Shown piece after piece: positions 1 through 64,000 of a stretch of 64,000 nt of DNA. The DNA lies in NCBI RefSeq assembly GCF_000769915.1, contig NZ_JRLV01000003.1, forward strand, positions 186,001 to 250,000, read 5' to 3'. The position numbers and the translations under genes are program-made. Under the pieces are notes generated by a model. The model was given only the letters and a program-made list of their open reading frames with translations, was not told the origin of the DNA and searched no databases. How positions within the stretch are numbered: the first letter of the stretch is position 1; each line of letters begins with the position of its first letter. This stretch comes from Flavobacterium beibuense F44-8. Lineage in GTDB: Bacteria > Bacteroidota > Bacteroidia > Flavobacteriales > Flavobacteriaceae.

Positions 1-131
1 GCCCAGGTTTGCGAAAACTCGTTATCCTCAATACCATTCATGGGAGAGCCATGCCCTATAAACAATACTGGGTGTTTTATATCTTCTTCCGTTAAACTGT
101 CAGTCCAGTTTTTAAAGTTATGTAGTGACAT
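1..131 (-). CDS. ygiD: DODA-type extradiol dioxygenase, N-terminal fragment (YgiD-like)
   Basis: Only the first 43 codons lie in the window; the gene runs off the left edge. The translated start holds the segment PVLFIGHGSPMNGIEDNEF, typical of the LigB-type class III extradiol dioxygenases of the YgiD (4,5-DOPA dioxygenase) family, where the His of GHGSP is one of the metal ligands. Members are cytoplasmic, single-domain, roughly 260-280 residues, and open catechol rings with a non-haem metal. It starts 11 bases after the stop of the CvfB-like gene and is probably co-transcribed with it. The identification rests on one motif, but that motif is very characteristic. Substrate cannot be told. 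Confidence 0.8.
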   Translation of the reverse strand, partial: MSLHNFKNWTDSLTEEDIKHPVLFIGHGSPMNGIEDNEFSQTW

Positions 132-142
132 GGTGATATTTT

Positions 143-976
143 TTATTCGCTTATAAGATGAATACCGTCTTCTTTAATCTCAATTAGCCTTTGTTTATAT
201 AAAGAACCAATTGCTTTTTTAAACGCTTTTTTACTCATTTTAAGCACTGTTTTTATATCCTCAGGATGACTGTTATCGTTCAGTCTTATAAATCCACGGC
301 TTTCACGAAGCTCTTCCAGTATATATTGAGCATTTGGCTCAATACTATCGGCACCGCCTTTTTGAAGCGTAATATCTATTTTATTATCAGGGCGAATAAG
401 TTTTACATAACCGATTACCCTGTCGCCCGTACGCAAATCCTGATATACTTCATCTTTATATAAAAGACCTTTGTGTTTACCATTAATAATGACATTGATA
501 CCCATCTCAGTAATGTGCGAAATAATTAAATCTACTTCCTCACCTTCCTCAACAGTAAGCACTTCATTACTCAAAAATTTACTGGTTCTGCTTGAACCTA
601 CTAAGCGACCTGTTTTATCATCAATATGCATATGAATTAGGTAGCGTTTGCTTTTTTCCATAGGTCTTGCCTGTTCCTTAAAAGGTACAAACAAGTCTTT
701 TTCAAGTCCCCAGTCTACAAATGCTCCAAATTTATTGATGTAGCTTACTCTTAAATATGCAAAATCATTTAAAGTAATATATGGCTTTAATGTAGTAGCT
801 ACTAACCTTTCCTCATGATCAAGATATACAAAAACAGCCAACTCATCCCCTACTTCAAATTTACGGGGTACATACTTATTAGGTAATAAAACATCCTTAC
901 TACCATCAGTTAAGTATAAACCAACACTGGTATCTCTTTGTATTTTTAACGTATTATATTGTCCTATCTCAATCAT
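143..976 (-). CDS. cvfB: CvfB-like S1 RNA-binding protein
   Basis: A 277-residue cytoplasmic protein with the layout of the CvfB/YitL family: tandem S1-type OB folds followed by a C-terminal winged-helix domain. The segment YINKFGAFVDWGLEKDLFVP (about residues 79-98) is the S1 signature, a second S1-like stretch follows around residues 140-205, and the last 60 residues (SHPEDIKTVLKMSKKAFKKA) form the winged helix. Family members bind RNA; in staphylococci CvfB affects virulence gene expression, but its role here is unknown. The ATG start is followed directly by the conserved IGQYNTL. It lies 38 bases after menD on the same strand. Confidence 0.85.
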   Translation of the reverse strand: MIEIGQYNTLKIQRDTSVGLYLTDGSKDVLLPNKYVPRKFEVGDELAVFVYLDHEERLVATTLKPYITLNDFAYLRVSYINKFGAFVDWGLEKDLFVPFKEQARPMEKSKRYLIHMHIDDKTGRLVGSSRTSKFLSNEVLTVEEGEEVDLIISHITEMGINVIINGKHKGLLYKDEVYQDLRTGDRVIGYVKLIRPDNKIDITLQKGGADSIEPNAQYILEELRESRGFIRLNDNSHPEDIKTVLKMSKKAFKKAIGSLYKQRLIEIKEDGIHLISE

Positions 977-1014
977 CCTATGTGGTTTATTATATAAATG
1001 TACGAAGTTTTAGC

Positions 1015-2670
1015 TTAGGCTAATTCTTTAAAATATTGTTTTAATATCTGGTCGTTCTCTTTTACAGGGGTAAATACTTCAAGTATTTTCGGACTATCAG
1101 ATTTAGTGAAAAATGCTTCAAGGTTACTGTTAAGTTCTTCCAGGTTATGTGCCTGAGAATATTCAAAACCAAACATTTTTGCAAGATGTTCTCCTGTTAG
1201 GTTGTGTTCGGTCTCAAAATAGGTATTAAACACAGCTGTTTCCCTATGTCCCGGTAATATCCTGAATATACCCCCACCACCGTTATTGATAAGCAGAATT
1301 TTAAAATCTTTCGGGATATAACTGTTCCAAAGCGCATTACTGTCGTAAAAGAAACTTACGTCTCCCGTGATAAGAATGTTTTCTTTACCACTGGCTACGG
1401 CAGCACCAATCGCGGTAGATGTACAGCCGTCTATACCACTGGTTCCTCTGTTGCAAAACACTTCAACCGATGGTTTCATATCAAAAAGCTGCATGTATCG
1501 TATGGCAGAACTGTTACTTATCTGTACCTGTGAATTTTCAGGTAATGATGTAAGAACCGATTCAAATACCTTGAAATCACTAAACGGAATCTGAGTCATG
1601 TATTCATCATGTTTCAGTTTCCTGTATGCTTTTATTTCCTGAACTCTGTGGTTGTAACTACTCTCAACAAAATGTGTAGCCGGTAAAAAACGATTTAAAA
1701 ATGTATTTGGTTCAGCTAAAAAATGCTTGGTAAGTACTCCAAAGGTATCATAAGCCCTTAGTGTATCAATGTGCCAGTGATCGTGAGGTTTGTATTTTCT
1801 TAAAAAGGCTTTAATCCTTTTTGATACTACCATTCCGCCAAAGGTAACAAGTATGTCCGGGCAAAATGCCTTAAAGTCTTCTTCCTTAAACGGTGTGATT
1901 ATAACATCAATACTGTTTAAAAATTTTTTATGATGGATATTTGAAGTAGTCTCAGTCATTACCACTACAGAAGGATCTTCTGCAAGATGCTCCAGTATTT
2001 CTCTATCAATTGAGTTTGGTTGGTTTACACCTACTAAAACCAGTTTCTTTTTAGCAAGGTTCCATTTTTCTACAAACGGACTCAAATCCTCACTAAAAGA
2101 ATTCTCAAAAGAAACATCAAGTATTTTAGGTTCAACCGTAAGCTGATCTGTAGTATCATATAAAGGCTCTTCAAACGGAGCATTTATATGTACAGGACCT
2201 TTTTCGCTAATCGCTTTTTCTATAGCTACATTAATCTTATTATCATTTTCGGCAGAAGCCTCTTCCTGAAGATTGGCTGAATAAACGATATGATTGGCAT
2301 ATACATTTTCCTGACGAATGGTCTGTCCGTCCCCTATGTCAATCTTATCATGCGGCCTGTCGGCAGATATTATTACAATCGGAATTTGGCTGTAAAAAGC
2401 CTCTGCTACAGCAGGATAATAATTAAGTAATGCAGAACCCGAAGTACACAGTACAGCTACCGGTTTTTTAAGCTGTTGTGCCATACCTGTAGCAAAAAAT
2501 GCTGCACAGCGTTCATCGGCTATACTATAGCACTTAAAAGCCGGATTAGTTGCAAAACCTATAGTTAGAGGTGCATTGCGCGACCCCGGAGATATTACAA
2601 TATCAGTGATTCCCTTAGCACGACAAATTTCAATAATGCTTTGTGCCAAAGGTATTGTTGGGTACATCAT
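1015..2670 (-). CDS. menD: MenD, SEPHCHC synthase of menaquinone synthesis
   Basis: A 551-residue thiamine diphosphate enzyme that joins 2-oxoglutarate-derived succinic semialdehyde to isochorismate, giving 2-succinyl-5-enolpyruvyl-6-hydroxy-3-cyclohexene-1-carboxylate, the first committed step to menaquinone. The N-terminal DIVISPGSRNAPLTIGF and ADERCAAFFATGMA stretches are diagnostic (the Glu of DER is the ThDP-activating residue), and the C-terminal half has the GTSGIDGCTSTAIGAA and ITGDVSFFYDSNALWN segments of the cofactor-binding domain. Length matches the family. Two adjacent ATG codons open the frame (MMYP), so the start could be one codon later. No other men gene is beside it. It is preceded by the glutathione peroxidase-like gene 49 bases upstream. 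Confidence 0.95.
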   Translation of the reverse strand: MMYPTIPLAQSIIEICRAKGITDIVISPGSRNAPLTIGFATNPAFKCYSIADERCAAFFATGMAQQLKKPVAVLCTSGSALLNYYPAVAEAFYSQIPIVIISADRPHDKIDIGDGQTIRQENVYANHIVYSANLQEEASAENDNKINVAIEKAISEKGPVHINAPFEEPLYDTTDQLTVEPKILDVSFENSFSEDLSPFVEKWNLAKKKLVLVGVNQPNSIDREILEHLAEDPSVVVMTETTSNIHHKKFLNSIDVIITPFKEEDFKAFCPDILVTFGGMVVSKRIKAFLRKYKPHDHWHIDTLRAYDTFGVLTKHFLAEPNTFLNRFLPATHFVESSYNHRVQEIKAYRKLKHDEYMTQIPFSDFKVFESVLTSLPENSQVQISNSSAIRYMQLFDMKPSVEVFCNRGTSGIDGCTSTAIGAAVASGKENILITGDVSFFYDSNALWNSYIPKDFKILLINNGGGGIFRILPGHRETAVFNTYFETEHNLTGEHLAKMFGFEYSQAHNLEELNSNLEAFFTKSDSPKILEVFTPVKENDQILKQYFKELA

Positions 2671-2719
2671 TATGTGTATATTCTAGATTATAAATGCGGG
2701 TGTAAACTAAAACAACCCG

Positions 2720-3325
2720 TTATGAGTTAATCCAGTTTACAATTTCAGGATCTTTTGGAGTAGTACGCGGGCTAACCACTTTTTCCAATTCTCCGTTAGT
2801 ATTGATAAGGTATTTTTGGAAGTTCCATTCCACCTCACTATCCTGAAGCCCGTTTTTATCCTTTTGTGTAAGAAACTGGTATATAGGAGCCATATCCTCA
2901 CCTTTTACAGATATTTTAGACATCATAGGAAAACTTACACCGTAGTTTTGTTCACAAAAAGCAGCAATCTCCTGATTAGTACCCGGTTCCTGGCTGGCAA
3001 AGTTATTTGCAGGGAAACCTACAATAACAAGACCTTTATCCTGATATTCTTTATAAAGAGCTTCCAGTTCTTCATACTGCGGAGTCAATCCACATTTTGA
3101 AGCGGTGTTTACTACAATTACTTTTTTACCTTTAAGTGTAGAGAAGTCAAACTCTTTACCATAAAGATCCTGTACTTTAAACTGGTATATGTTTTCTTTA
3201 GACATGTTTGTTGGATTTTCAACTGCCTGTGCAGTCTCGGTTGTTTCAGTTGTTGTATCCTGTGTGTTATTTTTGCAGGAAGCAAAAAGTACAATTGAAC
3301 AGGCTAATATTGCTATTTTTTTCAT
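2720..3325 (-). CDS. Glutathione peroxidase-family lipoprotein (thiol peroxidase)
   Basis: A 201-residue member of the glutathione peroxidase family, exported and lipidated: the signal sequence ends in FASC with Cys17 as predicted lipid-bearing residue, followed by a Thr/Glu-rich linker. The fold motifs are present: NTASKCGLTPQYEELE with peroxidatic Cys78 (Cys, not selenocysteine), and the WNF motif with Trp167. The usual FPCNQFG is FPANNFA, so the resolving-type Cys is Ala and the catalytic Gln is Asn108. Such enzymes in bacteria usually use thioredoxin-like donors rather than glutathione; that is family knowledge, not seen here. The periplasmic location suggests protection against extracellular peroxides. 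Confidence 0.88.
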   Translation of the reverse strand: MKKIAILACSIVLFASCKNNTQDTTTETTETAQAVENPTNMSKENIYQFKVQDLYGKEFDFSTLKGKKVIVVNTASKCGLTPQYEELEALYKEYQDKGLVIVGFPANNFASQEPGTNQEIAAFCEQNYGVSFPMMSKISVKGEDMAPIYQFLTQKDKNGLQDSEVEWNFQKYLINTNGELEKVVSPRTTPKDPEIVNWINS

Positions 3326-3412
3326 GGTTTTATTTTACTGTAAAATTAAATAAAAATTCGCTTAAGCTAAAGAATTGAGTATATTTAAAGTCTATATATA
3401 AATATACTAAAT

Positions 3413-3736
3413 ATGTTGTTTTTTAATACCATTACCAGTTTTTTAAAAAACAGGGAATACAGGGATTTACTGTATACCACCACCATAATACTGATAGTTG
3501 GTACAATTTCTTACCATTTTATAGAGGGCTGGAGTATTGTTGATTCCCTTTACTTCTCAGTAATTACCCTTACTACCATTGGTTATGGCGATTTTTCTCC
3601 ACAAACCGATTTAGGCAAAATGTTCACTATTGTTTATATACTTATGGGACTGGGTATAATACTCCAGTTTATCAATACCGTTAAAAACCATTACAGTGAA
3701 ACCCGAAATAAACATCATCATAAAAAAGCCCGATAA
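3413..3736 (+). CDS. Small two-helix potassium channel
   Basis: A 107-residue integral membrane protein with the minimal K+ channel layout: a short cytoplasmic N-terminus, TM1 at about residues 20-38, a pore loop with the selectivity filter TLTTIGYGDFSP (about residues 55-66), and TM2 at about residues 72-92. The filter TIGYGD is the classic K+-selective signature. There is no RCK/TrkA-N regulatory domain and no voltage sensor, so it resembles KcsA-type or Ion_trans_2 single-domain channels. It is a lone gene converging on ccsBA, sharing a bidirectional terminator. Gating ligand is unknown. Confidence 0.9.
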   Translation: MLFFNTITSFLKNREYRDLLYTTTIILIVGTISYHFIEGWSIVDSLYFSVITLTTIGYGDFSPQTDLGKMFTIVYILMGLGIILQFINTVKNHYSETRNKHHHKKAR

Positions 3737-3766
3737 AAAAGCCTCTTTTTAAAGAGGCTTTTTTGT
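3735..3766. terminator. Bidirectional terminator between channel gene and ccsBA
   Basis: A 9-base-pair stem (AAGCCTCTT / AAGAGGCTT) with a 4-base loop, flanked by an A-run on the left and a T-run on the right, placed between two converging genes. It can end transcription in both directions. Confidence 0.85.
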
Positions 3767-3772
3767 TATTAA

Positions 3773-6700
3773 TTATTTCTTAGAGTAATGTTTTTTGTAT
3801 TGTACAAAGGATATTGCTCCTATTATCAATGCTCCAAGAGCCATCCAGAAGAAATATGAAGGTGTTCTCACCTCTCCACTTGCATAAGAGTGTAAACCTG
3901 TAAGATAGAAGTTTACACCAAAATAAGTCATTAATATAGAAGCGAAAGCCAGGACACTGAAGAAACTAAATGCCCAACGTCCTCTTAAACCAGGAACCAA
4001 GCGCATATGTATTACAAAAGCATATACCATAATACTTACTAGTGCCCAAGTTTCTTTTGGATCCCATCCCCAGTATCGTCCCCAACTTTCGTTAGCCCAT
4101 TGCCCGCCAAGGAAGTTACCTATAGTAAGCATAACTAAACCTACCGTTAAAGCCATTTCTGTGATGTATGTTATTTCTTTTATGTTTAAGTCCATTTCCA
4201 CTTTATTTTTATTATTAGTGAAAATCATTAGTAACATAGAAACAAGCCCAAGTATCATACCCAGAGTGAACGGGCCATAACTCGCTACAATTACCGCAAC
4301 GTGAATCATTAACCAGTAAGAGTTAAGTACTGGTACTAAGTTACCTATTTCAGGGTCTGTCCAGTTCCAGTGGGCAACCATTAGTATAATTGAAGCTACA
4401 AAGCCTGCTGATGCAATTGTAAGTTTCGACTGTCTTCCAAAAGCTAATCCAAAAAATGCGGTTGCCCAACCTACATAAATTACTGATTCATAAGCATTAC
4501 TCCAAGGAGCATGCCCTGATATATACCAACGTGCAATTAATCCAATTGTATGCAGTATAAAAAGCAAACCAACAATACCATGGAAAAAGTTTACAGTGTA
4601 TTTAACCCATTTTCTTCTATAGAATATATTAATAATTACAAAAAATAACATTAATACACCTGCATACATGTACCATTCAAACAAATTTTTAAAAATATCA
4701 TATTTATTATATAATATCTCTGTATCAATTTTTTTATCTGACGGCATGAGTTCACCTCCAAATTTATGTTGATAGTTAGTTAATCCCTCTATCAGGCTAT
4801 TTGGCATAGCATAGTCTTTTTTTTCAGTTGCAGCCTCTAACGACTGAGCATAATAAGGAAGTACGTTCTTTATCTTTTGAAGATCTTCGTTTTGTATTTC
4901 AGAAGCTTCTAAATAAGAAACCCATTTATTATTAGGGTCATTTGGTACAGGAAAAACTCTTAGAATACTTCCGCTAAGCGCAGAATACAGAAGATTGATT
5001 TTTTTATCAATATCCATATAATCCTTATCAAACTGATTAGGAATTGTTTCCCTGTAAGCTCTTTCTAATGTATGAGACAGTTTATAATTACCCTGCTCAT
5101 CAAAGAAATCGGCAAGTGAAGCATATTTAGCTTTCTTATCAACACCTGCAACTATACGCAAACTATCATTTCCTCTCTTAAGATAGATTATAGGTACGTT
5201 GTACCAAACTTCAGGTAAATGTGTAATTGATATAAAAACCTGATCGGCATTCATATCCTTATAAGTATCACTTTTACTAACTTTTCTTAAAAGTTCTGAC
5301 GAGAATGTATTTACAGGCTTCATTCTACCTCCGGCATCCTGTATAATAATACGACCAAATTTAGCAGCATGCTCTTCACTTACCTTATACTTCTCTATTA
5401 TAGAGTCTAACTGCTTTTCAGTTGGTTTGTCATGAATGTGCTGTGAATATCCACTCAAACCAATAAATAACATTAATACTGCTAATATTTTTTGTTTTTT
5501 CTCTTCTATCTTTTTAAGTTTTTTCTTTAAATCACCAAAACGTGTGTTTTTATCAAAAAGTAAAGCCATTAACCCAATGTATAAAAGAAAATACCCTATG
5601 TAACTCGTCCATGTTCCTGCTACATCATGATTAACAGAAAGCTTAGTTCCTTTTTCATCCGGGTCAAACCCTGCCTGAAAGAAACGGTAGCCACGATAAT
5701 CCAGAATATTATTCATATATATATGAGAATCAAAAGTATTATTTTGTTCCTGATCTATAACAGTAACTTTACTTTCAAAAGAAGAATAACTTGATTCTGT
5801 ACCCGGATATTTGTCGGCAATAAAATCATTAAGTTTTATACTAAAAGGAAGCTCATATGTTTTACTTCCGTATATAAAAGTATATTCAAGACTACCTATC
5901 TTGATAGACTGTGGTACTCCCATTTTTTGTTTACCACCTACAAGTGTAACCTCTTTTTCTACTCCCTCGTTTTTAACTACGATAGTAAGAGCGCCGTCTT
6001 CTTTTGTTTTATAGTCGCCGTTTGACTTGTATACCATTTTACCTTTAATAGGTGCATCTGGGAATACAAATCGTGAGCCTGCAACATTATATAACGACCT
6101 GAACATTAACGGTTGTATAGAGTCGGCATACACCACACCCTCCATCCTATCAGCCATACGCATAAAATCACCTCCAAAAGATGACTGTAGCATGTATATA
6201 TCATTTACAGAAGTAATATTTACTGCACCCTGTGTAGGTTTGTTAAAAGCATAAAGGATGTTGTGAATACTTTGTACTTCGCCCTCTTTAAGGTAGTGCT
6301 CATGGCGTCCTCCGTCTCCGGCTTCAACCATCTTTATATAGTTAACACCGTCTTTATCTTCTACAATAGTATCTTTAGCACCAAGTATATAATCTTTATA
6401 CTCAATAGTAAAAGGAATACCATTAAACTCTTCGTTCATGGTAAAGTGATTACTCCCCAGCATACTTATAAACCAAGGCTTATCACCTTCGGGAGTCATC
6501 AAAAGGTGTTTTTCAAAAGTTCTTCTTCTCATTTCACCCTGATATTCACCATCAACCATTACAGTTAAATAAGCTTTATCAGAATAAAAATGACTTTCGG
6601 TAGCGCCTTCTCTAATAGGCATCATACCTTCATAACTAATATATCTGGTTATACCTGCACCCAAAATAATGAAGATAAATGAAAGGTGAAGTAAAAGAGT

Positions 6701-6931
6701 AGCCCACTTCTCTTTTTTATGTAATTGGTAACGTTTTATGTTACCTATAAAGTTTATTACAAAAATGAGCATAATGGCTTCAAACCATTTTGCATTGTAA
6801 ATGTATAATCGGGCTGTTTCGGTATTATAAGCATCTTCTATAAATGTACCTACTCCCATTGCAAAAGCAAAAACGATAAAGAGAACGGCCATTAAACGTG
6901 TAGAAGAAAGAAAGGAAATAACTTTATCCAT
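3773..6931 (-). CDS. ccsBA: Fused ResB-ResC (CcsB-CcsA) cytochrome c assembly protein
   Basis: A 1052-residue polytopic membrane protein uniting both halves of the System II haem lyase that attaches haem to periplasmic cytochromes c. The N-terminal half is ResB/CcsB-like (STRLMAVLFIVFAFAMGVGT, then paired membrane helices and a large periplasmic domain). A middle segment begins with a helix and a GYSQ sequence resembling an internal signal, followed by about 230 periplasmic residues. The C-terminal quarter is CcsA-like, with the Trp-rich haem-binding WWD motif WGRYWGWDPKETWAL and several membrane helices with conserved His. The frame is open to a TTG at 6967, but that lies inside the -7 promoter box, so the ATG at 6931 is preferred. 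Confidence 0.92.
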   Translation of the reverse strand: MDKVISFLSSTRLMAVLFIVFAFAMGVGTFIEDAYNTETARLYIYNAKWFEAIMLIFVINFIGNIKRYQLHKKEKWATLLLHLSFIFIILGAGITRYISYEGMMPIREGATESHFYSDKAYLTVMVDGEYQGEMRRRTFEKHLLMTPEGDKPWFISMLGSNHFTMNEEFNGIPFTIEYKDYILGAKDTIVEDKDGVNYIKMVEAGDGGRHEHYLKEGEVQSIHNILYAFNKPTQGAVNITSVNDIYMLQSSFGGDFMRMADRMEGVVYADSIQPLMFRSLYNVAGSRFVFPDAPIKGKMVYKSNGDYKTKEDGALTIVVKNEGVEKEVTLVGGKQKMGVPQSIKIGSLEYTFIYGSKTYELPFSIKLNDFIADKYPGTESSYSSFESKVTVIDQEQNNTFDSHIYMNNILDYRGYRFFQAGFDPDEKGTKLSVNHDVAGTWTSYIGYFLLYIGLMALLFDKNTRFGDLKKKLKKIEEKKQKILAVLMLFIGLSGYSQHIHDKPTEKQLDSIIEKYKVSEEHAAKFGRIIIQDAGGRMKPVNTFSSELLRKVSKSDTYKDMNADQVFISITHLPEVWYNVPIIYLKRGNDSLRIVAGVDKKAKYASLADFFDEQGNYKLSHTLERAYRETIPNQFDKDYMDIDKKINLLYSALSGSILRVFPVPNDPNNKWVSYLEASEIQNEDLQKIKNVLPYYAQSLEAATEKKDYAMPNSLIEGLTNYQHKFGGELMPSDKKIDTEILYNKYDIFKNLFEWYMYAGVLMLFFVIINIFYRRKWVKYTVNFFHGIVGLLFILHTIGLIARWYISGHAPWSNAYESVIYVGWATAFFGLAFGRQSKLTIASAGFVASIILMVAHWNWTDPEIGNLVPVLNSYWLMIHVAVIVASYGPFTLGMILGLVSMLLMIFTNNKNKVEMDLNIKEITYITEMALTVGLVMLTIGNFLGGQWANESWGRYWGWDPKETWALVSIMVYAFVIHMRLVPGLRGRWAFSFFSVLAFASILMTYFGVNFYLTGLHSYASGEVRTPSYFFWMALGALIIGAISFVQYKKHYSKK

Positions 6932-6964
6932 GTTGTGAAGCGGAAAATGGTTTTTAAATTGATG

Positions 6965-6972
6965 CAAAAGTA
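6965..6972 (-). promoter_or_regulatory. Putative -7 box (TACTTTTG) of ccsBA
   Basis: Read on the minus strand the eight bases fit the Bacteroidota -7 consensus TAnnTTTG and sit about 34 bases before the preferred ATG. No clear TTG was seen at the -33 position, so this is a half-supported promoter. Confidence 0.5.
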
Positions 6973-7243
6973 CTCAAAACTTCATTTTTAAAGTTTATTT
7001 TAACGATTAAAAATTAAGGAAATTTCTGTTTGAGGCTGTTTTTACAGAATCTCTTTAGTTATTTTTGCTTCAAAAGCTTTTAAAAAATAAAATTCTTTAA
7101 AACTACACTGCCGTAATGTCGCATTATAATGTATTGCATTAACTTTATGACTTTTTACAAATTATGGCTTTCAGGGATGGCTTTTGTGAAATTAAAATCA
7201 AAACTGAATACAAACTAAAAGAAAACTAAACAACCATATTTTA

Positions 7244-9175
7244 ATGAAAAGAATTTATTGTACTCTTTTAGCCGGCTTTTTGGGTATTACTGCTTTTGCT
7301 CAGGAAGTTGATGCTAACAACCAAAATAAGTTTGACGATTTTATGTACAGGCGTGGTAATGTATACCGCTCTGCATCGGGGATTCCCGGACCTGAATACT
7401 GGCAAAACAGTGCCGACTATGTCATTGAGGCCGAACTCGATGATGTAAACAATATACTTAAAGGTAAAATGACAATGACATACCATAATAATAGTCCGCA
7501 GGAACTGGAGTATGTATGGATGTATGTAGAACAAAACCGTTTTACCGAAGATTCAAGAGGTACACTTACCACCCCTATTGCCGGAAACAGATATTCGGGC
7601 GATACTAATGGCGGACTTACAATTACCAATCTTGTAGCCAAATCAAAGGGTAAAGAATCAGGGAAATACCTAATTAGCGATACCCGTATGCAGGTATTTT
7701 TTGATAACCCAATCAAAGCAAACGGTGGTAAAGCAACTGTTTCCATGAATTTTGAATTCAAAATTCCGGAAGAAGGAATGGACAGAATGGGACAATACAA
7801 AACAGAAAACGGTACTACCTACTCTATGGCACAATGGTATCCAAGAGCTGCTGTTTATGATGATGTTGTAGGCTGGAATACCGAACCTTATCTTGGGGCT
7901 GGTGAATTTTATGTTGAATACGGTAACTTTGATTATAAAGTAACTGTTCCATACAACTTTATTGTAGTAGGCTCGGGAGAGCTTGTAAATGCTAAAGATG
8001 TACTTACAAAGAACGAGATGAACAGGCTTGAACAAGCTTCTGAGAGCGATAAAACAGTTTATATCATATCGCCAGAGGAAGTTGGGAATACCAGTATTAC
8101 ACGACCTGTACAAAACGGGAAGCTAACCTGGCATTTTAAAATGGAAAATACACGTGATGTAGCTTTTGCGGCAGCTAAAAACTTTATTTGGGATGCAGCA
8201 CGCATTAATTTGCCAAGCGGTAAAAAAGCAATGGCACAGTCGGTTTACACAAAAGAAAGTGATGGTAATGACAGGTGGAGTCGTTCAACCGAATATACTA
8301 AAGGTTCAATAGAACATTATTCGTCTATGTGGTACGAATACCCATATCCTAACGCGGTAAATGTAGCCTCAAATGCAGGAGGTATGGAATATCCCGGTGT
8401 TTCTTTTTGTCATGCTAAAAGCTGGGGTGCTGATTTATGGGATGTAACCGACCACGAGTTCGGGCACAACTGGTTCCCTATGATAGTTGGTTCTAACGAA
8501 CGCCGTTATGCATGGATGGACGAAGGTTTCAATACTTTTATAAACTACTATAGTACTGTTAATTTTAATAATGGTGAATACACTTCGGATGTAGCGAAAA
8601 GCCGTAACAGGGTGATGTGGTTTAGATGGAAAGGAAGAGAAAGTATCTCTACCTACCCTGATGTTGCAAAAGCAATGAACCTTGGATATACTGCTTACTA
8701 TAAGCCTGCAACCGGACTTATTATGCTTCGTGAATATATTTTAGGGCATGAACGTTTTGATAATGCTTTTAAAACCTATATCAATAAATGGGCATTTAAA
8801 CACCCTCAACCATCAGATTTTTATAACTGCATTGAAAATGTAGCGGGAGAAAACCTTAACTGGTTTTGGAAAGGATGGTTTGTAGGTAACGGTAATGTGG
8901 ATTTAGGCATAGCTAAAGTTTCGCAATACGATGACGACTCTACCATCATAACATTTATAAACAAAGGCGATATACCAATGCCGGTAGTGTTTAAAATTTT
9001 CTATGAAGATAATTCAAGCGAAATAAAAACCCTTCCGGTAGAGGTATGGCAAAGAGATAACGAATGGAAATATCTGCTTAAATCACCTAAAAAAGTAAAA
9101 ATTGTAGATATAGACCCTGGACGTTTTTTACCGGATATCGATGCTACAGATAACACATGGATTAAAGAAGAATAA
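7244..9175 (+). CDS. Secreted M1-family zinc metallopeptidase
   Basis: A 643-residue exported peptidase of the M1 (gluzincin) family. A cleavable signal peptide (about residues 1-20, ending FAQ) precedes a beta-rich N-terminal domain. The catalytic domain has all zinc-site elements: HEFGHNW and, exactly 18 residues further on, the Glu of WMDEGFN, giving HExxH-x18-E. The exopeptidase-type motif appears as NAGGMEYPGV in place of GxMEN. A short C-terminal beta domain closes the protein. It most likely trims peptides outside the cytoplasm. It is transcribed alone, after a 276-base upstream gap in which I see no further gene, and is followed by a terminator. Two more M1-related genes lie elsewhere in this window. 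Confidence 0.92.
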   Translation: MKRIYCTLLAGFLGITAFAQEVDANNQNKFDDFMYRRGNVYRSASGIPGPEYWQNSADYVIEAELDDVNNILKGKMTMTYHNNSPQELEYVWMYVEQNRFTEDSRGTLTTPIAGNRYSGDTNGGLTITNLVAKSKGKESGKYLISDTRMQVFFDNPIKANGGKATVSMNFEFKIPEEGMDRMGQYKTENGTTYSMAQWYPRAAVYDDVVGWNTEPYLGAGEFYVEYGNFDYKVTVPYNFIVVGSGELVNAKDVLTKNEMNRLEQASESDKTVYIISPEEVGNTSITRPVQNGKLTWHFKMENTRDVAFAAAKNFIWDAARINLPSGKKAMAQSVYTKESDGNDRWSRSTEYTKGSIEHYSSMWYEYPYPNAVNVASNAGGMEYPGVSFCHAKSWGADLWDVTDHEFGHNWFPMIVGSNERRYAWMDEGFNTFINYYSTVNFNNGEYTSDVAKSRNRVMWFRWKGRESISTYPDVAKAMNLGYTAYYKPATGLIMLREYILGHERFDNAFKTYINKWAFKHPQPSDFYNCIENVAGENLNWFWKGWFVGNGNVDLGIAKVSQYDDDSTIITFINKGDIPMPVVFKIFYEDNSSEIKTLPVEVWQRDNEWKYLLKSPKKVKIVDIDPGRFLPDIDATDNTWIKEE

Positions 9176-9190
9176 ATACAATAATATATA

Positions 9191-9223
9191 AAGCTGGCAT
9201 TTTTTTTAAGCCAGCTTTTTTTT
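9191..9223 (+). terminator. Rho-independent terminator after M1 peptidase
   Basis: Stem AAGCTGGC / GCCAGCTT with an 11-base loop and a run of T directly after, 15 bases past the peptidase stop codon. Confidence 0.85.
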
Positions 9224-9238
9224 AATAATTTAGCCTCC

Positions 9239-9997
9239 ATGTTAAAAGTAGTAGTTATAGGTAGCGGTAATGTGGCGCAGCATCTCATATCTGTCTTTAA
9301 AGACAGTGAAACTGTACAGTTGGTTCAGGTTTATGCCCGTAATCCTGAAAATTTATATCATATTATTGACAAAGAGAAAACTACCGCCTCTTTTAATGAA
9401 ATTACTAATGCCGATATATATATTATTTCGGTAACAGATGATGCTATTGCACAGGTGTCCTCCTCCCTACCGTTTACTAACAGGCTTGTAGTACATACCT
9501 CCGGAAGTGTAGCTTTAGAGCAGTTAAACAGTAAGAACAGACGTGGTGTTTTTTATCCGCTACAAACATTTTCAAAAAATAAGGCTGTAAATTTCAGTAC
9601 AGTTCCATTATGTTTGGAAAGCGAATTTGAGAAAGATTATACTATTTTAGAACAACTTGCCAACTACATTTCTCAAAGCGTATACAATATAAGTTCAGAA
9701 CAACGAAAAGCACTGCATGTTGCTGCCGTATTTGTGAGCAATTTTGTGAATCATATGTATGTACAGGGCAAAAACGTATGTGATGAACACAACATTCCGT
9801 TTGAGATACTGAAGCCTCTTATTCTTGAAACGGCAGATAAAGTACAGCAAATGGATCCCACAGCAGCTCAAACAGGTCCGGCTGTAAGAAATGATAAGCA
9901 AACTATTGATAAACATATCAATTTTATAAACAACAATACACAAAAAGAAATATATAAGTTAATTACACAATCTATACAGAATGTCAAAAAGTTATAA
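9239..9997 (+). CDS. Rossmann-fold DUF2520 protein
   Basis: A 252-residue cytoplasmic protein with an N-terminal NAD(P)-binding Rossmann fold (VVVIGSGNVAQHLI, residues 4-17) and a C-terminal all-helical DUF2520 domain (GVFYPLQTFSK onward). The family resembles ketopantoate and F420-dependent reductases, but no reaction is established. It heads an operon: its 3' end overlaps kdsC by 17 bases, implying tight co-translation. In Bacteroidota this pairing with kdsC and maf is, to my knowledge, common, so a role linked to cell-envelope synthesis is an inference only. Confidence 0.88.
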   Translation: MLKVVVIGSGNVAQHLISVFKDSETVQLVQVYARNPENLYHIIDKEKTTASFNEITNADIYIISVTDDAIAQVSSSLPFTNRLVVHTSGSVALEQLNSKNRRGVFYPLQTFSKNKAVNFSTVPLCLESEFEKDYTILEQLANYISQSVYNISSEQRKALHVAAVFVSNFVNHMYVQGKNVCDEHNIPFEILKPLILETADKVQQMDPTAAQTGPAVRNDKQTIDKHINFINNNTQKEIYKLITQSIQNVKKL

Positions 9998-10508
9998 AGA
10001 GATAATGAACGATATTACCACATTTGTTTTTGATGTGGATGGCGTACTAACCGATGGTACAATACACGTAACGCCTACAGGAGAAATGCTAAGAAATATG
10101 AATATTCGTGACGGTTATGCTATGAAGGCTGCTGTAGAAAACGGATACACGGTTTGTATCATTTCGGGAGGAAGTAATGAAGGTGTAAGAGTAAGGTTAA
10201 GAAATTTAGGAATTACAGATATTCACTTAGGCGTACCAAATAAAGTAGAAACTTTTGATGAGTTTACCGATATTTACAACATAAAACCCGAAAATGTACT
10301 TTACATGGGTGATGATATTCCTGACTATCATGTAATGAAACTTGTAGGTTTACCTACGTGCCCTCAGGATGCAGCTCCTGAAATTAAAGAGATTAGTAAA
10401 TATATATCTCATAAAAACGGTGGTACAGGATGCGTAAGGGATGTTATAGAGCAGGTAATGAAAGTACAGGGTAAATGGATGGAGCATTTTAATGCTAAGT
10501 ACGATTAA
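9981..10508 (+). CDS. kdsC: KdsC-type HAD phosphatase (KDO 8-phosphate phosphatase)
   Basis: A 175-residue HAD-superfamily enzyme of the C0 (cap-less, tetramer-forming) type. The nucleophile motif is FDVDGVLTDGT with Asp18 and Asp20; motif II is the Ser of IISGG; motif III/IV is the Lys of GVPNKVE and GDDIPD. These match KdsC, which removes phosphate from 3-deoxy-D-manno-octulosonate 8-phosphate to give KDO for lipopolysaccharide core. Start is ATG inside the end of the DUF2520 gene. No kdsA, kdsB or kdsD is nearby, so the call rests on the sequence alone. Related N-acylneuraminate 9-phosphate phosphatases are an alternative. Confidence 0.85.
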   Translation: MSKSYKEIMNDITTFVFDVDGVLTDGTIHVTPTGEMLRNMNIRDGYAMKAAVENGYTVCIISGGSNEGVRVRLRNLGITDIHLGVPNKVETFDEFTDIYNIKPENVLYMGDDIPDYHVMKLVGLPTCPQDAAPEIKEISKYISHKNGGTGCVRDVIEQVMKVQGKWMEHFNAKYD

Positions 10509-10548
10509 TAAATTAAAAACCAACACCAAACAGGAATAAATAAGCTTG

Positions 10549-11457
10549 ATGAAAACAGCCCGACTTATACGATACGGAAACCTTTTACTTATTGCATTTG
10601 CCTTTTGTACATTCAGATATGGATTTTTAGAACTGCAGGCTGGTCTTCCGCTTGCATTAAATAACCTTCAGTTTTTACTTCTAACTATATCGGCTGTATG
10701 TATAGGAGCCGGTGGTTTTCTTATTAATAACATAATTGATAATGATGTTGAAAAAAAATACGGAATATCCGAAGGTATAGCATATAACCTTTACATTGGG
10801 CTTAATATTATAGGTGTGGGAATTGGCTTTTATATATCCAATTATATTGGTACTCCTGGCTATACACTTGTGTTTATATTATTATCCGGTACTATGTATT
10901 TGTATGCTACAAGCTTAAAATATACTATTGTAATTAATAATATCATAGTTGCGTGCATTGTAGCAGTTAGCGTCGTGTTAATTGGTGTATTTAATTTATA
11001 TCCTTCAATAACGCCGGAAAATAAGCCATATATGGCTACTATATTCAGTATATTTCTGGATTATGCTGCTTTTGCTTTCATAATCAGTTTTATAAGAGAG
11101 ATAATAAAAAATCTTAGAGATACTGATAAAGATTATAATAACGGAATCAATACTTTACCCATTGCATTAGGAAAAAACAGAATAGCTAAAATAACGGTAG
11201 CACTTAACCTTATACCTGTTGCTATGATACTTTACTATATTGATGCATATTTTGTTAATGAAAGCGGAATGCTTTTATATGCCTTACTTTATGTATTGTT
11301 ATTTGTATTAGGGCCGCTTATTTACTTTATTATAAAACTATGGAGTGCTAAAACTTATAAGGATTTTGACAGGCTAAGCCTTACATTAAAAATAGTTCTT
11401 GCATTTGCTGCACTATCCATAGTAATTATAACCTTTAACATTCAAAATAATGCTTAA
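10549..11457 (+). CDS. UbiA-family prenyltransferase
   Basis: A 302-residue membrane protein with about eight or nine helices and the two Asp-rich motifs of UbiA prenyltransferases: NNIIDNDVE (residues about 62-70, a variant of NDxxDxxxD) and LRDTDKDYNNGINTLP (about residues 185-200). These bind the prenyl diphosphate through Mg2+. Bacteroidota relatives are often annotated as geranylgeranylglycerol-phosphate geranylgeranyltransferase, an archaeal ether lipid enzyme, but the acceptor cannot be read from sequence. A TTG lies one codon upstream of the chosen ATG. Its end overlaps maf by 8 bases; it follows kdsC by 40 bases. Confidence 0.85.
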   Translation: MKTARLIRYGNLLLIAFAFCTFRYGFLELQAGLPLALNNLQFLLLTISAVCIGAGGFLINNIIDNDVEKKYGISEGIAYNLYIGLNIIGVGIGFYISNYIGTPGYTLVFILLSGTMYLYATSLKYTIVINNIIVACIVAVSVVLIGVFNLYPSITPENKPYMATIFSIFLDYAAFAFIISFIREIIKNLRDTDKDYNNGINTLPIALGKNRIAKITVALNLIPVAMILYYIDAYFVNESGMLLYALLYVLLFVLGPLIYFIIKLWSAKTYKDFDRLSLTLKIVLAFAALSIVIITFNIQNNA

Positions 11458-12037
11458 CGATAAACTGAAACATTACAATATTATACTTGCTTCAGGATCA
11501 CCCCGAAGGCAACAGTTTTTAAAAGAGCTGGATATTGATTTTGAAATACGTCTTAAAGATGTTGAAGAAATATACCCGGATCATTTAAAAGCAGAAGAAA
11601 TTACAGATTTCCTTGTAGAACTTAAAGCTGCAGCGCTTACAGATACACTTTCTGATAATGACATACTTATTACCAGTGATACCATTGTTTGGCATAAGGA
11701 TAAGGCTTTAGGAAAACCAACTGATAAGGAAGATGCTTTTGAGATGCTCAAATCATTATCGGGTAATACACATGATGTAATTACATCAGTCTGTATTAAA
11801 AACAGTTCAAAATCAGTAACATTTAATGAAACCACAAAAGTTACCTTCAATACACTGACAGACGAGGAAATAAACTATTATCTTGAAAACTACAGACCTT
11901 ATGACAAAGCCGGAGCTTATGGTATACAGGAATGGATAGGACTTGTCGCCATTGCAAAAATTGAAGGTTCATATGTAAATGTTGTAGGCTTACCTGTAGA
12001 TAAGGTCTATCAGCATTTAGTTTCTTTTACAAAATAA
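11450..12037 (+). CDS. maf: Maf-like nucleotide pyrophosphatase
   Basis: A 195-residue cytoplasmic protein of the Maf/YhdE house-cleaning nucleotidase family, which hydrolyses non-canonical or pyrimidine nucleoside triphosphates (dTTP/UTP and modified forms) to monophosphates. Diagnostic parts are the N-terminal ILASGSPRRQQFL, the SDTIVW segment carrying the catalytic Asp, LGKPTDKEDAFEML, and the C-terminal DKAGAYGIQEW. Length is normal. The start overlaps the end of the prenyltransferase gene by 8 bases, indicating translational coupling in the same operon. Confidence 0.93.
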   Translation: MLNDKLKHYNIILASGSPRRQQFLKELDIDFEIRLKDVEEIYPDHLKAEEITDFLVELKAAALTDTLSDNDILITSDTIVWHKDKALGKPTDKEDAFEMLKSLSGNTHDVITSVCIKNSSKSVTFNETTKVTFNTLTDEEINYYLENYRPYDKAGAYGIQEWIGLVAIAKIEGSYVNVVGLPVDKVYQHLVSFTK

Positions 12038-12064
12038 TCATAGGGCTAAACGCCTGTTATAACT

Positions 12065-14554
12065 ATGCATAAACATTTTAGTTACCTCCTACTCTTCTTT
12101 TATGTTTCTGTGTTTGCACAGCAGCCACAAAAACCATCATCAGTAGAGATTTATCATAAAATTGAAAAACTTAACTTTTTAGGTACAGCATTATATATAG
12201 CTGCTCACCCTGATGACGAGAACACAAGGCTTATTTCATTTCTTTCAAACGAAAAAATGGCTCGTACCGGCTATCTAGCCCTAACTCGTGGTGATGGTGG
12301 ACAAAACCTTATAGGACTTGAATTAAGGGAGTTATTAGGTGTTATCCGTACACAGGAACTGATTGAAGCCCGAAAGATTGATGGTGGCGAACAGTTTTTT
12401 AGTCGTGCCAATGATTTCGGCTTCTCTAAAGTGCCTGATGAAACCTTACAAATATGGGATAAGGAAGAAGTATTGCAGGATATGGTATGGATAATCAGGA
12501 AATTCAGACCGGATATTATTATTAACCGTTTTGACCACCGTACACCTGGTACTACACATGGGCATCACACTTCATCCGCAATGCTTACTCAGGAAGCTTT
12601 TGGTTTAGCGAACGATCCTAACTATGCTCCCGGCCAACTTAAATTTGTAAATACCTGGCAAACACAGCGTGTGTTTTTTAATGTATCGTGGTGGTTTTTT
12701 GGCGGAAAAGAACAGTTTGATAAAGCCGATAAATCAAAATATATAAACCTTTCTACAGGAGTATACTACCCTATGCTTGGTAAATCCAATCAGGAAATAG
12801 CAGCACTTAGCCGTAGCAGGCACCGTTCACAGGGTTTTGGTACTACTGGAGCACGCGGGGATGATATGGAATACCTTGAGCTGATAAAAGGTGACAATCT
12901 AAAGGATAAACAAAACCTTTTTGAAGGTATAGACACTTCATGGAACAGGGTTAAAAACGGAAAGAAAATAGGTAAAGCCGTTCAAAATATACTCGACAAC
13001 TACGATTTCAAAAATCCTTCGACTTCATTACCTGCTTTGATAAGTGTTTATAAAGACATACAGGCTCTTGATGACGAATACTGGAAGGAGATAAAAACAA
13101 AAGAAATAAAAGATATTATTGCTGCATGCAGCGGACTGTTTGTTGAAGCAGTAGCCAATAGCCAGTCGGCAACACCGGGTAGTGAAATAACCATAAACTG
13201 GGAAGCCATTAACCGTAGTGCAGTACCAATGACTTTAAAGTCTGTTACAGTTTATCCTGATGATGAGACCTTTATTCATAATATTCCGTTACAAAACAAT
13301 GTAGATAAAGGCGATAGCTTTACGGTTACCATCCCTCAGAACATAGAATATACTTCACCTTATTGGCTTAAAGAAAAAGGGAATAAGGGTATGTATACTG
13401 TGAATAATCAGGAGAAAATAGGTATACCCGATATTATAAGGGAATTATATATAAGTTTTGAAGTTGAAATAGACGGTATAATAATCCCTTTTAGAAGAGA
13501 ATTGGTATATAAATACAATGATCCTGCTTTTGGCGAAGTGTATCAACCTTTTGATGTAGTCCCGGCTGTAACAACAAAAATTCTTAATAAGGTACAATTG
13601 TTTAAAGATAACAAAAAGCAGACTGTAGAAGTTAAAATAAGTGCCGGTAGAGACAACTGTAACGGCGAGCTTCAATTAAAACTACCTGATACCTGGAAGG
13701 TAAGTCCTGCTTCAATTCCGTTTAACCTGGAAAACAAAGGAAGTGAACTAACAGTATCATTTGAGGTTACTCCTCCGTCACATCCTGAAGAAGCAGTTGC
13801 TGAAAGTATAGCTTTAGTTAACAATAAACAATATGATAGAGAACAGGTAATTATAGATTATCCACATATTGCAAAACAACAGGTGTTACTACCATCTACA
13901 GCTAAGTTTACAAAAGCAGACATTGAAATTAAAGGCAGAAAAATTGCCTATATAATGGGTGCGGGAGATAACGTTCCTGAAAGCCTGAGGCAAATGGGAT
14001 ATGAAGTAAGTTTATTAAGTCCGTCGTTAATTAGTCCTGATATAATTAAAGATTTTGATGCTGTTGTTGTAGGTATCCGTGCCTATAATGTACTTGATGA
14101 TTTGGTATACAAACAGCAAATTCTTTTTGATTATGTGAAAGAAGGTGGTAATATGATTGTACAATATAATACCACAGGCCATTTATCTATCAGGGATTTT
14201 GCTCCTTATCATCTTCGTATATCAAGAGACAGGGTTACTGAAGAAGATGCTGAAGTTACCTTTTTAGCACCCGAAAGTCCTGTTTTAAACAAACCTAATA
14301 AGATAACTGAAAACGATTTTAAAGGCTGGGTACAGGAACAGGGATTATATTATCCTGATGAATGGGGAGCGGAATTTACTCCTATCCTATCGTCTCATGA
14401 TAAAGGAGAGTCGCCTAAAAAAGGAGCGCTGCTTATAGCAAAGCACGGAAAAGGTTATTATATTTATACCGGATTGAGCTTTTTCAGAGAGTTACCTGAA
14501 GGAGTTTCCGGAGCTTACAGGCTCATGGCAAACATAATTGCACTGGGCAAATAA
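12065..14554 (+). CDS. Secreted PIG-L (LmbE-like) deacetylase with long C-terminal extension
   Basis: An 829-residue exported protein. The signal peptide ends near residue 18 (FAQ). A PIG-L/LmbE zinc-dependent deacetylase domain occupies about residues 20-270, with the metal motif AAHPDDEN and the later HGHHTSS. The family removes N-acetyl groups from sugars such as GlcNAc in glycolipids or small thiols. The remaining 550 residues contain beta-sandwich-like repeats and, from about residue 630, a glutamine amidotransferase-like alpha/beta segment (VVVGIRAYN, GGNMIVQYNTTG). It follows maf by 27 bases, so it belongs to the same operon. The actual substrate is unknown; an extracellular glycan is a reasonable guess. 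Confidence 0.85.
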   Translation: MHKHFSYLLLFFYVSVFAQQPQKPSSVEIYHKIEKLNFLGTALYIAAHPDDENTRLISFLSNEKMARTGYLALTRGDGGQNLIGLELRELLGVIRTQELIEARKIDGGEQFFSRANDFGFSKVPDETLQIWDKEEVLQDMVWIIRKFRPDIIINRFDHRTPGTTHGHHTSSAMLTQEAFGLANDPNYAPGQLKFVNTWQTQRVFFNVSWWFFGGKEQFDKADKSKYINLSTGVYYPMLGKSNQEIAALSRSRHRSQGFGTTGARGDDMEYLELIKGDNLKDKQNLFEGIDTSWNRVKNGKKIGKAVQNILDNYDFKNPSTSLPALISVYKDIQALDDEYWKEIKTKEIKDIIAACSGLFVEAVANSQSATPGSEITINWEAINRSAVPMTLKSVTVYPDDETFIHNIPLQNNVDKGDSFTVTIPQNIEYTSPYWLKEKGNKGMYTVNNQEKIGIPDIIRELYISFEVEIDGIIIPFRRELVYKYNDPAFGEVYQPFDVVPAVTTKILNKVQLFKDNKKQTVEVKISAGRDNCNGELQLKLPDTWKVSPASIPFNLENKGSELTVSFEVTPPSHPEEAVAESIALVNNKQYDREQVIIDYPHIAKQQVLLPSTAKFTKADIEIKGRKIAYIMGAGDNVPESLRQMGYEVSLLSPSLISPDIIKDFDAVVVGIRAYNVLDDLVYKQQILFDYVKEGGNMIVQYNTTGHLSIRDFAPYHLRISRDRVTEEDAEVTFLAPESPVLNKPNKITENDFKGWVQEQGLYYPDEWGAEFTPILSSHDKGESPKKGALLIAKHGKGYYIYTGLSFFRELPEGVSGAYRLMANIIALGK

Positions 14555-14619
14555 AGTTAATGGCTGGTGTAACAAATACAATGTTTACCAGTCCTATTTA
14601 AAGCTAAAAAAAGAATTGT

Positions 14620-14724
14620 ATGAAAGATAATCCCAATGCTTGGAAAAAAAGTTATTCGTTAGTAATACTACTTAACGTTATCTACATACTAGTGTTTTAT
14701 TTTATAATGCAAATATTTACATAG
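14620..14724 (+). CDS. 34-residue single-helix membrane peptide
   Basis: A short frame encoding MKDNPNAWKKSYSLV followed by one hydrophobic helix (about residues 14-33) and ending IFT. Its TAG stop is followed without a gap by the ATG of the sodium:solute symporter (TAGATG). The charged, Trp-containing N-terminus before a single helix is the usual look of small transporter-associated subunits. The spacing argues for translational coupling and a function with the symporter. It could be compared with DUF4212-type or KdpF-like small subunits, but I cannot assign a family. Start is the first ATG after the PIG-L gene, 65 bases downstream of its stop. Confidence 0.7.
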   Translation: MKDNPNAWKKSYSLVILLNVIYILVFYFIMQIFT

Positions 14725-16431
14725 ATGCAGGCAATAGACTGGATTATACTTTCGGTTACACTACTTTTTATTGTTGTTTACGGTGTTATGAAAACCCGTG
14801 GCAGTAAAAACGTAGAGGAATTTATACTTGGAAATAACGAAACACCGTGGTGGACAGTAGGACTATCGGTTATGGCTACACAAGCCAGTGCCATTACCTT
14901 TTTATCTACACCCGGGCAGGCATACCATGATGGTATGGGCTTTGTACAGTTTTACTTTGGTATGCCTTTGGCAATGGTAGTTATATGTATCACCTTTATC
15001 CCTCTGTATCATAAATTAAAAGTTTTTACTGCCTACGAGTTTTTAGAACAACGATTTGACCTTAAAACCCGTTCGCTTGCTTCAATAATATTTTTAATTC
15101 AAAGAGGACTAGGTACAGGGCTAACCATTTATGCACCGGCCATTATTCTGTCATCACTTTTAGGATGGAATCTTAACCTTATGAACCTTGTTATAGGTGT
15201 ACTGGTTATTATTTATACCTTTTCCGGTGGTACAAAGGCTGTAAATGTTACCCAAAAGCAACAGATGTTTGTAATCATGTCGGGTATGATAATTACTTTC
15301 TTTATTATCCTTAGTTACCTGCCTGACGAACTTAGTTTTGCCAATGCATTACATATTGCAGGTGCTAACGATAAAATGAATATTGTTGATTTCTCTTTTG
15401 ACCCTGCCGAAAAATACACCATTTGGAGTGGTATTGCCGGAGGTTTCTTTTTGATGCTGGCTTATTTCGGGACCGACCAGTCTCAGGTACAACGTTACTT
15501 ATCAGGGAAATCTATCAGGGAAAGCCAGATGGGACTTATAATGAACGGACTATTAAAAGTACCAATGCAGTTTTTTATACTGCTTATAGGTGTAATGGTT
15601 TTTATTTTCTTCCAGTTCCACTCGGCACCGCTACACTTTAACCCTAATAACGTTAAAGTTTTAAAGGAGTCACAATACAGTGATGAGTATGCCGGACTTG
15701 AAAAACAGCTTGAAGACCTTGCCCTGGAGAAAAAGGAAATAAGTATGATTTATGTAAATCAGCTTAATCAGGACTACGACAACAAGGAACTCCATAATAA
15801 AATGGTTACCCTTAACGCAAGAGAAAAAAGCCTTAGGGATAAAGCAAAAGGATTAATCAAAAAGGTGAATGAGAAAGCCGAAACCAACGATAAGGATTAT
15901 GTTTTTCTATACTTTATATTAAACTTTTTGCCAAGAGGCCTTGTAGGATTACTCCTTGCTGTAATATTCTCGGCTGCAATGTCGTCGTCAGCTTCAGGTC
16001 TAAACGCCCTAGCATCTACTACCGCAATAGATATTTATAAGCGTAATGTAGGGCAAAAATCAGAGAAGCATTATGTAAATGCTACTAAAATGTTTACCCT
16101 TTTATGGGGAGTTATAGCCATACTGTTTGCCTGTGTGGGCACCTTGTTTGAAAACCTTATCCAGCTGGTAAACATAATCGGTTCTATTTTCTACGGAACC
16201 GTACTGGGTATTTTCCTTGTTGCTTTCTATATTAAATACATAAAAGCGCAGGCAATATTTTGGGGAGCTTTAATAACACAAACAGCAGTTATTTATATAT
16301 GGTACGATTATGTACGAACAGATCATATAGGTTACCTGTGGCTTAACTTTATAGGTGCTATGTTGACTATATTCTTATCATTGATATTACAACCGTTTCT
16401 GGATAAAAATAAACCAATGCAGGAAGCATAA
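14725..16431 (+). CDS. Sodium:solute symporter (SSS family)
   Basis: A 568-residue polytopic inner-membrane transporter of the SSS (LeuT-fold) family, which couples Na+ entry to solute uptake. The N-terminal WWTVGLSVMATQASAITFLS and GTKAVNVTQKQQ stretches and the later LLAVIFSAAMSSSASGLNAL are family hallmarks, the Ser-rich helix forming part of the sodium site. About residues 310-390 are a hydrophilic, Lys/Glu-rich segment with strong coiled-coil character inserted between membrane helices. Substrate is unknown. It is the last gene of the operon that starts with DUF2520 and is followed by a terminator. Confidence 0.9.
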   Translation: MQAIDWIILSVTLLFIVVYGVMKTRGSKNVEEFILGNNETPWWTVGLSVMATQASAITFLSTPGQAYHDGMGFVQFYFGMPLAMVVICITFIPLYHKLKVFTAYEFLEQRFDLKTRSLASIIFLIQRGLGTGLTIYAPAIILSSLLGWNLNLMNLVIGVLVIIYTFSGGTKAVNVTQKQQMFVIMSGMIITFFIILSYLPDELSFANALHIAGANDKMNIVDFSFDPAEKYTIWSGIAGGFFLMLAYFGTDQSQVQRYLSGKSIRESQMGLIMNGLLKVPMQFFILLIGVMVFIFFQFHSAPLHFNPNNVKVLKESQYSDEYAGLEKQLEDLALEKKEISMIYVNQLNQDYDNKELHNKMVTLNAREKSLRDKAKGLIKKVNEKAETNDKDYVFLYFILNFLPRGLVGLLLAVIFSAAMSSSASGLNALASTTAIDIYKRNVGQKSEKHYVNATKMFTLLWGVIAILFACVGTLFENLIQLVNIIGSIFYGTVLGIFLVAFYIKYIKAQAIFWGALITQTAVIYIWYDYVRTDHIGYLWLNFIGAMLTIFLSLILQPFLDKNKPMQEA

Positions 16432-16434
16432 ATT

Positions 16435-16466
16435 AAAAAAGGCAGGTTTTACAACCTGCCTTTTTT
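16435..16466. terminator. Bidirectional terminator, symporter / DUF2911
   Basis: Perfect 8-base stem GGCAGGTT / AACCTGCC with a TTAC loop, preceded by A-run and followed by T-run, between two converging genes. Confidence 0.88.
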
Positions 16467-16486
16467 AATTTATTATTTTGAAAAAA

Positions 16487-17341
16487 TTACTTTCTGCTCC
16501 ATTCAAGGATAGAGTCCTTATTCATTTTCACATAATCGTAGTTGTTTGCTTTTTCAGCTCCAGCTAACGATTGTTTTGCTGTTTCAATAGCACCTTTCTT
16601 GTCTCCCATTTTAGCCTGTATAAGAGATTTTTGTCTTAAGATGTAAAAAGGAACATCCTGTCCGCTTGGTGTTTTAGCGATAGAATTATTAATCCACTCT
16701 AAAGCCTTATTCATATCAGCGTTAGACTGGTAGTAATATTGAGCTGCAGAGAAATAATCGCTAGCGCTTGGTCCCGCCATAGCTGTTTCAATACTTTCAA
16801 TAGCTTTTTCTTTAGTAGGAACGACGAACTTTAAAGTAACCTTAGTTCTCTCCCATGACAGTTCAAGGTTAGCAAAGTCATTATCAAGATCAGCAATATT
16901 GATAGTAAACGTTTCTATATTTTTAGGAAGAAATTCTGGTTTAACTGTAGTTCTTAAAACTTCTTTTTTCTCATCCCATTTTTCAGGTAATCCCCAGTTG
17001 TGAGTATCGTTATAAAAAATAATATCCCAACTATCTGCCTTTGGTAATGTATATAATGCATATTCTCCTTTTGGAAGTGTTTTACCGTCAATAACCACGT
17101 CGTCACTAAAAGTAATAACAGTGTTGGTATTCGCACCTGTTCTCCATAATTTCCCGAAAGGAACTAACTCACCGTAAACTGACCTTCCTCTGGCACTTGG
17201 ACGAGAATAATCAATTTTAACATTTGTAAGACCCACAGTCTGTTCAATTTTTGCTGACGGACTTGCCATTGGAGTCTGCACCTGAGCGTTTGTTGTTAAG
17301 CAGCCCAGCATTATAGCACCTGCAATAAGTAATTTTTTCAT
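16487..17341 (-). CDS. Secreted DUF2911 protein
   Basis: A 284-residue exported protein with a signal peptide ending near residue 19 (NAQ). The DUF2911 domain fills about residues 25-180, with the conserved stretches VKIDYSRPSARGR, GKLWRTGANTNT and LPKGEYALYTLP. The last 100 residues look helical and tetratricopeptide-like (SAAQYYYQSNADMNKALEWI). Such proteins are common in Bacteroidota; no function is established. It is a single gene converging on the symporter. The upstream gap to the SRPBCC gene (156 bases) must hold both divergent promoters; no clear consensus box was seen there. Confidence 0.88.
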   Translation of the reverse strand: MKKLLIAGAIMLGCLTTNAQVQTPMASPSAKIEQTVGLTNVKIDYSRPSARGRSVYGELVPFGKLWRTGANTNTVITFSDDVVIDGKTLPKGEYALYTLPKADSWDIIFYNDTHNWGLPEKWDEKKEVLRTTVKPEFLPKNIETFTINIADLDNDFANLELSWERTKVTLKFVVPTKEKAIESIETAMAGPSASDYFSAAQYYYQSNADMNKALEWINNSIAKTPSGQDVPFYILRQKSLIQAKMGDKKGAIETAKQSLAGAEKANNYDYVKMNKDSILEWSRK

Positions 17342-17497
17342 TTTAACCTGTTTTTGTTTTGTATATTGATACTGCGAAATTAATAATTATGCGTTTTACG
17401 ATTGTTAAAAAATACTAAAAATAAGGTTCAACAAAGCTTAAAATTCCCTTGTGTTTCCTAACTTCACAAAGTTTAACACTTAAAATATAGCCTCATT

Positions 17498-17959
17498 TTG
17501 TATACACTACATAAGACACAAAAAATACCTGTAAGTTTAAATGAAGCCTGGAACTTTATTTCTACTCCCAAAAACCTTGCCGTAATTACCCCACCCTCAA
17601 TGGGTTTCGTAACATTATCTGGTGATGACAAGGAAATGTTTGCCGGACAAATTATACACTACCATGTTAGACCGTTACTGGGGTTAAAAATGGAATGGGT
17701 AACAGAAATAACCCATGTTGAGGATAAGCGCTTTTTTGTTGATGAGCAACGTTTTGGTCCTTATAAATTCTGGCATCATAAACATTTTTTAAAAGAAATA
17801 CCAGGGGGTGTTGAAATGGAAGACATTATACACTATAAACTACCTATGGGTATATTAGGAAAAATGGTGCAACCATTTATGGTAAAACCTAAACTGGAAG
17901 AGATTTTCGAGTACAGGAAAAACAAATTAATTGAACTTTTTGGAGAATTTAACGACTAA
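17498..17959 (+). CDS. SRPBCC (START-like) ligand-binding protein
   Basis: A 153-residue cytoplasmic protein with the START/Bet v1-like fold seen in polyketide cyclase/dehydrase relatives: an N-terminal strand-helix (VSLNEAWNFISTPKNLAVIT), central strands (GLKMEWVTEITHVE, RFFVDEQRFGPYKFWHH) and a long C-terminal helix. It begins with TTG; the next in-frame Met is at about residue 36, inside conserved sequence, so TTG is required. It ends 6 bases before the photolyase gene and is almost certainly co-translated with it. The ligand is unknown. The pairing with photolyase suggests a light- or DNA-damage-linked role but does not prove one. Confidence 0.85.
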   Translation: MYTLHKTQKIPVSLNEAWNFISTPKNLAVITPPSMGFVTLSGDDKEMFAGQIIHYHVRPLLGLKMEWVTEITHVEDKRFFVDEQRFGPYKFWHHKHFLKEIPGGVEMEDIIHYKLPMGILGKMVQPFMVKPKLEEIFEYRKNKLIELFGEFND

Positions 17960-17965
17960 TTATAC

Positions 17966-19249
17966 ATGAACATATTCTGGTTTAGAAGAGATTTACGAAT
18001 AGAAGATAATACCGGACTCTACGAAGCATTGAACAGCGATGAAAAAGTGCTTCCAATTTTTATTTTTGATAAAAACATTCTTGATGAATTACCTATAAGT
18101 GATGCAAGAGTAACCTTTATACATGCACTTCTTAGTGACCTGAATAAAGCTTTCAAATCACATAACAGTTCACTTGCCGTATTTCATGATACTCCCGAAA
18201 AAGTATTCAAAAAACTGGTCTCCGAAAACAAAATAAAAGCTGTTTACACCAACCATGACTATGAGCCTTACGCTTTAAAAAGAGATAAAGAAACACTTCA
18301 ATTATTTAGGGATAATAACATTGTATTTAAGCATTTTAAGGATCAGGTAATATTCGAAAAAAATGATGTAGTTAAAGACGATGGAACTCCTTATGTAGTA
18401 TATACTCCATTCATGAAAAAGTGGAAGGAAAAGTTTACCGAAAGTCATATCAGGCAACATCATCCGGAAAATAAACTTGATAATTTAGCTTCACATTCCT
18501 ATCCGTTTTTAGAGTTGAACGATATTGGTTTCTCTAAAAGTGACATAAAAGTTAAACCCTACAATACTACTCCTACCCTAATCGATAATTATGAGGATAC
18601 CCGAAATATTCCCTCTATAGAAGGAACTTCATTTTTGAGTCCGCATTTACGTTTTGGTTCTGTTAGTGTTCGTCAGTTGGTCAAAAAAGCGTTGGAAAGT
18701 AAAAATCAAACATTTTTAAACGAACTGATATGGCGTGAATTTTTTATGCAGATATTATGGCATTTCCCCGAAACGGTTAGTAAGAGCTTTCGTCCGAAAT
18801 ACGATAATATCAAATGGCGTAATAACGAAGAGGAATTTAAAGCATGGTGTGAAGGTAAAACCGGATATGCTATGGTAGATGCGGGCATGCGCGAGCTAAA
18901 CAACACTGGCTATATGCACAACAGGGTGCGTATGGTGGTAGCCAGTTTTTTATGCAAACATCTGTTAATCGACTGGCGCTGGGGCGAGGCCTATTTTGCA
19001 AAAAAGTTATTGGACTATGAACAATCCAGCAACATAGGCAACTGGCAATGGGCTGCCGGAAGCGGTGTAGATGCTGCTCCATACTTCAGGATATTTAACC
19101 CTATAGAACAGGCCAAAAAGTTTGATCCTGATTTGAAATACATAAAAAAATGGGTGCCTGAATATCAGGAAATAAGCTACAGGGCAATTGTAGATCATAA
19201 AGAAGCGCGCGAAAGAGCACTTAAAGTTTATAAGGAAGCTGTACAATAA
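17966..19249 (+). CDS. phr: Deoxyribodipyrimidine photolyase / cryptochrome
   Basis: A 427-residue flavoprotein of the photolyase/cryptochrome family. The N-terminal alpha/beta antenna domain opens with FWFRRDLRIEDNTGL. The C-terminal FAD domain contains LIWREFFMQILWHFP, DAGMRELNNTGYMHNRVRM and DYEQSSNIGNWQWAAGSG, the residues lining FAD and the damaged base pair. These match class I CPD photolyases, which use blue light to split cyclobutane pyrimidine dimers. The length is slightly short of the typical 450-480 residues but complete. It is the second gene of a two-gene unit with the SRPBCC protein; bestrophin downstream has its own promoter. Confidence 0.92.
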   Translation: MNIFWFRRDLRIEDNTGLYEALNSDEKVLPIFIFDKNILDELPISDARVTFIHALLSDLNKAFKSHNSSLAVFHDTPEKVFKKLVSENKIKAVYTNHDYEPYALKRDKETLQLFRDNNIVFKHFKDQVIFEKNDVVKDDGTPYVVYTPFMKKWKEKFTESHIRQHHPENKLDNLASHSYPFLELNDIGFSKSDIKVKPYNTTPTLIDNYEDTRNIPSIEGTSFLSPHLRFGSVSVRQLVKKALESKNQTFLNELIWREFFMQILWHFPETVSKSFRPKYDNIKWRNNEEEFKAWCEGKTGYAMVDAGMRELNNTGYMHNRVRMVVASFLCKHLLIDWRWGEAYFAKKLLDYEQSSNIGNWQWAAGSGVDAAPYFRIFNPIEQAKKFDPDLKYIKKWVPEYQEISYRAIVDHKEARERALKVYKEAVQ

Positions 19250-19251
19250 TG

Positions 19252-19282
19252 TTTGGCAAAACATAAACTTTAAATACATTTG
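19252..19282 (+). promoter_or_regulatory. Bacteroidota-type promoter of bestrophin gene
   Basis: TTTG, then exactly 19 bases, then TACATTTG, matching the TTG (-33) and TAnnTTTG (-7) consensus of the Bacteroidota primary sigma factor. Transcription would begin about 20 bases before the ATG at 19310. This is one of the two best promoters in the window. Confidence 0.75.
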
Positions 19283-19309
19283 TGTAGCAAACACTATACA
19301 ACCAAACAG

Positions 19310-20176
19310 ATGATAGCATATAACCCAAAAGAGTGGTTTTCATTCATATTTCGTTTTCATAAAGCCGATACATTCAGAAAGTTACTCCCATTAATGCTTG
19401 CTATTGGGGTATATTCATTAGGCGTCGCTTATCTTGAACTGGAATACTGGAAAGTATCTGAAAGCAGTCATGTTAAGAATATAACCGTGATGCATACCCT
19501 TTTGGGATTTGTTATATCATTATTACTGGTATTCAGGACTAATACTGCTTACGATCGTTGGTGGGAAGGCAGAAAAGCCTGGGGAGCGTTAGTAAACAAT
19601 AGTAGAAACCTGGCTATGAAGATAGCGGTAATGGTAAAAAGTGATGAGGACAAAGAAATCTTCAGGAAACTTATTCCTGCCTATTCTGCAGTTTTGAATC
19701 TGCACCTTAAAAATGTAGACGTTAAACATGAACTTTTTGATAATGCTACCCTATCTGACGATCATTATAAACATAAGCCAAATCAAATAGCAAAAACTAT
19801 AATTGCTAAAATCAATAAGCTATACGAACAGGGAAAGATTACCGGAGACCAGCTTATTGTGCTTAATGCCGAAATGCAGTCACTAACCGATATATGTGGT
19901 ATTTGTGAAAGGATTAAAAATACCCCTATTCCCTACTCTTACAGTGCTTTTATAAAGAAATTTATATTTATATATGTAATGTCGTTACCTTTTGGTTATG
20001 TGTTTTCACTTGGCTATCTGGTAATACCTGTTGTTATAGTCATTTTTTATGTATTAGCGAGTTTAGAACTTATTGCCGAAGAAATTGAAGATCCGTTTGG
20101 TTATGACCCTAACGACTTGCCGACAGCAAGACTTGCCGAAATGATGCAGAAAAATGTAGAAGAGCTTATCTATTAA
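19310..20176 (+). CDS. Bestrophin-family channel protein
   Basis: A 288-residue membrane protein of the bestrophin (YneE/UPF0187) family of ligand- or calcium-related anion/cation channels. The hallmark is NTAYDRWWEGRKAWGALVNN near residue 75-95, with membrane helices before and after it (MLAIGVYSLGVAYLEL; FGYVFSLGYLVIPVVIVIFY) and the conserved acidic stretch IAEEIEDPFGYDPNDLP that forms the cytosolic neck in solved homologues. The frame is open to a TTG 30 bases upstream, but that codon overlaps the -7 box, so the ATG is chosen. Transcribed alone. Confidence 0.9.
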   Translation: MIAYNPKEWFSFIFRFHKADTFRKLLPLMLAIGVYSLGVAYLELEYWKVSESSHVKNITVMHTLLGFVISLLLVFRTNTAYDRWWEGRKAWGALVNNSRNLAMKIAVMVKSDEDKEIFRKLIPAYSAVLNLHLKNVDVKHELFDNATLSDDHYKHKPNQIAKTIIAKINKLYEQGKITGDQLIVLNAEMQSLTDICGICERIKNTPIPYSYSAFIKKFIFIYVMSLPFGYVFSLGYLVIPVVIVIFYVLASLELIAEEIEDPFGYDPNDLPTARLAEMMQKNVEELIY

Positions 20177-20239
20177 TTTAGTTTCCCGTTAACATTTTCA
20201 CATATGTTATTTCCTTAATATTATATTTTAAAAAATACT

Positions 20240-20419
20240 ATGGAAGCAGACGATAAAAAAGAACAAGATAATGATGGTGTTACACAATATACCGATAGTG
20301 TAGACACAAATGCGCATTACGATAAATCAGGTAAAATAACCCGAGAGGATTTTCGGGATGAAAAAGACAGTATTAATAACTGGGATGCCGAGAAAAACCG
20401 CTCAGGAAGACATAAATAA
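20240..20419 (+). CDS. Small acidic hydrophilic protein, unknown
   Basis: A 59-residue frame with no hydrophobic segment, rich in Asp, Lys, Glu and Asn, and probably disordered. Parts that could be used to search relatives are TDSVDTNAHYDKSGKI and NNWDAEKNRSGRHK. I do not recognise it. It lies in the gap between bestrophin and a GNAT gene, with ATG start and sensible codon use. Small hydrophilic proteins of this sort are common in flavobacteria; a stress or general binding role is a guess. Confidence 0.55.
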   Translation: MEADDKKEQDNDGVTQYTDSVDTNAHYDKSGKITREDFRDEKDSINNWDAEKNRSGRHK

Positions 20420-20491
20420 ATAATAATTTCTCACGAAGCTTAACCTAAACTTACTCCTTAATTTACCTCATAGTGAAAATGATGTATACAT

Positions 20492-21022
20492 ATGAAAGGA
20501 AGCAAACTATCTGTAAAAGAAATAGAACATAAAGACATAAACTTTATTGCAGACTATTGGTTTAATTCTGATAAAGAATATCTTTTAAATATGGGAGTTG
20601 ATGTTGAGAAACTTCCTGCCAGAGAAGACTTTGTTGCAATGCTACAAACCCAGATTACCTTACCCTATAATGAGAAAAAAGTATATGGTGTAGTTTGGTA
20701 TGTAGACGATAAACCTATAGGTCACAGTAACCTAAATCCACTTGTTTACAACGATCATGGTTATATGCATTTGCATATATGGTACAAAGAATACAGAAAC
20801 AAAGGCTATGGTATTGATTTTATTAAAATGAGTGCGGCAGCATATTTTAATAACCTTAAGCTAAAAGAGCTATACTGCCAGCCTAACGCCTTTAACCCAT
20901 CTCCAAACAAAACACTCGAAAAAGCCGGATTCAGATTTGTAAAAGAATACATTACTACACCCGGTTCTATTACGCTTGAACAGGTAGTAAAACTATGGGA
21001 AACAAATGAGGCAATAATATAA
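20492..21022 (+). CDS. GNAT-family N-acetyltransferase
   Basis: A 176-residue cytoplasmic protein with the GNAT fold. The central strand HGYMHLHIWYKEYRNKGYGI contains the acetyl-CoA pyrophosphate loop (RNKGYG, the R/QxxGxG/A motif A), and the C-terminal NKTLEKAGFRFVKEY is the usual motif B region. It resembles the RimJ/RimL-type branch, which acetylates protein N-termini or small molecules. Substrate unknown. It starts 73 bases after the small acidic gene and looks independently transcribed. Confidence 0.85.
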   Translation: MKGSKLSVKEIEHKDINFIADYWFNSDKEYLLNMGVDVEKLPAREDFVAMLQTQITLPYNEKKVYGVVWYVDDKPIGHSNLNPLVYNDHGYMHLHIWYKEYRNKGYGIDFIKMSAAAYFNNLKLKELYCQPNAFNPSPNKTLEKAGFRFVKEYITTPGSITLEQVVKLWETNEAII

Positions 21023-21125
21023 ACGGAACATCCGTTTTTGTAAAAGCTGATTTATTTTTACTTAATTTGTACAGTATTATTTTAGGCACGCTAATTGCTG
21101 CTTAGTTTAAAAGAACAAAATTGAC

Positions 21126-21827
21126 ATGAAATACCTTTGTACCCTTTTGCTTATACTTTGCCTTACTCCAAAGCTAATAGCTCAGGGTGGCGATAAGCCA
21201 CGCGGAGGTATTGCCATACCACGTGAGGAAAATCCGCAAACGTCACCAGAACCGGAAACTGATGATGAGATTCCTAGTATATTTAGTTTTGAACCTCCAA
21301 AAAAAGAACTTGATCCACGTTTCCAGATTGGGGTTGACAGGACAGACACGTCTCCTATGTCTACTGAAAGTCAGTTTGCTGATAATACAGATCAGTATGA
21401 GGATAGGGTAAAAATTAAAATGGGAGGTGAATCGAATGAAGCCTATCGTGGTGATATGTTCCTGGGTGAGATACGAACCGATGCTGAGTATGTAAACTCT
21501 TTTGCTGCCGACTTTGGTTTACAGGATGGTGACAGGATAAGAATTTGGCTTAACGGCAAAATAGTGATTAGTAATTTTGTGCTTGCAAATAATCCATCAG
21601 CTATACAAATACGACTTTCACCAGGCTTTAACAAAATTGACTTTGAGGCATTAAATCAGGGTACAACAGGTCCAAATACGGCAGACATAAGAATATATGA
21701 TGACAACCGTAAACTCCTTACATCTAATCAGTGGAATCTGGCAACCGGATTTAAAGCCACAGTAATTATAGTTAAGGAAGATAAACCTACCACAACTACC
21801 CCACCAACTACAGATAAATCAGAATAA
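21126..21827 (+). CDS. Secreted protein of unknown function
   Basis: A 233-residue protein with a signal peptide (about residues 1-20, ending IAQ), a low-complexity Pro/Glu-rich linker (residues 22-65) and a compact beta-rich domain (about residues 85-220) containing GDMFLGEIRTDAEYV and DGDRIRIWLNGKIV. The C-terminus is a Thr/Pro-rich tail. I do not recognise the family. The domain pattern of a short linker plus beta-sandwich suggests a periplasmic or cell-surface protein. It is a single gene between GNAT and the ABC-F gene and ends at a shared terminator. Confidence 0.75.
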   Translation: MKYLCTLLLILCLTPKLIAQGGDKPRGGIAIPREENPQTSPEPETDDEIPSIFSFEPPKKELDPRFQIGVDRTDTSPMSTESQFADNTDQYEDRVKIKMGGESNEAYRGDMFLGEIRTDAEYVNSFAADFGLQDGDRIRIWLNGKIVISNFVLANNPSAIQIRLSPGFNKIDFEALNQGTTGPNTADIRIYDDNRKLLTSNQWNLATGFKATVIIVKEDKPTTTTPPTTDKSE

Positions 21828-21848
21828 TAATATTTAATTACAGCATAT

Positions 21849-21877
21849 AAAAAAGCCCTCTTAATGAGGGCTTTTTT
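21849..21877. terminator. Bidirectional terminator before ABC-F gene
   Basis: Stem AAGCCCTC / GAGGGCTT, 5-base loop, A-run on one side and T-run on the other, between converging genes. Confidence 0.87.
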
Positions 21878-21891
21878 AGTTTATTTATCTG

Positions 21892-23565
<1,674 letters not shown>

Positions 23566-23638
23566 CTATTGACCAATGTCATAATAAACATTAAAATATT
23601 TTAACGGTGTTTTAACAGCTTACATACATAAGAACAAA

Positions 23639-23646
23639 TATTTTTG
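23639..23646 (+). promoter_or_regulatory. Putative -7 box (TATTTTTG)
   Basis: Fits TAnnTTTG, 21 bases before the ATG at 23668. It almost touches an alternative ATG at 23650, which therefore is a less likely start. No clear -33 TTG. Confidence 0.45.
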
Positions 23647-23667
23647 TTAATGTACGGAAAAAACGCA

Positions 23668-25056
23668 ATGACAAACAACTTTAAAAAATTACTACTGTTA
23701 TTTACAATAATTGTTAGCTTATCATCATGTGGTAATGGCAACAATTATGAAGCTTATTTTGGGGGTGAAATAACCAGTCCAAAATCAGATCATATTTATT
23801 TTTGCCGTGATAATAAAGTAATCGATACCATAAAATTAGATGATAATAACAGATTTTTTATAAAGTTTGACTCCCTTACCCCCGGAATGTACAGTTTTAA
23901 ACACGAGCCTTATTATCAATATGTGTACTTTGATAAAAATGACAGCTTAATGGTAAATATAGACACAAGGCATTTTGATGAGTCTATAGTATTTAGCGGC
24001 AAAGGGAATGAGAAAAATAATTTCATGATGGAATTATATCTGGCTAATGAAAAAGACCGTAATAGCTGTTTCTCTGTTTTTGATTATGATTACGATAAAT
24101 TCACAAAATGCATTGATTCCACTTATCAAAAACGAATAGCGTATTATGAAGAAGAAAAATCAAGACTGGACTGGAGCAATGGTTTTGATTTTTATGTAAA
24201 AGCCAGGTTAGACTTCAACTATTACTCAAAAAAAGAATACTACCCCTACGCCTGCGCAATAAAAACAGGGAAAAAAATAAACAGTCTTATTCCTGATAAT
24301 TATTATGATTACAGAGAAGGAATAGAGTTTAACAACCCAAAACTTACCAACTACACACCTTTTGTAAGATACTTTACCGTAATGCTTAATAATATGGCAA
24401 AGAGCAAAAGCGAAACTTACAAAATACCTGAAGATACACTTGAGGAAAACATAACCAAACTAAACCTTGCTGATTCAATATTCATTAATGAAGGTGTAAA
24501 AAACCAGGTTCTTAACACACTGGCTTTTAATTATCTTTTAGAGGACAGGAATATTGTTAATCACGAAGAATTTTTGGAATGTTTCAATGAATTGTCAACA
24601 GATGATGATGACAGTAATGAAATTGTACGTATAGGGCAAGCTGCAGGCGAACTTAGTGAAGGTAAAAAACTACCTGAAATAGAGCTCGTAGACAGTTATG
24701 ATAACCCTATTGATATAAATAATGGTATAAATGAAAAAACTGTTATATTTTTCTGGACAAGTTGTTCTAAATCAAGATTAAAGGTTATTGATGAAAAAAT
24801 AGACTTACTGAGACAGAAATATGGAGAAATAGATTTTATAGCTATAAATGTTGATGAAGACAAAGAGTGGAAAAAAACAATGAAGGAATATCATCTTGAA
24901 AATGCCTGTCAGCTTAGAGCTTCAAACTTTAAGGTATTAAAGGATAAATGGGCTTTTACTAAAATAAACCGAACGATTGTACTAAATCCAGATGGTACTA
25001 TTAAAAGAGGTTTTGCCAATTTAATGGACTCAAACTTTGGACAACATCTTAACTAA
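23668..25056 (+). CDS. Thioredoxin-like (TlpA-type) lipoprotein with single active-site Cys
   Basis: A 462-residue predicted lipoprotein: signal sequence ending LSSC, lipid on Cys21. A beta-rich N-terminal domain resembling the DUF4369-type module of Bacteroidota thiol-disulfide proteins is followed by a helical middle and a C-terminal thioredoxin-like domain (from about residue 335: GKKLPEIELVDSYDNPI, then VIFFWTSCSKSRLK). The usual WCxxC is TSCSKS, so only Cys366 remains of the redox pair (CxxS). It would sit at the periplasmic face of a membrane. With one Cys it cannot act as a normal disulfide oxidant or reductant. A single gene; its stop codon abuts the stop of the converging GyrI-like gene. 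Confidence 0.8.
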   Translation: MTNNFKKLLLLFTIIVSLSSCGNGNNYEAYFGGEITSPKSDHIYFCRDNKVIDTIKLDDNNRFFIKFDSLTPGMYSFKHEPYYQYVYFDKNDSLMVNIDTRHFDESIVFSGKGNEKNNFMMELYLANEKDRNSCFSVFDYDYDKFTKCIDSTYQKRIAYYEEEKSRLDWSNGFDFYVKARLDFNYYSKKEYYPYACAIKTGKKINSLIPDNYYDYREGIEFNNPKLTNYTPFVRYFTVMLNNMAKSKSETYKIPEDTLEENITKLNLADSIFINEGVKNQVLNTLAFNYLLEDRNIVNHEEFLECFNELSTDDDDSNEIVRIGQAAGELSEGKKLPEIELVDSYDNPIDINNGINEKTVIFFWTSCSKSRLKVIDEKIDLLRQKYGEIDFIAINVDEDKEWKKTMKEYHLENACQLRASNFKVLKDKWAFTKINRTIVLNPDGTIKRGFANLMDSNFGQHLN

Positions 25057-25530
25057 TTACCTAATTGGTATCCATATTTCTTCTTCCGATTCGTCACTAC
25101 CATTTTTATACTTCTCTCCTAACACTTCAAAATGCGGACGATTATCTAAAACATAGCCTGATTGCGGTAACCATTCTTTCATTATATAGCCAAATACCTG
25201 TGCTGCATTAAATGGATTTCCTTTATAATAAAATACAGCATACATACCGCCTTCCAGATCAAATGTTTCCATACCTTCGGGAACAGTATTGAAATCAGTA
25301 ACTTCAACAAGTGCCCATTTTTTGAATTCAGTAGCCGGATTAAATTGAGAAAAGAAGTTTTCATCATACACCTGTAACGAATACATATCATTGCTAATAG
25401 TATTAGTAATGTCTTTTCGCCTTGGCATAAAACTCCGCCATAATTCAGCCGTTTTATTATCAATAAATGACATGTTTAAGTTAAGACCAATGAATTTTTT
25501 AGCAGAAATAGTTTTTATCTCAGAAATCAT
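25057..25530 (-). CDS. GyrI-like small-molecule-binding protein
   Basis: A 157-residue stand-alone domain of the GyrI/AraC effector-binding (SOUL-related) type: two repeats with the beta-alpha-beta-beta pattern, seen as MYSLQVYDENFFSQFNPATE and MYAVFYYKGNPFNAAQVFGY. The ending EEEIWIPI is characteristic of the family. Such proteins bind hydrophobic small molecules; some hydrolyse cyclopropyl toxins. There is no DNA-binding domain. The stop codon directly abuts the stop of the preceding gene on the other strand, with no room for a terminator. Confidence 0.85.
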   Translation of the reverse strand: MISEIKTISAKKFIGLNLNMSFIDNKTAELWRSFMPRRKDITNTISNDMYSLQVYDENFFSQFNPATEFKKWALVEVTDFNTVPEGMETFDLEGGMYAVFYYKGNPFNAAQVFGYIMKEWLPQSGYVLDNRPHFEVLGEKYKNGSDESEEEIWIPIR

Positions 25531-25634
25531 TTTTCAAAGATATAAACCTGACTGAATTAACCACTTGTAAATCCACTATAAAACTTTGACAGAATAATAT
25601 ATTAAATATTTTAACAATTAAATTAATAAAATCA

Positions 25635-25642
25635 TACTTTTG
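25635..25642 (+). promoter_or_regulatory. Putative -7 box (TACTTTTG) of acetate transporter
   Basis: Fits TAnnTTTG, 28 bases before the ATG. No TTG at the -33 position. Confidence 0.45.
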
Positions 25643-25670
25643 AAAGTATAATAAAATTAAAAATATATTC

Positions 25671-26228
25671 ATGGAAGGAAAATTAGGAAATCCGGCACCG
25701 CTAGGTCTTATGGGCTTTGCAATGACAACCATACTGCTTAATATACATAATATGGGATTCTACCCGTTAAGCTCGGTAGTACTGTCTATGGGGATATGTT
25801 ACGGAGGGATTGCTCAGGTAATAGCCGGTTTGCTATCTTTCAAAAAAGGAAACACTTTTGCTGCTACAGCTTTTACTTCATACGGATTCTTCTGGCTATC
25901 ACTGGTAGGGATATGGATGCTACCCGCAACAGGTATTGAAAACGCTCAGGCTACCCCACCCGACTTTTTAGGATGGTACTTAGCTTTATGGGGGCTGTTC
26001 ACTGCTTTTTTATGGGTGGGAACTTTTAAAAACAGTAAAGTACAACAGTTTGTATTCTTGTCATTAACTATTTTATTTTTCCTATTAGCAACAGCTATCT
26101 GGACAAAAGACGGAAACCTACATAAAATAGCTGGTATTGTAGGTGTTATTTGTGGTAGTAGTGCTTTTTACCTCGCTATAGCCGAACTACTTGAAGAGGT
26201 AAAAGGCAGGAGGATTTTGCCTTATTAA
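25671..26228 (+). CDS. satP: Acetate/succinate transporter (SatP/GPR1/FUN34/YaaH family)
   Basis: A 185-residue membrane protein with six predicted helices and the family signature NPAPLGLMGFAMTT near the N-terminus. The AceTr family moves acetate (and in E. coli succinate) across the inner membrane as a hexameric channel-like carrier. Length is typical. Likely monocistronic, with its own promoter box; the converging small membrane gene begins 7 bases past its stop on the other strand. Confidence 0.92.
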   Translation: MEGKLGNPAPLGLMGFAMTTILLNIHNMGFYPLSSVVLSMGICYGGIAQVIAGLLSFKKGNTFAATAFTSYGFFWLSLVGIWMLPATGIENAQATPPDFLGWYLALWGLFTAFLWVGTFKNSKVQQFVFLSLTILFFLLATAIWTKDGNLHKIAGIVGVICGSSAFYLAIAELLEEVKGRRILPY

Positions 26229-26235
26229 CCAAGAA

Positions 26236-26829
26236 CTAAGGTAGTAACCATACTTTCCATTTAGGCTTGGTTCTAAATTTTTTATAATGATATGAAAAAT
26301 CATTAAAATCTTCAGGCAATGGTAAATTGTTAACCTGAGCATATTGAGTATAATCTTTAATAGTATTTAGAGGGGTACTCGTCTTTTCCTTAAGGTCATA
26401 AACAACAAAATCATAATAAGGGGAGTTATGATAATCACGAATTACTTCTGCACAAAGCTTATTTTTAGATATAGTAAATTTACCGATATCAAAATCTTCC
26501 GGGTCGTATGCATCCGGATCCGGGTAAAAGTATACCATTCCACCATCACTACAAAACACATGCTGCTTATACCCTATAGGAATCATTACTGTTTCTCCCA
26601 AACCATTATCCCTTTCATAAGAAAATCTGTATAATATTAATATTACAAAAAGAATCGGAATGCAGAAACACCAGAAATATAACTTACGGGTTGTAATTCC
26701 TGAAATAAAAGAAAGTCTTGTCGTTTTAGCAATTAGTAATACAACTAACAACAAAATTCCTGAATACAGAAGTGACAGCAATAAACAGTGAATTAATGTT
26801 ACTATTAACTCAAAATAGGCTACAATCAT
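26236..26829 (-). CDS. Membrane protein of unknown function
   Basis: A 197-residue protein with two N-terminal hydrophobic segments (about residues 8-35 and 47-65) and a polar C-terminal domain of about 120 residues that begins after SYERDNGLGE and includes DAYDPEDFDIGKF. No family is recognised. The topology suggests a cytoplasmic loop between helices and a periplasmic C-terminal domain, or the reverse. Start is ATG. It may be specific to this lineage; the gene is complete and has normal composition. Confidence 0.65.
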   Translation of the reverse strand: MIVAYFELIVTLIHCLLLSLLYSGILLLVVLLIAKTTRLSFISGITTRKLYFWCFCIPILFVILILYRFSYERDNGLGETVMIPIGYKQHVFCSDGGMVYFYPDPDAYDPEDFDIGKFTISKNKLCAEVIRDYHNSPYYDFVVYDLKEKTSTPLNTIKDYTQYAQVNNLPLPEDFNDFSYHYKKFRTKPKWKVWLLP

Positions 26830-26935
26830 GGTAAGGCAATTAAGTATTCAAAAATATAACATGATAATATAAAATCATATTGGTTTTAACAGTTTCTTAC
26901 TCCTACTTCTACTATAAAAATACCTTTAAAATCAG

Positions 26936-26943
26936 TATCTTTG
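26936..26943 (+). promoter_or_regulatory. Putative -7 box (TATCTTTG) of uvrA
   Basis: Fits TAnnTTTG and lies 19 bases before the ATG at 26963. The TTG at 26948 is too close to be a start if this box is used. No clear -33. Confidence 0.55.
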
Positions 26944-26962
26944 CGTTTTGCACCAATTTGCT

Positions 26963-29794
26963 ATGCTTAATAACGAAGAAACGATTGAAGTAATGGGCGC
27001 CCGTGCCCATAACCTTAAAAATATAGACGTAACCATACCAAGGGAAAAGCTTGTTGTAATAACAGGACTTTCGGGTTCAGGCAAATCATCACTGGCGTTT
27101 GACACCATTTATGCCGAAGGCCAGCGCAGATATATTGAAACCTTCTCGGCTTATGCCCGTCAGTTCCTTGGCGGACTGGAACGCCCTGATGTGGATAAAA
27201 TTGACGGACTTTCACCTGTTATCGCCATTGAGCAGAAAACCACAAGTAAGAGTCCGCGCTCTACCGTTGGCACCATTACCGAGATATACGACTTCCTGAG
27301 GCTTTTATACGCTCGTGCAGGTGAAGCCTACAGTTATGTTACCGGAGAAAAAATGGTAAGCTACAGCGACGACCAGATCAAAGAGCTTATTGTAGAGAAA
27401 TTCAATGGTAAACGTATAACCATACTGGCTCCTATTATCCGTTCCCGTAAAGGGCATTACCGTGAACTTTTTGAACAGATTTCTAAACAGGGATTCCTAA
27501 AAGTTCGTGTAGATGGCGAAATAAAGGATATTGAAAGTGGCATGAAACTGGATCGCTACAAAACCCATGATATTGAAACGGTTATAGACCGTATGCAGGT
27601 TGACAGCAGTGACGATTTAGACAAACGCATTAGCGAAAGTATCAAAACTGCCATGTACCACGGTGATGATGTAATGATGGTTATTGAACACGGTACAGAT
27701 GATGTTCGTTATTACAGTCGTAATTTAATGTGTCCTACATCGGGTATCTCCTACCCTAACCCAGAGCCTAATAACTTTTCGTTTAACTCCCCTAAAGGAG
27801 CGTGCGACAATTGTAACGGTTTAGGTACGGTAAACGAAATCAACATTAAAAAAATAATCCCTAACCCTAAACTATCTATCAAACAGGGAGGTTTTGCCCC
27901 GCTTGGAGAGTATAAAAACTCGTGGATATTTAAACAGCTTGAGGTTATAGGCGAAAAATACGGATTTAAACTTACCGATGCCATTGAGACCATTTCGCAG
28001 GAAGCAATGGATATGATAATGAATGGCGGTAACGAGAAGTTTACAGTAAACTCAAAGACACTTGGTGTAAACCGTGAATATAAAATTGATTTTGAAGGAA
28101 TTTCAAGTTTCATTCAAAACCAGTATGATGAAAGTGGTTCTACTTCTATAAAACGTTGGGCAAAAGACTTTATGGACGAGGTAGAATGCCCGGTTTGTAA
28201 CGGAACCCGACTTAAAAAAGAATCGCTATACTTTAAAATAGACGGTAAAAACATTGCCGAACTATCTTTTATGGATATATCAGACCTTGCTGAATGGTTT
28301 AACAACCTTAACGATAGGCTGTCTGAAAAACAAAAAATTATCGCTTCAGAAATTGTAAAGGAAATCAAAGCCCGTTTAAGCTTCCTTTTGGATGTAGGGT
28401 TAAATTATCTGGCACTTAACCGTAGTTCTAAATCCCTATCGGGAGGTGAGGCACAGCGTATAAGGCTAGCCACACAAATAGGATCACAGCTTGTAGGGGT
28501 ATTATATATACTTGATGAGCCAAGTATCGGATTGCACCAGCGTGATAACGAAAAACTGATTCATTCTCTTGAGCAGTTAAGAGATATTGGAAATTCGGTT
28601 ATTGTAGTTGAACACGATAAGGATATGATAGAGCGAGCGGATTATGTAATTGACATTGGCCCTGCTGCAGGACGTTTCGGCGGACAAATAGTAAGCAAGG
28701 GAACTCCTCAACAATTACTAAAAGAGCACACTCTTACAGCAAGTTACCTAAACGGAGAAAGAGAAATTGCCGTACCTAAAAAGCGTAGGGAAGGCAACGG
28801 TAATACCATAAAACTTAGCGGAGCTACCGGTAACAACCTAAAAAATGTTACTGTAGAATTCCCACTTGGTAAACTTATATGTGTAACAGGAGTATCGGGT
28901 AGCGGTAAATCGACTCTTATAAACGAAACCCTATACCCTATTCTTAATACACACTTTTTTAATGCGGTCAAAAAACCACAACCGTATAAAAAAATAGAAG
29001 GACTTGAGCATATTGATAAGGTTATTGATATAGATCAGTCACCTATAGGGCGAACACCACGTTCAAACCCTGCTACATATACTGATGTTTTCTCTGAAAT
29101 ACGCAGGCTGTTCACACAAACACCTGAAGCTATGATAAGGGGATACAAACCGGGACGCTTTAGCTTTAACGTTAAAGGCGGACGCTGTGAAACCTGTGAA
29201 GGATCAGGTTTAAGAGTTATAGAAATGAACTTCCTTCCTGATGTTTATGTGGAATGTGAAACCTGTCAGGGTAAACGTTTCAACAGGGAAACACTGGAAA
29301 TACGTTATAAAGGGAAATCAATATCAGATATACTAGACATGACGGTTGATGAGGCTGTTCCGTTTTTTGAAAATATCCCTAAAATTTTCCGCAAAATAAA
29401 AACCATTCAGGATGTAGGTCTTGGCTATATCACTCTAGGCCAGCAAAGTACTACCCTCTCAGGAGGTGAGGCACAAAGGATAAAACTGGCTACTGAACTT
29501 TCCAAAAAAGATACCGGAAATACCTTCTATATATTAGATGAGCCCACAACAGGATTGCATTTTGAAGACATAAGGGTGCTAATGGAAGTAATAAACAGAT
29601 TGGTTAAAAAAGGTAATACCGTACTTATTATTGAACATAATATGGACGTTATTAAGTTGGCCGATCATATTATTGATATTGGTTATGAAGGCGGTAAAGG
29701 TGGTGGTAAGCTAATAGCCGAAGGCACTCCCGAAGAAATTATAAAGAATAAGAAAAGTTATACAGCAAAATTTCTTAAAAAAGAGCTATCTTAG
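26963..29794 (+). CDS. uvrA: UvrA, excinuclease ABC subunit A
   Basis: A 943-residue DNA-damage recognition ATPase of nucleotide excision repair; as a dimer it loads UvrB at lesions. Both ATP-binding cassettes are complete: Walker [13 protein letters not shown] and [12 protein letters not shown], signatures [12 protein letters not shown] and [12 protein letters not shown], Walker [11 protein letters not shown] and [10 protein letters not shown]. The zinc motifs (CDNCNGLG..., CETCEGSG..., CETCQGK) are present. The length is the usual 940. The ATG is chosen because it follows a promoter box. It is followed, 28 bases later, by the LOG-family gene. The photolyase gene elsewhere in the window adds a second UV-repair route. 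Confidence 0.97.
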
Positions 29795-29822
29795 TAAGAG
29801 ACCTTAAAAATTTAATATTGCT

Positions 29823-30545
29823 ATGTCTAAAGAATATAAAGATGACGATGAGAAAATCCGTGAGGATTTGACCCCTAAAACATGGAATGAAATAAGGAGT
29901 AACGATTCGTGGGCTATTTTTAAAATAATGTCAGAATTCGTTAACGGCTTTGAAAGCATGGCCCGTATTGGTCCGTGTGTATCCATATTCGGTTCTGCAA
30001 GAACGAAAGGTGATCATAAATACTACCTATTAGCAGAGAAAATTGCCGAAAAAATATCTAAAGCAGGTTATGGTGTAATTACGGGTGGTGGTCCCGGTAT
30101 TATGGAAGCCGGTAATAAAGGTGCTGCAAAGGGGATGAGTCCTTCTGTAGGTCTTAATATTGATTTGCCTTTTGAACAACACTTTAACCAGTATATAGAT
30201 AGTGACAAGAATCTTAACTTCGACTACTTCTTTGTAAGGAAAGTAATGTTTGTTAAATATTCACAGGGGTTTGTAGTAATGCCGGGGGGCTTTGGTACAC
30301 TGGACGAAATGTTTGAAGCAATCACTCTTATTCAAACAAAAAAAATTGCCAAATTCCCTATTATACTTGTAGGTACAGAATTTTGGTGTGGTTTGATAGA
30401 CTGGATAAAAAATGTACTTATAGAAAAGTATTTTAATGCGAGTCCGGAAGACATGAACCTTATTAAAATAGTAGATACCGAAGATGAAGTGCTTGAAGTT
30501 ATAGATACATTCTACAAAAAATACAACCTTAGCCCTAACTTCTAA
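29823..30545 (+). CDS. LOG-family nucleotide hydrolase (TIGR00730)
   Basis: A 240-residue cytoplasmic protein of the lysine decarboxylase-like/LOG family. Signature motifs are ITGGGPGIMEAGNKGA (PGGxGTxxE-type binding loop precursor) and VVMPGGFGTLDEMFE. LOG enzymes release the base from cytokinin-type or purine nucleoside 5'-monophosphates (phosphoribohydrolase); older annotations as lysine decarboxylase are wrong. The N-terminal 60 residues (KDDDEKIREDLTPKTWNEI) are an extension typical of this branch. Likely in one operon with uvrA. Substrate is a purine nucleotide by family, not seen here. Confidence 0.9.
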   Translation: MSKEYKDDDEKIREDLTPKTWNEIRSNDSWAIFKIMSEFVNGFESMARIGPCVSIFGSARTKGDHKYYLLAEKIAEKISKAGYGVITGGGPGIMEAGNKGAAKGMSPSVGLNIDLPFEQHFNQYIDSDKNLNFDYFFVRKVMFVKYSQGFVVMPGGFGTLDEMFEAITLIQTKKIAKFPIILVGTEFWCGLIDWIKNVLIEKYFNASPEDMNLIKIVDTEDEVLEVIDTFYKKYNLSPNF

Positions 30546-30696
30546 ATTAGTATTTTATAAACATTTAACTATTTTAAAGGCAACCTTCAGGTAATATTAT
30601 ACATCTCTTTTTAAGGAAATATTAATGCTTGCATAGTTGTTATAACCATGCAAAAGCATATTTTAGTAAAAAGATTATTAATTTATACACCATACC

Positions 30697-33522
30697 TTGA
30701 ATCGTAATTTTAAACTGTTTTTTGCCCTTTTTTTTGTTCTCACATCGGGAGCATATGCCCAGCATCTCAATAAAATGTTTGTGGTACTCGACTATGAGAA
30801 TAACACCCTTAGGGTAAAACAGGAAATTACATTTCATAACCAGTCACAGGATACCCTATATGAATTTATCCTTAACGATTGGAACAATGCCTACTCCAGT
30901 AAAACTACTCCTTTAGGAAAGCGTTTCTCTGATGAATTTGTGCGTTCGTTCCATCTTGAAAAAGATGAAAAAAGAGGCCACACAACAATTTATTCGGTTA
31001 CTAATCAATATGGTGTTTCCTTAAAACATACCCGGCCTGAAAAACATCCTGATTTAATTAATATACAATTAATTAAACCTATTTACCCGAATGAAAAGTT
31101 TAATATAAGTCTTATGTATTATGTTAAGCTACCGGATGATAAATTTACCCGTTACGGATATGATAATAACGGTAACTTAAAGTTAAAGGACTGGTACCTT
31201 ACCCCTGCTCGTGTGGAAAACGGAAAGTTTATAAAAAACAGTAATGAAAATCTTGACGATATAGCTAATTCGTTTTGTGATTATCAGGTAACTTTAATTG
31301 CTGATGAGAAGCTTAATGTCACTACTGATTTGTATCAGGGAAATAAACAAAAAACCGATCGTGGTATTGAATACTTTTTCATTGGCGACGACCGCCAGGG
31401 ATTTAGTATGATTATTCAGCCTCACAATGATTTTGAAGTATTTACAAACTCAACCGTAGAGGTAAACACTAATTTAAAAGATTACAGGGTCACCGGTATA
31501 CAAAAGGCTTCTCTTATCAATAACATTATCAACTTCACCAATGATAATTTAGGAAAATACCCTTATGGTAAAATAACGGTTAGCGAAGTGGATTATGAAC
31601 GAAATCCGGTTTATGGACTTAATCAGTTACCATCATTTATAGCACCTTTTCCTGATTCGTTTATCTATGAAATAAAATTCCTGAAAACCTATCTAAACAA
31701 TTACCTTAAAAACACCCTTAGGTTAAATCCACGGGAAGATAACTGGATATACGACGGTATACAAACCTACCTTATGTATAAGTACATTGAAGAATATCAT
31801 CCTGAAAAAACCATGATGGGGATTAGATGGGGAATTCTTAAAGGGCATAATATTTTTAAGGTAGACTATAATTCAAAATTCAGCTACCTGTATTTGGTAA
31901 TGGCACGTAAAAATCTTGATCAGCCAATCGGTAATCCTAAAAATACTTTCATTAAGTTTAATGAACAGATGGCTGGTAAATACAAAGCAGGACTAGCCCT
32001 TAACTACCTTGACAGTTATCTTGAAAATGATGTAATACCGTTATCAATTAAAGAGTATTTTGAACTGAACAAAAGTCAGCAAACTACCCGTAATGATTTC
32101 AGGGAGATTATTGATTCTAAAACAGAAAAAGAGACAAACTGGTTTTACAACTCCATTGTAGACAGCAGGGATATAATTGATTATAAATTCGGGAAAGTAA
32201 AAAAGAAAAAAGACTCACTAAAGGTTACTATAAAAAATGAAACAAGGGTTAATGTTCCTGTTCCTCTCTACGGATTAAAAGATGGTGAAATTGTATTTAA
32301 ACATTGGTTAAACAATGTAAAAAAGGACAGTACATTTACCATTGCACGACAGGGGGCTGACAGATTAGCCATTAATTATGAAAATGAGGTAATTGAATAC
32401 AACAGGCGTAACAACTGGAAAAAACTAAATAAAATTGTTTTAAACAATAAACCTATAAAGTTTACCTTTTTCCAGGACTTGGAAGATCCGGGGTATAACC
32501 AGATATTTTATGTTCCAAACTTTACATTTAACCTGTATGACGGACTCTCATTAGGTTTACGTTTCCATAATAAATCGATACTTGAAAAACCGTTCACATT
32601 TAATGTAACACCTAGTTACTCAAGTAAAACAGGTGAACTTATAGGTTCTGCCTCTATGCAGTTTAATCATTATATAAGAGATGACGGCCCGTTGTATAAT
32701 ATTAGATACGGCCTAGGTGCCTCTACATACCACTACGCTCCTAACGCTGCTTATTTAAGGGTTTCACCTAGTATTCAGTTTAGGTTTAGAGACGAGAATT
32801 TACGAAGTAACAAAAAGCAATTCCTGTTATTACGACATATATTAGTTAATAGGGAAAACTCAAATTTTACGTTTACCGATCAGCAAAACGAAGACTATTC
32901 GGTATTTAATGCCCGATACACTTCTTCAGAATCGGAAGTTATAAGACACCTTGATTACTCTACCGATTTACAGATTGCCAATAACTTTGGTAAACTGGCC
33001 GGAGAGGTACAGTTTAGACGTTTATTTAATGATAACAGACAGATAAACCTACGTTTTTACGGTGGTATGTTTATGTATAAGGATACCGATTCTGATTACT
33101 ATAGCTTTGGTTTGGACCGCCCTACTGATTATCTTTTTGATTATAACTTCTACGGACGATCTGAAACTACCGGTATTTACAGTCAGCAGTTTGTTATGGC
33201 TGAAGGCGGATTTAAGTCAAAATTGGATACGCGATATGCAAATCAATGGATGACAACGGTAAATGCGAGTGTAAATATCTGGAATTGGGTAGAAGTTTAC
33301 GGAGATGCCGGATTTTTGAAGAATAAGTATCAAAATCCCGAATTTGTTTACGATAGCGGAATTCGTTTAAACCTTCTTACAGATTATTTTGAACTGTACT
33401 TCCCTGTATATTCGTCAAACGGTTTTGCCCTGAATGACAGCAATTATAGCCAAAATATACGCTTTGTGGTAACTTTAAGCCCAGGTACATTAATTAAATT
33501 ATTCACAAGGAAATGGCTGTAG
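30697..33522 (+). CDS. M1-like domain (inactive) fused to outer-membrane beta barrel
   Basis: A 941-residue exported protein. The signal peptide (residues 1-21, ending YAQ) supports the TTG start. Residues about 25-470 resemble an M1 aminopeptidase N-terminal and catalytic fold, but the zinc site is lost: YEIKF (324-328) stands where HExxH is expected and WIYDG (350-354) in place of WLxEG; the GxMEN region reads YGLNQLP. From about residue 590 to the end, alternating strands (for example YNQIFYVPNFTFNLYDGLSL) suggest an outer-membrane beta barrel, ending LIKLFTRKWL. No substrate or partner is evident. I infer a surface or outer-membrane role without peptidase activity. Confidence 0.8.
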   Translation: MNRNFKLFFALFFVLTSGAYAQHLNKMFVVLDYENNTLRVKQEITFHNQSQDTLYEFILNDWNNAYSSKTTPLGKRFSDEFVRSFHLEKDEKRGHTTIYSVTNQYGVSLKHTRPEKHPDLINIQLIKPIYPNEKFNISLMYYVKLPDDKFTRYGYDNNGNLKLKDWYLTPARVENGKFIKNSNENLDDIANSFCDYQVTLIADEKLNVTTDLYQGNKQKTDRGIEYFFIGDDRQGFSMIIQPHNDFEVFTNSTVEVNTNLKDYRVTGIQKASLINNIINFTNDNLGKYPYGKITVSEVDYERNPVYGLNQLPSFIAPFPDSFIYEIKFLKTYLNNYLKNTLRLNPREDNWIYDGIQTYLMYKYIEEYHPEKTMMGIRWGILKGHNIFKVDYNSKFSYLYLVMARKNLDQPIGNPKNTFIKFNEQMAGKYKAGLALNYLDSYLENDVIPLSIKEYFELNKSQQTTRNDFREIIDSKTEKETNWFYNSIVDSRDIIDYKFGKVKKKKDSLKVTIKNETRVNVPVPLYGLKDGEIVFKHWLNNVKKDSTFTIARQGADRLAINYENEVIEYNRRNNWKKLNKIVLNNKPIKFTFFQDLEDPGYNQIFYVPNFTFNLYDGLSLGLRFHNKSILEKPFTFNVTPSYSSKTGELIGSASMQFNHYIRDDGPLYNIRYGLGASTYHYAPNAAYLRVSPSIQFRFRDENLRSNKKQFLLLRHILVNRENSNFTFTDQQNEDYSVFNARYTSSESEVIRHLDYSTDLQIANNFGKLAGEVQFRRLFNDNRQINLRFYGGMFMYKDTDSDYYSFGLDRPTDYLFDYNFYGRSETTGIYSQQFVMAEGGFKSKLDTRYANQWMTTVNASVNIWNWVEVYGDAGFLKNKYQNPEFVYDSGIRLNLLTDYFELYFPVYSSNGFALNDSNYSQNIRFVVTLSPGTLIKLFTRKWL

Positions 33523-33687
33523 CATGTATTTTATAACACTTTTAGATGTTGTTAAAAAATACATAATATTTATTTTTAAAGAGTTTTTGTTGAAAATAAT
33601 TTATTGAAAAATAACTAAAAAACGATTTTACTGCCAAAAGTGAAATCATTTTTTTGTTTGAAATTTATGAAATTCAATACTTTTAAT

Positions 33688-33695
33688 TAAATTTG
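33688..33695 (+). promoter_or_regulatory. Putative -7 box (TAAATTTG) of E1 dehydrogenase
   Basis: Fits TAnnTTTG, 22 bases before the ATG. The 195-base gap upstream holds nothing else that I recognise apart from AT-rich runs. Confidence 0.5.
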
Positions 33696-33717
33696 TAGTC
33701 ATTCAATATTTGCGTTT

Positions 33718-36123
33718 ATGACTGAGACAGAAACTAAAAAGACTATTTCTTTTGACGATTTTAAAGCAGAAGTGCTTAATGATTATAAAGTTGCCATAGT
33801 AAGCAGAGAATGTAGCCTTTTAGGTCGCAAGGAAGTTCTTACAGGTAAAGCTAAATTTGGTATCTTCGGTGACGGAAAAGAAGTTCCGCAACTGGCAATG
33901 GCTAAGGCTTTTCGTAACGGAGATTTCCGTTCAGGTTACTATCGTGACCAAACCTTTATGATGGCTATTGGAAAGTTAAATATCCAACAGTTTTTTGCAG
34001 GGCTATACGGGCATAGTGATTTAGAGCACGACCCAATGTCGGCAGGTAGACAAATGGGTGGTCACTTCTCTACACACAGTCTTGATGAGAACGGAAACTG
34101 GAAAAGCTTAACACAGCAAAAAAATTCCAGTGCTGATATTTCCCCTACTGCAGGACAAATGCCAAGATTACTTGGTTTGGCTCAGGCTTCAAAAGTTTTC
34201 AGAAACGTTTCGGGTATTGAAAACAAAACCGATTTCTCCATAAACGGTAACGAAGTTGCATGGGGAACCATTGGTAACGCCAGTACTTCCGAAGGATTGT
34301 TTTTTGAAACAATAAATGCAGCAGGTGTATTACAGGTACCTATGATTATTAGTGTTTGGGATGATGAGTACGGTATTTCGGTACATGCACGCCACCAAAC
34401 CACTAAAGAGAATATATCTGAAATCCTTAAAGGATTCCAGCGTGATGAGGATAATAAAGGATATGAAATTATTGTAGTGAAAGGATGGGATTATCCTGAA
34501 CTGATTTCAGCTTACGAAAGAGCCTCACAAATAGCACGAGAGCAGCATGTTCCTGTTCTTATCCATGTACACGAACTTACTCAGCCACAGGGACACTCTA
34601 CATCTGGTTCTCACGAGCGTTACAAAAATGCCGATCGTTTATCATGGGAAGCAGAATACGACTGTATTGCCCAAATGAGAAAATGGATGATTGAGAACGA
34701 AATGGCTACAGCCGAAGATCTTGACGCTATCGATTCTCAGGCTAAGAAAGATGTTCTTGAAGGTAAAAAAGCTGCATGGAGTGCTTACACAAACCCTATA
34801 AAAGAAGAGCGTGATGAACTTGTTAGCGTTTTAAAAACAATTTCAGAGCAAAGCCCAAACAAAGTATTTATTGATAAATACATCAATGATCTTTCAGGCA
34901 TAAAAGAGCCTATAAGAAAGGAACTTTTAATCGCAGCAAGAAAAGTACTTCGTATAATTATTAAGGAAGCGGGTAAAAGCACACTTTCTACATGGATTAC
35001 TGCTTACACCGAAAAAATTCAGCCTAAATACAGCTCTCACCTATTCTCTCAGTCTGATAAAAACATATACAGCGTAAGCGAAGTGCTTCCTGAATATGCA
35101 GAGGGTAATGAAGAAGTTGACGGACGTGTAGTTATACGTGATAACTTTGACGCTCTTTTTGCTAAATATCCGAGTACGCTTGTTTTTGGTGAAGATTGCG
35201 GACACATAGGTGATGTTAACCAGGGACTTGAAGGAATGCAGGAAAAATATGGAGATTTCCGTGTTTGTGATGCCGGTATTCGTGAAGCAACCATATTAGG
35301 TCAGGGTATTGGTATGGCAATGAGAGGTCTTAGACCAATCGCAGAGATACAGTATCTTGATTACCTTTTATACGCTATACAGATAATGAGTGACGATTTA
35401 GCTACGTTACAATACCGTACAGCCGGTAGACAAAAAGCTCCGCTTATTATAAGAACCCGTGGTCACAGGCTTGAAGGTATATGGCACTCTGGTTCGCCAA
35501 TGGGGATGATAATCAATGCTATTAGAGGTATACATGTACTTGTCCCTAGAAATATGACTAAAGCAGCCGGTTTCTATAATACACTTTTAGAGACAGATGA
35601 GCCTGCATTAGTAGTAGAATGCCTTAACGGTTACAGGCTAAAAGAGAAAAAACCAACAAACCTTGGTGAGTTTAAAACCCCTATAGGTGTTGTTGAGACA
35701 ATAAAAGAAGGTACTGATATTACGCTTGTATCTTACGGCTCTACACTTAGACTTGTGGAACAGGCTGCTAAAGAGCTTCTTGAAGTGGGTATTGATGCTG
35801 AAATTATAGATGTACAGTCTTTACTACCTTTTGATATTAATCACGATATCGTAAAGAGTGTTGCTAAAACCAACAGACTTTTAGTGATTGATGAAGATGT
35901 TCCTGGTGGAGCTTCAGCTTACATACTGCAACAAATACTTGACGAGCAAAACGCTTACAGGTATTTAGACAGTAAACCGGAAACACTTACCTCTAAAGCA
36001 CACAGACCTGCTTATGGTACAGATGGAGATTATTTCTCAAAACCATCTGCTGAAGATATCTACGAGAAAGTTTATGCTATAATGCATGAAGTTAACCCAA
36101 CAGAATATCCACAATTATATTAA
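33718..36123 (+). CDS. Fused E1 alpha-beta 2-oxoacid dehydrogenase component
   Basis: An 801-residue protein carrying both E1 subunits of a branched-chain-type 2-oxoacid dehydrogenase in one chain. Residues about 20-400 are E1 alpha (RDQTFMMAIGKLN, HDPMSAGRQMGGHFS), and about 465-801 are E1 beta (FGEDCGHIGDVNQGL, IAEIQYLDYLLYAIQ, DEDVPGGASAYILQQILD). The ThDP-binding alpha motif is GNASTSEG (186-193) with DD 26 residues on (215-216), in place of GDG...NN. E1 decarboxylates a 2-oxoacid and reductively acylates the E2 lipoyl arm. The substrate is probably a branched-chain 2-oxoacid by relatedness. No E2 or E3 gene is adjacent. A terminator follows. Confidence 0.92.
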   Translation: MTETETKKTISFDDFKAEVLNDYKVAIVSRECSLLGRKEVLTGKAKFGIFGDGKEVPQLAMAKAFRNGDFRSGYYRDQTFMMAIGKLNIQQFFAGLYGHSDLEHDPMSAGRQMGGHFSTHSLDENGNWKSLTQQKNSSADISPTAGQMPRLLGLAQASKVFRNVSGIENKTDFSINGNEVAWGTIGNASTSEGLFFETINAAGVLQVPMIISVWDDEYGISVHARHQTTKENISEILKGFQRDEDNKGYEIIVVKGWDYPELISAYERASQIAREQHVPVLIHVHELTQPQGHSTSGSHERYKNADRLSWEAEYDCIAQMRKWMIENEMATAEDLDAIDSQAKKDVLEGKKAAWSAYTNPIKEERDELVSVLKTISEQSPNKVFIDKYINDLSGIKEPIRKELLIAARKVLRIIIKEAGKSTLSTWITAYTEKIQPKYSSHLFSQSDKNIYSVSEVLPEYAEGNEEVDGRVVIRDNFDALFAKYPSTLVFGEDCGHIGDVNQGLEGMQEKYGDFRVCDAGIREATILGQGIGMAMRGLRPIAEIQYLDYLLYAIQIMSDDLATLQYRTAGRQKAPLIIRTRGHRLEGIWHSGSPMGMIINAIRGIHVLVPRNMTKAAGFYNTLLETDEPALVVECLNGYRLKEKKPTNLGEFKTPIGVVETIKEGTDITLVSYGSTLRLVEQAAKELLEVGIDAEIIDVQSLLPFDINHDIVKSVAKTNRLLVIDEDVPGGASAYILQQILDEQNAYRYLDSKPETLTSKAHRPAYGTDGDYFSKPSAEDIYEKVYAIMHEVNPTEYPQLY

Positions 36124-36126
36124 TAC

Positions 36127-36158
36127 AAAAATCCCCGCTTTATAGCGGGGATTTTTAT
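36127..36158. terminator. Bidirectional terminator, E1 / aldehyde dehydrogenase
   Basis: Stem AAATCCCCGCT / AGCGGGGATTT with a 4-base loop, between two converging genes, with A-run and T-run flanks. Confidence 0.9.
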
Positions 36159-36175
36159 TTATAATGACTCCTATA

Positions 36176-37531
36176 TTATTTAGCAATGTAAACCGTTTTC
36201 ACATTTACAAACTCCTTAATTCCGTTTTCAGCGAGTTCACGTCCGAAACCTGATTTCTTAACTCCCCCGAAAGGTAAAGCCGGATCTGATTTAACCATTG
36301 CATTGATAAACACAGCTCCTTCTTCAAAAAGGCTTATTTTCTCTTTTATTCCTTCAATATCTTCTGTGAAAATGTTTACACCCAGCCCAAAATCAGAATA
36401 ATTACTCAACTTAACAGCTTCTTCAAAGCTATCAAAAGCAATTACCGGAGCTACAGGTCCAAAAACTTCCTCATTAAATAAAGGCATGTCAGAGGTAACA
36501 TTAACCACAATAGTAGGTTCATAAAAAGCATTGTTACGCCTACCTCCTATTATCACCTTTGCTCCCATATCAACAGATTTATTTACCTGCTTTTCTATAT
36601 CTTCTGCAAGATCTACCCTTGCAAGCGGACCAATATCAGTATCCTCATCCATAGGATTACCTGATTTAAGTTTTTTAACCTCGGTTGTAAAACGCTTCAA
36701 AAACTCATCATAAAGCGAGCTATGAACTAAAAAGCGCTTAGCCGCAATACAACTTTGCCCCGTGTTTTGCATTCTGGCAGTAACAGCTACCGGTACAGCC
36801 TTATCTAAATCGGCATCTTCCAGTACTATAAAAGCATTACTACCGCCAAGCTCCAATACTGATTTCTTTATAAGATTAGCAGCTGTAGATGCCACTGTAG
36901 CTCCTGCTTTTTCACTACCTGTAAGAGATACCCCTTTAATGATAGGATTCTCAATTACATTTTTAACCTGACTACCGGATATCTGAAGATTTTGATAAAT
37001 CATCTCAGGAAATTCAGCTTCTTTAAACAGCTCTTCCAGTAACTGAGCACACTCAGCTACGTTTGAAGCATGCTTAACCACAACAGTATTACCTGCAATA
37101 ATAGCCGGAATTGCAAAACGAAAAACCTGCCAGTATGGAAAATTCCAAGGCATTACTCCTAAAATAACCCCAAGAGGCTCGTGAGTAACAAAACTTTCAC
37201 CCGCATCCGAAGAAATTTTTTCATCCTGAAGGAACTTTTCTGCGTGTTCAAGGTAAAATTCACATAAAAGCGAGCACTTTTTCACCTCGGCAATAGCCTG
37301 CTTAAGCGGTTTTCCCATCTCCTGAGAACACTTTTCAGCCAGTAAATGTTGTTTTTTTGTTAAAACAAATATTAAATTTTTGATAAATTTCACCCTTTTT
37401 TTTAGGGGCGTTTTCCCCCATTTTCGAAAGCTTTTCTGACTAATTTCAAGCATTTGATTAACCTGAATGTCAGTGTAATACTGATATTCCGACAGGGTAC
37501 TTAAGTCGTATGGATTAGTTGTTAACGGCAT
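36176..37531 (-). CDS. NAD(P)-dependent aldehyde dehydrogenase (succinate-semialdehyde type)
   Basis: A 451-residue cytoplasmic enzyme of the aldehyde dehydrogenase superfamily. It has the cofactor-binding region VMPWNFPYWQVFRFAIPAI, the general-base Glu in LELGGSNAFIVLEDAD, the nucleophile Cys in NTGQSCIAAKRF, and EEVFGPVAPV. The short length and sequence match GabD-like (YneI/Sad type) succinate-semialdehyde dehydrogenases, which make succinate. It converges on the E1 gene and is divergent from the OmpA gene; the promoter of ompA overlaps the first codons of this gene. Confidence 0.92.
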   Translation of the reverse strand: MPLTTNPYDLSTLSEYQYYTDIQVNQMLEISQKSFRKWGKTPLKKRVKFIKNLIFVLTKKQHLLAEKCSQEMGKPLKQAIAEVKKCSLLCEFYLEHAEKFLQDEKISSDAGESFVTHEPLGVILGVMPWNFPYWQVFRFAIPAIIAGNTVVVKHASNVAECAQLLEELFKEAEFPEMIYQNLQISGSQVKNVIENPIIKGVSLTGSEKAGATVASTAANLIKKSVLELGGSNAFIVLEDADLDKAVPVAVTARMQNTGQSCIAAKRFLVHSSLYDEFLKRFTTEVKKLKSGNPMDEDTDIGPLARVDLAEDIEKQVNKSVDMGAKVIIGGRRNNAFYEPTIVVNVTSDMPLFNEEVFGPVAPVIAFDSFEEAVKLSNYSDFGLGVNIFTEDIEGIKEKISLFEEGAVFINAMVKSDPALPFGGVKKSGFGRELAENGIKEFVNVKTVYIAK

Positions 37532-37548
37532 TATAAAGTATATATTTG
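37519..37548 (+). promoter_or_regulatory. Bacteroidota-type promoter of the OmpA-like gene
   Basis: TTG, then exactly 19 bases, then TATATTTG: a full match to the TTG / TAnnTTTG consensus. It would give a leader of about 78 bases before the ATG. It overlaps the first codons of the divergent aldehyde dehydrogenase gene. A second, weaker box (TACATTTA) lies at 37585-37592. Confidence 0.7.
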
Positions 37549-37631
37549 AAAAAATAACACATATTTTCTTAGATTTAAAATTACTACATTTACAAAAAAT
37601 TTCAAAGTACTGATAACAATAAACAATTATT

Positions 37632-38897
37632 ATGAAGAAAGTTGTACTACCTTTATTAATGATTTGCCTAACTTCGGCAAGTTTACAAGCACAGGACGTG
37701 CAGGAAAGCGGTAACTCAAACGACTACAACAAATGGTCTATTGATGTTAACGGCGGTTTCAGCAAGCCCGCTAATCCAATGAGCCCGGGCTATCATTCAT
37801 CTGCATTTAATTTTTTCCATGCAGATTTAGGTTTCAGGTACATGTTTAACACTAAATTCGGTCTTAAACTTGACGCAGGTTATGATGTGATGAGTGAAGA
37901 TGACGGTCCTGAATTCGAATCAAAACTTCTACGCACAAGCTTACAGGGTTATGCTAATCTTGGACGTATTATGGAGTTTGAATCATGGACTAACAGATTC
38001 AACCTTTTAGGTCACATGGGTGTTGGTGTAGGTCAACTTAAAAATGACGACCGTTTTAATGGTGAAGACTGGATTGGTAACTTCCTTATCGGTTTAACCG
38101 GACAGGTAAGATTATCTGACAGAGTTTCGTTGAACGCTGACTTTACAATGATAAACAGCTTCTCTCAACAAAAAACTTGGGATGGTGGTAACTATGAGCC
38201 AGGATCTAAACAAGGATTTGACAGTACCCTTTACAATGCTACTGTAGGTCTTTCTATCTATTTAGGTAAAAATGAGAAACATGCTGACTGGTTTGTTGAC
38301 GATAAGAGCGATGAGCTAGATGCACTAGAGCAAAGAATCGGAGAAATCGAAACTATGATGAATGATTCTGACAAAGATGGTGTGCCGGATTACCTGGATG
38401 CTGAGCCAAACAGTGTAACTGGTGTTGCTGTTGATACAAAAGGTAGAGCTATTGATAAAAACAACAATGGTGTGCCGGATGAACTAGAGTCTTATCTAGA
38501 TCAAAGAACTAACGAAATCAAGAAAGAAGTTAGTGAAAGTAATAGCAACGATCTTGCTGGTCTAATCAACAACGGTTATGTAAACGTTTACTTCGACTTC
38601 AATTCAGACAAGCCAAACGCACAGTCTGTAAGCGGAATGAACTTCCTGATCAAATACCTAAAACAAAACCCTTCAGTTTCTGCAGACGTAGTAGGATATG
38701 CTGATGAAATCGGTAACAGCGATTACAACAAGCAACTATCTCAAAGAAGAGCTGAAAACGTTAAGAAGATTTTAGTTGATGCTGGTATCGATGCTGGTAG
38801 ACTAAACATTGTAGGTAACGGTGAAGATACTTCAGTAAACAAAGATTCTAAATATGCACGTCAGGTAGTAAGAAGAGTTACTTTCATCCTGAAATAA
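37632..38897 (+). CDS. OmpA-family outer-membrane porin with TSP3-type linker
   Basis: A 421-residue outer-membrane protein: signal peptide (about residues 1-21, ending QAQ), an N-terminal eight-stranded-type beta barrel (about residues 25-215), a linker with calcium-binding thrombospondin-3-like repeats (DSDKDGVPDYLDAEPNS, DKNNNGVPDELESYLD) and a C-terminal OmpA peptidoglycan-binding domain (YVNVYFDFNSDKPNAQ, GYADEIGNSDYNKQLSQRRA, RLNIVGNGE). It anchors the outer membrane to peptidoglycan. Codon use is biased to common codons and the promoter is near-consensus, so it is probably one of the most abundant proteins. A strong terminator follows. Confidence 0.93.
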   Translation: MKKVVLPLLMICLTSASLQAQDVQESGNSNDYNKWSIDVNGGFSKPANPMSPGYHSSAFNFFHADLGFRYMFNTKFGLKLDAGYDVMSEDDGPEFESKLLRTSLQGYANLGRIMEFESWTNRFNLLGHMGVGVGQLKNDDRFNGEDWIGNFLIGLTGQVRLSDRVSLNADFTMINSFSQQKTWDGGNYEPGSKQGFDSTLYNATVGLSIYLGKNEKHADWFVDDKSDELDALEQRIGEIETMMNDSDKDGVPDYLDAEPNSVTGVAVDTKGRAIDKNNNGVPDELESYLDQRTNEIKKEVSESNSNDLAGLINNGYVNVYFDFNSDKPNAQSVSGMNFLIKYLKQNPSVSADVVGYADEIGNSDYNKQLSQRRAENVKKILVDAGIDAGRLNIVGNGEDTSVNKDSKYARQVVRRVTFILK

Positions 38898-38919
38898 TAT
38901 TAGATTCTAATAAATAAAC

Positions 38920-38952
38920 TAAAAACCTCTGCTTGATGCAGAGGTTTTTTTA
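38920..38952 (+). terminator. Terminator after OmpA-like gene
   Basis: Perfect 11-base stem AAAACCTCTGC / GCAGAGGTTTT with TTGAT loop and a T-run. Confidence 0.92.
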
Positions 38953-38978
38953 TATCTTTAAGGTAAAAGAAAAAGAAA

Positions 38979-39380
38979 ATGAACCAGCGCGACAATGCCC
39001 TTCTTGAAATAAGAGGGGGCACTATAGGTGAAATAATGGAACAGTCTTCACAGGAAGAAAAATTTCAGAACAAAACTCTTAGACCTATACTCAAACTACA
39101 AAACGATTTGTTTGTAGAATCTTTCCTTAACTATGTAAACAAACATAAAACTGATTTTTATAGCCTCTCTACCGAGAAAAAACTTCTTTTTATAGAGAAT
39201 GCCATACAAAAGGATATAAAGTTCAGAAACGCTTTAAAAGGCATGGTTATCGCTATGTTTACAATAGATGAGTTTAGGGAGTACATAACAAACTCGTCAA
39301 ACCTTAATAAAAGGATGATGAACATACTCATTGAACGCCTTAAAGATCAGGTACAGATTTTAGTAAAAACCGAAGTATAA
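38979..39380 (+). CDS. Conserved flavobacterial protein of unknown function
   Basis: A 133-residue soluble, mostly helical protein with no signal peptide. Candidate landmarks are LEIRGGTIGEIMEQSS, NKTLRPILKLQNDLF and SSNLNKRMMNILIERL. I recall similar flavobacterial proteins being annotated as glyoxalase, but no metal-binding glyoxalase motif is present, so that name is not used. A Lys/Arg-rich C-terminal helix may bind a partner. It follows the OmpA gene by 82 bases, beyond a terminator, and ends at its own terminator, so it is a single-gene unit. Confidence 0.75.
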   Translation: MNQRDNALLEIRGGTIGEIMEQSSQEEKFQNKTLRPILKLQNDLFVESFLNYVNKHKTDFYSLSTEKKLLFIENAIQKDIKFRNALKGMVIAMFTIDEFREYITNSSNLNKRMMNILIERLKDQVQILVKTEV

Positions 39381-39411
39381 AAAAAGGGAGCTTTAACAGC
39401 TCCCTTTTTTT
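39381..39411. terminator. Bidirectional terminator
   Basis: Stem GGGAGCT / AGCTCCC extended by A/T pairs, loop TTAAC, with T-run on the right and A-run on the left, between converging genes. Confidence 0.88.
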
Positions 39412-39429
39412 ATACTATTTTAATTTCTT

Positions 39430-39858
39430 CTATTTGACTGAAGGAACAAAAACCATTACTTCCTTGTCGCCATTTAAAAGGATAACTTTTCCTTTTTGAG
39501 TTTTTATCCTGTTGGCATCATTAAGTGCTTTTAAAAATTCACTTTCACCTTTTGCATCGGCACAATACATTTTAGTAGCAAAAACCTTATCGGCCTTAAA
39601 ACTACCATCCTCTCCTATTTGATATTCTCCCCCATAACGATTACAACCTGCACTTCCGTTCATTTTCTTTTCGGCTGTAAAAGTCGCAGTAGGCATTCCA
39701 CGTCCAAAATCGGCCGTATCAGCAGCTTTTCCATTTAACATTGATAATTCCCATGCATTTGCCGTCAAAACGTCTGTAGAAACCTTTTCTGTGCATTTAC
39801 AGGATATAAGAGTAAATATAAATGCAATAATTGTAGTTGATATTGTCAGTTTTTTCAT
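39430..39858 (-). CDS. META-domain (HslJ-like) lipoprotein
   Basis: A 142-residue lipoprotein with lipobox LISC (Cys20) and a single META domain: WELSMLNGKAAD, the conserved GSAGCNRYGGEY, and FLKALNDANRIK. META proteins such as HslJ are heat-induced in E. coli and linked to novobiocin resistance, but no biochemical activity is known. Located at a membrane face in the periplasm. It lies 68 bases after the VWA-type gene on the same strand and could be its operon partner. Start is ATG. Confidence 0.88.
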   Translation of the reverse strand: MKKLTISTTIIAFIFTLISCKCTEKVSTDVLTANAWELSMLNGKAADTADFGRGMPTATFTAEKKMNGSAGCNRYGGEYQIGEDGSFKADKVFATKMYCADAKGESEFLKALNDANRIKTQKGKVILLNGDKEVMVFVPSVK

Positions 39859-39926
39859 AATGCTTATTTTTTGTTTCTATAAAATTAACCAAATAGCATT
39901 AATTAAAAACCGTAATTACAATAATT

Positions 39927-41954
39927 TTATAACAGTCCGTTATATTTTCTTGTAAACCATTCTGTAGCAAGAGAGACACAAAGTACAATAAGAAGTGTAA
40001 TCCAGTCTATTAACGGAGACTTTGTGGTTTTTGCTTTTTGAGTTTCTTTGTAATTCTCATTTTTGGCAAAAAGATCAATCAGTTCATCTGTCTGAGACGG
40101 GTAATACACCTTACCGTTTGTATTATCTGCAGTTTGTAGTAGTCTGTTTAAGTCTGGGTTTACAAATTGCTTTTCAATTTGAAAATCCAGTACTTCAAAA
40201 CTACCTACATAGGTCGTGTTAGAATTGTTTTCCTTAACCGTAAAACTATATTGACCTGTTGGAAGTCCATCCATATTAACCTTGTACTCATTATTCCCTT
40301 TAAGGAAATCATAAGTTTTACTAAAGTCAGAATCATTACCTTTCACAACAATAGTTAAACGGGCATTTTCGTCAAACTCGTAGTTTTTATTGAAAAATTG
40401 TGCTGTAATATTTATTGGTTCACCCGAATTGTAAAAACGTTCGTGATTAACAACTAATGATTTTCGTTTTGAGTTGGTTGCCAAATACTGAATTATTTTA
40501 TCTGTAAACACATCAAACTCTTCAAACGACTTATTGTTTACATGTGTTTCAAGTCTCCATTTCCAGATGTTTTCCCCTAGTAGGAAAGCTTTACGCGATG
40601 AACCGCTCTCGGAGAAAACAAGTAAAGGGTTATCAGTCTCAACATTTCTAATCCTTGCCTGTAATAAAGTATTAGTACCCGAATTAAGCTTTACATTACC
40701 AAAAGGCTGCTCTAATGGCGGAAACTGTTCAAAGCCTATATCATCGGTATCAAAAAGATTAAAGGATGAAATATAGCTTGCAAGGTAATCTTCCTTTTGA
40801 TTTGTCATCTTAAAGGATAACTGCTGCTGATACTGGTTAAGTAGATTAAAATCAGTATGCATACCGGTAATAATCCAGGTGTTTAGTCCTGCATTGGCAT
40901 TCATATCCAAAAGCCCTTTAAAAGTAGCGTTTGGCTGATATAAGACTAATACATTATAATCATTTAATGATTTTACCTCGTTTGGTTTAATAATAGTTAC
41001 TCTTCTTTGTTGGTTTGATTCAATAGCCCTTTTTAAAGCACCAAGATCAGGGTGATTGATGGAAGAAACAATAGCCACCTCACTTCGCTGATCAATTATC
41101 TCTACAGCAAAGTTTTTAATGTTGTTGTATTTGTTTTTTTCCTGTTCCGGTGAAGACAGCACTGCTCTGTAAGTTTGCACACCTACTTTATCAGCATCCA
41201 GTAAAACAGTTACTGACTCTACTTTTTTATCTTTAGTAAAAGTGATATTCTGTTTACTTAAAACATTATTTTCCTGCTGAACCGAAAATACAGCATTCAC
41301 GGTTTTAGTACCGTTATACTGCAAAAACACCTCTACAGGAAATTTGTTTTTTAGGAAAGCGTATTTATTAGCATTAAGCTGATTGATTTTTAAATCAGGA
41401 AAAACAGTAGTATCACCCAATACTATTGGATAAACACTTGTGTTTTGCTGAAAACTGTATACATAATCATTACCTATGGTTTGGTTACCATCGGTAAGCA
41501 ATATAACCGGATAGGATGTATTTCTGTAAAACTGTTTCAGGTTTTGTACTGCCTGGTCAATATGGGTTTGCTTCCCGGTAAAGTCGGGCTCCTTCCCTAC
41601 TTCAAAACCTTCATCAAAAGTATAAAGCTGTACATCATACTTTTCATTTAGTGCTTTGTTTGAAGTAATTTTTTGAGAAAGCAGTTTAGCAACACTGTCC
41701 TGTCCCAGTTCTTTAACTGACTGCGAATTATCCAGCAATATCGGAAGTGGTGTTTTAACTGTTTCATAATCCTTTTTTGTTACAACCGGATTAATAAGCA
41801 GTAAAAAAACAGCCATCAGGGTTATAAAACGTAAAAAAGCCAAAAAGAAGAACACAGGGCTTTTCTTTTTGGCTTTGAAAAGATATTGATAAAACGATAA
41901 CGCAAAGGCTACAAGTGCAGATACTATTATTAATAAAACTGTAGATGTAGTCAT
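39927..41954 (-). CDS. VWA-type membrane protein
   Basis: A 675-residue inner-membrane protein with two N-terminal helices (about residues 5-22 and 34-56), a large periplasmic region and one C-terminal helix near residues 645-665. A von Willebrand A-like domain begins at LLDNSQSVK (Asp75, Ser77, Ser79: the DxSxS MIDAS motif) with a matching LLTDGNQT further on. The remainder includes a glutamine amidotransferase-like stretch (YNVLVLYQPNATF) and an Ig-like beta region. It resembles the Bat/aerotolerance-type large membrane proteins widespread in Bacteroidota; its function is unknown. Encoded 56 bases downstream of fabG on the same strand, possibly co-transcribed. Confidence 0.8.
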   Translation of the reverse strand: MTTSTVLLIIVSALVAFALSFYQYLFKAKKKSPVFFFLAFLRFITLMAVFLLLINPVVTKKDYETVKTPLPILLDNSQSVKELGQDSVAKLLSQKITSNKALNEKYDVQLYTFDEGFEVGKEPDFTGKQTHIDQAVQNLKQFYRNTSYPVILLTDGNQTIGNDYVYSFQQNTSVYPIVLGDTTVFPDLKINQLNANKYAFLKNKFPVEVFLQYNGTKTVNAVFSVQQENNVLSKQNITFTKDKKVESVTVLLDADKVGVQTYRAVLSSPEQEKNKYNNIKNFAVEIIDQRSEVAIVSSINHPDLGALKRAIESNQQRRVTIIKPNEVKSLNDYNVLVLYQPNATFKGLLDMNANAGLNTWIITGMHTDFNLLNQYQQQLSFKMTNQKEDYLASYISSFNLFDTDDIGFEQFPPLEQPFGNVKLNSGTNTLLQARIRNVETDNPLLVFSESGSSRKAFLLGENIWKWRLETHVNNKSFEEFDVFTDKIIQYLATNSKRKSLVVNHERFYNSGEPINITAQFFNKNYEFDENARLTIVVKGNDSDFSKTYDFLKGNNEYKVNMDGLPTGQYSFTVKENNSNTTYVGSFEVLDFQIEKQFVNPDLNRLLQTADNTNGKVYYPSQTDELIDLFAKNENYKETQKAKTTKSPLIDWITLLIVLCVSLATEWFTRKYNGLL

Positions 41955-42010
41955 ATTGGCTGGTTATCGATATTCAATTGATTTTAATTTAAAATTAATG
42001 CTTTTGTGAA

Positions 42011-42757
42011 TTAGGTAAGCATACCTCCGTCTACGTTCAGGGTTTGACCTGTAACGTAAGCTGATAAATCTGAAGCAAGATAAACACAAGCGTTAGCTAC
42101 ATCTTCAGGAGTACCGCCACGTTTTAACGGAATGTTCTCTGTCCATCCTTTAATTACATCTGCACCTAATTTTTCTGTCATTTCAGTTTCAATGAATCCC
42201 GGAGCAATAGCGTTACAACGAATGTTTCTTGAACCAAGCTCTAATGCTACTGATTTTGTGAAACCAATTACACCTGCTTTAGATGCTGCATAGTTAGTTT
42301 GTCCGGCATTACCCTTAACACCTACTACAGAACTCATATTGATAATAGAACCATGACGTTGTTTAAGCATTGTTCTCTGTACTGCTTTTGTCATGTTGAA
42401 AACCGACTTAAGGTTTACTTCTATTACCTTGTCAAAATCTTCTTCAGATATTCTCATTAAAAGATTATCCTTAGTAATACCTGCATTATTAATTAATATA
42501 TCTACAGTACCAAAAGTTTCCACTACTTCGTCAACCAGCTTTTGTGCTTCATTAAAATCGGCAGCGTTAGACTGGTATCCCTTAGCTTTAATACCCAATG
42601 CTGTAAGTTCATCCTCTAATGTCTTAGCTGCTTCGGCAGAAGAGCTGTATGTAAAAGCAACATTAGCACCATGCTTAGCAAAAACCTGGGCAATACCACG
42701 GCCAATACCTCTACTCGCTCCGGTAATAATAGCCGTTTTTCCTTCTAGTAATTTCAT
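42011..42757 (-). CDS. fabG: FabG, 3-oxoacyl-[ACP] reductase
   Basis: A 248-residue short-chain dehydrogenase/reductase that reduces 3-oxoacyl-ACP with NADPH in each fatty acid elongation cycle. The glycine-rich cofactor motif TGASRGIGRGIA (residues about 14-25), the NNAG motif, and the catalytic Ser with YAASK are intact. Length and the C-terminal SAYVTGQTLNVDGGM match FabG precisely. Other SDR enzymes remain possible because fab genes are not adjacent. A Bacteroidota -7 box lies 36 bases upstream of the ATG. Confidence 0.92.
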   Translation of the reverse strand: MKLLEGKTAIITGASRGIGRGIAQVFAKHGANVAFTYSSSAEAAKTLEDELTALGIKAKGYQSNAADFNEAQKLVDEVVETFGTVDILINNAGITKDNLLMRISEEDFDKVIEVNLKSVFNMTKAVQRTMLKQRHGSIINMSSVVGVKGNAGQTNYAASKAGVIGFTKSVALELGSRNIRCNAIAPGFIETEMTEKLGADVIKGWTENIPLKRGGTPEDVANACVYLASDLSAYVTGQTLNVDGGMLT

Positions 42758-42793
42758 AGGTTCGTATTGTTTGTTTTTTTAATTATAGAGCAA

Positions 42794-42801
42794 CAAATAT
42801 A
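42794..42801 (-). promoter_or_regulatory. Putative -7 box (TATATTTG) of fabG
   Basis: Read on the minus strand the bases fit TAnnTTTG; the fabG ATG is 36 bases further. No clear TTG at -33. Confidence 0.5.
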
Positions 42802-42900
42802 ATAAAATGTTTGAGGTTTATTTACCCCAATTTATCTTTTAGTTCAAGTATTACTACGAATTTTGTAGGGAAACTCATTATTAAGCTGTTAAGGTTGTAT

Positions 42901-43440
42901 ATGGACAATTTGTATAGTAAACATAAAATACCTTCGGGAGAGGTTATTATCATACGCAAAGGCAACAGGCAGGATGCCCAAAAACTTATAGACTTAAAAA
43001 AAAGCTATATTAAAGGTACGACCTCTATCCCTATGTATGAAGATGAATATCGAAATACTATTAAGGAAGAAGCCGAATGGATAGAACGGTATAATAATCA
43101 GGACAACAGCCTGCTGTTATTAGCCGAATATGAGAATGAAATAATAGGCAATATAGATCTTACCGGAAACCAACGTCGTAAATTATACCATACCGGTATG
43201 ATAGGTATGGGTATACATAACAAATGGCAAAACAAAAAAATAGGTTCGGTTCTTATGGAGAATACTATTGAATGGACAAAAGCGTCTCCCTTAGAAATTG
43301 TATGGCTCGAAGTATACGCATCAAATACAGCAGGAATAAAACTCTATGAAAAATTTGGTTTTGAGTATTGCGGACTGATTAAAGACTTTTTTAGGGAAGG
43401 TAAACCAATTGATAAAATCACTATGGTTAAGTATATCTAA
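42901..43440 (+). CDS. GNAT-family N-acetyltransferase
   Basis: A 179-residue cytoplasmic acetyltransferase. Motif A reads GIHNKWQNKKIGSVLMENTI with the acetyl-CoA loop at QNKKIG, and the C-terminal ASNTAGIKLYEKFGFEYCG is the motif B region. Closest in style to the RimI/YhhY branch. The frame is open for 30 codons upstream without similarity, so the ATG with MDNLYSKHK is preferred. Divergent from fabG. Substrate unknown. Confidence 0.87.
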   Translation: MDNLYSKHKIPSGEVIIIRKGNRQDAQKLIDLKKSYIKGTTSIPMYEDEYRNTIKEEAEWIERYNNQDNSLLLLAEYENEIIGNIDLTGNQRRKLYHTGMIGMGIHNKWQNKKIGSVLMENTIEWTKASPLEIVWLEVYASNTAGIKLYEKFGFEYCGLIKDFFREGKPIDKITMVKYI

Positions 43441-43577
43441 CTTTACGAAAAAACTAATTTAATGCTAAATAAGCCTTTAAGTATTAAAGTTTTATTAAAT
43501 GGAGAGAGCGTTTGATTTATTATTTGTAATTTCAAGGCACGAAGAAGAAAAATGAAATATTAAACAAAAAAAGCGAA

Positions 43578-43751
43578 ATGATTAAAATTAACCGAGTAAA
43601 ACAAGAGAAGATGAATGTGATGAAATTTTTCCTGGCCATGCTAGCAGGATTCGGACTTATAAGAGTCTATAATTTTGTAGCGCAAATGGAACTAGAAGAA
43701 GAAGAGAGCGATGTTTATGAGGATGAACACGAGTACCCTCTTTTTGTATAG
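43578..43751 (+). CDS. Small membrane-anchored acidic protein, unknown
   Basis: A 57-residue frame: basic N-terminus (NRVKQEKMNVMK), one hydrophobic segment (about residues 16-35, FFLAMLAGFGLIRVYNF) and an acidic tail (ELEEEESDVYEDEHEY). No family recognised. Size and codon use fit a real small protein; the alternation of a basic, hydrophobic and acidic part suggests a single-pass membrane peptide. It sits alone, with a 7-base-pair hairpin 28 bases after its stop. Confidence 0.55.
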   Translation: MIKINRVKQEKMNVMKFFLAMLAGFGLIRVYNFVAQMELEEEESDVYEDEHEYPLFV

Positions 43752-43779
43752 TTTCGCTATACATATCACTTTATTATAA

Positions 43780-43798
43780 AGCACCTCCTGCAGGTGCT
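43780..43798 (+). repeat. Perfect hairpin without T-run
   Basis: Seven paired bases AGCACCT / AGGTGCT around a CCTGC loop. It is followed by AATCC rather than a T-run, so a Rho-independent terminator is not certain; it may mark the 3' end of the small gene. The 257-base gap it lies in (43752-44008) holds nothing else recognisable. Confidence 0.4.
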
Positions 43799-44008
43799 AA
43801 TCCTTTATGGGGCAGTACCACTAAATAAGCCTCATTTTTTTACCTGTAATATATTTTTACACCACTCATATTAGGTTTCTAATCAGTTTATACGAAATGT
43901 ATAACAAAACGTTAAACTGTTGATTAGCAATACTCTTTTAAGAGATTATTAATACACTTTGTGATTGATAATAACTAACTTGTAAGTGCTTTTAAACCTA
44001 AATCCATT

Positions 44009-44206
44009 ATGAGTAATCAAAACAGAAAACCAGATCAGGATCCGCTTCCTAAAAACATGGTTCCTAATCAGGAACCAAAACCTATACCCCAAAAAGAAAA
44101 AAGGGTTAATCAAGGGCAGTGGTACGAAAACGACACTTTAAAAAGAAGTGAGTTAAATCCTGACAGCGAAAACAATCAGGAAAATAAAGGAAATAATAAA
44201 GAATAA
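44009..44206 (+). CDS. Small Pro/Asn/Gln-rich hydrophilic protein
   Basis: A 65-residue protein without hydrophobic segments, rich in Asn, Gln, Lys and Pro (for example DPLPKNMVPNQEPKPIPQKE) and with a central GQWYENDTLKRSE. Likely disordered. No family recognised. It lies 30 bases upstream of the YtxH-like gene, on the same strand, and the two may form a small stress-type unit. Start is the first ATG. Confidence 0.6.
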   Translation: MSNQNRKPDQDPLPKNMVPNQEPKPIPQKEKRVNQGQWYENDTLKRSELNPDSENNQENKGNNKE

Positions 44207-44236
44207 ATTATTTATTAATCATAAAAATAAACAGCT

Positions 44237-44506
44237 ATGAGTAACAAAAAATTAGTTTTAGGAATTGCTGCCGGAGTAGCAGCCCTTGCGGTAGTAGGAG
44301 TTATATGCAAAAGAAAAGGATATCTTGACGGTGCATGTGAAAAAGCTGAGTCGTTAGGGAAAGACCTTAAAGACAAATACAATAATGTAAAAGATAGTGC
44401 CCGCAAAAAATTTGATGAAGTAGTGCACAAAGGTGGCGAAATTGCTGACAGACTTAAACACAAAAGTGAAACTGCTGCTAAAAATATTGATCCGGCAACA
44501 AACTAG
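44237..44506 (+). CDS. YtxH-like membrane-anchored stress protein
   Basis: An 89-residue protein with an N-terminal single membrane helix (VLGIAAGVAALAVVGVI, about residues 7-23) and a charged, helical C-terminal part rich in Lys and Asp (KDLKDKYNNVKDSARKKFDE). This is the general layout of YtxH/YtxJ-type and other small general-stress proteins. Function unknown; the Lys-rich helix could form a coiled coil. A terminator follows. Confidence 0.7.
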   Translation: MSNKKLVLGIAAGVAALAVVGVICKRKGYLDGACEKAESLGKDLKDKYNNVKDSARKKFDEVVHKGGEIADRLKHKSETAAKNIDPATN

Positions 44507-44529
44507 CCAGATAAATTATTATTCCATTA

Positions 44530-44573
44530 AAAACAGAAAGCTGTCCAAAAGGGCAGCTTTCATTATTTATATT
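44530..44573. terminator. Terminator after YtxH-like gene
   Basis: Eleven paired positions GAAAGCTGTCC / GGGCAGCTTTC around an AAAA loop; followed by ATTATTTAT, a modest U-tract. It lies between converging genes and could work both ways. Confidence 0.75.
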
Positions 44574-44582
44574 GATGTCTAA

Positions 44583-45203
44583 TTAAAATATATCAGGATC
44601 TCCTTTTCCTTCCCTTACAAGTACAGGTTCATCACCCGAAAGGTCTACAATAGTAGAAGCTACATTATCACCATATCCGCCATCGATAACCGCATCAACC
44701 TGATTTTGCCATTTTTCAAAAATAAGTTCAGGATCGGTTGAGTATTCTAAAATCTCATCCTCATCATGTATGGATGTCGAAACTATAGGGTTACCCAAAG
44801 CTCTTACAATGTCGAGCGCTATATTATTATCGGGCACACGTATACCTACCGTATTTTTCTTTTTAAACTCTTTTGGTAAGTTATTATTACCCGGAAGAAT
44901 AAATGTATAAGGTCCGGGTAATGATCGTTTAAGTATTTTAAAGGTACTTGTGTCTATTTGCTTTACATAATCCGAGAGGTTACTCAAATCACTACATACA
45001 AACGAAAAGTTTGCCTTATCCAGTTTAATACCTTTTATACGGGCAATTCGCTCAAGTGCTTTACTGTTGGTTATATCACAGCCCAAACCATAAACAGTAT
45101 CAGTAGGATAAATTATAATCCCTCCGTTACGCAGTATTTTAACCACTTTCTCTATCTCCCTTTCATTGGGATTTTCGGGGTATATTTTTATGAATTGTGC
45201 CAT
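44583..45203 (-). CDS. yciO: YciO/YrdC-family protein
   Basis: A 206-residue cytoplasmic protein of the YrdC/Sua5 superfamily. Conserved stretches are IIYPTDTVYGLGCDI, LPGPYTFILPG, NTVGIRVPDN and VREGKGDP. Its pattern (FSFVCSDLSNLSDY, and lack of the KxR...KPL segment of TsaC) is close to E. coli YciO as I remember it, a branch distinct from the TsaC enzymes that make threonylcarbamoyl-AMP for tRNA t6A. Many annotations call both L-threonylcarbamoyladenylate synthase; that activity is not assured here. Single gene converging on the YtxH-like gene. Confidence 0.85.
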   Translation of the reverse strand: MAQFIKIYPENPNEREIEKVVKILRNGGIIIYPTDTVYGLGCDITNSKALERIARIKGIKLDKANFSFVCSDLSNLSDYVKQIDTSTFKILKRSLPGPYTFILPGNNNLPKEFKKKNTVGIRVPDNNIALDIVRALGNPIVSTSIHDEDEILEYSTDPELIFEKWQNQVDAVIDGGYGDNVASTIVDLSGDEPVLVREGKGDPDIF

Positions 45204-45282
45204 GTTCTAGTCTGTTTTCGGTTTTTGTAAGCTTAAAGTTACGAAAGCTATTTGTTATTAGCGTTAATTTAAACGTAAAGCT

Positions 45283-47631
45283 TTAGCCAATAACATCGAG
45301 CTTAGCAAAGCGGAGTAACAGCTTTTTAATTCCCCCTACTTCAAACTTTATTTCAGCCTTTTTATCTGCTCCTACCCCTTCAAGGTTAAGTACCTGCCCT
45401 TTACCAAAACGTTCGTGCATCACCACATTACCAATGTTAAGCTTACTATCGGGCATTGCAGGTCCTGATGATGCCTGAGTCGATCCGCCAGCCATAGGTT
45501 TAAGTCGGCGTATTGCCATATCCGGTTTAGGGTCGTTATCGGTAACCCATTTCGGCGGAATACCGCTTTTAGGCTTTGATAATCTTAGTTTTGATTTATC
45601 TACATCGCCAAAAATATCATTATTAATCATTGGCTTGTATCGATAGTTTGTTTCTACCGGAGTAAGGTATTCAAGAAAAACATCTGTAATTTCTTCTATA
45701 AAGCGTGAAGGCTCACTATCAACCAGTTTACCCCAACGGTATCTTGATTGTGCATAAGTAAGGTAAGCCTGATGCTCGGCACGGGTTAGTGCCACATAAA
45801 ACAGCCTACGCTCCTCTTCCAGTTCACTACGGGTATTCATACTCATGGCACTTGGGAAAAGGTCTTCCTCCATCCCCACAATAAATACATGAGGGAACTC
45901 AAGTCCTTTTGCAAGGTGAATGGTCATAAGTGCTACCCTGTCATCATCTCCGGTATCTTTATCCATATCGGTAGCCAGGGCAACATCTTCAAGAAATTCC
46001 GATAATGCTCCTCTTGCACCATCTACTTCTTTTTGTCCTTCAATAAAGTCCTTAATACCGTTAAGTAATTCTTCTATATTTTCTATACGGGCAATACCTT
46101 CGGGCGTTGCATCCTTTTTCAGTTCCTGTATAAGTCCGGTTTTCTTGGTAACATGCTCAGTAAGGTAAAAGGCATCATAACTGTCGTTAATAACCTGAAA
46201 GCTTTTTACCATGGTAACAAAATCCTGGATTTTGTTTCTTGTACCCGAATTAAGCCTTAGGTCAATCCTGTCAATGTTCTCCATTACCTCAAAAATGGAG
46301 CGTTTGTAATGGTTTGCCGCTACAGTAAGTTTTTCGATTGTAGTACCGCCAATACCCCTTGCCGGATAGTTAATAACTCGTATAAGAGCTTCCTCATCCT
46401 TAGGGTTAATAACAAGCCTTAAGTAAGCTAAAACGTCTTTAATCTCTTTCCTTTGATAGAAAGAAAGTCCACCATAAATCCTGTAAGGAATATCACGTTT
46501 CCTTAAGGCATCCTCAATAGAACGTGACTGTGCATTGGTACGGTACAGTACAGCAAAGTTCCCGTTAGGAAGCTGGTTCTGCATTTTCTGCTCAAAAATG
46601 GTACTCGCCACAAAACGCCCTTCCTCACTATCGGTAAGGCTGCGGTGTACCTTAATTTTCGGTCCGTCTTCATTAGCTGTCCATACAACCTTATCCAGTT
46701 TGGTTTTATTTTTATCTATAATGGAGTTAGCCGCTTCCACAATGTTTCGTGACGAACGGTAATTTTGCTCCAGTCGGTAGGTTTGTACGTTATCGTAATC
46801 CTTTTGGAAGTTCAGGATGTTATTAATATTTGCTCCCCTAAAAGCGTAAATACTCTGGGCATCATCCCCTACCACACAAATATTCTGGAACCTGTCAGAC
46901 AGTGCCCTTACAATAAGATACTGTGAGTGGTTTGTATCCTGATACTCATCTACCAGTATATAACGAAAACGATCCTGATATTTCATAAGTACATCAGGGA
47001 AACGGTTAAGCAACTCATTTGTACGAAGCAGAAGGTCATCAAAGTCCATTGCTCCCGCCTTAAAGCAACGCTCTACATACTGCTCGTACACCTCTCCCAT
47101 CCTTGGTTTTTTAGACATGGCATCGGCTTCCTGCAGTTCAGGATTATTGTAATAAGCTTTAACTGTAATAAGGTTATTCTTGTAATTGGAAATACGGCTT
47201 AATACCTGCTTTGGCTTGTATACATCTTTATCCAGCTGCATTTCTTTAATGATAGAAGAAATAAGGCGTACACTATCCTGACTGTCGTAAATACTAAAGT
47301 TTGACGGATAACCAAGCTTATCGGCCTCAAAACGGAGTATTTTAGCAAAAATAGAGTGGAATGTTCCCATCCACAGGTTTTTGGCCTCAGAGTTACCTAC
47401 AATACCCGCAATACGGTTTTTCATTTCACGCGCAGCCTTATTAGTAAAGGTAAGTGCCAAAATATTAAAGGCATCAACACCCTGACTCATAAGGTAAGCA
47501 ATGCGCAGTGTAAGTACCCTTGTCTTACCCGATCCTGCACCTGCAATTACAATCATAGGTCCGTCCTTTTGCAAAACCGGAGCCCTTTGCGCTTCATTTA
47601 ACTGGCTTATATACTTTTCAATTTCCGTCAT
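45283..47631 (-). CDS. uvrD: UvrD/PcrA-type DNA helicase
   Basis: A 782-residue superfamily 1A 3'-5' helicase. All motifs are present: Q-like region LNEAQRAPVL, Walker A AGAGSGKTRVLTLR, motif Ia, DEYQDTN (Walker B), VVGDDAQSIYAFRGA (III), YRLEQNYRSS, and motifs V-VI (TIHLAKGLEFPHVFIVG; VALTRAEH). The C-terminal tail carries a Tudor-like SH3 segment (VMHERFGKGQVLNLEG) that contacts RNA polymerase in PcrA/UvrD. The enzyme removes UvrC-cut strands and unwinds stalled complexes. A TTG three codons upstream is less likely than the ATG used here because of the nearby -7 box. Confidence 0.95.
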   Translation of the reverse strand: MTEIEKYISQLNEAQRAPVLQKDGPMIVIAGAGSGKTRVLTLRIAYLMSQGVDAFNILALTFTNKAAREMKNRIAGIVGNSEAKNLWMGTFHSIFAKILRFEADKLGYPSNFSIYDSQDSVRLISSIIKEMQLDKDVYKPKQVLSRISNYKNNLITVKAYYNNPELQEADAMSKKPRMGEVYEQYVERCFKAGAMDFDDLLLRTNELLNRFPDVLMKYQDRFRYILVDEYQDTNHSQYLIVRALSDRFQNICVVGDDAQSIYAFRGANINNILNFQKDYDNVQTYRLEQNYRSSRNIVEAANSIIDKNKTKLDKVVWTANEDGPKIKVHRSLTDSEEGRFVASTIFEQKMQNQLPNGNFAVLYRTNAQSRSIEDALRKRDIPYRIYGGLSFYQRKEIKDVLAYLRLVINPKDEEALIRVINYPARGIGGTTIEKLTVAANHYKRSIFEVMENIDRIDLRLNSGTRNKIQDFVTMVKSFQVINDSYDAFYLTEHVTKKTGLIQELKKDATPEGIARIENIEELLNGIKDFIEGQKEVDGARGALSEFLEDVALATDMDKDTGDDDRVALMTIHLAKGLEFPHVFIVGMEEDLFPSAMSMNTRSELEEERRLFYVALTRAEHQAYLTYAQSRYRWGKLVDSEPSRFIEEITDVFLEYLTPVETNYRYKPMINNDIFGDVDKSKLRLSKPKSGIPPKWVTDNDPKPDMAIRRLKPMAGGSTQASSGPAMPDSKLNIGNVVMHERFGKGQVLNLEGVGADKKAEIKFEVGGIKKLLLRFAKLDVIG

Positions 47632-47645
47632 AACTTCCAAAAAAG

Positions 47646-47653
47646 CAAAAATA
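47646..47653 (-). promoter_or_regulatory. Putative -7 box (TATTTTTG) of uvrD
   Basis: Fits TAnnTTTG on the minus strand, 14 bases before the ATG; leader would be very short. No clear -33. Confidence 0.4.
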
Positions 47654-47820
47654 GTTATTTTTAGTCGGTAAATAAATCTTAATTACAGTTTCACAAAGAG
47701 TGTTTTGTTAAAAATTATTCACAATAATTTTATCATACAAAAAGTATTTCATTATTTTCGCCTTTCACAATTTTATATTAACAAACTGCGTTAGTTTATT
47801 ACACCAAACTATTACTAAAC

Positions 47821-48345
47821 ATGGATTTTACAAAATTTATTGACGTACTGGCATATACACTCCCTTCAATAGTAGTAGGACTTGTAGCCTACTATTTTTT
47901 TGATGCACAACGCAAAAACGAAGAAAGCCGCCGTCGCTACCTTATTCACAAAGAAGCACAAAAAAATGCTATGCCACTGCGACTACAGGCATATGAAAGA
48001 CTGGTACTTTTCCTTGAAAGAATTAACCCTTCGAAACTGCTTATAAGAATTGCTCCCCAATCATCTAACAAACATGATTATGAAGAATATGTAATTGCTC
48101 AGATTGAGCAGGAATACGAGCACAACCTCACACAACAAATTTATGTTTCTGCCGAAAGCTGGGACATTATCACTACTGCAAAAAATGCTACTATTCAAAT
48201 GATACGCAAAACTAACATGAGCGAAAAGGTAGATAGTGCCAACAAACTAAGAGAAGTTATACTTACCGATTTGTTTGACACACAAAGCCCAAGCAGTATT
48301 GCTGTGGCTTACCTAAAAAATGAAGTAGCCGAAATGTGGCAGTAA
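47821..48345 (+). CDS. Conserved membrane-anchored protein of unknown function
   Basis: A 174-residue protein with one N-terminal membrane helix (about residues 8-27, LAYTLPSIVVGLVAYYFF) followed by a charged cytoplasmic helical domain (QRKNEESRRRYLIHKEAQKN onward) with conserved-looking stretches QAYERLVLFLERINPSKLL and LTQQIYVSAESWDII. I recall this as a Bacteroidota domain of unknown function (possibly DUF7935), without certainty. Its terminator lies just before the cobalamin riboswitch. Function unknown. Confidence 0.8.
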   Translation: MDFTKFIDVLAYTLPSIVVGLVAYYFFDAQRKNEESRRRYLIHKEAQKNAMPLRLQAYERLVLFLERINPSKLLIRIAPQSSNKHDYEEYVIAQIEQEYEHNLTQQIYVSAESWDIITTAKNATIQMIRKTNMSEKVDSANKLREVILTDLFDTQSPSSIAVAYLKNEVAEMWQ

Positions 48346-48366
48346 TGCCAACTTACAATATTTTAC

Positions 48367-48393
48367 AAGGCATTCTTTTCAGGATGCCTTTTT
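48367..48393 (+). terminator. Terminator upstream of the riboswitch
   Basis: Stem AAGGCATTC / AGGATGCCTT (one G-T pair), loop TTTTC, then T-run. It separates the preceding gene from the riboswitch transcript. Confidence 0.8.
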
Positions 48394-48397
48394 ATTT

Positions 48398-48405
48398 TAT
48401 ATTTG
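48398..48405 (+). promoter_or_regulatory. Putative -7 box (TATATTTG) of riboswitch transcript
   Basis: Fits TAnnTTTG and lies just before the first conserved riboswitch bases, so transcription would begin near 48411. No TTG at -33 (this region is the terminator stem). Confidence 0.55.
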
Positions 48406-48409
48406 CCGA

Positions 48410-48604
48410 AAGGTTTTGCTTAACGCAAATTAATAGGGAATCGTGTGTAAATCACGGGCTGTCGCGCAACTGTAAAGTACAAAACGGTTTTATCGTAGTA
48501 AACCACTGCTGCATTTAGCGGGAAGGGCGATAAAATGTACAAGCCAGGAGACCTGCCTTACTAAATAATGACTATGCTTTCGCGGTTAAAGTGACGTCCG
48601 GTAA
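48410..48604 (+). ncRNA. Cobalamin (B12) riboswitch
   Basis: Conserved core elements appear in order: AGGGAATCGTG at the start of the core, CACGGGCTGTCGCGCAACTGTAA in the middle (position 48473 onward, with the family's GCAACTGTAA), and the B12 box GCCAGGAGACCTGCC at 48543-48557. The RNA binds adenosyl- or methylcobalamin and turns off downstream genes. It lies directly upstream of the COG2102/DUF71 gene, after its own -7 box. A short hairpin ACTCC-TTTTT-GGAGT at 48609-48623 and a second CTCC at 48647-48650 can compete for the same GGAG and might be the expression platform. Confidence 0.92.
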
Positions 48605-48673
48605 TTGTACTCCTTTTTGGAGTGTAATACTGTGCCTTCATTTTATCTCCGTAAAAGCTTAAAAAATATACAC

Positions 48674-49372
48674 GTGACGGAGAACACACAAAAAACGTAT
48701 TTTAACTGGAGTAGCGGTAAAGACAGCGCACTTGCTCTTCATTACCTGTTACAGGATAAAAACTATAGTGTAGGCAGTCTGCTTACATCTGTAAATTCAC
48801 ATTATGATCGTGTTAGTATGCACGGATTACGTAAAGAACTTTTACTTCAGCAAATTGAAGCCATAGGGATACCAGGTACGACTATAGAGCTTCCGCTTCA
48901 ACCTACCAACGTGGAGTATGAAACGATTATGAGAAATAAGGTTGAACAACTAATTAGTGAAGGATACACCACTGCTGCCTTTGGCGATATTTTTTTAGAA
49001 GACCTTAAAGTATACAGGGAAAAACACCTGGAACCTTATGGTATAAAAGCAGTTTTCCCATTATGGAAAAAAGATACTAAAGAACTATTAAAGGAATTTA
49101 TAGATCTTGGCTTTAAAACCATAACGGTTTGCGTAAACGGTACGAAACTGGATAAATCATTTGTAGGTCGTGTTATAGATCACGATTTTATAAATGAACT
49201 ACCCGAAGGTGTTGATCCATGTGGTGAGAACGGAGAGTTCCATACCTTTTGCTTTGGTGCTCCTTACTTTAAAAAACCTATAGATTTTACCATAGGCGAA
49301 ACGATTTACAGAGAATACGATAACCACGGTACAAAAACCGGATACTGGTTTTGCGATTTGATTCCACAATAA
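48674..49372 (+). CDS. COG2102/DUF71 ATP-pyrophosphatase, probable B12 salvage
   Basis: A 232-residue cytoplasmic protein of the PP-loop ATP-pyrophosphatase superfamily, with the SGKDS loop (NWSSGKDSALALHYL), SMHGLRKELLLQQIEA and, near the C-terminus, GENGEFHTF. The group includes eukaryotic and archaeal Dph6 (diphthine-ammonia ligase). Bacteria lack diphthamide, and comparative work (de Crecy-Lagard and co-workers) predicted a B12-salvage role for a bacterial subgroup often under B12 riboswitches; the riboswitch here fits that. GTG at 48674 is the best start, because no ATG precedes the conserved motif; a TTG at 48605 and GTG at 48632 lie in the riboswitch platform. Annotation as diphthine-ammonia ligase is misleading here. 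Followed by a thioesterase 15 bases later. Confidence 0.85.
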   Translation: MTENTQKTYFNWSSGKDSALALHYLLQDKNYSVGSLLTSVNSHYDRVSMHGLRKELLLQQIEAIGIPGTTIELPLQPTNVEYETIMRNKVEQLISEGYTTAAFGDIFLEDLKVYREKHLEPYGIKAVFPLWKKDTKELLKEFIDLGFKTITVCVNGTKLDKSFVGRVIDHDFINELPEGVDPCGENGEFHTFCFGAPYFKKPIDFTIGETIYREYDNHGTKTGYWFCDLIPQ

Positions 49373-49387
49373 ATAACCATCATAAAT

Positions 49388-49771
49388 ATGACATCTGAAG
49401 TAAGAATAAAACTATCGGAAACCCGAATTTTTAAAGCGGTTTTCCCAAACACAACAAATCATTACGATACTCTTTTTGGAGGTACCGCCATGCACCTTAT
49501 GGACGAGGTTGCTTTTATAACTGCTACCCGCTACAGCCGTCAGCGTATGGTAACAGTAAGTAGTGACCGTATCGATTTTAAGAAACCTATCCCTGCAGGC
49601 ACCATAGTAGAGCTTATAGGAAAGGTTACCTATGTGGGAACTACCAGTCTTAAAGTACGTGTAGAAATATATGTAGAACAGATGTATGAAAACACAAGGG
49701 AAAAAGCAGTAACCGGAGAGTTTACTTTTGTCGCTATAGATGAAAATAAAGTCCCTGTAAAAATAGTTTAA
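49388..49771 (+). CDS. Acyl-CoA thioesterase (hotdog fold, YciA-like)
   Basis: A 127-residue hotdog-fold protein of the BACH/YciA type, which hydrolyses acyl-CoA to free acid and CoA as a hexamer. Motifs are NHYDTLFGGTAMHLMDEVAF (the Asn and Asp/Glu of the active site) and SSDRIDFKKPIPAGTIVELI. It lies 15 bases after the COG2102 gene and most likely shares its riboswitch-controlled message, which is unexpected for a thioesterase. A terminator follows. Confidence 0.9.
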   Translation: MTSEVRIKLSETRIFKAVFPNTTNHYDTLFGGTAMHLMDEVAFITATRYSRQRMVTVSSDRIDFKKPIPAGTIVELIGKVTYVGTTSLKVRVEIYVEQMYENTREKAVTGEFTFVAIDENKVPVKIV

Positions 49772-49773
49772 TT

Positions 49774-49805
49774 AAAAGGCATCCTTCCATCGGATGCCTT
49801 TTTTG
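49774..49805 (+). terminator. Terminator after thioesterase
   Basis: Perfect 11-base stem AAAAGGCATCC / GGATGCCTTTT with a 7-base loop, then T-run. It ends the B12-riboswitch unit. Confidence 0.9.
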
Positions 49806-49832
49806 TTTATGTTTGTTTTATAAAACATTATC

Positions 49833-50423
49833 ATGAAAAAGATATTTACTGTCTCTCTTATTTTTTTATGCCTTAGTTCGACTTTTGCCCAAAAAATATA
49901 TCATAACAAAGGTTTTGGTATTACTATCGAAATACCGCAAACCTGGTGGGAAGATAACCGTAACGGATTCCCTGCCGAAATTGAACTAAGCAAAAGCGAA
50001 CGTAAAAAAATACTGGATGACAGTAACTCGGTTTTCCTAACCCTGTTTTATGACAGAGAAACCATCAAAGAAGGTGGTAACTACATTCCTAAAATGCAGT
50101 TTAACGTAGCCAGCAATTATGAAAAAGATTTTAAAGTGTTGCTGAAAGCCACCGAGAACAACGTTAAAATACAGAAGAAATTCCAACCTGATTATAAACT
50201 GGTTAAAAAACCGAAAGAGGTAAAAATTGCAGGTATTAAGAGTATAGCCTATGTAGCTACCTACTCCATGATGGTAAACGGAAAAACTACAACCATACGT
50301 AGTTTTACCTATGTTATCCCTTATAACAATTATGTTTTTCATCTTAATTTTACCGATGAGATAAATGGAAAAGACCGCTCTAAAGAGTTTGAAGCAGCAG
50401 TAAAAACTATTAAAATAGGATAA
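49833..50423 (+). CDS. Small secreted protein of unknown function
   Basis: A 196-residue protein with a signal peptide (about residues 1-19, ending FAQ) and a beta-rich mature domain that includes HNKGFGITIEIPQTWWEDN and RSFTYVIPYNNYVFHLNF. It resembles PsbP/DUF1795-type folds, which have similar spacing of a Trp and a C-terminal Tyr/Phe strand; this is a weak resemblance. Function unknown. It begins 27 bases past the B12 unit's terminator and ends 7 bases before the small frameshifted gene. Confidence 0.75.
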   Translation: MKKIFTVSLIFLCLSSTFAQKIYHNKGFGITIEIPQTWWEDNRNGFPAEIELSKSERKKILDDSNSVFLTLFYDRETIKEGGNYIPKMQFNVASNYEKDFKVLLKATENNVKIQKKFQPDYKLVKKPKEVKIAGIKSIAYVATYSMMVNGKTTTIRSFTYVIPYNNYVFHLNFTDEINGKDRSKEFEAAVKTIKIG

Positions 50424-50430
50424 TTAACTG

Positions 50431-50687
50431 ATGGAAAATGAACTCTATAATACACAAATTACAAATAGGAAAGATTTTATTGAGTTTTTAAAACTTCTGC
50501 ATAAATACTACACCTCAAAACCGGAAGATTGGGAGAATAACACCCTCGAATCTTTTTGGAAGCATTATCTGATTATGCTGAGGATATACCTGAGTATTAT
50601 AAAAACACTAAACAGGACAGAAGCCCCGAGACTGCAGACTGGCAGGTATTTGCAGACATGCTAAAAGGTGCTATTGTTTACGAATAA
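50431..50687 (+). pseudogene. Frameshifted small gene (DUF7660-like)
   Basis: The zero frame gives 77 residues beginning MENELYNTQITNRKDF and runs into unrelated sequence. After codon 39 a shift by one base (a TTTTT run at 50553-50557 that needs one more T) gives a smooth 85-residue protein: ...TLESFLEALSDYAEDI..., then DWQVFADMLKGAIVYE and a stop at 50687. This resembles small proteins I recall as the DUF7660 family. Either a real inactivating one-base deletion, a sequencing error in the homopolymer, or a programmed -1 shift. Its start is 7 bases after the upstream secreted protein, so it was probably part of that operon. Confidence 0.65.
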
Positions 50688-50735
50688 CCTGTTAACCAAT
50701 TGTTTTTGTTATATTTATAAAAAACAAAAACAATT

Positions 50736-51566
50736 ATGACGAAAGCCTTACCGCTATTATTGCTTTTTATTTGCACTACAGTATTTTCACAAAAAACCGA
50801 TATCGTTATACTGGGAACAGACCATTTTAGTCAGATTTATAAAGAAGATAACCCTAATACTGATATCAAATCTGATAAAAGAAAAACTGAAATAAATGCA
50901 GTTATTAATTTAATTGGCAAGTACAAACCAGACTGCATTATGGTTGAGGAGCTTCCGGAAAATCAACCCGAAATAGACAGTATGTATAATCTTTATGTAA
51001 AAGGGACTTTAAATACTTCCAGCAGAAGAGAGATTTTTAATATCGCTTTTCCTATTGCAAAAAAACATAACCTAAAAAAAGTATACTGTGTTAATGCTCC
51101 CGGCGGAACTTCACAAAGCCTCTTGGATAACGGAGATAATATTGAGTTGTATAAAAACGAAACTCTGGAGCTTCGGGAAATAGTAATGGCAAAATACAAG
51201 GCTATTAATAATGGTACGCTCTCTTTTAAAGATTATCTCACTTTTCTAAACCAACCTGACACCTACAACAAAGTCTATCATTTAAAATATATTACTCCTG
51301 CCCGTGTTACTAACGGGACTTTTAAAGGTCAGGATGAAATGATTGATTCAGCATTTGTTAATACAAAATATATAGGCGCAGAGCTTACTTCTGTGTGGAA
51401 AAACAGGGATTATAAAATTTATTCCAATATTGTAACTACTCAACTAAAGGAAAAACCTAAACGTATTTTGCTTCTTATAGGTGTAGGTCATGTAGGCTCA
51501 CTTAAAAGCATTTTCAGGGATGATCCCGAATATAACTTTATAGAAGCAAATACACTTTTAAAATAA
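50736..51566 (+). CDS. Secreted DUF5694 (TraB/GumN-like) protein
   Basis: A 276-residue exported protein, signal peptide about residues 1-19 (ending FSQ). The mature part resembles the TraB/GumN superfamily: an early ILGTDHFSQ, then IMVEELPENQPE, and the C-terminal LLIGVGHVGSLKSIFRDDPEY. These conserved Glu/His positions look catalytic, and relatives have been proposed to be metal-dependent proteases; no activity is established for DUF5694. Convergent with an M1 aminopeptidase whose stop codon abuts its own. Confidence 0.82.
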   Translation: MTKALPLLLLFICTTVFSQKTDIVILGTDHFSQIYKEDNPNTDIKSDKRKTEINAVINLIGKYKPDCIMVEELPENQPEIDSMYNLYVKGTLNTSSRREIFNIAFPIAKKHNLKKVYCVNAPGGTSQSLLDNGDNIELYKNETLELREIVMAKYKAINNGTLSFKDYLTFLNQPDTYNKVYHLKYITPARVTNGTFKGQDEMIDSAFVNTKYIGAELTSVWKNRDYKIYSNIVTTQLKEKPKRILLLIGVGHVGSLKSIFRDDPEYNFIEANTLLK

Positions 51567-53639
51567 CTATTCAGCCAAAAGTAATTCCAGTCTTTGCCTT
51601 TCGTTTTCCTTAAGCTCAGGCATTATATTGGTAAATGCTTCCCTGTAGCCTTCTTCTTTAAGTAGCTTTCGTATATTATCACGTCCAAACTTAGCAAACT
51701 GCCATTTGTGATGTTTAGTGGCTCTGGCAAGATTTATAAGTACAACATCATCCTGCTTACCTATATAAATTAAATTAGACAATGCATTTTGACGGATACT
51801 ACTCTCATACTTAGGTGAGGCATAATCTTGTAATTCGGTATAATACTGCTCTTTTTTATCAGCTCTGTAATCTTTTGTGGTGTAAGCTAGGGTAAGCCAT
51901 AGTATCCTTAAATTCTTATCGTTAAACCCAACCCAGGTATCAGACATATCAAGAAACTCCCCTATCCTATCCGGGAAACGCATACTTAATACATTAAGGG
52001 CAATCTCCTTTGTTACGTACGACTCATCCTGCATAAGTGATTTGTACTCCTCAAAAAAAGCATCAGGAATAGTAACAACGGTACGGGCAACCGCCTGCCT
52101 TATTTTTATATTATCCGTTTTCATGGCAGTACGCACAATGTCGGCTTTTTCTTCAAATGGTACTTCTGCAAGCTGAAACAGTATTTCTTCTTTTAAAGGC
52201 CAAAATGCATCCGAATTCATTACTTGTGTGTACATTTCTTTACCTTCCTTAAACGGTTGGCTTTGCAGGCTGCCTATAGCAAAATACTGTTGTATAAATT
52301 TGTTTTTCTTAAGTAACTCAATTGCTTCACCAACTTCAAATTTCGGGTTTTCTAGCCAACGTTTTTTAAAAGATTCGGTATCATAGTCAGACACCTTGTT
52401 AATTTCTGCCAGAAAATCTTCTGTGCTTACATTTTGAAAAGCATACTTTTCTAAATAAGTTTTCACTGCTTTCCTAAAAGCATCATGTCCTACTCCTTCT
52501 CTTAATACATGCAGTGCCCAAGCACCTTTTTGGTAATAACTCAGGGCACTCGCTTTTTCGTTTAGTATAGGTATAGTATCGGTTTGTGATGCCTGTTGTA
52601 ACCTTTCAGCCATTTGGTACATCTCATAGTAAAAATGGTCTTCCCCATACAATTCCTGTTCAGCCAGCAGAGCATAGTAAGTCGCAAAACCTTCCTGTAA
52701 CCAGTGGTGCTCGCCCGACTTTGCCGTAATCAAATCGCCAAACCACTGGTGAGCCAGTTCATGGGCATTGACGTTTACATAAGTTCGGTCGTTAAATCCA
52801 ATGTTATCTACCACATAATCCTGTGAGAATATCGTAGAAGTTGTATTTTCCATACCGGCATATAAAAAGTCGAGCACCGGTATTTGCCTGTAAATTCCCC
52901 AGGTGTACTTCACTCCTATTTCCTTTTCAAAAAAATCGAATATCTGTTTGCTGTAACGATAAGTCGGTTCAAACTTATCCCTGTCTTCCGGACGGTAATA
53001 AAACTCTAACGGAGTACCTGAAGCCGACATCTGCTGTTGTTTTTCAAACCTACCTATAGCCATCATTAACAGGTAGCTACTCATAGGGTTTTGCATTTCA
53101 TAATTCCACTTTAGCAGATTACCCTCAGGCGACTTTCCTTTTAACTCACCATTTGCAAGTACTTCAAACCCCTCCTGAAATCCTACCGAAAGGTTAAATA
53201 CCACCTTTTCGTTCATATCGTCAAAGCTAGGTAGCCAGTGACTGGTATATTTACCCTGTCCCTGTGTCCATATTTGCAGTCCGTCTCCCTCTCCCACAAA
53301 ATAAAGCGTTTGTTTAGGCTGTGCCGTATAATCAAACTCTAAAGTGTTTTTTCCTTTTTTATAGCCTTTGTACAGCTTTAAGGCATGTGGAGCATCTACA
53401 AAACCTGCTTTCTTACCATTTATAGTAACATTGGTATAATCCATATCATGGGCATCAATGGTAATGGTATCGGTTTTTTCAAGCAAATCAAAGGTATACT
53501 TCACCTTGCCCAAAATCTTTTTATGAGGTACATCAAAAGTAAGATAGGCATTAAGGGTTTTAAAATCGGCTTTTTTGTATTGCTGGGCAAAGCCCGAAAA
53601 GCTCAGTAAAAGTATAGTGACAGAAATGTAGTTTTTCAT
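51567..53639 (-). CDS. Secreted M1-family aminopeptidase
   Basis: A 690-residue exported zinc aminopeptidase. The signal peptide ends FAQ near residue 19. Domain order: N-terminal beta domain (residues about 20-190), catalytic gluzincin domain with YAGMENTTST (the GxMEN exopeptidase motif), HELAHQWFGDL and the third zinc ligand in WLQEGFATYY (HExxH-x18-E), then a helical HEAT-like C-terminal half. It trims N-terminal residues from peptides in the periplasm. No neighbour on its strand; the stop codon touches the stop of the converging DUF5694 gene. It is the second active M1 enzyme in the window. Confidence 0.94.
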   Translation of the reverse strand: MKNYISVTILLLSFSGFAQQYKKADFKTLNAYLTFDVPHKKILGKVKYTFDLLEKTDTITIDAHDMDYTNVTINGKKAGFVDAPHALKLYKGYKKGKNTLEFDYTAQPKQTLYFVGEGDGLQIWTQGQGKYTSHWLPSFDDMNEKVVFNLSVGFQEGFEVLANGELKGKSPEGNLLKWNYEMQNPMSSYLLMMAIGRFEKQQQMSASGTPLEFYYRPEDRDKFEPTYRYSKQIFDFFEKEIGVKYTWGIYRQIPVLDFLYAGMENTTSTIFSQDYVVDNIGFNDRTYVNVNAHELAHQWFGDLITAKSGEHHWLQEGFATYYALLAEQELYGEDHFYYEMYQMAERLQQASQTDTIPILNEKASALSYYQKGAWALHVLREGVGHDAFRKAVKTYLEKYAFQNVSTEDFLAEINKVSDYDTESFKKRWLENPKFEVGEAIELLKKNKFIQQYFAIGSLQSQPFKEGKEMYTQVMNSDAFWPLKEEILFQLAEVPFEEKADIVRTAMKTDNIKIRQAVARTVVTIPDAFFEEYKSLMQDESYVTKEIALNVLSMRFPDRIGEFLDMSDTWVGFNDKNLRILWLTLAYTTKDYRADKKEQYYTELQDYASPKYESSIRQNALSNLIYIGKQDDVVLINLARATKHHKWQFAKFGRDNIRKLLKEEGYREAFTNIMPELKENERQRLELLLAE

Positions 53640-53743
53640 AGAAAATCAAAGTATTTATACAAAACTAATAAATGCCTACATATATTACACTTTAATTTTA
53701 TCGAATAAGTTTTATCTTCGTAACTCAATCCTTACAATTAAAA

Positions 53744-54658
53744 ATGAAAAAAAGCCTTATAGTCTTACTAATACTTTTTTCAATACAATCTTTGTTTAGC
53801 CAAAAAAACATTTCTTTTGATAAAAATGTACAGGCAACAGCAAAGAAGCTTATTATTAGCCGATATTCACTGGAAGACAGTATACCAAAATTTGCAGGGA
53901 AAAGAGATACCAGAACTGTTGCTGATATTATTAAAAAAGATACCACATCGGTATTTGTGATTGATTATGCATATACTCAGGAGGGATTATTGTTAGAGTT
54001 TACAAAAGGCAAAATAACCCCTAAATATTATCACTGGAATGATGGAGGTGGCTATGTAACTATTAAAGATTTTGATTCATATGAACTTACATTAAACAAT
54101 AGTTCTTTTGGTTGGGGAGAAACTATTACCGGTAAGTTTAAGGGTACAGTTAACAAAATGAACTTTACCAACCAAACCAAAAAATTTAAAATAGATATTG
54201 AAGGAGATTTTACTCATGTTATGGAGGACTCTCCGCATAAAGAAGAAAGAATTTATGAAGCCATACAAAAAAGGAAATACTGTGAAACAGGTTTTTATAC
54301 AACAATAAATGATACCGATACAAACAAGTATAAACTTCCTAAATACAAATACTTAAACCAACCGGAGGAAGTTAGTATTTATTACCATAAAAAATTTGAA
54401 AATAATATATTTAAAGGTGTCATTATGGAACAAACCGATGATACCGAATTAAAAGCTAAGTTTTTACTTAAAACTGAATATCTTGATAACTGGCCCAACA
54501 TCAATAAAGGAGGTTATGTGTATGTAGTAAACAATAAACTTTTAGCTTATTGCTCTTACGATAACCTATTGGAAAACGGACTTTTTATCACCGTAAAAAC
54601 AAAAGATAAAGCCGAAAAACTTGCTATCTATAAAGAGATAGTTGATAGCTTAAAATAA
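53744..54658 (+). CDS. Secreted protein of unknown function
   Basis: A 304-residue protein with a signal peptide ending FSQ at about residue 20 and no recognisable domain. The mature part has a Lys/Asp-rich mixed alpha/beta look, with GRYSLED-like start (IISRYSLEDSIPKFAGK) and a strand-rich middle (GWGETITGKFKGTVNKMNF). It is divergent from the M1 gene and 17 bases ahead of recG; co-transcription with recG is plausible but would be coincidental. A near-consensus -7 box (TATCTTCG) is at about 53712. Confidence 0.7.
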   Translation: MKKSLIVLLILFSIQSLFSQKNISFDKNVQATAKKLIISRYSLEDSIPKFAGKRDTRTVADIIKKDTTSVFVIDYAYTQEGLLLEFTKGKITPKYYHWNDGGGYVTIKDFDSYELTLNNSSFGWGETITGKFKGTVNKMNFTNQTKKFKIDIEGDFTHVMEDSPHKEERIYEAIQKRKYCETGFYTTINDTDTNKYKLPKYKYLNQPEEVSIYYHKKFENNIFKGVIMEQTDDTELKAKFLLKTEYLDNWPNINKGGYVYVVNNKLLAYCSYDNLLENGLFITVKTKDKAEKLAIYKEIVDSLK

Positions 54659-54675
54659 ACAGAATACAAGCCAAA

Positions 54676-56778
54676 ATGAATAATCCGTTAGAAACTCCTA
54701 TAGAATACCTTAAAGGCGTAGGCCCTGCCCGTGGCGAGCTGTTACGCAAGGAGTTGGGCATTCATAAATATGGCGACCTGCTTAACCTTTATCCTAACCG
54801 GTATATAGACCGTACACGGTATTACCGTATTAACGAACTGCAAAACAGCAACTCTGAAGTACAGATTGTAGGGAAAGTAATCAATATAAAAACGGTTGAA
54901 CAAAAACGCGGAAAACGCCTTGTTGCTACCTTTGTAGATAATACCGGGCAAATGGAGCTGGTGTGGTTTCAGGGACAAAAATGGATAAGGGAAAACGTTA
55001 AGATAAATGTGCCTTATGTAATTTTTGGTAAGGTTACTTCGTTTAATGGGGTTTTCAATATGGCGCACCCCGAAATGGAACTGCTTAGCGAACACGAAAA
55101 AAGCCTTCGCAGTGCCATGCAGCCTATTTATCCAAGTACCGAAAAGCTTACACAACGCGGTATTACCAACAAGGTGGTAAACAAAATAATGCAACAGTTG
55201 TTTATAGAAACGCAGGCATTGTTTAAAGAAACATTACCGGCTTGGTTGCTACAGGAAATTAAACTAATTCCTAAAAATGCAGCACTGTTTAATGTACACT
55301 TCCCTAAAAGTCAGGAAATACTGGCTCAGGCACAGTTCAGACTTAAGTTTGAAGAGTTGTTTTTTATTCAGCTGCAGCTTATTACTAAAAATTTACTGCG
55401 TAAACATAAAATAAAAGGGCACGCTTTTGACAAGGTAGGCGAAATGTTTAACGATTTTTATCAAAATCATTTGCCTTTTGAACTTACCAATGCCCAAAAA
55501 CGTGTACTGAAGGAAATTAGGCACGATATGGGGCATCCGGCACAAATGAACCGCCTATTGCAGGGTGATGTAGGATCGGGTAAAACCATAGTGGCATTAA
55601 TGAGCATGCTACTGGCTCTTGATAACGGATTTCAGGCATGCCTTATGGCACCTACCGAAATTTTAGCTAACCAACATTTTTTAGGTCTGTCAGAGTTGGC
55701 CGAACCTTTAAACATAAACATCAAAATCCTTACAGGTTCTACCAAAACGGCTGAAAGAAGGATTATTCACGAAGAGCTAGAAAACGGTACGCTACACATT
55801 ATAATAGGTACTCATGCTTTACTGGAAGATAAGGTACAGTTTAAAAACCTTGGGCTTGCTATTATTGACGAACAGCACCGTTTTGGAGTGGAACAACGCT
55901 CCAAACTCTGGAAAAAGAATGAAATTCCGCCACATATACTGGTAATGACCGCCACACCTATTCCTAGAACGCTTGCCATGAGCCTGTATGGTGATTTGGA
56001 TATATCGGTTATAGATGAACTGCCTCCGGGACGTAAGCCTATTAAAACGGTACACCGTTATGATAGTAATCGACTAAAAGTTTGGGCTTTCCTGAAGGAG
56101 GAAATCGCTAAAGGCAGACAGGTTTATATTGTTTATCCGTTAATTCAGGAAAGTGAAAAAATGGATTATAAGGATCTGATGGATGGTTATGAAAGTATTT
56201 CGCGCGACTTCCCCCTACCGCAATACAGTGTGAGTATTGTACACGGACAGATGAAACCGGCTGAAAAGGATAGTGAAATGGAACGGTTCGCCAAAGGTAA
56301 AACCAATATTATGGTGGCTACCACTGTAATTGAAGTTGGTGTAAATGTACCCAATGCCAGTGTTATGGTCATTGAGAGTGCCGAACGTTTTGGGCTTTCC
56401 CAGCTGCATCAGTTGCGCGGGCGCGTAGGTCGTGGTGCCGAACAGAGTTATTGTATAATGATGACAGGCGGGAAACTAAGTAACGACAGTAAAGTACGTA
56501 TGGATACTATGGTACGTACCAATGACGGATTTGAAATTGCAGAAGTTGACCTTAAACTGCGTGGCCCTGGTGATATTATGGGTACACAGCAAAGCGGTGT
56601 GCTGAACCTACAGATAGCCGACTTAGTAAAAGACCGTGAAATACTGCAAATGGCAAGGCATTATGCTATAAAACTACTTAAAGACGATGCAAACCTTAAT
56701 AAGCCGGAACACGCCGCACTAAGGGCAGCTTTTATAGAAATGACTAAAAAGAAGAATATCTGGAATTATATATCTTAG
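54676..56778 (+). CDS. recG: RecG, ATP-dependent DNA helicase
   Basis: A 700-residue superfamily 2 helicase that remodels stalled replication forks and Holliday junctions. The N-terminal wedge domain with an OB fold precedes the helicase core: Walker A QGDVGSGKTIVALM, DEQHRFGVEQR (the DExH box), TATPIPRTLAM, VATTVIEVGVNVPNA and the C-terminal QLHQLRGRVGRGAEQSYC and PGDIMGTQQSG (TRG motif region). Length matches the family. It lies 17 bases after a secreted unknown protein on the same strand. Confidence 0.96.
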   Translation: MNNPLETPIEYLKGVGPARGELLRKELGIHKYGDLLNLYPNRYIDRTRYYRINELQNSNSEVQIVGKVINIKTVEQKRGKRLVATFVDNTGQMELVWFQGQKWIRENVKINVPYVIFGKVTSFNGVFNMAHPEMELLSEHEKSLRSAMQPIYPSTEKLTQRGITNKVVNKIMQQLFIETQALFKETLPAWLLQEIKLIPKNAALFNVHFPKSQEILAQAQFRLKFEELFFIQLQLITKNLLRKHKIKGHAFDKVGEMFNDFYQNHLPFELTNAQKRVLKEIRHDMGHPAQMNRLLQGDVGSGKTIVALMSMLLALDNGFQACLMAPTEILANQHFLGLSELAEPLNINIKILTGSTKTAERRIIHEELENGTLHIIIGTHALLEDKVQFKNLGLAIIDEQHRFGVEQRSKLWKKNEIPPHILVMTATPIPRTLAMSLYGDLDISVIDELPPGRKPIKTVHRYDSNRLKVWAFLKEEIAKGRQVYIVYPLIQESEKMDYKDLMDGYESISRDFPLPQYSVSIVHGQMKPAEKDSEMERFAKGKTNIMVATTVIEVGVNVPNASVMVIESAERFGLSQLHQLRGRVGRGAEQSYCIMMTGGKLSNDSKVRMDTMVRTNDGFEIAEVDLKLRGPGDIMGTQQSGVLNLQIADLVKDREILQMARHYAIKLLKDDANLNKPEHAALRAAFIEMTKKKNIWNYIS

Positions 56779-56796
56779 TCTAATCTTATAAAGAAT

Positions 56797-56831
56797 AAAA
56801 ACCTTACTAATTAGTATTAAATAAGGTTTTT
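56797..56831. terminator. Bidirectional terminator overlapping HAD stop
   Basis: Ten-base stem AAAAACCTTA / TAAGGTTTTT with a 15-base loop. Its right arm lies within the last codons of the converging HAD gene. Confidence 0.7.
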
Positions 56832-57473
56832 AATCGTTTTATAATCAAGTTGTTTAAAATCGGTAATAACTTTATTGGCCAGCGATGTATCCTGTCCCAT
56901 AGAATGTTCTCCCTTGTAACCAATACAAAATACTCCGGCTCCGGTTGCAGCCTTTATACCATTTGTACTGTCTTCAATAATAATACATTCCTCTTTTGGG
57001 AAACCGGTTTGTTTAACCGCTTCGTCAAATATGGCAGGATTAGGTTTTGAATACTCAAAATCCTCTCCGCTTATTTTAGTTTTAAAATACTGATGCAGGT
57101 CAAACCTTGTGAATACTGCCTCTATTTTCCTTTTTGCTGCCGATGAAGCCAACACCAAAGTCATACCGTTATTATACAAATCAATAATAAGGTCTTTTAC
57201 TCCCGGTATAAGTTCCAGTTCATCACTGGTATCAAAAGCATCAAAATAGTATTTGTAACTTTCCTCAAGCAGTACTTCTTCGCTCTGCTCCAGGTTAAAC
57301 CTGCTACGTAACTTCTGTATAATATTCTTATCAGAATTACCTATAAAATCAGAGTATATTTCATCGGTAACCTCAATACCAAGTTCCTTATAAAACTTTT
57401 GGTTAGCCTCAAGTCCTACGGGTTCGGTATTTACCACTACCCCGTCCATATCAAATATTACAGCGTTTACCAT
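56817..57473 (-). CDS. HAD-family phosphatase (beta-phosphoglucomutase-like), copy 1
   Basis: A 218-residue HAD phosphatase of subclass I with a helical cap: nucleophile FDMDGVVVNTEP, motif II in LVLASSAAK, motif III Lys in SKPNPAIF, motif IV EDSTNGIKAA. Closest in style to the beta-phosphoglucomutase/YcjU group; mutase and phosphatase members cannot be told apart here. It is translationally coupled to copy 2: the TAA of the latter and this ATG share a base (TAATG). The protein is clearly related to copy 2 over its whole length. Confidence 0.87.
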   Translation of the reverse strand: MVNAVIFDMDGVVVNTEPVGLEANQKFYKELGIEVTDEIYSDFIGNSDKNIIQKLRSRFNLEQSEEVLLEESYKYYFDAFDTSDELELIPGVKDLIIDLYNNGMTLVLASSAAKRKIEAVFTRFDLHQYFKTKISGEDFEYSKPNPAIFDEAVKQTGFPKEECIIIEDSTNGIKAATGAGVFCIGYKGEHSMGQDTSLANKVITDFKQLDYKTIKNLI

Positions 57474-58129
57474 TACTTAATATCTCTTACTTTTTGGTAA
57501 TCAAGCTCGTTAAAATGGGCAATAATCTTATCGGCCTCTTCAAGCTCCTGTAATTTTGAATTTTCGCTTTGGTAGCCCACACAAAATATACCGGCACCTT
57601 TTGCTGCTTTAATTCCGTTTGTACTGTCTTCAATAACAATACATGCTTCTTTTGGCGCAACTGATAATGATGCCGCATGCTCAAATATAGCAGGATGCGG
57701 TTTGGATTTTGGGAAATCCTCTCCGCTCACTATATGAGTAAAATACTGATGAAGCCCAAAACGGTTAAACACCCTCTCTATAGTTACCTTAGAGGCAGAT
57801 GAAGCCAGTATAAGCTGGATACCGTTATCGTGAAGATCCACTATAAGCTCCCTTACACCCGGCAATAAGTCAAGATCTTCCTTTACGTCAAAAGCATCAT
57901 TAAATAATGACCTTTTAGTTTGTACCAAATGTTCCACCTCATGCTCAAGATCAAAAGTATCCTTAAGTTTCTGGTAAACATTTTTAGTAGAGTTACCTGT
58001 AAATGAAGCATACATTTCGTGTGTAACTTCAATATTAAGGTGTTTAAAATGCTGGTAGTAGGCAAAATGATGTACGGGTTCAGTATCAACAATAACCCCG
58101 TCCATATCAAATATAACGGTCTTTATCAT
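57473..58129 (-). CDS. HAD-family phosphatase (beta-phosphoglucomutase-like), copy 2
   Basis: A 218-residue paralogue of the downstream gene, with FDMDGVIVDTEP, LILASSASK, SKPHPAIF and EDSTNGIKAA. Between the two copies the cap domain (EVTHEMYASFTGNSTKNV versus EVTDEIYSDFIGNSDKNI) has diverged more than the core. A TTG two codons upstream is possible, but the ATG (MIKTVIFDMDG) aligns with the other copy. The tandem arose by local duplication. Substrates unknown. Confidence 0.87.
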   Translation of the reverse strand: MIKTVIFDMDGVIVDTEPVHHFAYYQHFKHLNIEVTHEMYASFTGNSTKNVYQKLKDTFDLEHEVEHLVQTKRSLFNDAFDVKEDLDLLPGVRELIVDLHDNGIQLILASSASKVTIERVFNRFGLHQYFTHIVSGEDFPKSKPHPAIFEHAASLSVAPKEACIVIEDSTNGIKAAKGAGIFCVGYQSENSKLQELEEADKIIAHFNELDYQKVRDIK

Positions 58130-58204
58130 AGTCAAAATTAAAACCGTAAAATTACAACATACTATTGTAAGCTAAAAGTTTTAGGGCATTAAGATGGAGT
58201 TAAA

Positions 58205-58525
58205 TTAGTAAGCCATACATTCCTCTGCACATTTACGGCAGGCTTCTGCACACTCTTTGCAATGGTCGTGCTCATCAGCAAACTTTTCGCACTCGTCAGC
58301 ACAAGCATTACAAATATCAGCACATAGCTTCATAATCCGGTCACTAAAATCAGAGTCCCTGCTTTCCAGTTTAATACATAGCATACATACTTCTGCACAA
58401 TCCCGGCAGGTTGCAATACATTTTAAATGTTCTTCGTTTACCATTTTAATACATTCTGTAGCACACAACTCGCATGCTGCAAAACAAGCAAGACATGCGT
58501 CAATAATAGTTTGATTTCTTTTCAT
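58205..58525 (-). CDS. Cys-rich four-helix copper-storage-like protein
   Basis: A 106-residue cytoplasmic protein (no signal peptide) with 19 Cys, arranged as repeated CxxxC and CxxC pairs along predicted helices: CLACFAACELCATEC, CRDCAEVCMLC, CADICNACADEC and CKECAEACRKCAEEC. This matches the DUF326/four-helix-bundle copper-binding (Csp3-like) family, which stores many Cu(I) ions inside the bundle. It is divergent from the ECF sigma operon. Copper specificity is family knowledge; the sequence shows only the Cys pattern. Confidence 0.88.
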   Translation of the reverse strand: MKRNQTIIDACLACFAACELCATECIKMVNEEHLKCIATCRDCAEVCMLCIKLESRDSDFSDRIMKLCADICNACADECEKFADEHDHCKECAEACRKCAEECMAY

Positions 58526-58678
58526 AACTTAATTATTTATGGTTAAACTTGTTACAAAATTACCAAGCACATTTTCGAATGCTCGTAATGCTATGTTAAA
58601 CGTTTCAGTAAAAAATTATAAATAATTTATTTAAACCTTTTAGATTAACTTTAGTCTTAACTAATAAAAGTACAGTAA

Positions 58679-59221
58679 TTGCAGGACGAAAAGGCATTCA
58701 TAGCACAATTGCTTGACCCCAAAACGCAAAATGATGCGTTTAGGCAGCTTGTATCCCAATACAGCAGGCCATTGTACAGTCATATCCGTAATATAGTACT
58801 GAACCATGATGATGCCGATGATGTTTTGCAAAACACATTTATTAAAGTATTTAGGAACCTTAGTAATTTTAAGGGCGAAAGCAAGCTGTTTTCCTGGATA
58901 TACCGCATAGCTACAAACGAATCACTTACCTTTATTAGTCAAAAAGCCAAGAAAGCCGGAGTAAGTAACCAAGAGATATTAGAAAAACAGGCTCAGGAGC
59001 TGCATGCCGACAATTATTTTAGCGGAGACGAAATACAACAAAAGCTCCAGCAGGCCATTACAACATTACCCGAAAAGCAACAGCTTGTTTTTAAAATGCG
59101 TTACTTTGAAGAGATAGGCTATGAAGAGATGTCGGAAATACTTGATACATCTGTGGGTGCTTTAAAGGCTTCTTACCATCATGCCAGTAAAAAAATTGAA
59201 AATTATTTTAACACTCATTAA
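58679..59221 (+). CDS. ECF-type RNA polymerase sigma factor
   Basis: A 180-residue sigma-70 family ECF factor. Region 2: DDADDVLQNTFIKVFRNL and SKLFSWIYRIATNES; region 4: LPEKQQLVFKMRYFEEIGYE then ILDTSVGALKASYHHASKKI with the helix-turn-helix. The start is TTG (TTG CAG GAC), since no ATG lies at the N-terminus of the conserved domain. It is the first gene of a three-gene cassette with an anti-sigma-like protein and a Spy-like sensor. The -35/-10 recognised by the factor is unknown. Confidence 0.92.
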   Translation: MQDEKAFIAQLLDPKTQNDAFRQLVSQYSRPLYSHIRNIVLNHDDADDVLQNTFIKVFRNLSNFKGESKLFSWIYRIATNESLTFISQKAKKAGVSNQEILEKQAQELHADNYFSGDEIQQKLQQAITTLPEKQQLVFKMRYFEEIGYEEMSEILDTSVGALKASYHHASKKIENYFNTH

Positions 59222-59251
59222 ACCTTTTGTAAATTATTCAGTCTTAAATAT

Positions 59252-59659
59252 ATGAAACCATTTAATTTAGATAAAGAACCAAAAATAAAATCGGGATTTA
59301 CCACACCCGACAGCTATTTTGATGACTTTACCGAAAAGATGATGCAGCAACTCCCTGAACAGGAAGTTAAAGTTGTACCGCTTTACAGGAGGATGTCGGT
59401 TTGGATATCATCTGTAGCCGCAGTGTTGGTTATCGCTCTTGGTGTTTCTTTACTTCTTAAAACGAATACAAAAAGCGAACCCGACGCTACTACTATAGAA
59501 AACTATCTGGTTTATCAGGCAGATATACTGCCTAATGATTTTATACAGGGACTGGATAAGGATGCCATAGAAGATCTTGAGGCGTCTATAGCAATTAGCG
59601 ATGAAGATATAGAGAACTACTTAAATAACGAAGATTACGATATTTATCTAAACGAATAA
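59252..59659 (+). CDS. Probable membrane-bound anti-sigma factor
   Basis: A 135-residue protein with a short cytoplasmic N-terminal part (residues 1-46, containing the conserved FTTPDSYFDDFTEKMMQQL), one membrane helix (about 48-70, ISSVAAVLVIALGVSLLL) and an acidic periplasmic tail (LEASIAISDEDIENYLNNED). Position 30 bases after the sigma gene and 4 bases before the Spy-like gene make it the anti-sigma factor by analogy with other cassettes. It lacks the zinc-binding HxxxCxxC motif of classic anti-sigma factors, so the sigma-binding mode may differ. Confidence 0.78.
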   Translation: MKPFNLDKEPKIKSGFTTPDSYFDDFTEKMMQQLPEQEVKVVPLYRRMSVWISSVAAVLVIALGVSLLLKTNTKSEPDATTIENYLVYQADILPNDFIQGLDKDAIEDLEASIAISDEDIENYLNNEDYDIYLNE

Positions 59660-59663
59660 CACT

Positions 59664-60107
59664 ATGAAAACAAAGTTATTACTAACATTATTATTAAGTT
59701 TCTCACTAAGTGTTTTTTCACAAACGCATAAGGAGAAAAGAGACCAGATTAAAGCTTTAAAGGTATCGTTTCTAACTACAGAACTAAAGCTTACAAGTCA
59801 GGAATCGGCTAAATTCTGGCCTATATATAATGCTTATGAAGAAAAAGAATTTGAGATAAAACACGATAAAATGCGTTCTATTATCAAAAAGATAGAAAAT
59901 GCAGGAGAATCATTAACTGAGAAAGACGCGAGCAATTACCTGAATCAGTTTCAGGAAGCCGAAAAGGAACTTGTTGAGCTGAAAGGTAAAATGATTGCCG
60001 ACTTAAAACCTGTTATAGGATCGGTTAAGTTACTGAAACTGCAGAAAGCAGAATTTGATTTCAACAGAAAATTACTTTCCAAATGGAAAGACAAACATAA
60101 AGAGTAG
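59664..60107 (+). CDS. Spy/CpxP-like periplasmic sensor of the ECF system
   Basis: A 147-residue exported helical protein (signal peptide about residues 1-20, ending FSQ) resembling the LTxxQ/Spy/CpxP and 'sensor of ECF-type sigma factor' proteins of flavobacteria. A landmark is ELKLTSQESAKFWPIYNAYE, which contains the LTxxE-type motif, then Lys/Glu-rich long helices (residues about 65-140). It likely senses envelope or metal stress and signals through the anti-sigma protein. Starts 4 bases after the anti-sigma stop and ends at a terminator. Confidence 0.82.
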   Translation: MKTKLLLTLLLSFSLSVFSQTHKEKRDQIKALKVSFLTTELKLTSQESAKFWPIYNAYEEKEFEIKHDKMRSIIKKIENAGESLTEKDASNYLNQFQEAEKELVELKGKMIADLKPVIGSVKLLKLQKAEFDFNRKLLSKWKDKHKE

Positions 60108-60130
60108 TTTAATTAGGTTATTTTGTTACT

Positions 60131-60176
60131 AAAATCAGCAGGCATCTTTTCCATTACCCTGCTGATTTTTTTTTAT
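60131..60176. terminator. Bidirectional terminator after sigma cassette
   Basis: Twelve-base stem AAAATCAGCAGG / CCTGCTGATTTT with a 15-base loop and long T-run, between converging genes. Confidence 0.9.
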
Positions 60177-61219
60177 TTTAAAGTCAGTCTTACAATCCTG
60201 TTTTGTCCTGCGGCTATAATGGTTTTATCATCTTTAAAACGTAATGTATGTAAATCTGTATCATCAAGTATCTTTTTCCAGGTTGCTCCCCTGTCAAACG
60301 AATAATACATACCGGTTGCTCCACAGGCTACCAGTTCATCCCCTTCACTGTTTGGCATAAACTGTACACACGACGCATACCCAAATCCTGAACCATCGGC
60401 TATTGTTTTCCACTTTCGTCCGCCTTTAGTCGTAATTATTTTATTACCGCTATTCGTTTCGGCTTTAGTATAATCACCTCCTACCGCAAAACCTATTTCA
60501 TTATCATAGAAATCGACAGAATATATACCTTCCGTTGGCGTACCCTGTACAATAGGTGTTTTATAAACCTTCCATGATTCTCCCATATTGTCAGAATAGA
60601 ACACCCTTGACTTCTTTCCTCCCGAAACAATCCATGCTTTTTGTCCTCTTACAACAATATTGGTATTACTGGCCGCAAAAGCCGCTTCACCATCTTCTAC
60701 TTCAGGTAAATCATTACAGGAAAGTTTTTTCCAAGAATTACCGCCATCTCTGGTCACAATAACCGAAAGACAGTAATCTGTAGGATCGCCCATGGCAATT
60801 CCGTTATTATTATCAAAAAACTGCATACTGTCATAAAATACCTTTTCACCTTCTTCGGTATAAACCACAGTATTCGTTTTACTCTCCTTATCAATTTTAT
60901 ACAGTTTAGCCGGTGTAGCAACGTTGAGTATAAATACATTCTTATCAGTTTGTGCTATAGCCCTGAATTCAGGTAACGAGTTATCAAAAGCAATAACTCC
61001 GTTAAAGGCCTTCTCACCTGTTAGTGAAGCATAACCGTACTTACCTCTGCTACCCGAATACCAAACCTTATCATTATCAATCGCTATGGCACGTATACTT
61101 ATACTATCGGTAAGTAATGTATCAACATTAACAGCAGTAAAAGAAGCTTTAAAATCCTTTTTTTCTTCTTTACAGGACAGTATAGCAATAGTAAATATCA
61201 GTAGTAGGCTTTTTCTCAT
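60173..61219 (-). CDS. BNR/YCF48-type repeat lipoprotein
   Basis: A 348-residue lipoprotein (lipobox LSC, Cys16) made of propeller-type BNR repeats. Asp-box-like pieces such as RDGGNSWKKLS, DNMGESWKVYK, TKGGRKWKTI and DRGATWKKI mark successive blades. Family members resemble YCF48/HCF136-type assembly factors and sialidase-like propellers; flavobacterial copies are often called oxidoreductase without proof. It would sit in the periplasm anchored by its lipid. No neighbour on the same strand. Function unknown. Confidence 0.85.
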   Translation of the reverse strand: MRKSLLLIFTIAILSCKEEKKDFKASFTAVNVDTLLTDSISIRAIAIDNDKVWYSGSRGKYGYASLTGEKAFNGVIAFDNSLPEFRAIAQTDKNVFILNVATPAKLYKIDKESKTNTVVYTEEGEKVFYDSMQFFDNNNGIAMGDPTDYCLSVIVTRDGGNSWKKLSCNDLPEVEDGEAAFAASNTNIVVRGQKAWIVSGGKKSRVFYSDNMGESWKVYKTPIVQGTPTEGIYSVDFYDNEIGFAVGGDYTKAETNSGNKIITTKGGRKWKTIADGSGFGYASCVQFMPNSEGDELVACGATGMYYSFDRGATWKKILDDTDLHTLRFKDDKTIIAAGQNRIVRLTLK

Positions 61220-61415
61220 CTTTAAAATTTTGAAACCCTAAATTAGTAAATTTACAATAGTCAGCTTATCAAAGTCTGATATTTATATTTAGTTGATTTA
61301 TTTATAATATGCATTTCATCAGGCAATATTTGCATTATAACTATTGCGTGAAACGAATTGTTAAAATTTTAAAATTTGTGATTATATTGGGTTACCAACC
61401 ATAAACCAAACACAA

Positions 61416-61943
61416 ATGAAAAAACTTATCTTGACCATGGGATTCCTGTGTCTCATCAGTTCGGGATATTGCCAAAGCCTTCAGCTTCCTGTTATTGAGC
61501 CTGTAACTCTTGAATCACTTCCGGCTGCGGTATCTAAAAGCATCGAACTGAAAGATTTTGAAAAAGCAGCACTACAGGCTTCTGACTTTATTATCTCCTC
61601 TCCTATTGATGATTTAAACAACGAAGAGGTTAAGGCCAGTAAAGGTTATTTACTGGGATGGATGCAGGACAGTCCTGATTTTAATTTTGCCCCAGATCAT
61701 ACTATAGCCATATTTGAAGATAATAACCTCCTTATGTGGACTTACATGGCATGCATGGCAAAATTTACAATAGAAAACAAAGACCAGTCGGGCAATCCTG
61801 ATTTTATTAAACTGGGAACCTGGGAGCTGGTAGCAGGATATATAGACAATCCGGGGAATAATGTCCCAAGGACAGATAAGCTCAATCAGCTTTGTAATGC
61901 TTACAAAAACAACCAGCTTAGTAGTTTTCTTGAAAGCCTATAA
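61416..61943 (+). CDS. Secreted protein of unknown function
   Basis: A 175-residue exported protein with a signal peptide ending near residue 20 (GYCQ). The mature domain appears helical and includes LLGWMQDSPDFNFAPDHTI, MWTYMACMAKFTIEN and a C-terminal KLNQLCNAYKNNQL. I do not recognise the family. It is single, with a 196-base upstream gap (61220-61415) that shows no other gene, and ends at a terminator that overlaps the DUF983 gene. Confidence 0.72.
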   Translation: MKKLILTMGFLCLISSGYCQSLQLPVIEPVTLESLPAAVSKSIELKDFEKAALQASDFIISSPIDDLNNEEVKASKGYLLGWMQDSPDFNFAPDHTIAIFEDNNLLMWTYMACMAKFTIENKDQSGNPDFIKLGTWELVAGYIDNPGNNVPRTDKLNQLCNAYKNNQLSSFLESL

Positions 61944-61977
61944 AGAAAAAGAGCAGGTTATACCTGCTCTTTTTTCT
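61944..61977. terminator. Terminator overlapping end of DUF983 gene
   Basis: Stem AGAGCAGGT / ACCTGCTCT with a TATA-type loop region and T-run on the right. Its right arm includes the stop codon and last codons of the DUF983 gene, so it could serve both strands. Confidence 0.78.
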
Positions 61978-62326
61978 CTTCCTTACTGTCAAACATATGC
62001 ATCCATATCATTCGTGACAGCCTGAAATTAAACATACTCAACGCTACAGCCATAAAAGCTATTAATGCGAGCATGCCGCCAAAGCCTTCTATAAAAAAAT
62101 GAGCTATTACATATACCGCAATCATTTCGGCTACGGTAAGTCCATAACTCACATACATTGCACCATAAAAAAAGCCTGGCTCTCTTTCAAATTTATGATC
62201 ACAAACAGGACAGTGATCGTTCATTTTTGGCAAGCGAAATAAAAACAGGTTTCCTTTGCTTTTAAACACTTTACCCTCTCCGCATTTCGGACATTTTTCC
62301 TCTATTATATCGTTGAATTTAGACAT
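61958..62326 (-). CDS. DUF983 zinc-ribbon membrane protein
   Basis: A 122-residue inner-membrane protein with an N-terminal zinc ribbon (CPKCGEG ... CPVCDHKF: two CxxC pairs at about residues 12-15 and 40-43) and two or three membrane helices (about residues 52-75, 80-100). This is the DUF983 family, of unknown function, frequent in Bacteroidota. It is divergent from the AraC gene, with 94 bases between them. Confidence 0.87.
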   Translation of the reverse strand: MSKFNDIIEEKCPKCGEGKVFKSKGNLFLFRLPKMNDHCPVCDHKFEREPGFFYGAMYVSYGLTVAEMIAVYVIAHFFIEGFGGMLALIAFMAVALSMFNFRLSRMIWMHMFDSKEEKKEQV

Positions 62327-62420
62327 CTTGTTTTTTTATTTCAAATTTACAACAGGTAGTAAAAACAGGCAATAGCTTATTTACGCAATAATTTGTACTT
62401 TTAGGACATTATTTTAAACT

Positions 62421-63302
62421 ATGAAGAAAACAGCCATACTTGATATTAATCAGTTCAAACAAACCGGACTGGAAGATTTTTATGTAAACACATTGGAGGA
62501 TCACCTTATTACCAGCCATAAGGATATTGCTCTCCCGCACAAACATAATTTCTATCTGGCTATACTTTTTACGCATGGCACTGGTATTCATGAAGTAGAT
62601 TTTACGGTTTATGATGTTAAACCGGGAAGCCTTTTTTTCCTTAACCCGGGGCAAACACACCACTGGGAACTTTCGTCCGATACTAAAGGCTATATCTTTT
62701 TCCATACACAGGCTTTTTATGATTTATACTATACCCAAAACCAAATAAACAACTTCCCCTTCTTTTACAGTATGCACAGTTCTCCCTGCATTTACCTTGA
62801 AAACGAAGAATTAGATGATGTTACGTTATTATTTAAACGAATACTAAAAGAAAACGGTAGGGATGAGATTTTAAAAAAACACCGTATAATCAATTTGGTT
62901 CAGTATGTATATATAGAATGTACCCGTATATATGCCCGTCAAAACCCAGTAGCTGCGCTGGATACCCATAACAGTTACTACAGCAAATTCCTGAAACTGG
63001 AAGAATTGGTAAACCAATACTTTATTACAGAAAAATCGTCCACTGCCTATGCCGAAATGATGCATATAACGCCAAAACACTTAAACCGCATAACACAGGC
63101 TGTAGCCGGTAAAACAACTTCAGATATTATTATAGACAGGGTTTTACTGGAAGCCAAGAAAGAGCTTATACTGCAACAGGATAATTTTGCCGGAATATCA
63201 GAAATGCTGGGCTATGAGGACTATGCTTATTTTTCACGCCTGTTTAAAAAGAAAACAGGAGAAACCCCAAGTGAATTTTTAAATAGGTATAATAAAGTGT
63301 AA
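62421..63302 (+). CDS. AraC-family transcriptional regulator
   Basis: A 293-residue regulator. The N-terminal cupin-like sensor domain (about residues 20-140) contains PHKHNFYLAILF and FLNPGQTHHWELS; the C-terminal DNA-binding domain (about residues 190-290) has the two AraC helix-turn-helix motifs, ending FSRLFKKKTGETPSEFLNRY, the signature of the family. It probably responds to a small ligand. Target genes unknown; the divergent DUF983 gene is a candidate. Confidence 0.92.
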   Translation: MKKTAILDINQFKQTGLEDFYVNTLEDHLITSHKDIALPHKHNFYLAILFTHGTGIHEVDFTVYDVKPGSLFFLNPGQTHHWELSSDTKGYIFFHTQAFYDLYYTQNQINNFPFFYSMHSSPCIYLENEELDDVTLLFKRILKENGRDEILKKHRIINLVQYVYIECTRIYARQNPVAALDTHNSYYSKFLKLEELVNQYFITEKSSTAYAEMMHITPKHLNRITQAVAGKTTSDIIIDRVLLEAKKELILQQDNFAGISEMLGYEDYAYFSRLFKKKTGETPSEFLNRYNKV

Positions 63303-63336
63303 CATATGTGAATACAAAATATCTCCCAAAAAATAA

Positions 63337-63344
63337 TACCTTTG
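63337..63344 (+). promoter_or_regulatory. Putative -7 box (TACCTTTG) of RsmB-like gene
   Basis: Fits TAnnTTTG, 18 bases before the ATG. No TTG at -33. Confidence 0.5.
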
Positions 63345-63362
63345 CAACTTCAATTCACAAAA

Positions 63363-64000
63363 ATGAGATTACACAGAAATTTAGTGTTTACGGTTATTGA
63401 CTCCCTTAACTTTATTTTTAATGAGGGAGAATATGCCGATAAGGTTGTGGCAAAGGCTTTAAAGAAAGACAAACGTTGGGGAAGCCACGACAGGAAGTTT
63501 GTTGCCGAAACGATATATGAAATTGTGCGGTGGAAACGCCTGTATGCCGAAATTGCCGAAGTTAAGGAGCCTTACACCAGGGATAACCTATGGAGAATAT
63601 TTGCCGTATGGGCAGTACTTCGCGGTTATAACCTGCCAGACTGGAAATACTTTGAGGAAACTCCGGTTCGCCGTATTAAAGGGCGTTTTGATGAACTTTC
63701 CAAAATAAGAAAGTTCCGTGAGTCTATTCCGGACTGGATGGATGAGCTTGGTGTTAAGGAACTTGGTGAAAAGAAATGGGAAAAGGAGCTTGCTGCACAA
63801 AACGAGCAGGCAAAAGTTATACTTCGTGTTAACACCCTTAAAACAACAAAAGAACAGCTTCGTGCCATTTTAATGGACAGTAATATAGAAACCGAATTCC
63901 TTAAACAATATCCTGATGCACTTGTATTAACGGAACGTGCAAACGTGTTCCTTACTCAGGCATTTAAGGACGGACTTTTTGAGGTTCAGGATGCATCTTC
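63363..64000 (+). CDS. rsmB: RsmB-like 16S rRNA m5C methyltransferase, N-terminal part
   Basis: The first 212 codons of a gene that runs off the right edge. The N-terminal NusB-like helical domain (RWGSHDRKFVAETIYEIVRW, residues about 38-57) is characteristic of RsmB, which makes m5C967 in 16S rRNA; further on come KVILRVNTLKTTKEQLRAIL and FLTQAFKDGLFEVQDAS, matching the start of the NOL1/NOP2/Sun methyltransferase domain. The catalytic Cys residues lie beyond the window. A related RNA methyltransferase of the same family is an alternative. Confidence 0.85.
   Translation, partial: MRLHRNLVFTVIDSLNFIFNEGEYADKVVAKALKKDKRWGSHDRKFVAETIYEIVRWKRLYAEIAEVKEPYTRDNLWRIFAVWAVLRGYNLPDWKYFEETPVRRIKGRFDELSKIRKFRESIPDWMDELGVKELGEKKWEKELAAQNEQAKVILRVNTLKTTKEQLRAILMDSNIETEFLKQYPDALVLTERANVFLTQAFKDGLFEVQDAS

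Follow-up and report, generated by a model that had tools for sequence, protein, structure and literature searches.

A cobalamin riboswitch precedes a DUF71 PP-loop ATPase gene in an apparent importer of cobamides

Introduction

The closest described relatives of the gene considered here form the DUF71-B12 subgroup of PP-loop ATPases. The split of the DUF71 family and its tie to vitamin B12 have been known since 2012 (PMC3541065). In the accessible part of that paper Dph6 is given the role of a ligase that forms an amide, the ENGEF/YH motif is given as the mark of the DUF71-B12 subgroup, and 75 of 102 members of the subgroup lie next to B12 transport genes and 18 of 102 next to cbiB; adjacency to B12 genes is not demanded of each member (PMC3541065, Biol Direct 2012). 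The role proposed there is that of a substitute for CbiZ, or another route of pseudo-B12 salvage, and is backed by clustering with btu and cbiB genes and by anti-correlation with CbiZ in bacteria. A referee of the same paper remarked that a PP-loop ATPase would be odd as a hydrolase (PMC3541065).

DUF71-B12 has since been an open case, with a tie to B12, an unsolved reaction and a risk of annotation as diphthine-ammonia ligase. Neither an experimental paper on DUF71-B12 nor a paper joining DUF71 to a cobalamin riboswitch was found in the open-licence literature. DUF71 is mentioned in PMC5481537 in the reference list only.

Here, we describe a DUF71 gene that has a cobalamin riboswitch of its own, located in a 64-kb stretch of DNA (the window) from a Flavobacterium genome of 3.8 Mb (completeness 99.99). 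As far as the literature was searched, the riboswitch unit, a flipped kissing-loop pair and a division of the family into clades a and b with diagnostic residues are new, as is the observation that in the sampled family DUF71 occurs mostly in genomes without the enzymes that its proposed role requires.

A two-gene unit behind a cobalamin riboswitch

The features of the locus are collected in Table 1. The preliminary description of the locus had claimed a full cobalamin riboswitch before the DUF71/COG2102 gene, and the covariance-model search bears this out: the match covers the whole RF00174 model (1-189) and scores 97.7 bits (E 3.7e-23), where the gathering score is 31.5. No further Rfam match in the 64-kb window exceeds its gathering score, and the genome-wide riboswitch search returns the same site. 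Of 69 open reading frames of at least 90 amino acids in the window, 53 were scanned against Pfam (the 16 left out are mostly overlapping frames). No other B12-related family was matched among these 53 proteins, as had been stated, and none of them is a B12 transport protein or CbiB encoded next to DUF71; ten match no Pfam family. The gene had also been called lone, which holds within the window but not for the genome, where a second of two cobalamin riboswitches lies on another contig before a btuB-type TonB receptor gene, with a DUF5074 gene after the receptor and BtuF-, BtuC- and BtuD-like genes running divergently.

Table 1. Features of the riboswitch-DUF71-thioesterase unit (positions in the window)
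Feature	Position	Strand	Remarks
Terminator-like hairpin closing the upstream DUF7935 gene	48367..48390	+	10-pair stem, T-rich tail
Cobalamin riboswitch aptamer (RF00174)	48394..48574	+	97.7 bits
-7-like promoter box TATATTTG	48398..48405	+	Read by eye
L5 loop bases CGCG (usual form CCCG)	48463..48466	+	Same in 4/4 DUF71-linked riboswitches
Candidate short upstream ORF, 8 codons + stop	48568..48594	+	Overlaps P13/L13
P13 hairpin, predicted kissing-loop partner of L5	48575..48593	+	L13 bases CGCG at 48581-48584
Small putative expression-platform hairpin	48608..48624	+	Compensated pairs; RNAalifold
DUF71/COG2102 PP-loop ATPase, clade b	48674..49372	+	GTG start, ENGEFH motif
Hotdog (4HBT) acyl-CoA thioesterase-like protein, second gene of the unit	49388..49771	+	PF03061, 68.1 bits
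Terminator-like hairpin at the unit end	49774..49802	+	11-pair stem, T-rich tail

The same riboswitch-DUF71-thioesterase unit is found in four of four species (that of the window, F. rakeshii L033, F. beibuense L034 and G248, a genome from the window's genus with locus L232), in line with the earlier assignment of the riboswitch to DUF71 and, with less certainty, to the thioesterase; the unit supports both. The thioesterase, of 127 residues, begins 15 nt after the DUF71 stop codon, and four terminator-like sites are found in the 1.8 kb between 48200 and 50000, compared with 1.2 +/- 1.3 in shuffled sequences. Both genes are under purifying selection, with dN/dS of 0.016-0.091 for DUF71 where computable and 0.016-0.026 for the thioesterase; between the two species groups, most pairs have a dS close to 1 or higher. 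A thioesterase copy with 78.5% identity adjoins the clade-b DUF71 gene of L111, beside a riboswitch-btuB pair, and the pairing is therefore not confined to the four species. DUF71 is kept without an adjoining thioesterase in L231 and in F. cerinum L035, and a search of the latter for a degenerate riboswitch returned none even at a lax threshold.

The first-listed start of the DUF71 reading frame is TTG 48605. The sequence GTGACGGAGAAC at GTG 48674, comprising the codon and the next bases, is identical in the four species, whereas the stretch before it contains indels that are not multiples of three. The true start is therefore probably GTG 48674 rather than TTG 48605.

The leader and its kissing loop

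In cobalamin riboswitches the aptamer loop L5 forms base pairs with L13, the loop of a hairpin further downstream. The pairing was compared in 45 riboswitch hits, namely those near DUF71 genes and the second riboswitch of the window's genome. L5 could be read in 42 of these (two of the 42 are pieces of one L220 riboswitch). The L5/L13 bases are CCCG/CGGG in 38 of the 42 and CGCG/CGCG in the four DUF71-linked riboswitches, in which one pair is thus flipped with both sides changed. Complementarity is kept in 42 of 42, a result favoured by the method since the script prefers hairpins that complement L5. For another riboswitch of the cobalamin class, three L5-L13 pairs are described as functional and the L5 consensus is given as UCCCG in the accessible part of the report (PMC10653944). 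The DUF71-linked riboswitch looks functional.

The distance from the end of the P13 hairpin to the DUF71 start codon is about 80 nt; in the leader of this genome's btuB gene (L103) the ATG lies within about 10 nt of the hairpin. No intrinsic terminator was found on the plus strand between the aptamer and the start codon (scan of 48200-50000). Folding of the whole leader gave z -1.52 and no convincing structure. RNAalifold of the four sequences mixes leader and coding sequence and so was used for the small hairpin at 48608-48624 only, in which two stem pairs are changed on both sides. The candidate short ORF is identical in the four species, an identity for which the P13 hairpin alone could account; upstream ORFs influence expression behind B12 riboswitches in M. 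tuberculosis, according to the portion of the source available (PMC11260477).

A fresh -7 box had been proposed as well. The box TATATTTG, which we take to be of the TAnnTTTG type, is present by eye, but was missed by a two-box promoter pattern that allowed a single spacing. Matches to sigma-70-type promoters number five in the scanned region, against a shuffle mean of 5.0.

The DUF71 protein

The protein matches PF01902 with 120.1 bits (cut-off 23.2) and no other Pfam domain at E 0.001, CbiZ (PF01955) included. Its PP-loop motif is SSGKDS. The score against TIGR03679, the Dph6 equivalog, is 80.9 bits and falls below the cut-off of 197.3, and the Dph6 motif EGGE/D-x-E is lacking; the motif CGENGEFHTF, containing ENGEFH, stands in its place. 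On these two grounds identity with Dph6 (EC 6.3.1.14) was rejected, and the warning that an annotation as diphthine-ammonia ligase would be wrong is upheld.

The predicted structure (pLDDT 95.2, pTM 0.91) has its best Foldseek matches among archaeal Dph6-type structures (E 2e-16 to 6e-13), and alignment with these by VIA-align gives Z of 23.1-25.8 over 198-208 residues. QueC (Z of 11.4), like other PP-loop enzymes, lies well below the Dph6-type structures. Three residues, D181, C183 and H190, are invariant in a 57-row alignment (L089 and L124 are outside those rows). Across 203 DUF71 genes D181 and H190 are found in all and C183 in 201, being replaced by Ala in L089 and by Ser in L124, both of clade b. 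Two archaeal Dph6-type structures have His, Ala and Glu, respectively, at the three positions. A further pair of residues distinguishes the clades described below: D110 and R115 are present in 177 of 177 clade-b genes, whereas the 26 clade-a genes all have other residues at 110 and Glu at 115.

Clades and gene neighbourhoods

Two trees were calculated, one from 83 proteins (three exact duplicates and four short fragments left out) and a quick tree from 197 (one short piece left out); both hold only the relatives found in these samples. The set of 203 genes leaves out three duplicates and three short pieces and includes L059, L158, L169, L195 and L225. Loci were read with flanks of about 4.5 to 7 kb a side, with some contigs ending early. 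Neighbours were named from the look of the sequence, gene order and the Pfam matches of some members, and the btuD label in L042, L047, L053 and L122 denotes the general ABC-ATPase family, so that these may be other transporters.

The family splits into clade a, which is found with cobU, cobT, cobS and btuFCD-type genes, and clade b, which contains the window gene and whose base the 83-protein tree does not resolve. The nearest clade-b relatives of the window gene are L033, L034, L232, L231, F. cerinum L035 and L036 from a Pedobacter MAG. The next group consists mostly of an S41 peptidase-DUF71 pair running towards riboswitch-btuB, together with three Cyclobacteriaceae genes. Elsewhere in clade b, L052 has the order riboswitch-btuB...cobU-DUF71-cobT-cobS, a riboswitch, btuB and cob genes likewise lie close to DUF71 in L059, and the DUF71 gene of L113 precedes btuF-btuC-btuD. 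In L066 DUF71 comes after btuB and a gene whose DUF5074 match, at 26.5 bits, narrowly misses the cut-off; the branch is long and the placement unsure. Ties of clade b to a riboswitch, btu or cob genes are thus found in the S41-DUF71 clade, L052, L059, L066, L113 and the window group. As the S41 clade represents one inheritance and the base of clade b is not resolved, the number of separate B12 ties is not fixed.

Other members of clade b stand apart from B12 genes. A shared aroQ-DUF71 order without a B12 gene occupies 16 tree rows, and most clade-b genes of a sample of genomes from the window's genus (the genus sample) lie near DUF7935, M1 peptidase and recG genes, names taken over from the window, with no B12 gene in the locus. 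Using a DNA profile built from nine riboswitches, rather than the covariance model, a riboswitch was found within 5 kb of clade-b genes in 17 of 43 cases in a wider family sample, in 7 of 34 named records and in 1 of 100 in the genus sample; the corresponding counts for clade a are 6/6, 2/2 and 14/18. Of the 17, 15 share one inherited arrangement, the others being L113 and the window gene, and the 17 are therefore not to be read as 17 separate events. A riboswitch directly upstream was found for four of the 203 DUF71 genes, those of the four riboswitch-DUF71-thioesterase units. The preliminary description had named homologues without links to B12 as evidence against its case: such homologues prevail in the genus sample, whereas in other parts of clade b the link is frequent (the 17 of 43 family-sample genes, most of them of one inherited arrangement). 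We count both the aroQ-DUF71 rows and the single clade-b riboswitch in the genus sample against our preferred explanation.

B12 genes in the genome and in related genomes

The genome of the window encodes a PduO-type adenosyltransferase and the B12 domain of MetH, and two of its loci carry methylmalonyl-CoA-type mutases. CobS, CbiB, CbiZ and CobA/BtuR found no match in it. Together with the btuB- and btuFCD-type genes of the second riboswitch locus, this gene content makes the bacterium look like an importer of complete cobamides, and the earlier proposal of B12 salvage, with work on incomplete corrinoids, does not fit it.

The family sample comprises 120 genomes, one per genus, of which 48 have DUF71; the 48 include a decayed piece in G014 (L102, left out of the gene counts), a G001 copy containing one stop and a copy cut by a contig end in G079. 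A cobalamin riboswitch, searched genome-wide with stricter filters, as in all searches over many genomes, is present in 48 of 48 DUF71-positive genomes and in 104 of 120 overall (p 0.0002 for the co-occurrence). When genomes below 2.2 Mb, sorted out by hand from the size list, are set aside, the comparison becomes 48/48 against 53/58 with p 0.06, which we count against our preferred explanation. In the genus sample DUF71 is present in 102 of 199 genomes and a riboswitch in 194 of 199, the riboswitch positions being those among the matches listed; G188 and G299, which have DUF71 and no riboswitch found, are incomplete assemblies (92 and 68%).

A PduO-type adenosyltransferase accompanies DUF71 in 48 of 48 family-sample genomes (109 of 120 overall). 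There is hence no adenosyltransferase gap to fill, and a role for DUF71 as a missing corrinoid adenosyltransferase was rejected. CobS is found in 12 of the 48, CbiB in five and neither in 36. CbiZ is matched in none of the 120 genomes, and CobA gives two weak matches among them.

Possible roles of the DUF71 protein

With cobyric acid and cobinamide not convertible to cofactor by known enzymes in a genome that has no match to CbiB or CobS, the role that we see remaining for DUF71 is either to act on complete imported cobamides or to carry out a non-corrinoid step that is useful when B12 is short. We think the first the better candidate, since several lineages have clade-b genes among their btu and cob genes and clade b shares the residues of the B12 subgroup with clade a. 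The explanation that we tentatively prefer, while giving it somewhat less than an even chance, is that the locus is a B12-riboswitch operon of an importer in which DUF71 forms an amide on a corrinoid that has been imported or damaged. At low adenosylcobalamin the riboswitch would let both genes be expressed, the direction being that expected of the riboswitch class. The clade-b protein would bind ATP in PP-loop fashion and activate a carboxylate of such a corrinoid; an amide would then be formed on the corrinoid side chain, and scarce cobamides would be kept usable rather than newly built. The thioesterase may release the CoA bound in acyl-CoAs that would accumulate when B12-dependent mutases stall. 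PP-loop chemistry as in Dph6 suggests amide formation on the side chain by analogy, a step that the preliminary description had also raised as a possibility. Against this we count that the homology with Dph6 is at about 25% identity and that the proposed catalytic Glu is changed to His.

A bolder form of the same explanation, which we regard as speculative and rather improbable, is that the clade-b proteins are cobalamin repair ligases, restoring side-chain amides (or an equivalent group) with ATP on imported, damaged cobamides in bacteria unable to assemble cobamides. We know of no enzyme that repairs the side-chain amides of the B12 cofactor, and a literature search for a B12-cofactor repair enzyme found nothing.

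The strongest competitor, unlikely in our view though deserving serious attention, is that DUF71 does not act on corrinoids at all and is part of a response to failing B12-dependent enzymes, like the B12-independent isozymes found under B12 riboswitches, with the thioesterase pointing to acyl-CoA metabolism. The constant presence of the thioesterase in the four units, its relative next to DUF71 in L111, the two mutase loci of the genome and the many genus-sample clade-b genes without a B12 neighbour all agree with such a response. It accounts less readily for clade-b genes among the cob and btu genes of L052, L113 and L066, for the retention of DUF71 without the thioesterase in F. cerinum L035 and L231, or for the residues D181, C183 and H190 that are common to clade a of the cob clusters.

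The published role, in which DUF71-B12 replaces bacterial CbiZ and cleaves adenosyl-pseudo-B12 to adenosylcobyric acid, from which CbiB rebuilds the cofactor, appears very unlikely here. CbiZ is absent from this sample too, and clade a lies inside cobU-cobT-cobS clusters, both as the proposal would have it. However, CbiB is missing in 43 of the 48 DUF71-positive genomes, and even among the six clade-a genomes of the family sample four (G021, G051, G059 and G084) are without it. Since neither CbiB nor CobS is matched in the window's genome or in the 36 genomes noted above, a CbiZ-like role feeding CbiB was rejected, barring unrecognised substitutes for the two enzymes, and the referee's remark on hydrolysis by a PP-loop ATPase points the same way.

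A cysteine-dependent PP-loop reaction on a corrinoid, that is, thiolation or a covalent thioester by way of C183 and H190 in place of plain amidation, is also highly improbable. Both residues are almost universal in the family and absent from the two archaeal Dph6-type structures, and in the Foldseek results the sulfur-inserting enzyme NcsA follows directly on the Dph6-type chains (E 8.1e-5), with LarE and ThiI among the weaker matches. Sulfur-inserting enzymes align, however, with Z of about 8-10 compared with 23-26 for Dph6, and the Ala and Ser found at C183 in L089 and L124 mean that the cysteine is not indispensable family-wide, which lowers the chances of this chemistry. That the riboswitch was captured for another purpose, for example the thioesterase, with DUF71 a passenger, is hardly to be expected either, given that DUF71 is first in the unit, has low dN/dS and lies near riboswitches elsewhere in clade b without a thioesterase, although a direct riboswitch is confined to these four species among the 203 genes.

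Amide formation on an imported or damaged corrinoid thus remains our preferred, tentative explanation. Whatever the reaction, the sampled genomes separate the role of the family from cobamide assembly: in clade-b hosts such as the window's bacterium, genes for uptake, an adenosyltransferase and B12-dependent enzymes are present, while neither CobS nor CbiB is matched. For clade b this removes the standing hypothesis and leaves as substrate either complete imported cobamides or a compound that is not a corrinoid. With one leader, one gene and one partner, the riboswitch unit provides a simple test system; were the repair-ligase proposal true, the vitamin B12 cofactor would gain a repair step.

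Comparison with known systems

The remodelling enzymes CbiZ and CbiR are hydrolases of families other than DUF71. Their genes lie near corrinoid salvage genes (for CbiR in the accessible part of PMC7733943), but their products need CbiB or CobS, which are unmatched in the genome of the window. Dph6 (PF0828, PDB entries 3rjz, 3rk0 and 3rk1; PH1257, PDB entry 2d13) has the same fold over nearly the whole chain, and an SGGKDS-type ATP motif is common to it and the DUF71 protein. It differs in sequence, the Glu of the Dph6 motif being His here, and in lacking D181 and C183, and its equivalog cut-off is failed by the window protein. The riboswitch has its counterpart in the RF00174 element of the btuB leader, with which it shares the aptamer, B12 box, P13/L13 hairpin and kissing loop; it departs from it in the CGCG/CGCG rather than CCCG/CGGG pairing and in the greater distance of the hairpin from the start codon. 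The closest likeness is to the DUF71-B12 subgroup as described in the accessible part of PMC3541065, with a PP-loop ATPase, ENGEF/YH in place of the Dph6 motif and, for some of the clade, links to B12 genes. Compared with that subgroup, the window gene has a riboswitch of its own, is not located among btu and cob genes and belongs to a genome in which CbiB and CobS are unmatched.

Genes adjoining DUF71

The clade-a DUF71 gene at L125, L138 and further loci of the genus is flanked by cobU and by a long gene with a median length of 558 residues in these loci. The first residues of its product, inspected by eye, resemble a nitroreductase, and it may be a BluB–CobT fusion. In 17 of the 83 rows of the first tree, the clade-b DUF71 gene has an S41-type peptidase gene within 300 nt, and most of these pairs adjoin a riboswitch–btuB unit. 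The peptidase at L112 carries S41 and PDZ domains; one might speculate that such enzymes release B12 from a protein-bound form. The cysteine C183 is replaced by Ala or Ser in two clade-b proteins (L089 and L124), both members of the aroQ-linked clade, and is constant otherwise.

Features located in the window, its genome and the sampled loci
Feature	Location
Short ORF, eight codons, overlapping the riboswitch P13/L13 hairpin	window 48568-48594
Methylmalonyl-CoA mutase domain in a 1177-residue open frame	window's genome, contig C19:21066-22748
S41-type peptidase and clade-b DUF71 (similar loci also present)	L112:4978-7199; L081:5573-7784
DUF5074 gene 3' of btuB	L103:9016-10053; L066:5938-6978
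Two cobalamin riboswitches, same strand	L187:505-701; L187:7047-7231

Riboswitch leaders and uptake loci

An ATG directly 3' of the P13/L13 hairpin is found in many flavobacterial btuB leaders. The mutase frame is separate from the mutAB-like pair on contig C23. L187 is a duplicated uptake locus, with a btuB-type receptor gene behind each riboswitch and two genes from one additional family between the two riboswitches. The DUF5074 gene following btuB, for which the match at L066 falls slightly below the cut-off, is reminiscent of the BtuG surface proteins of Bacteroides.
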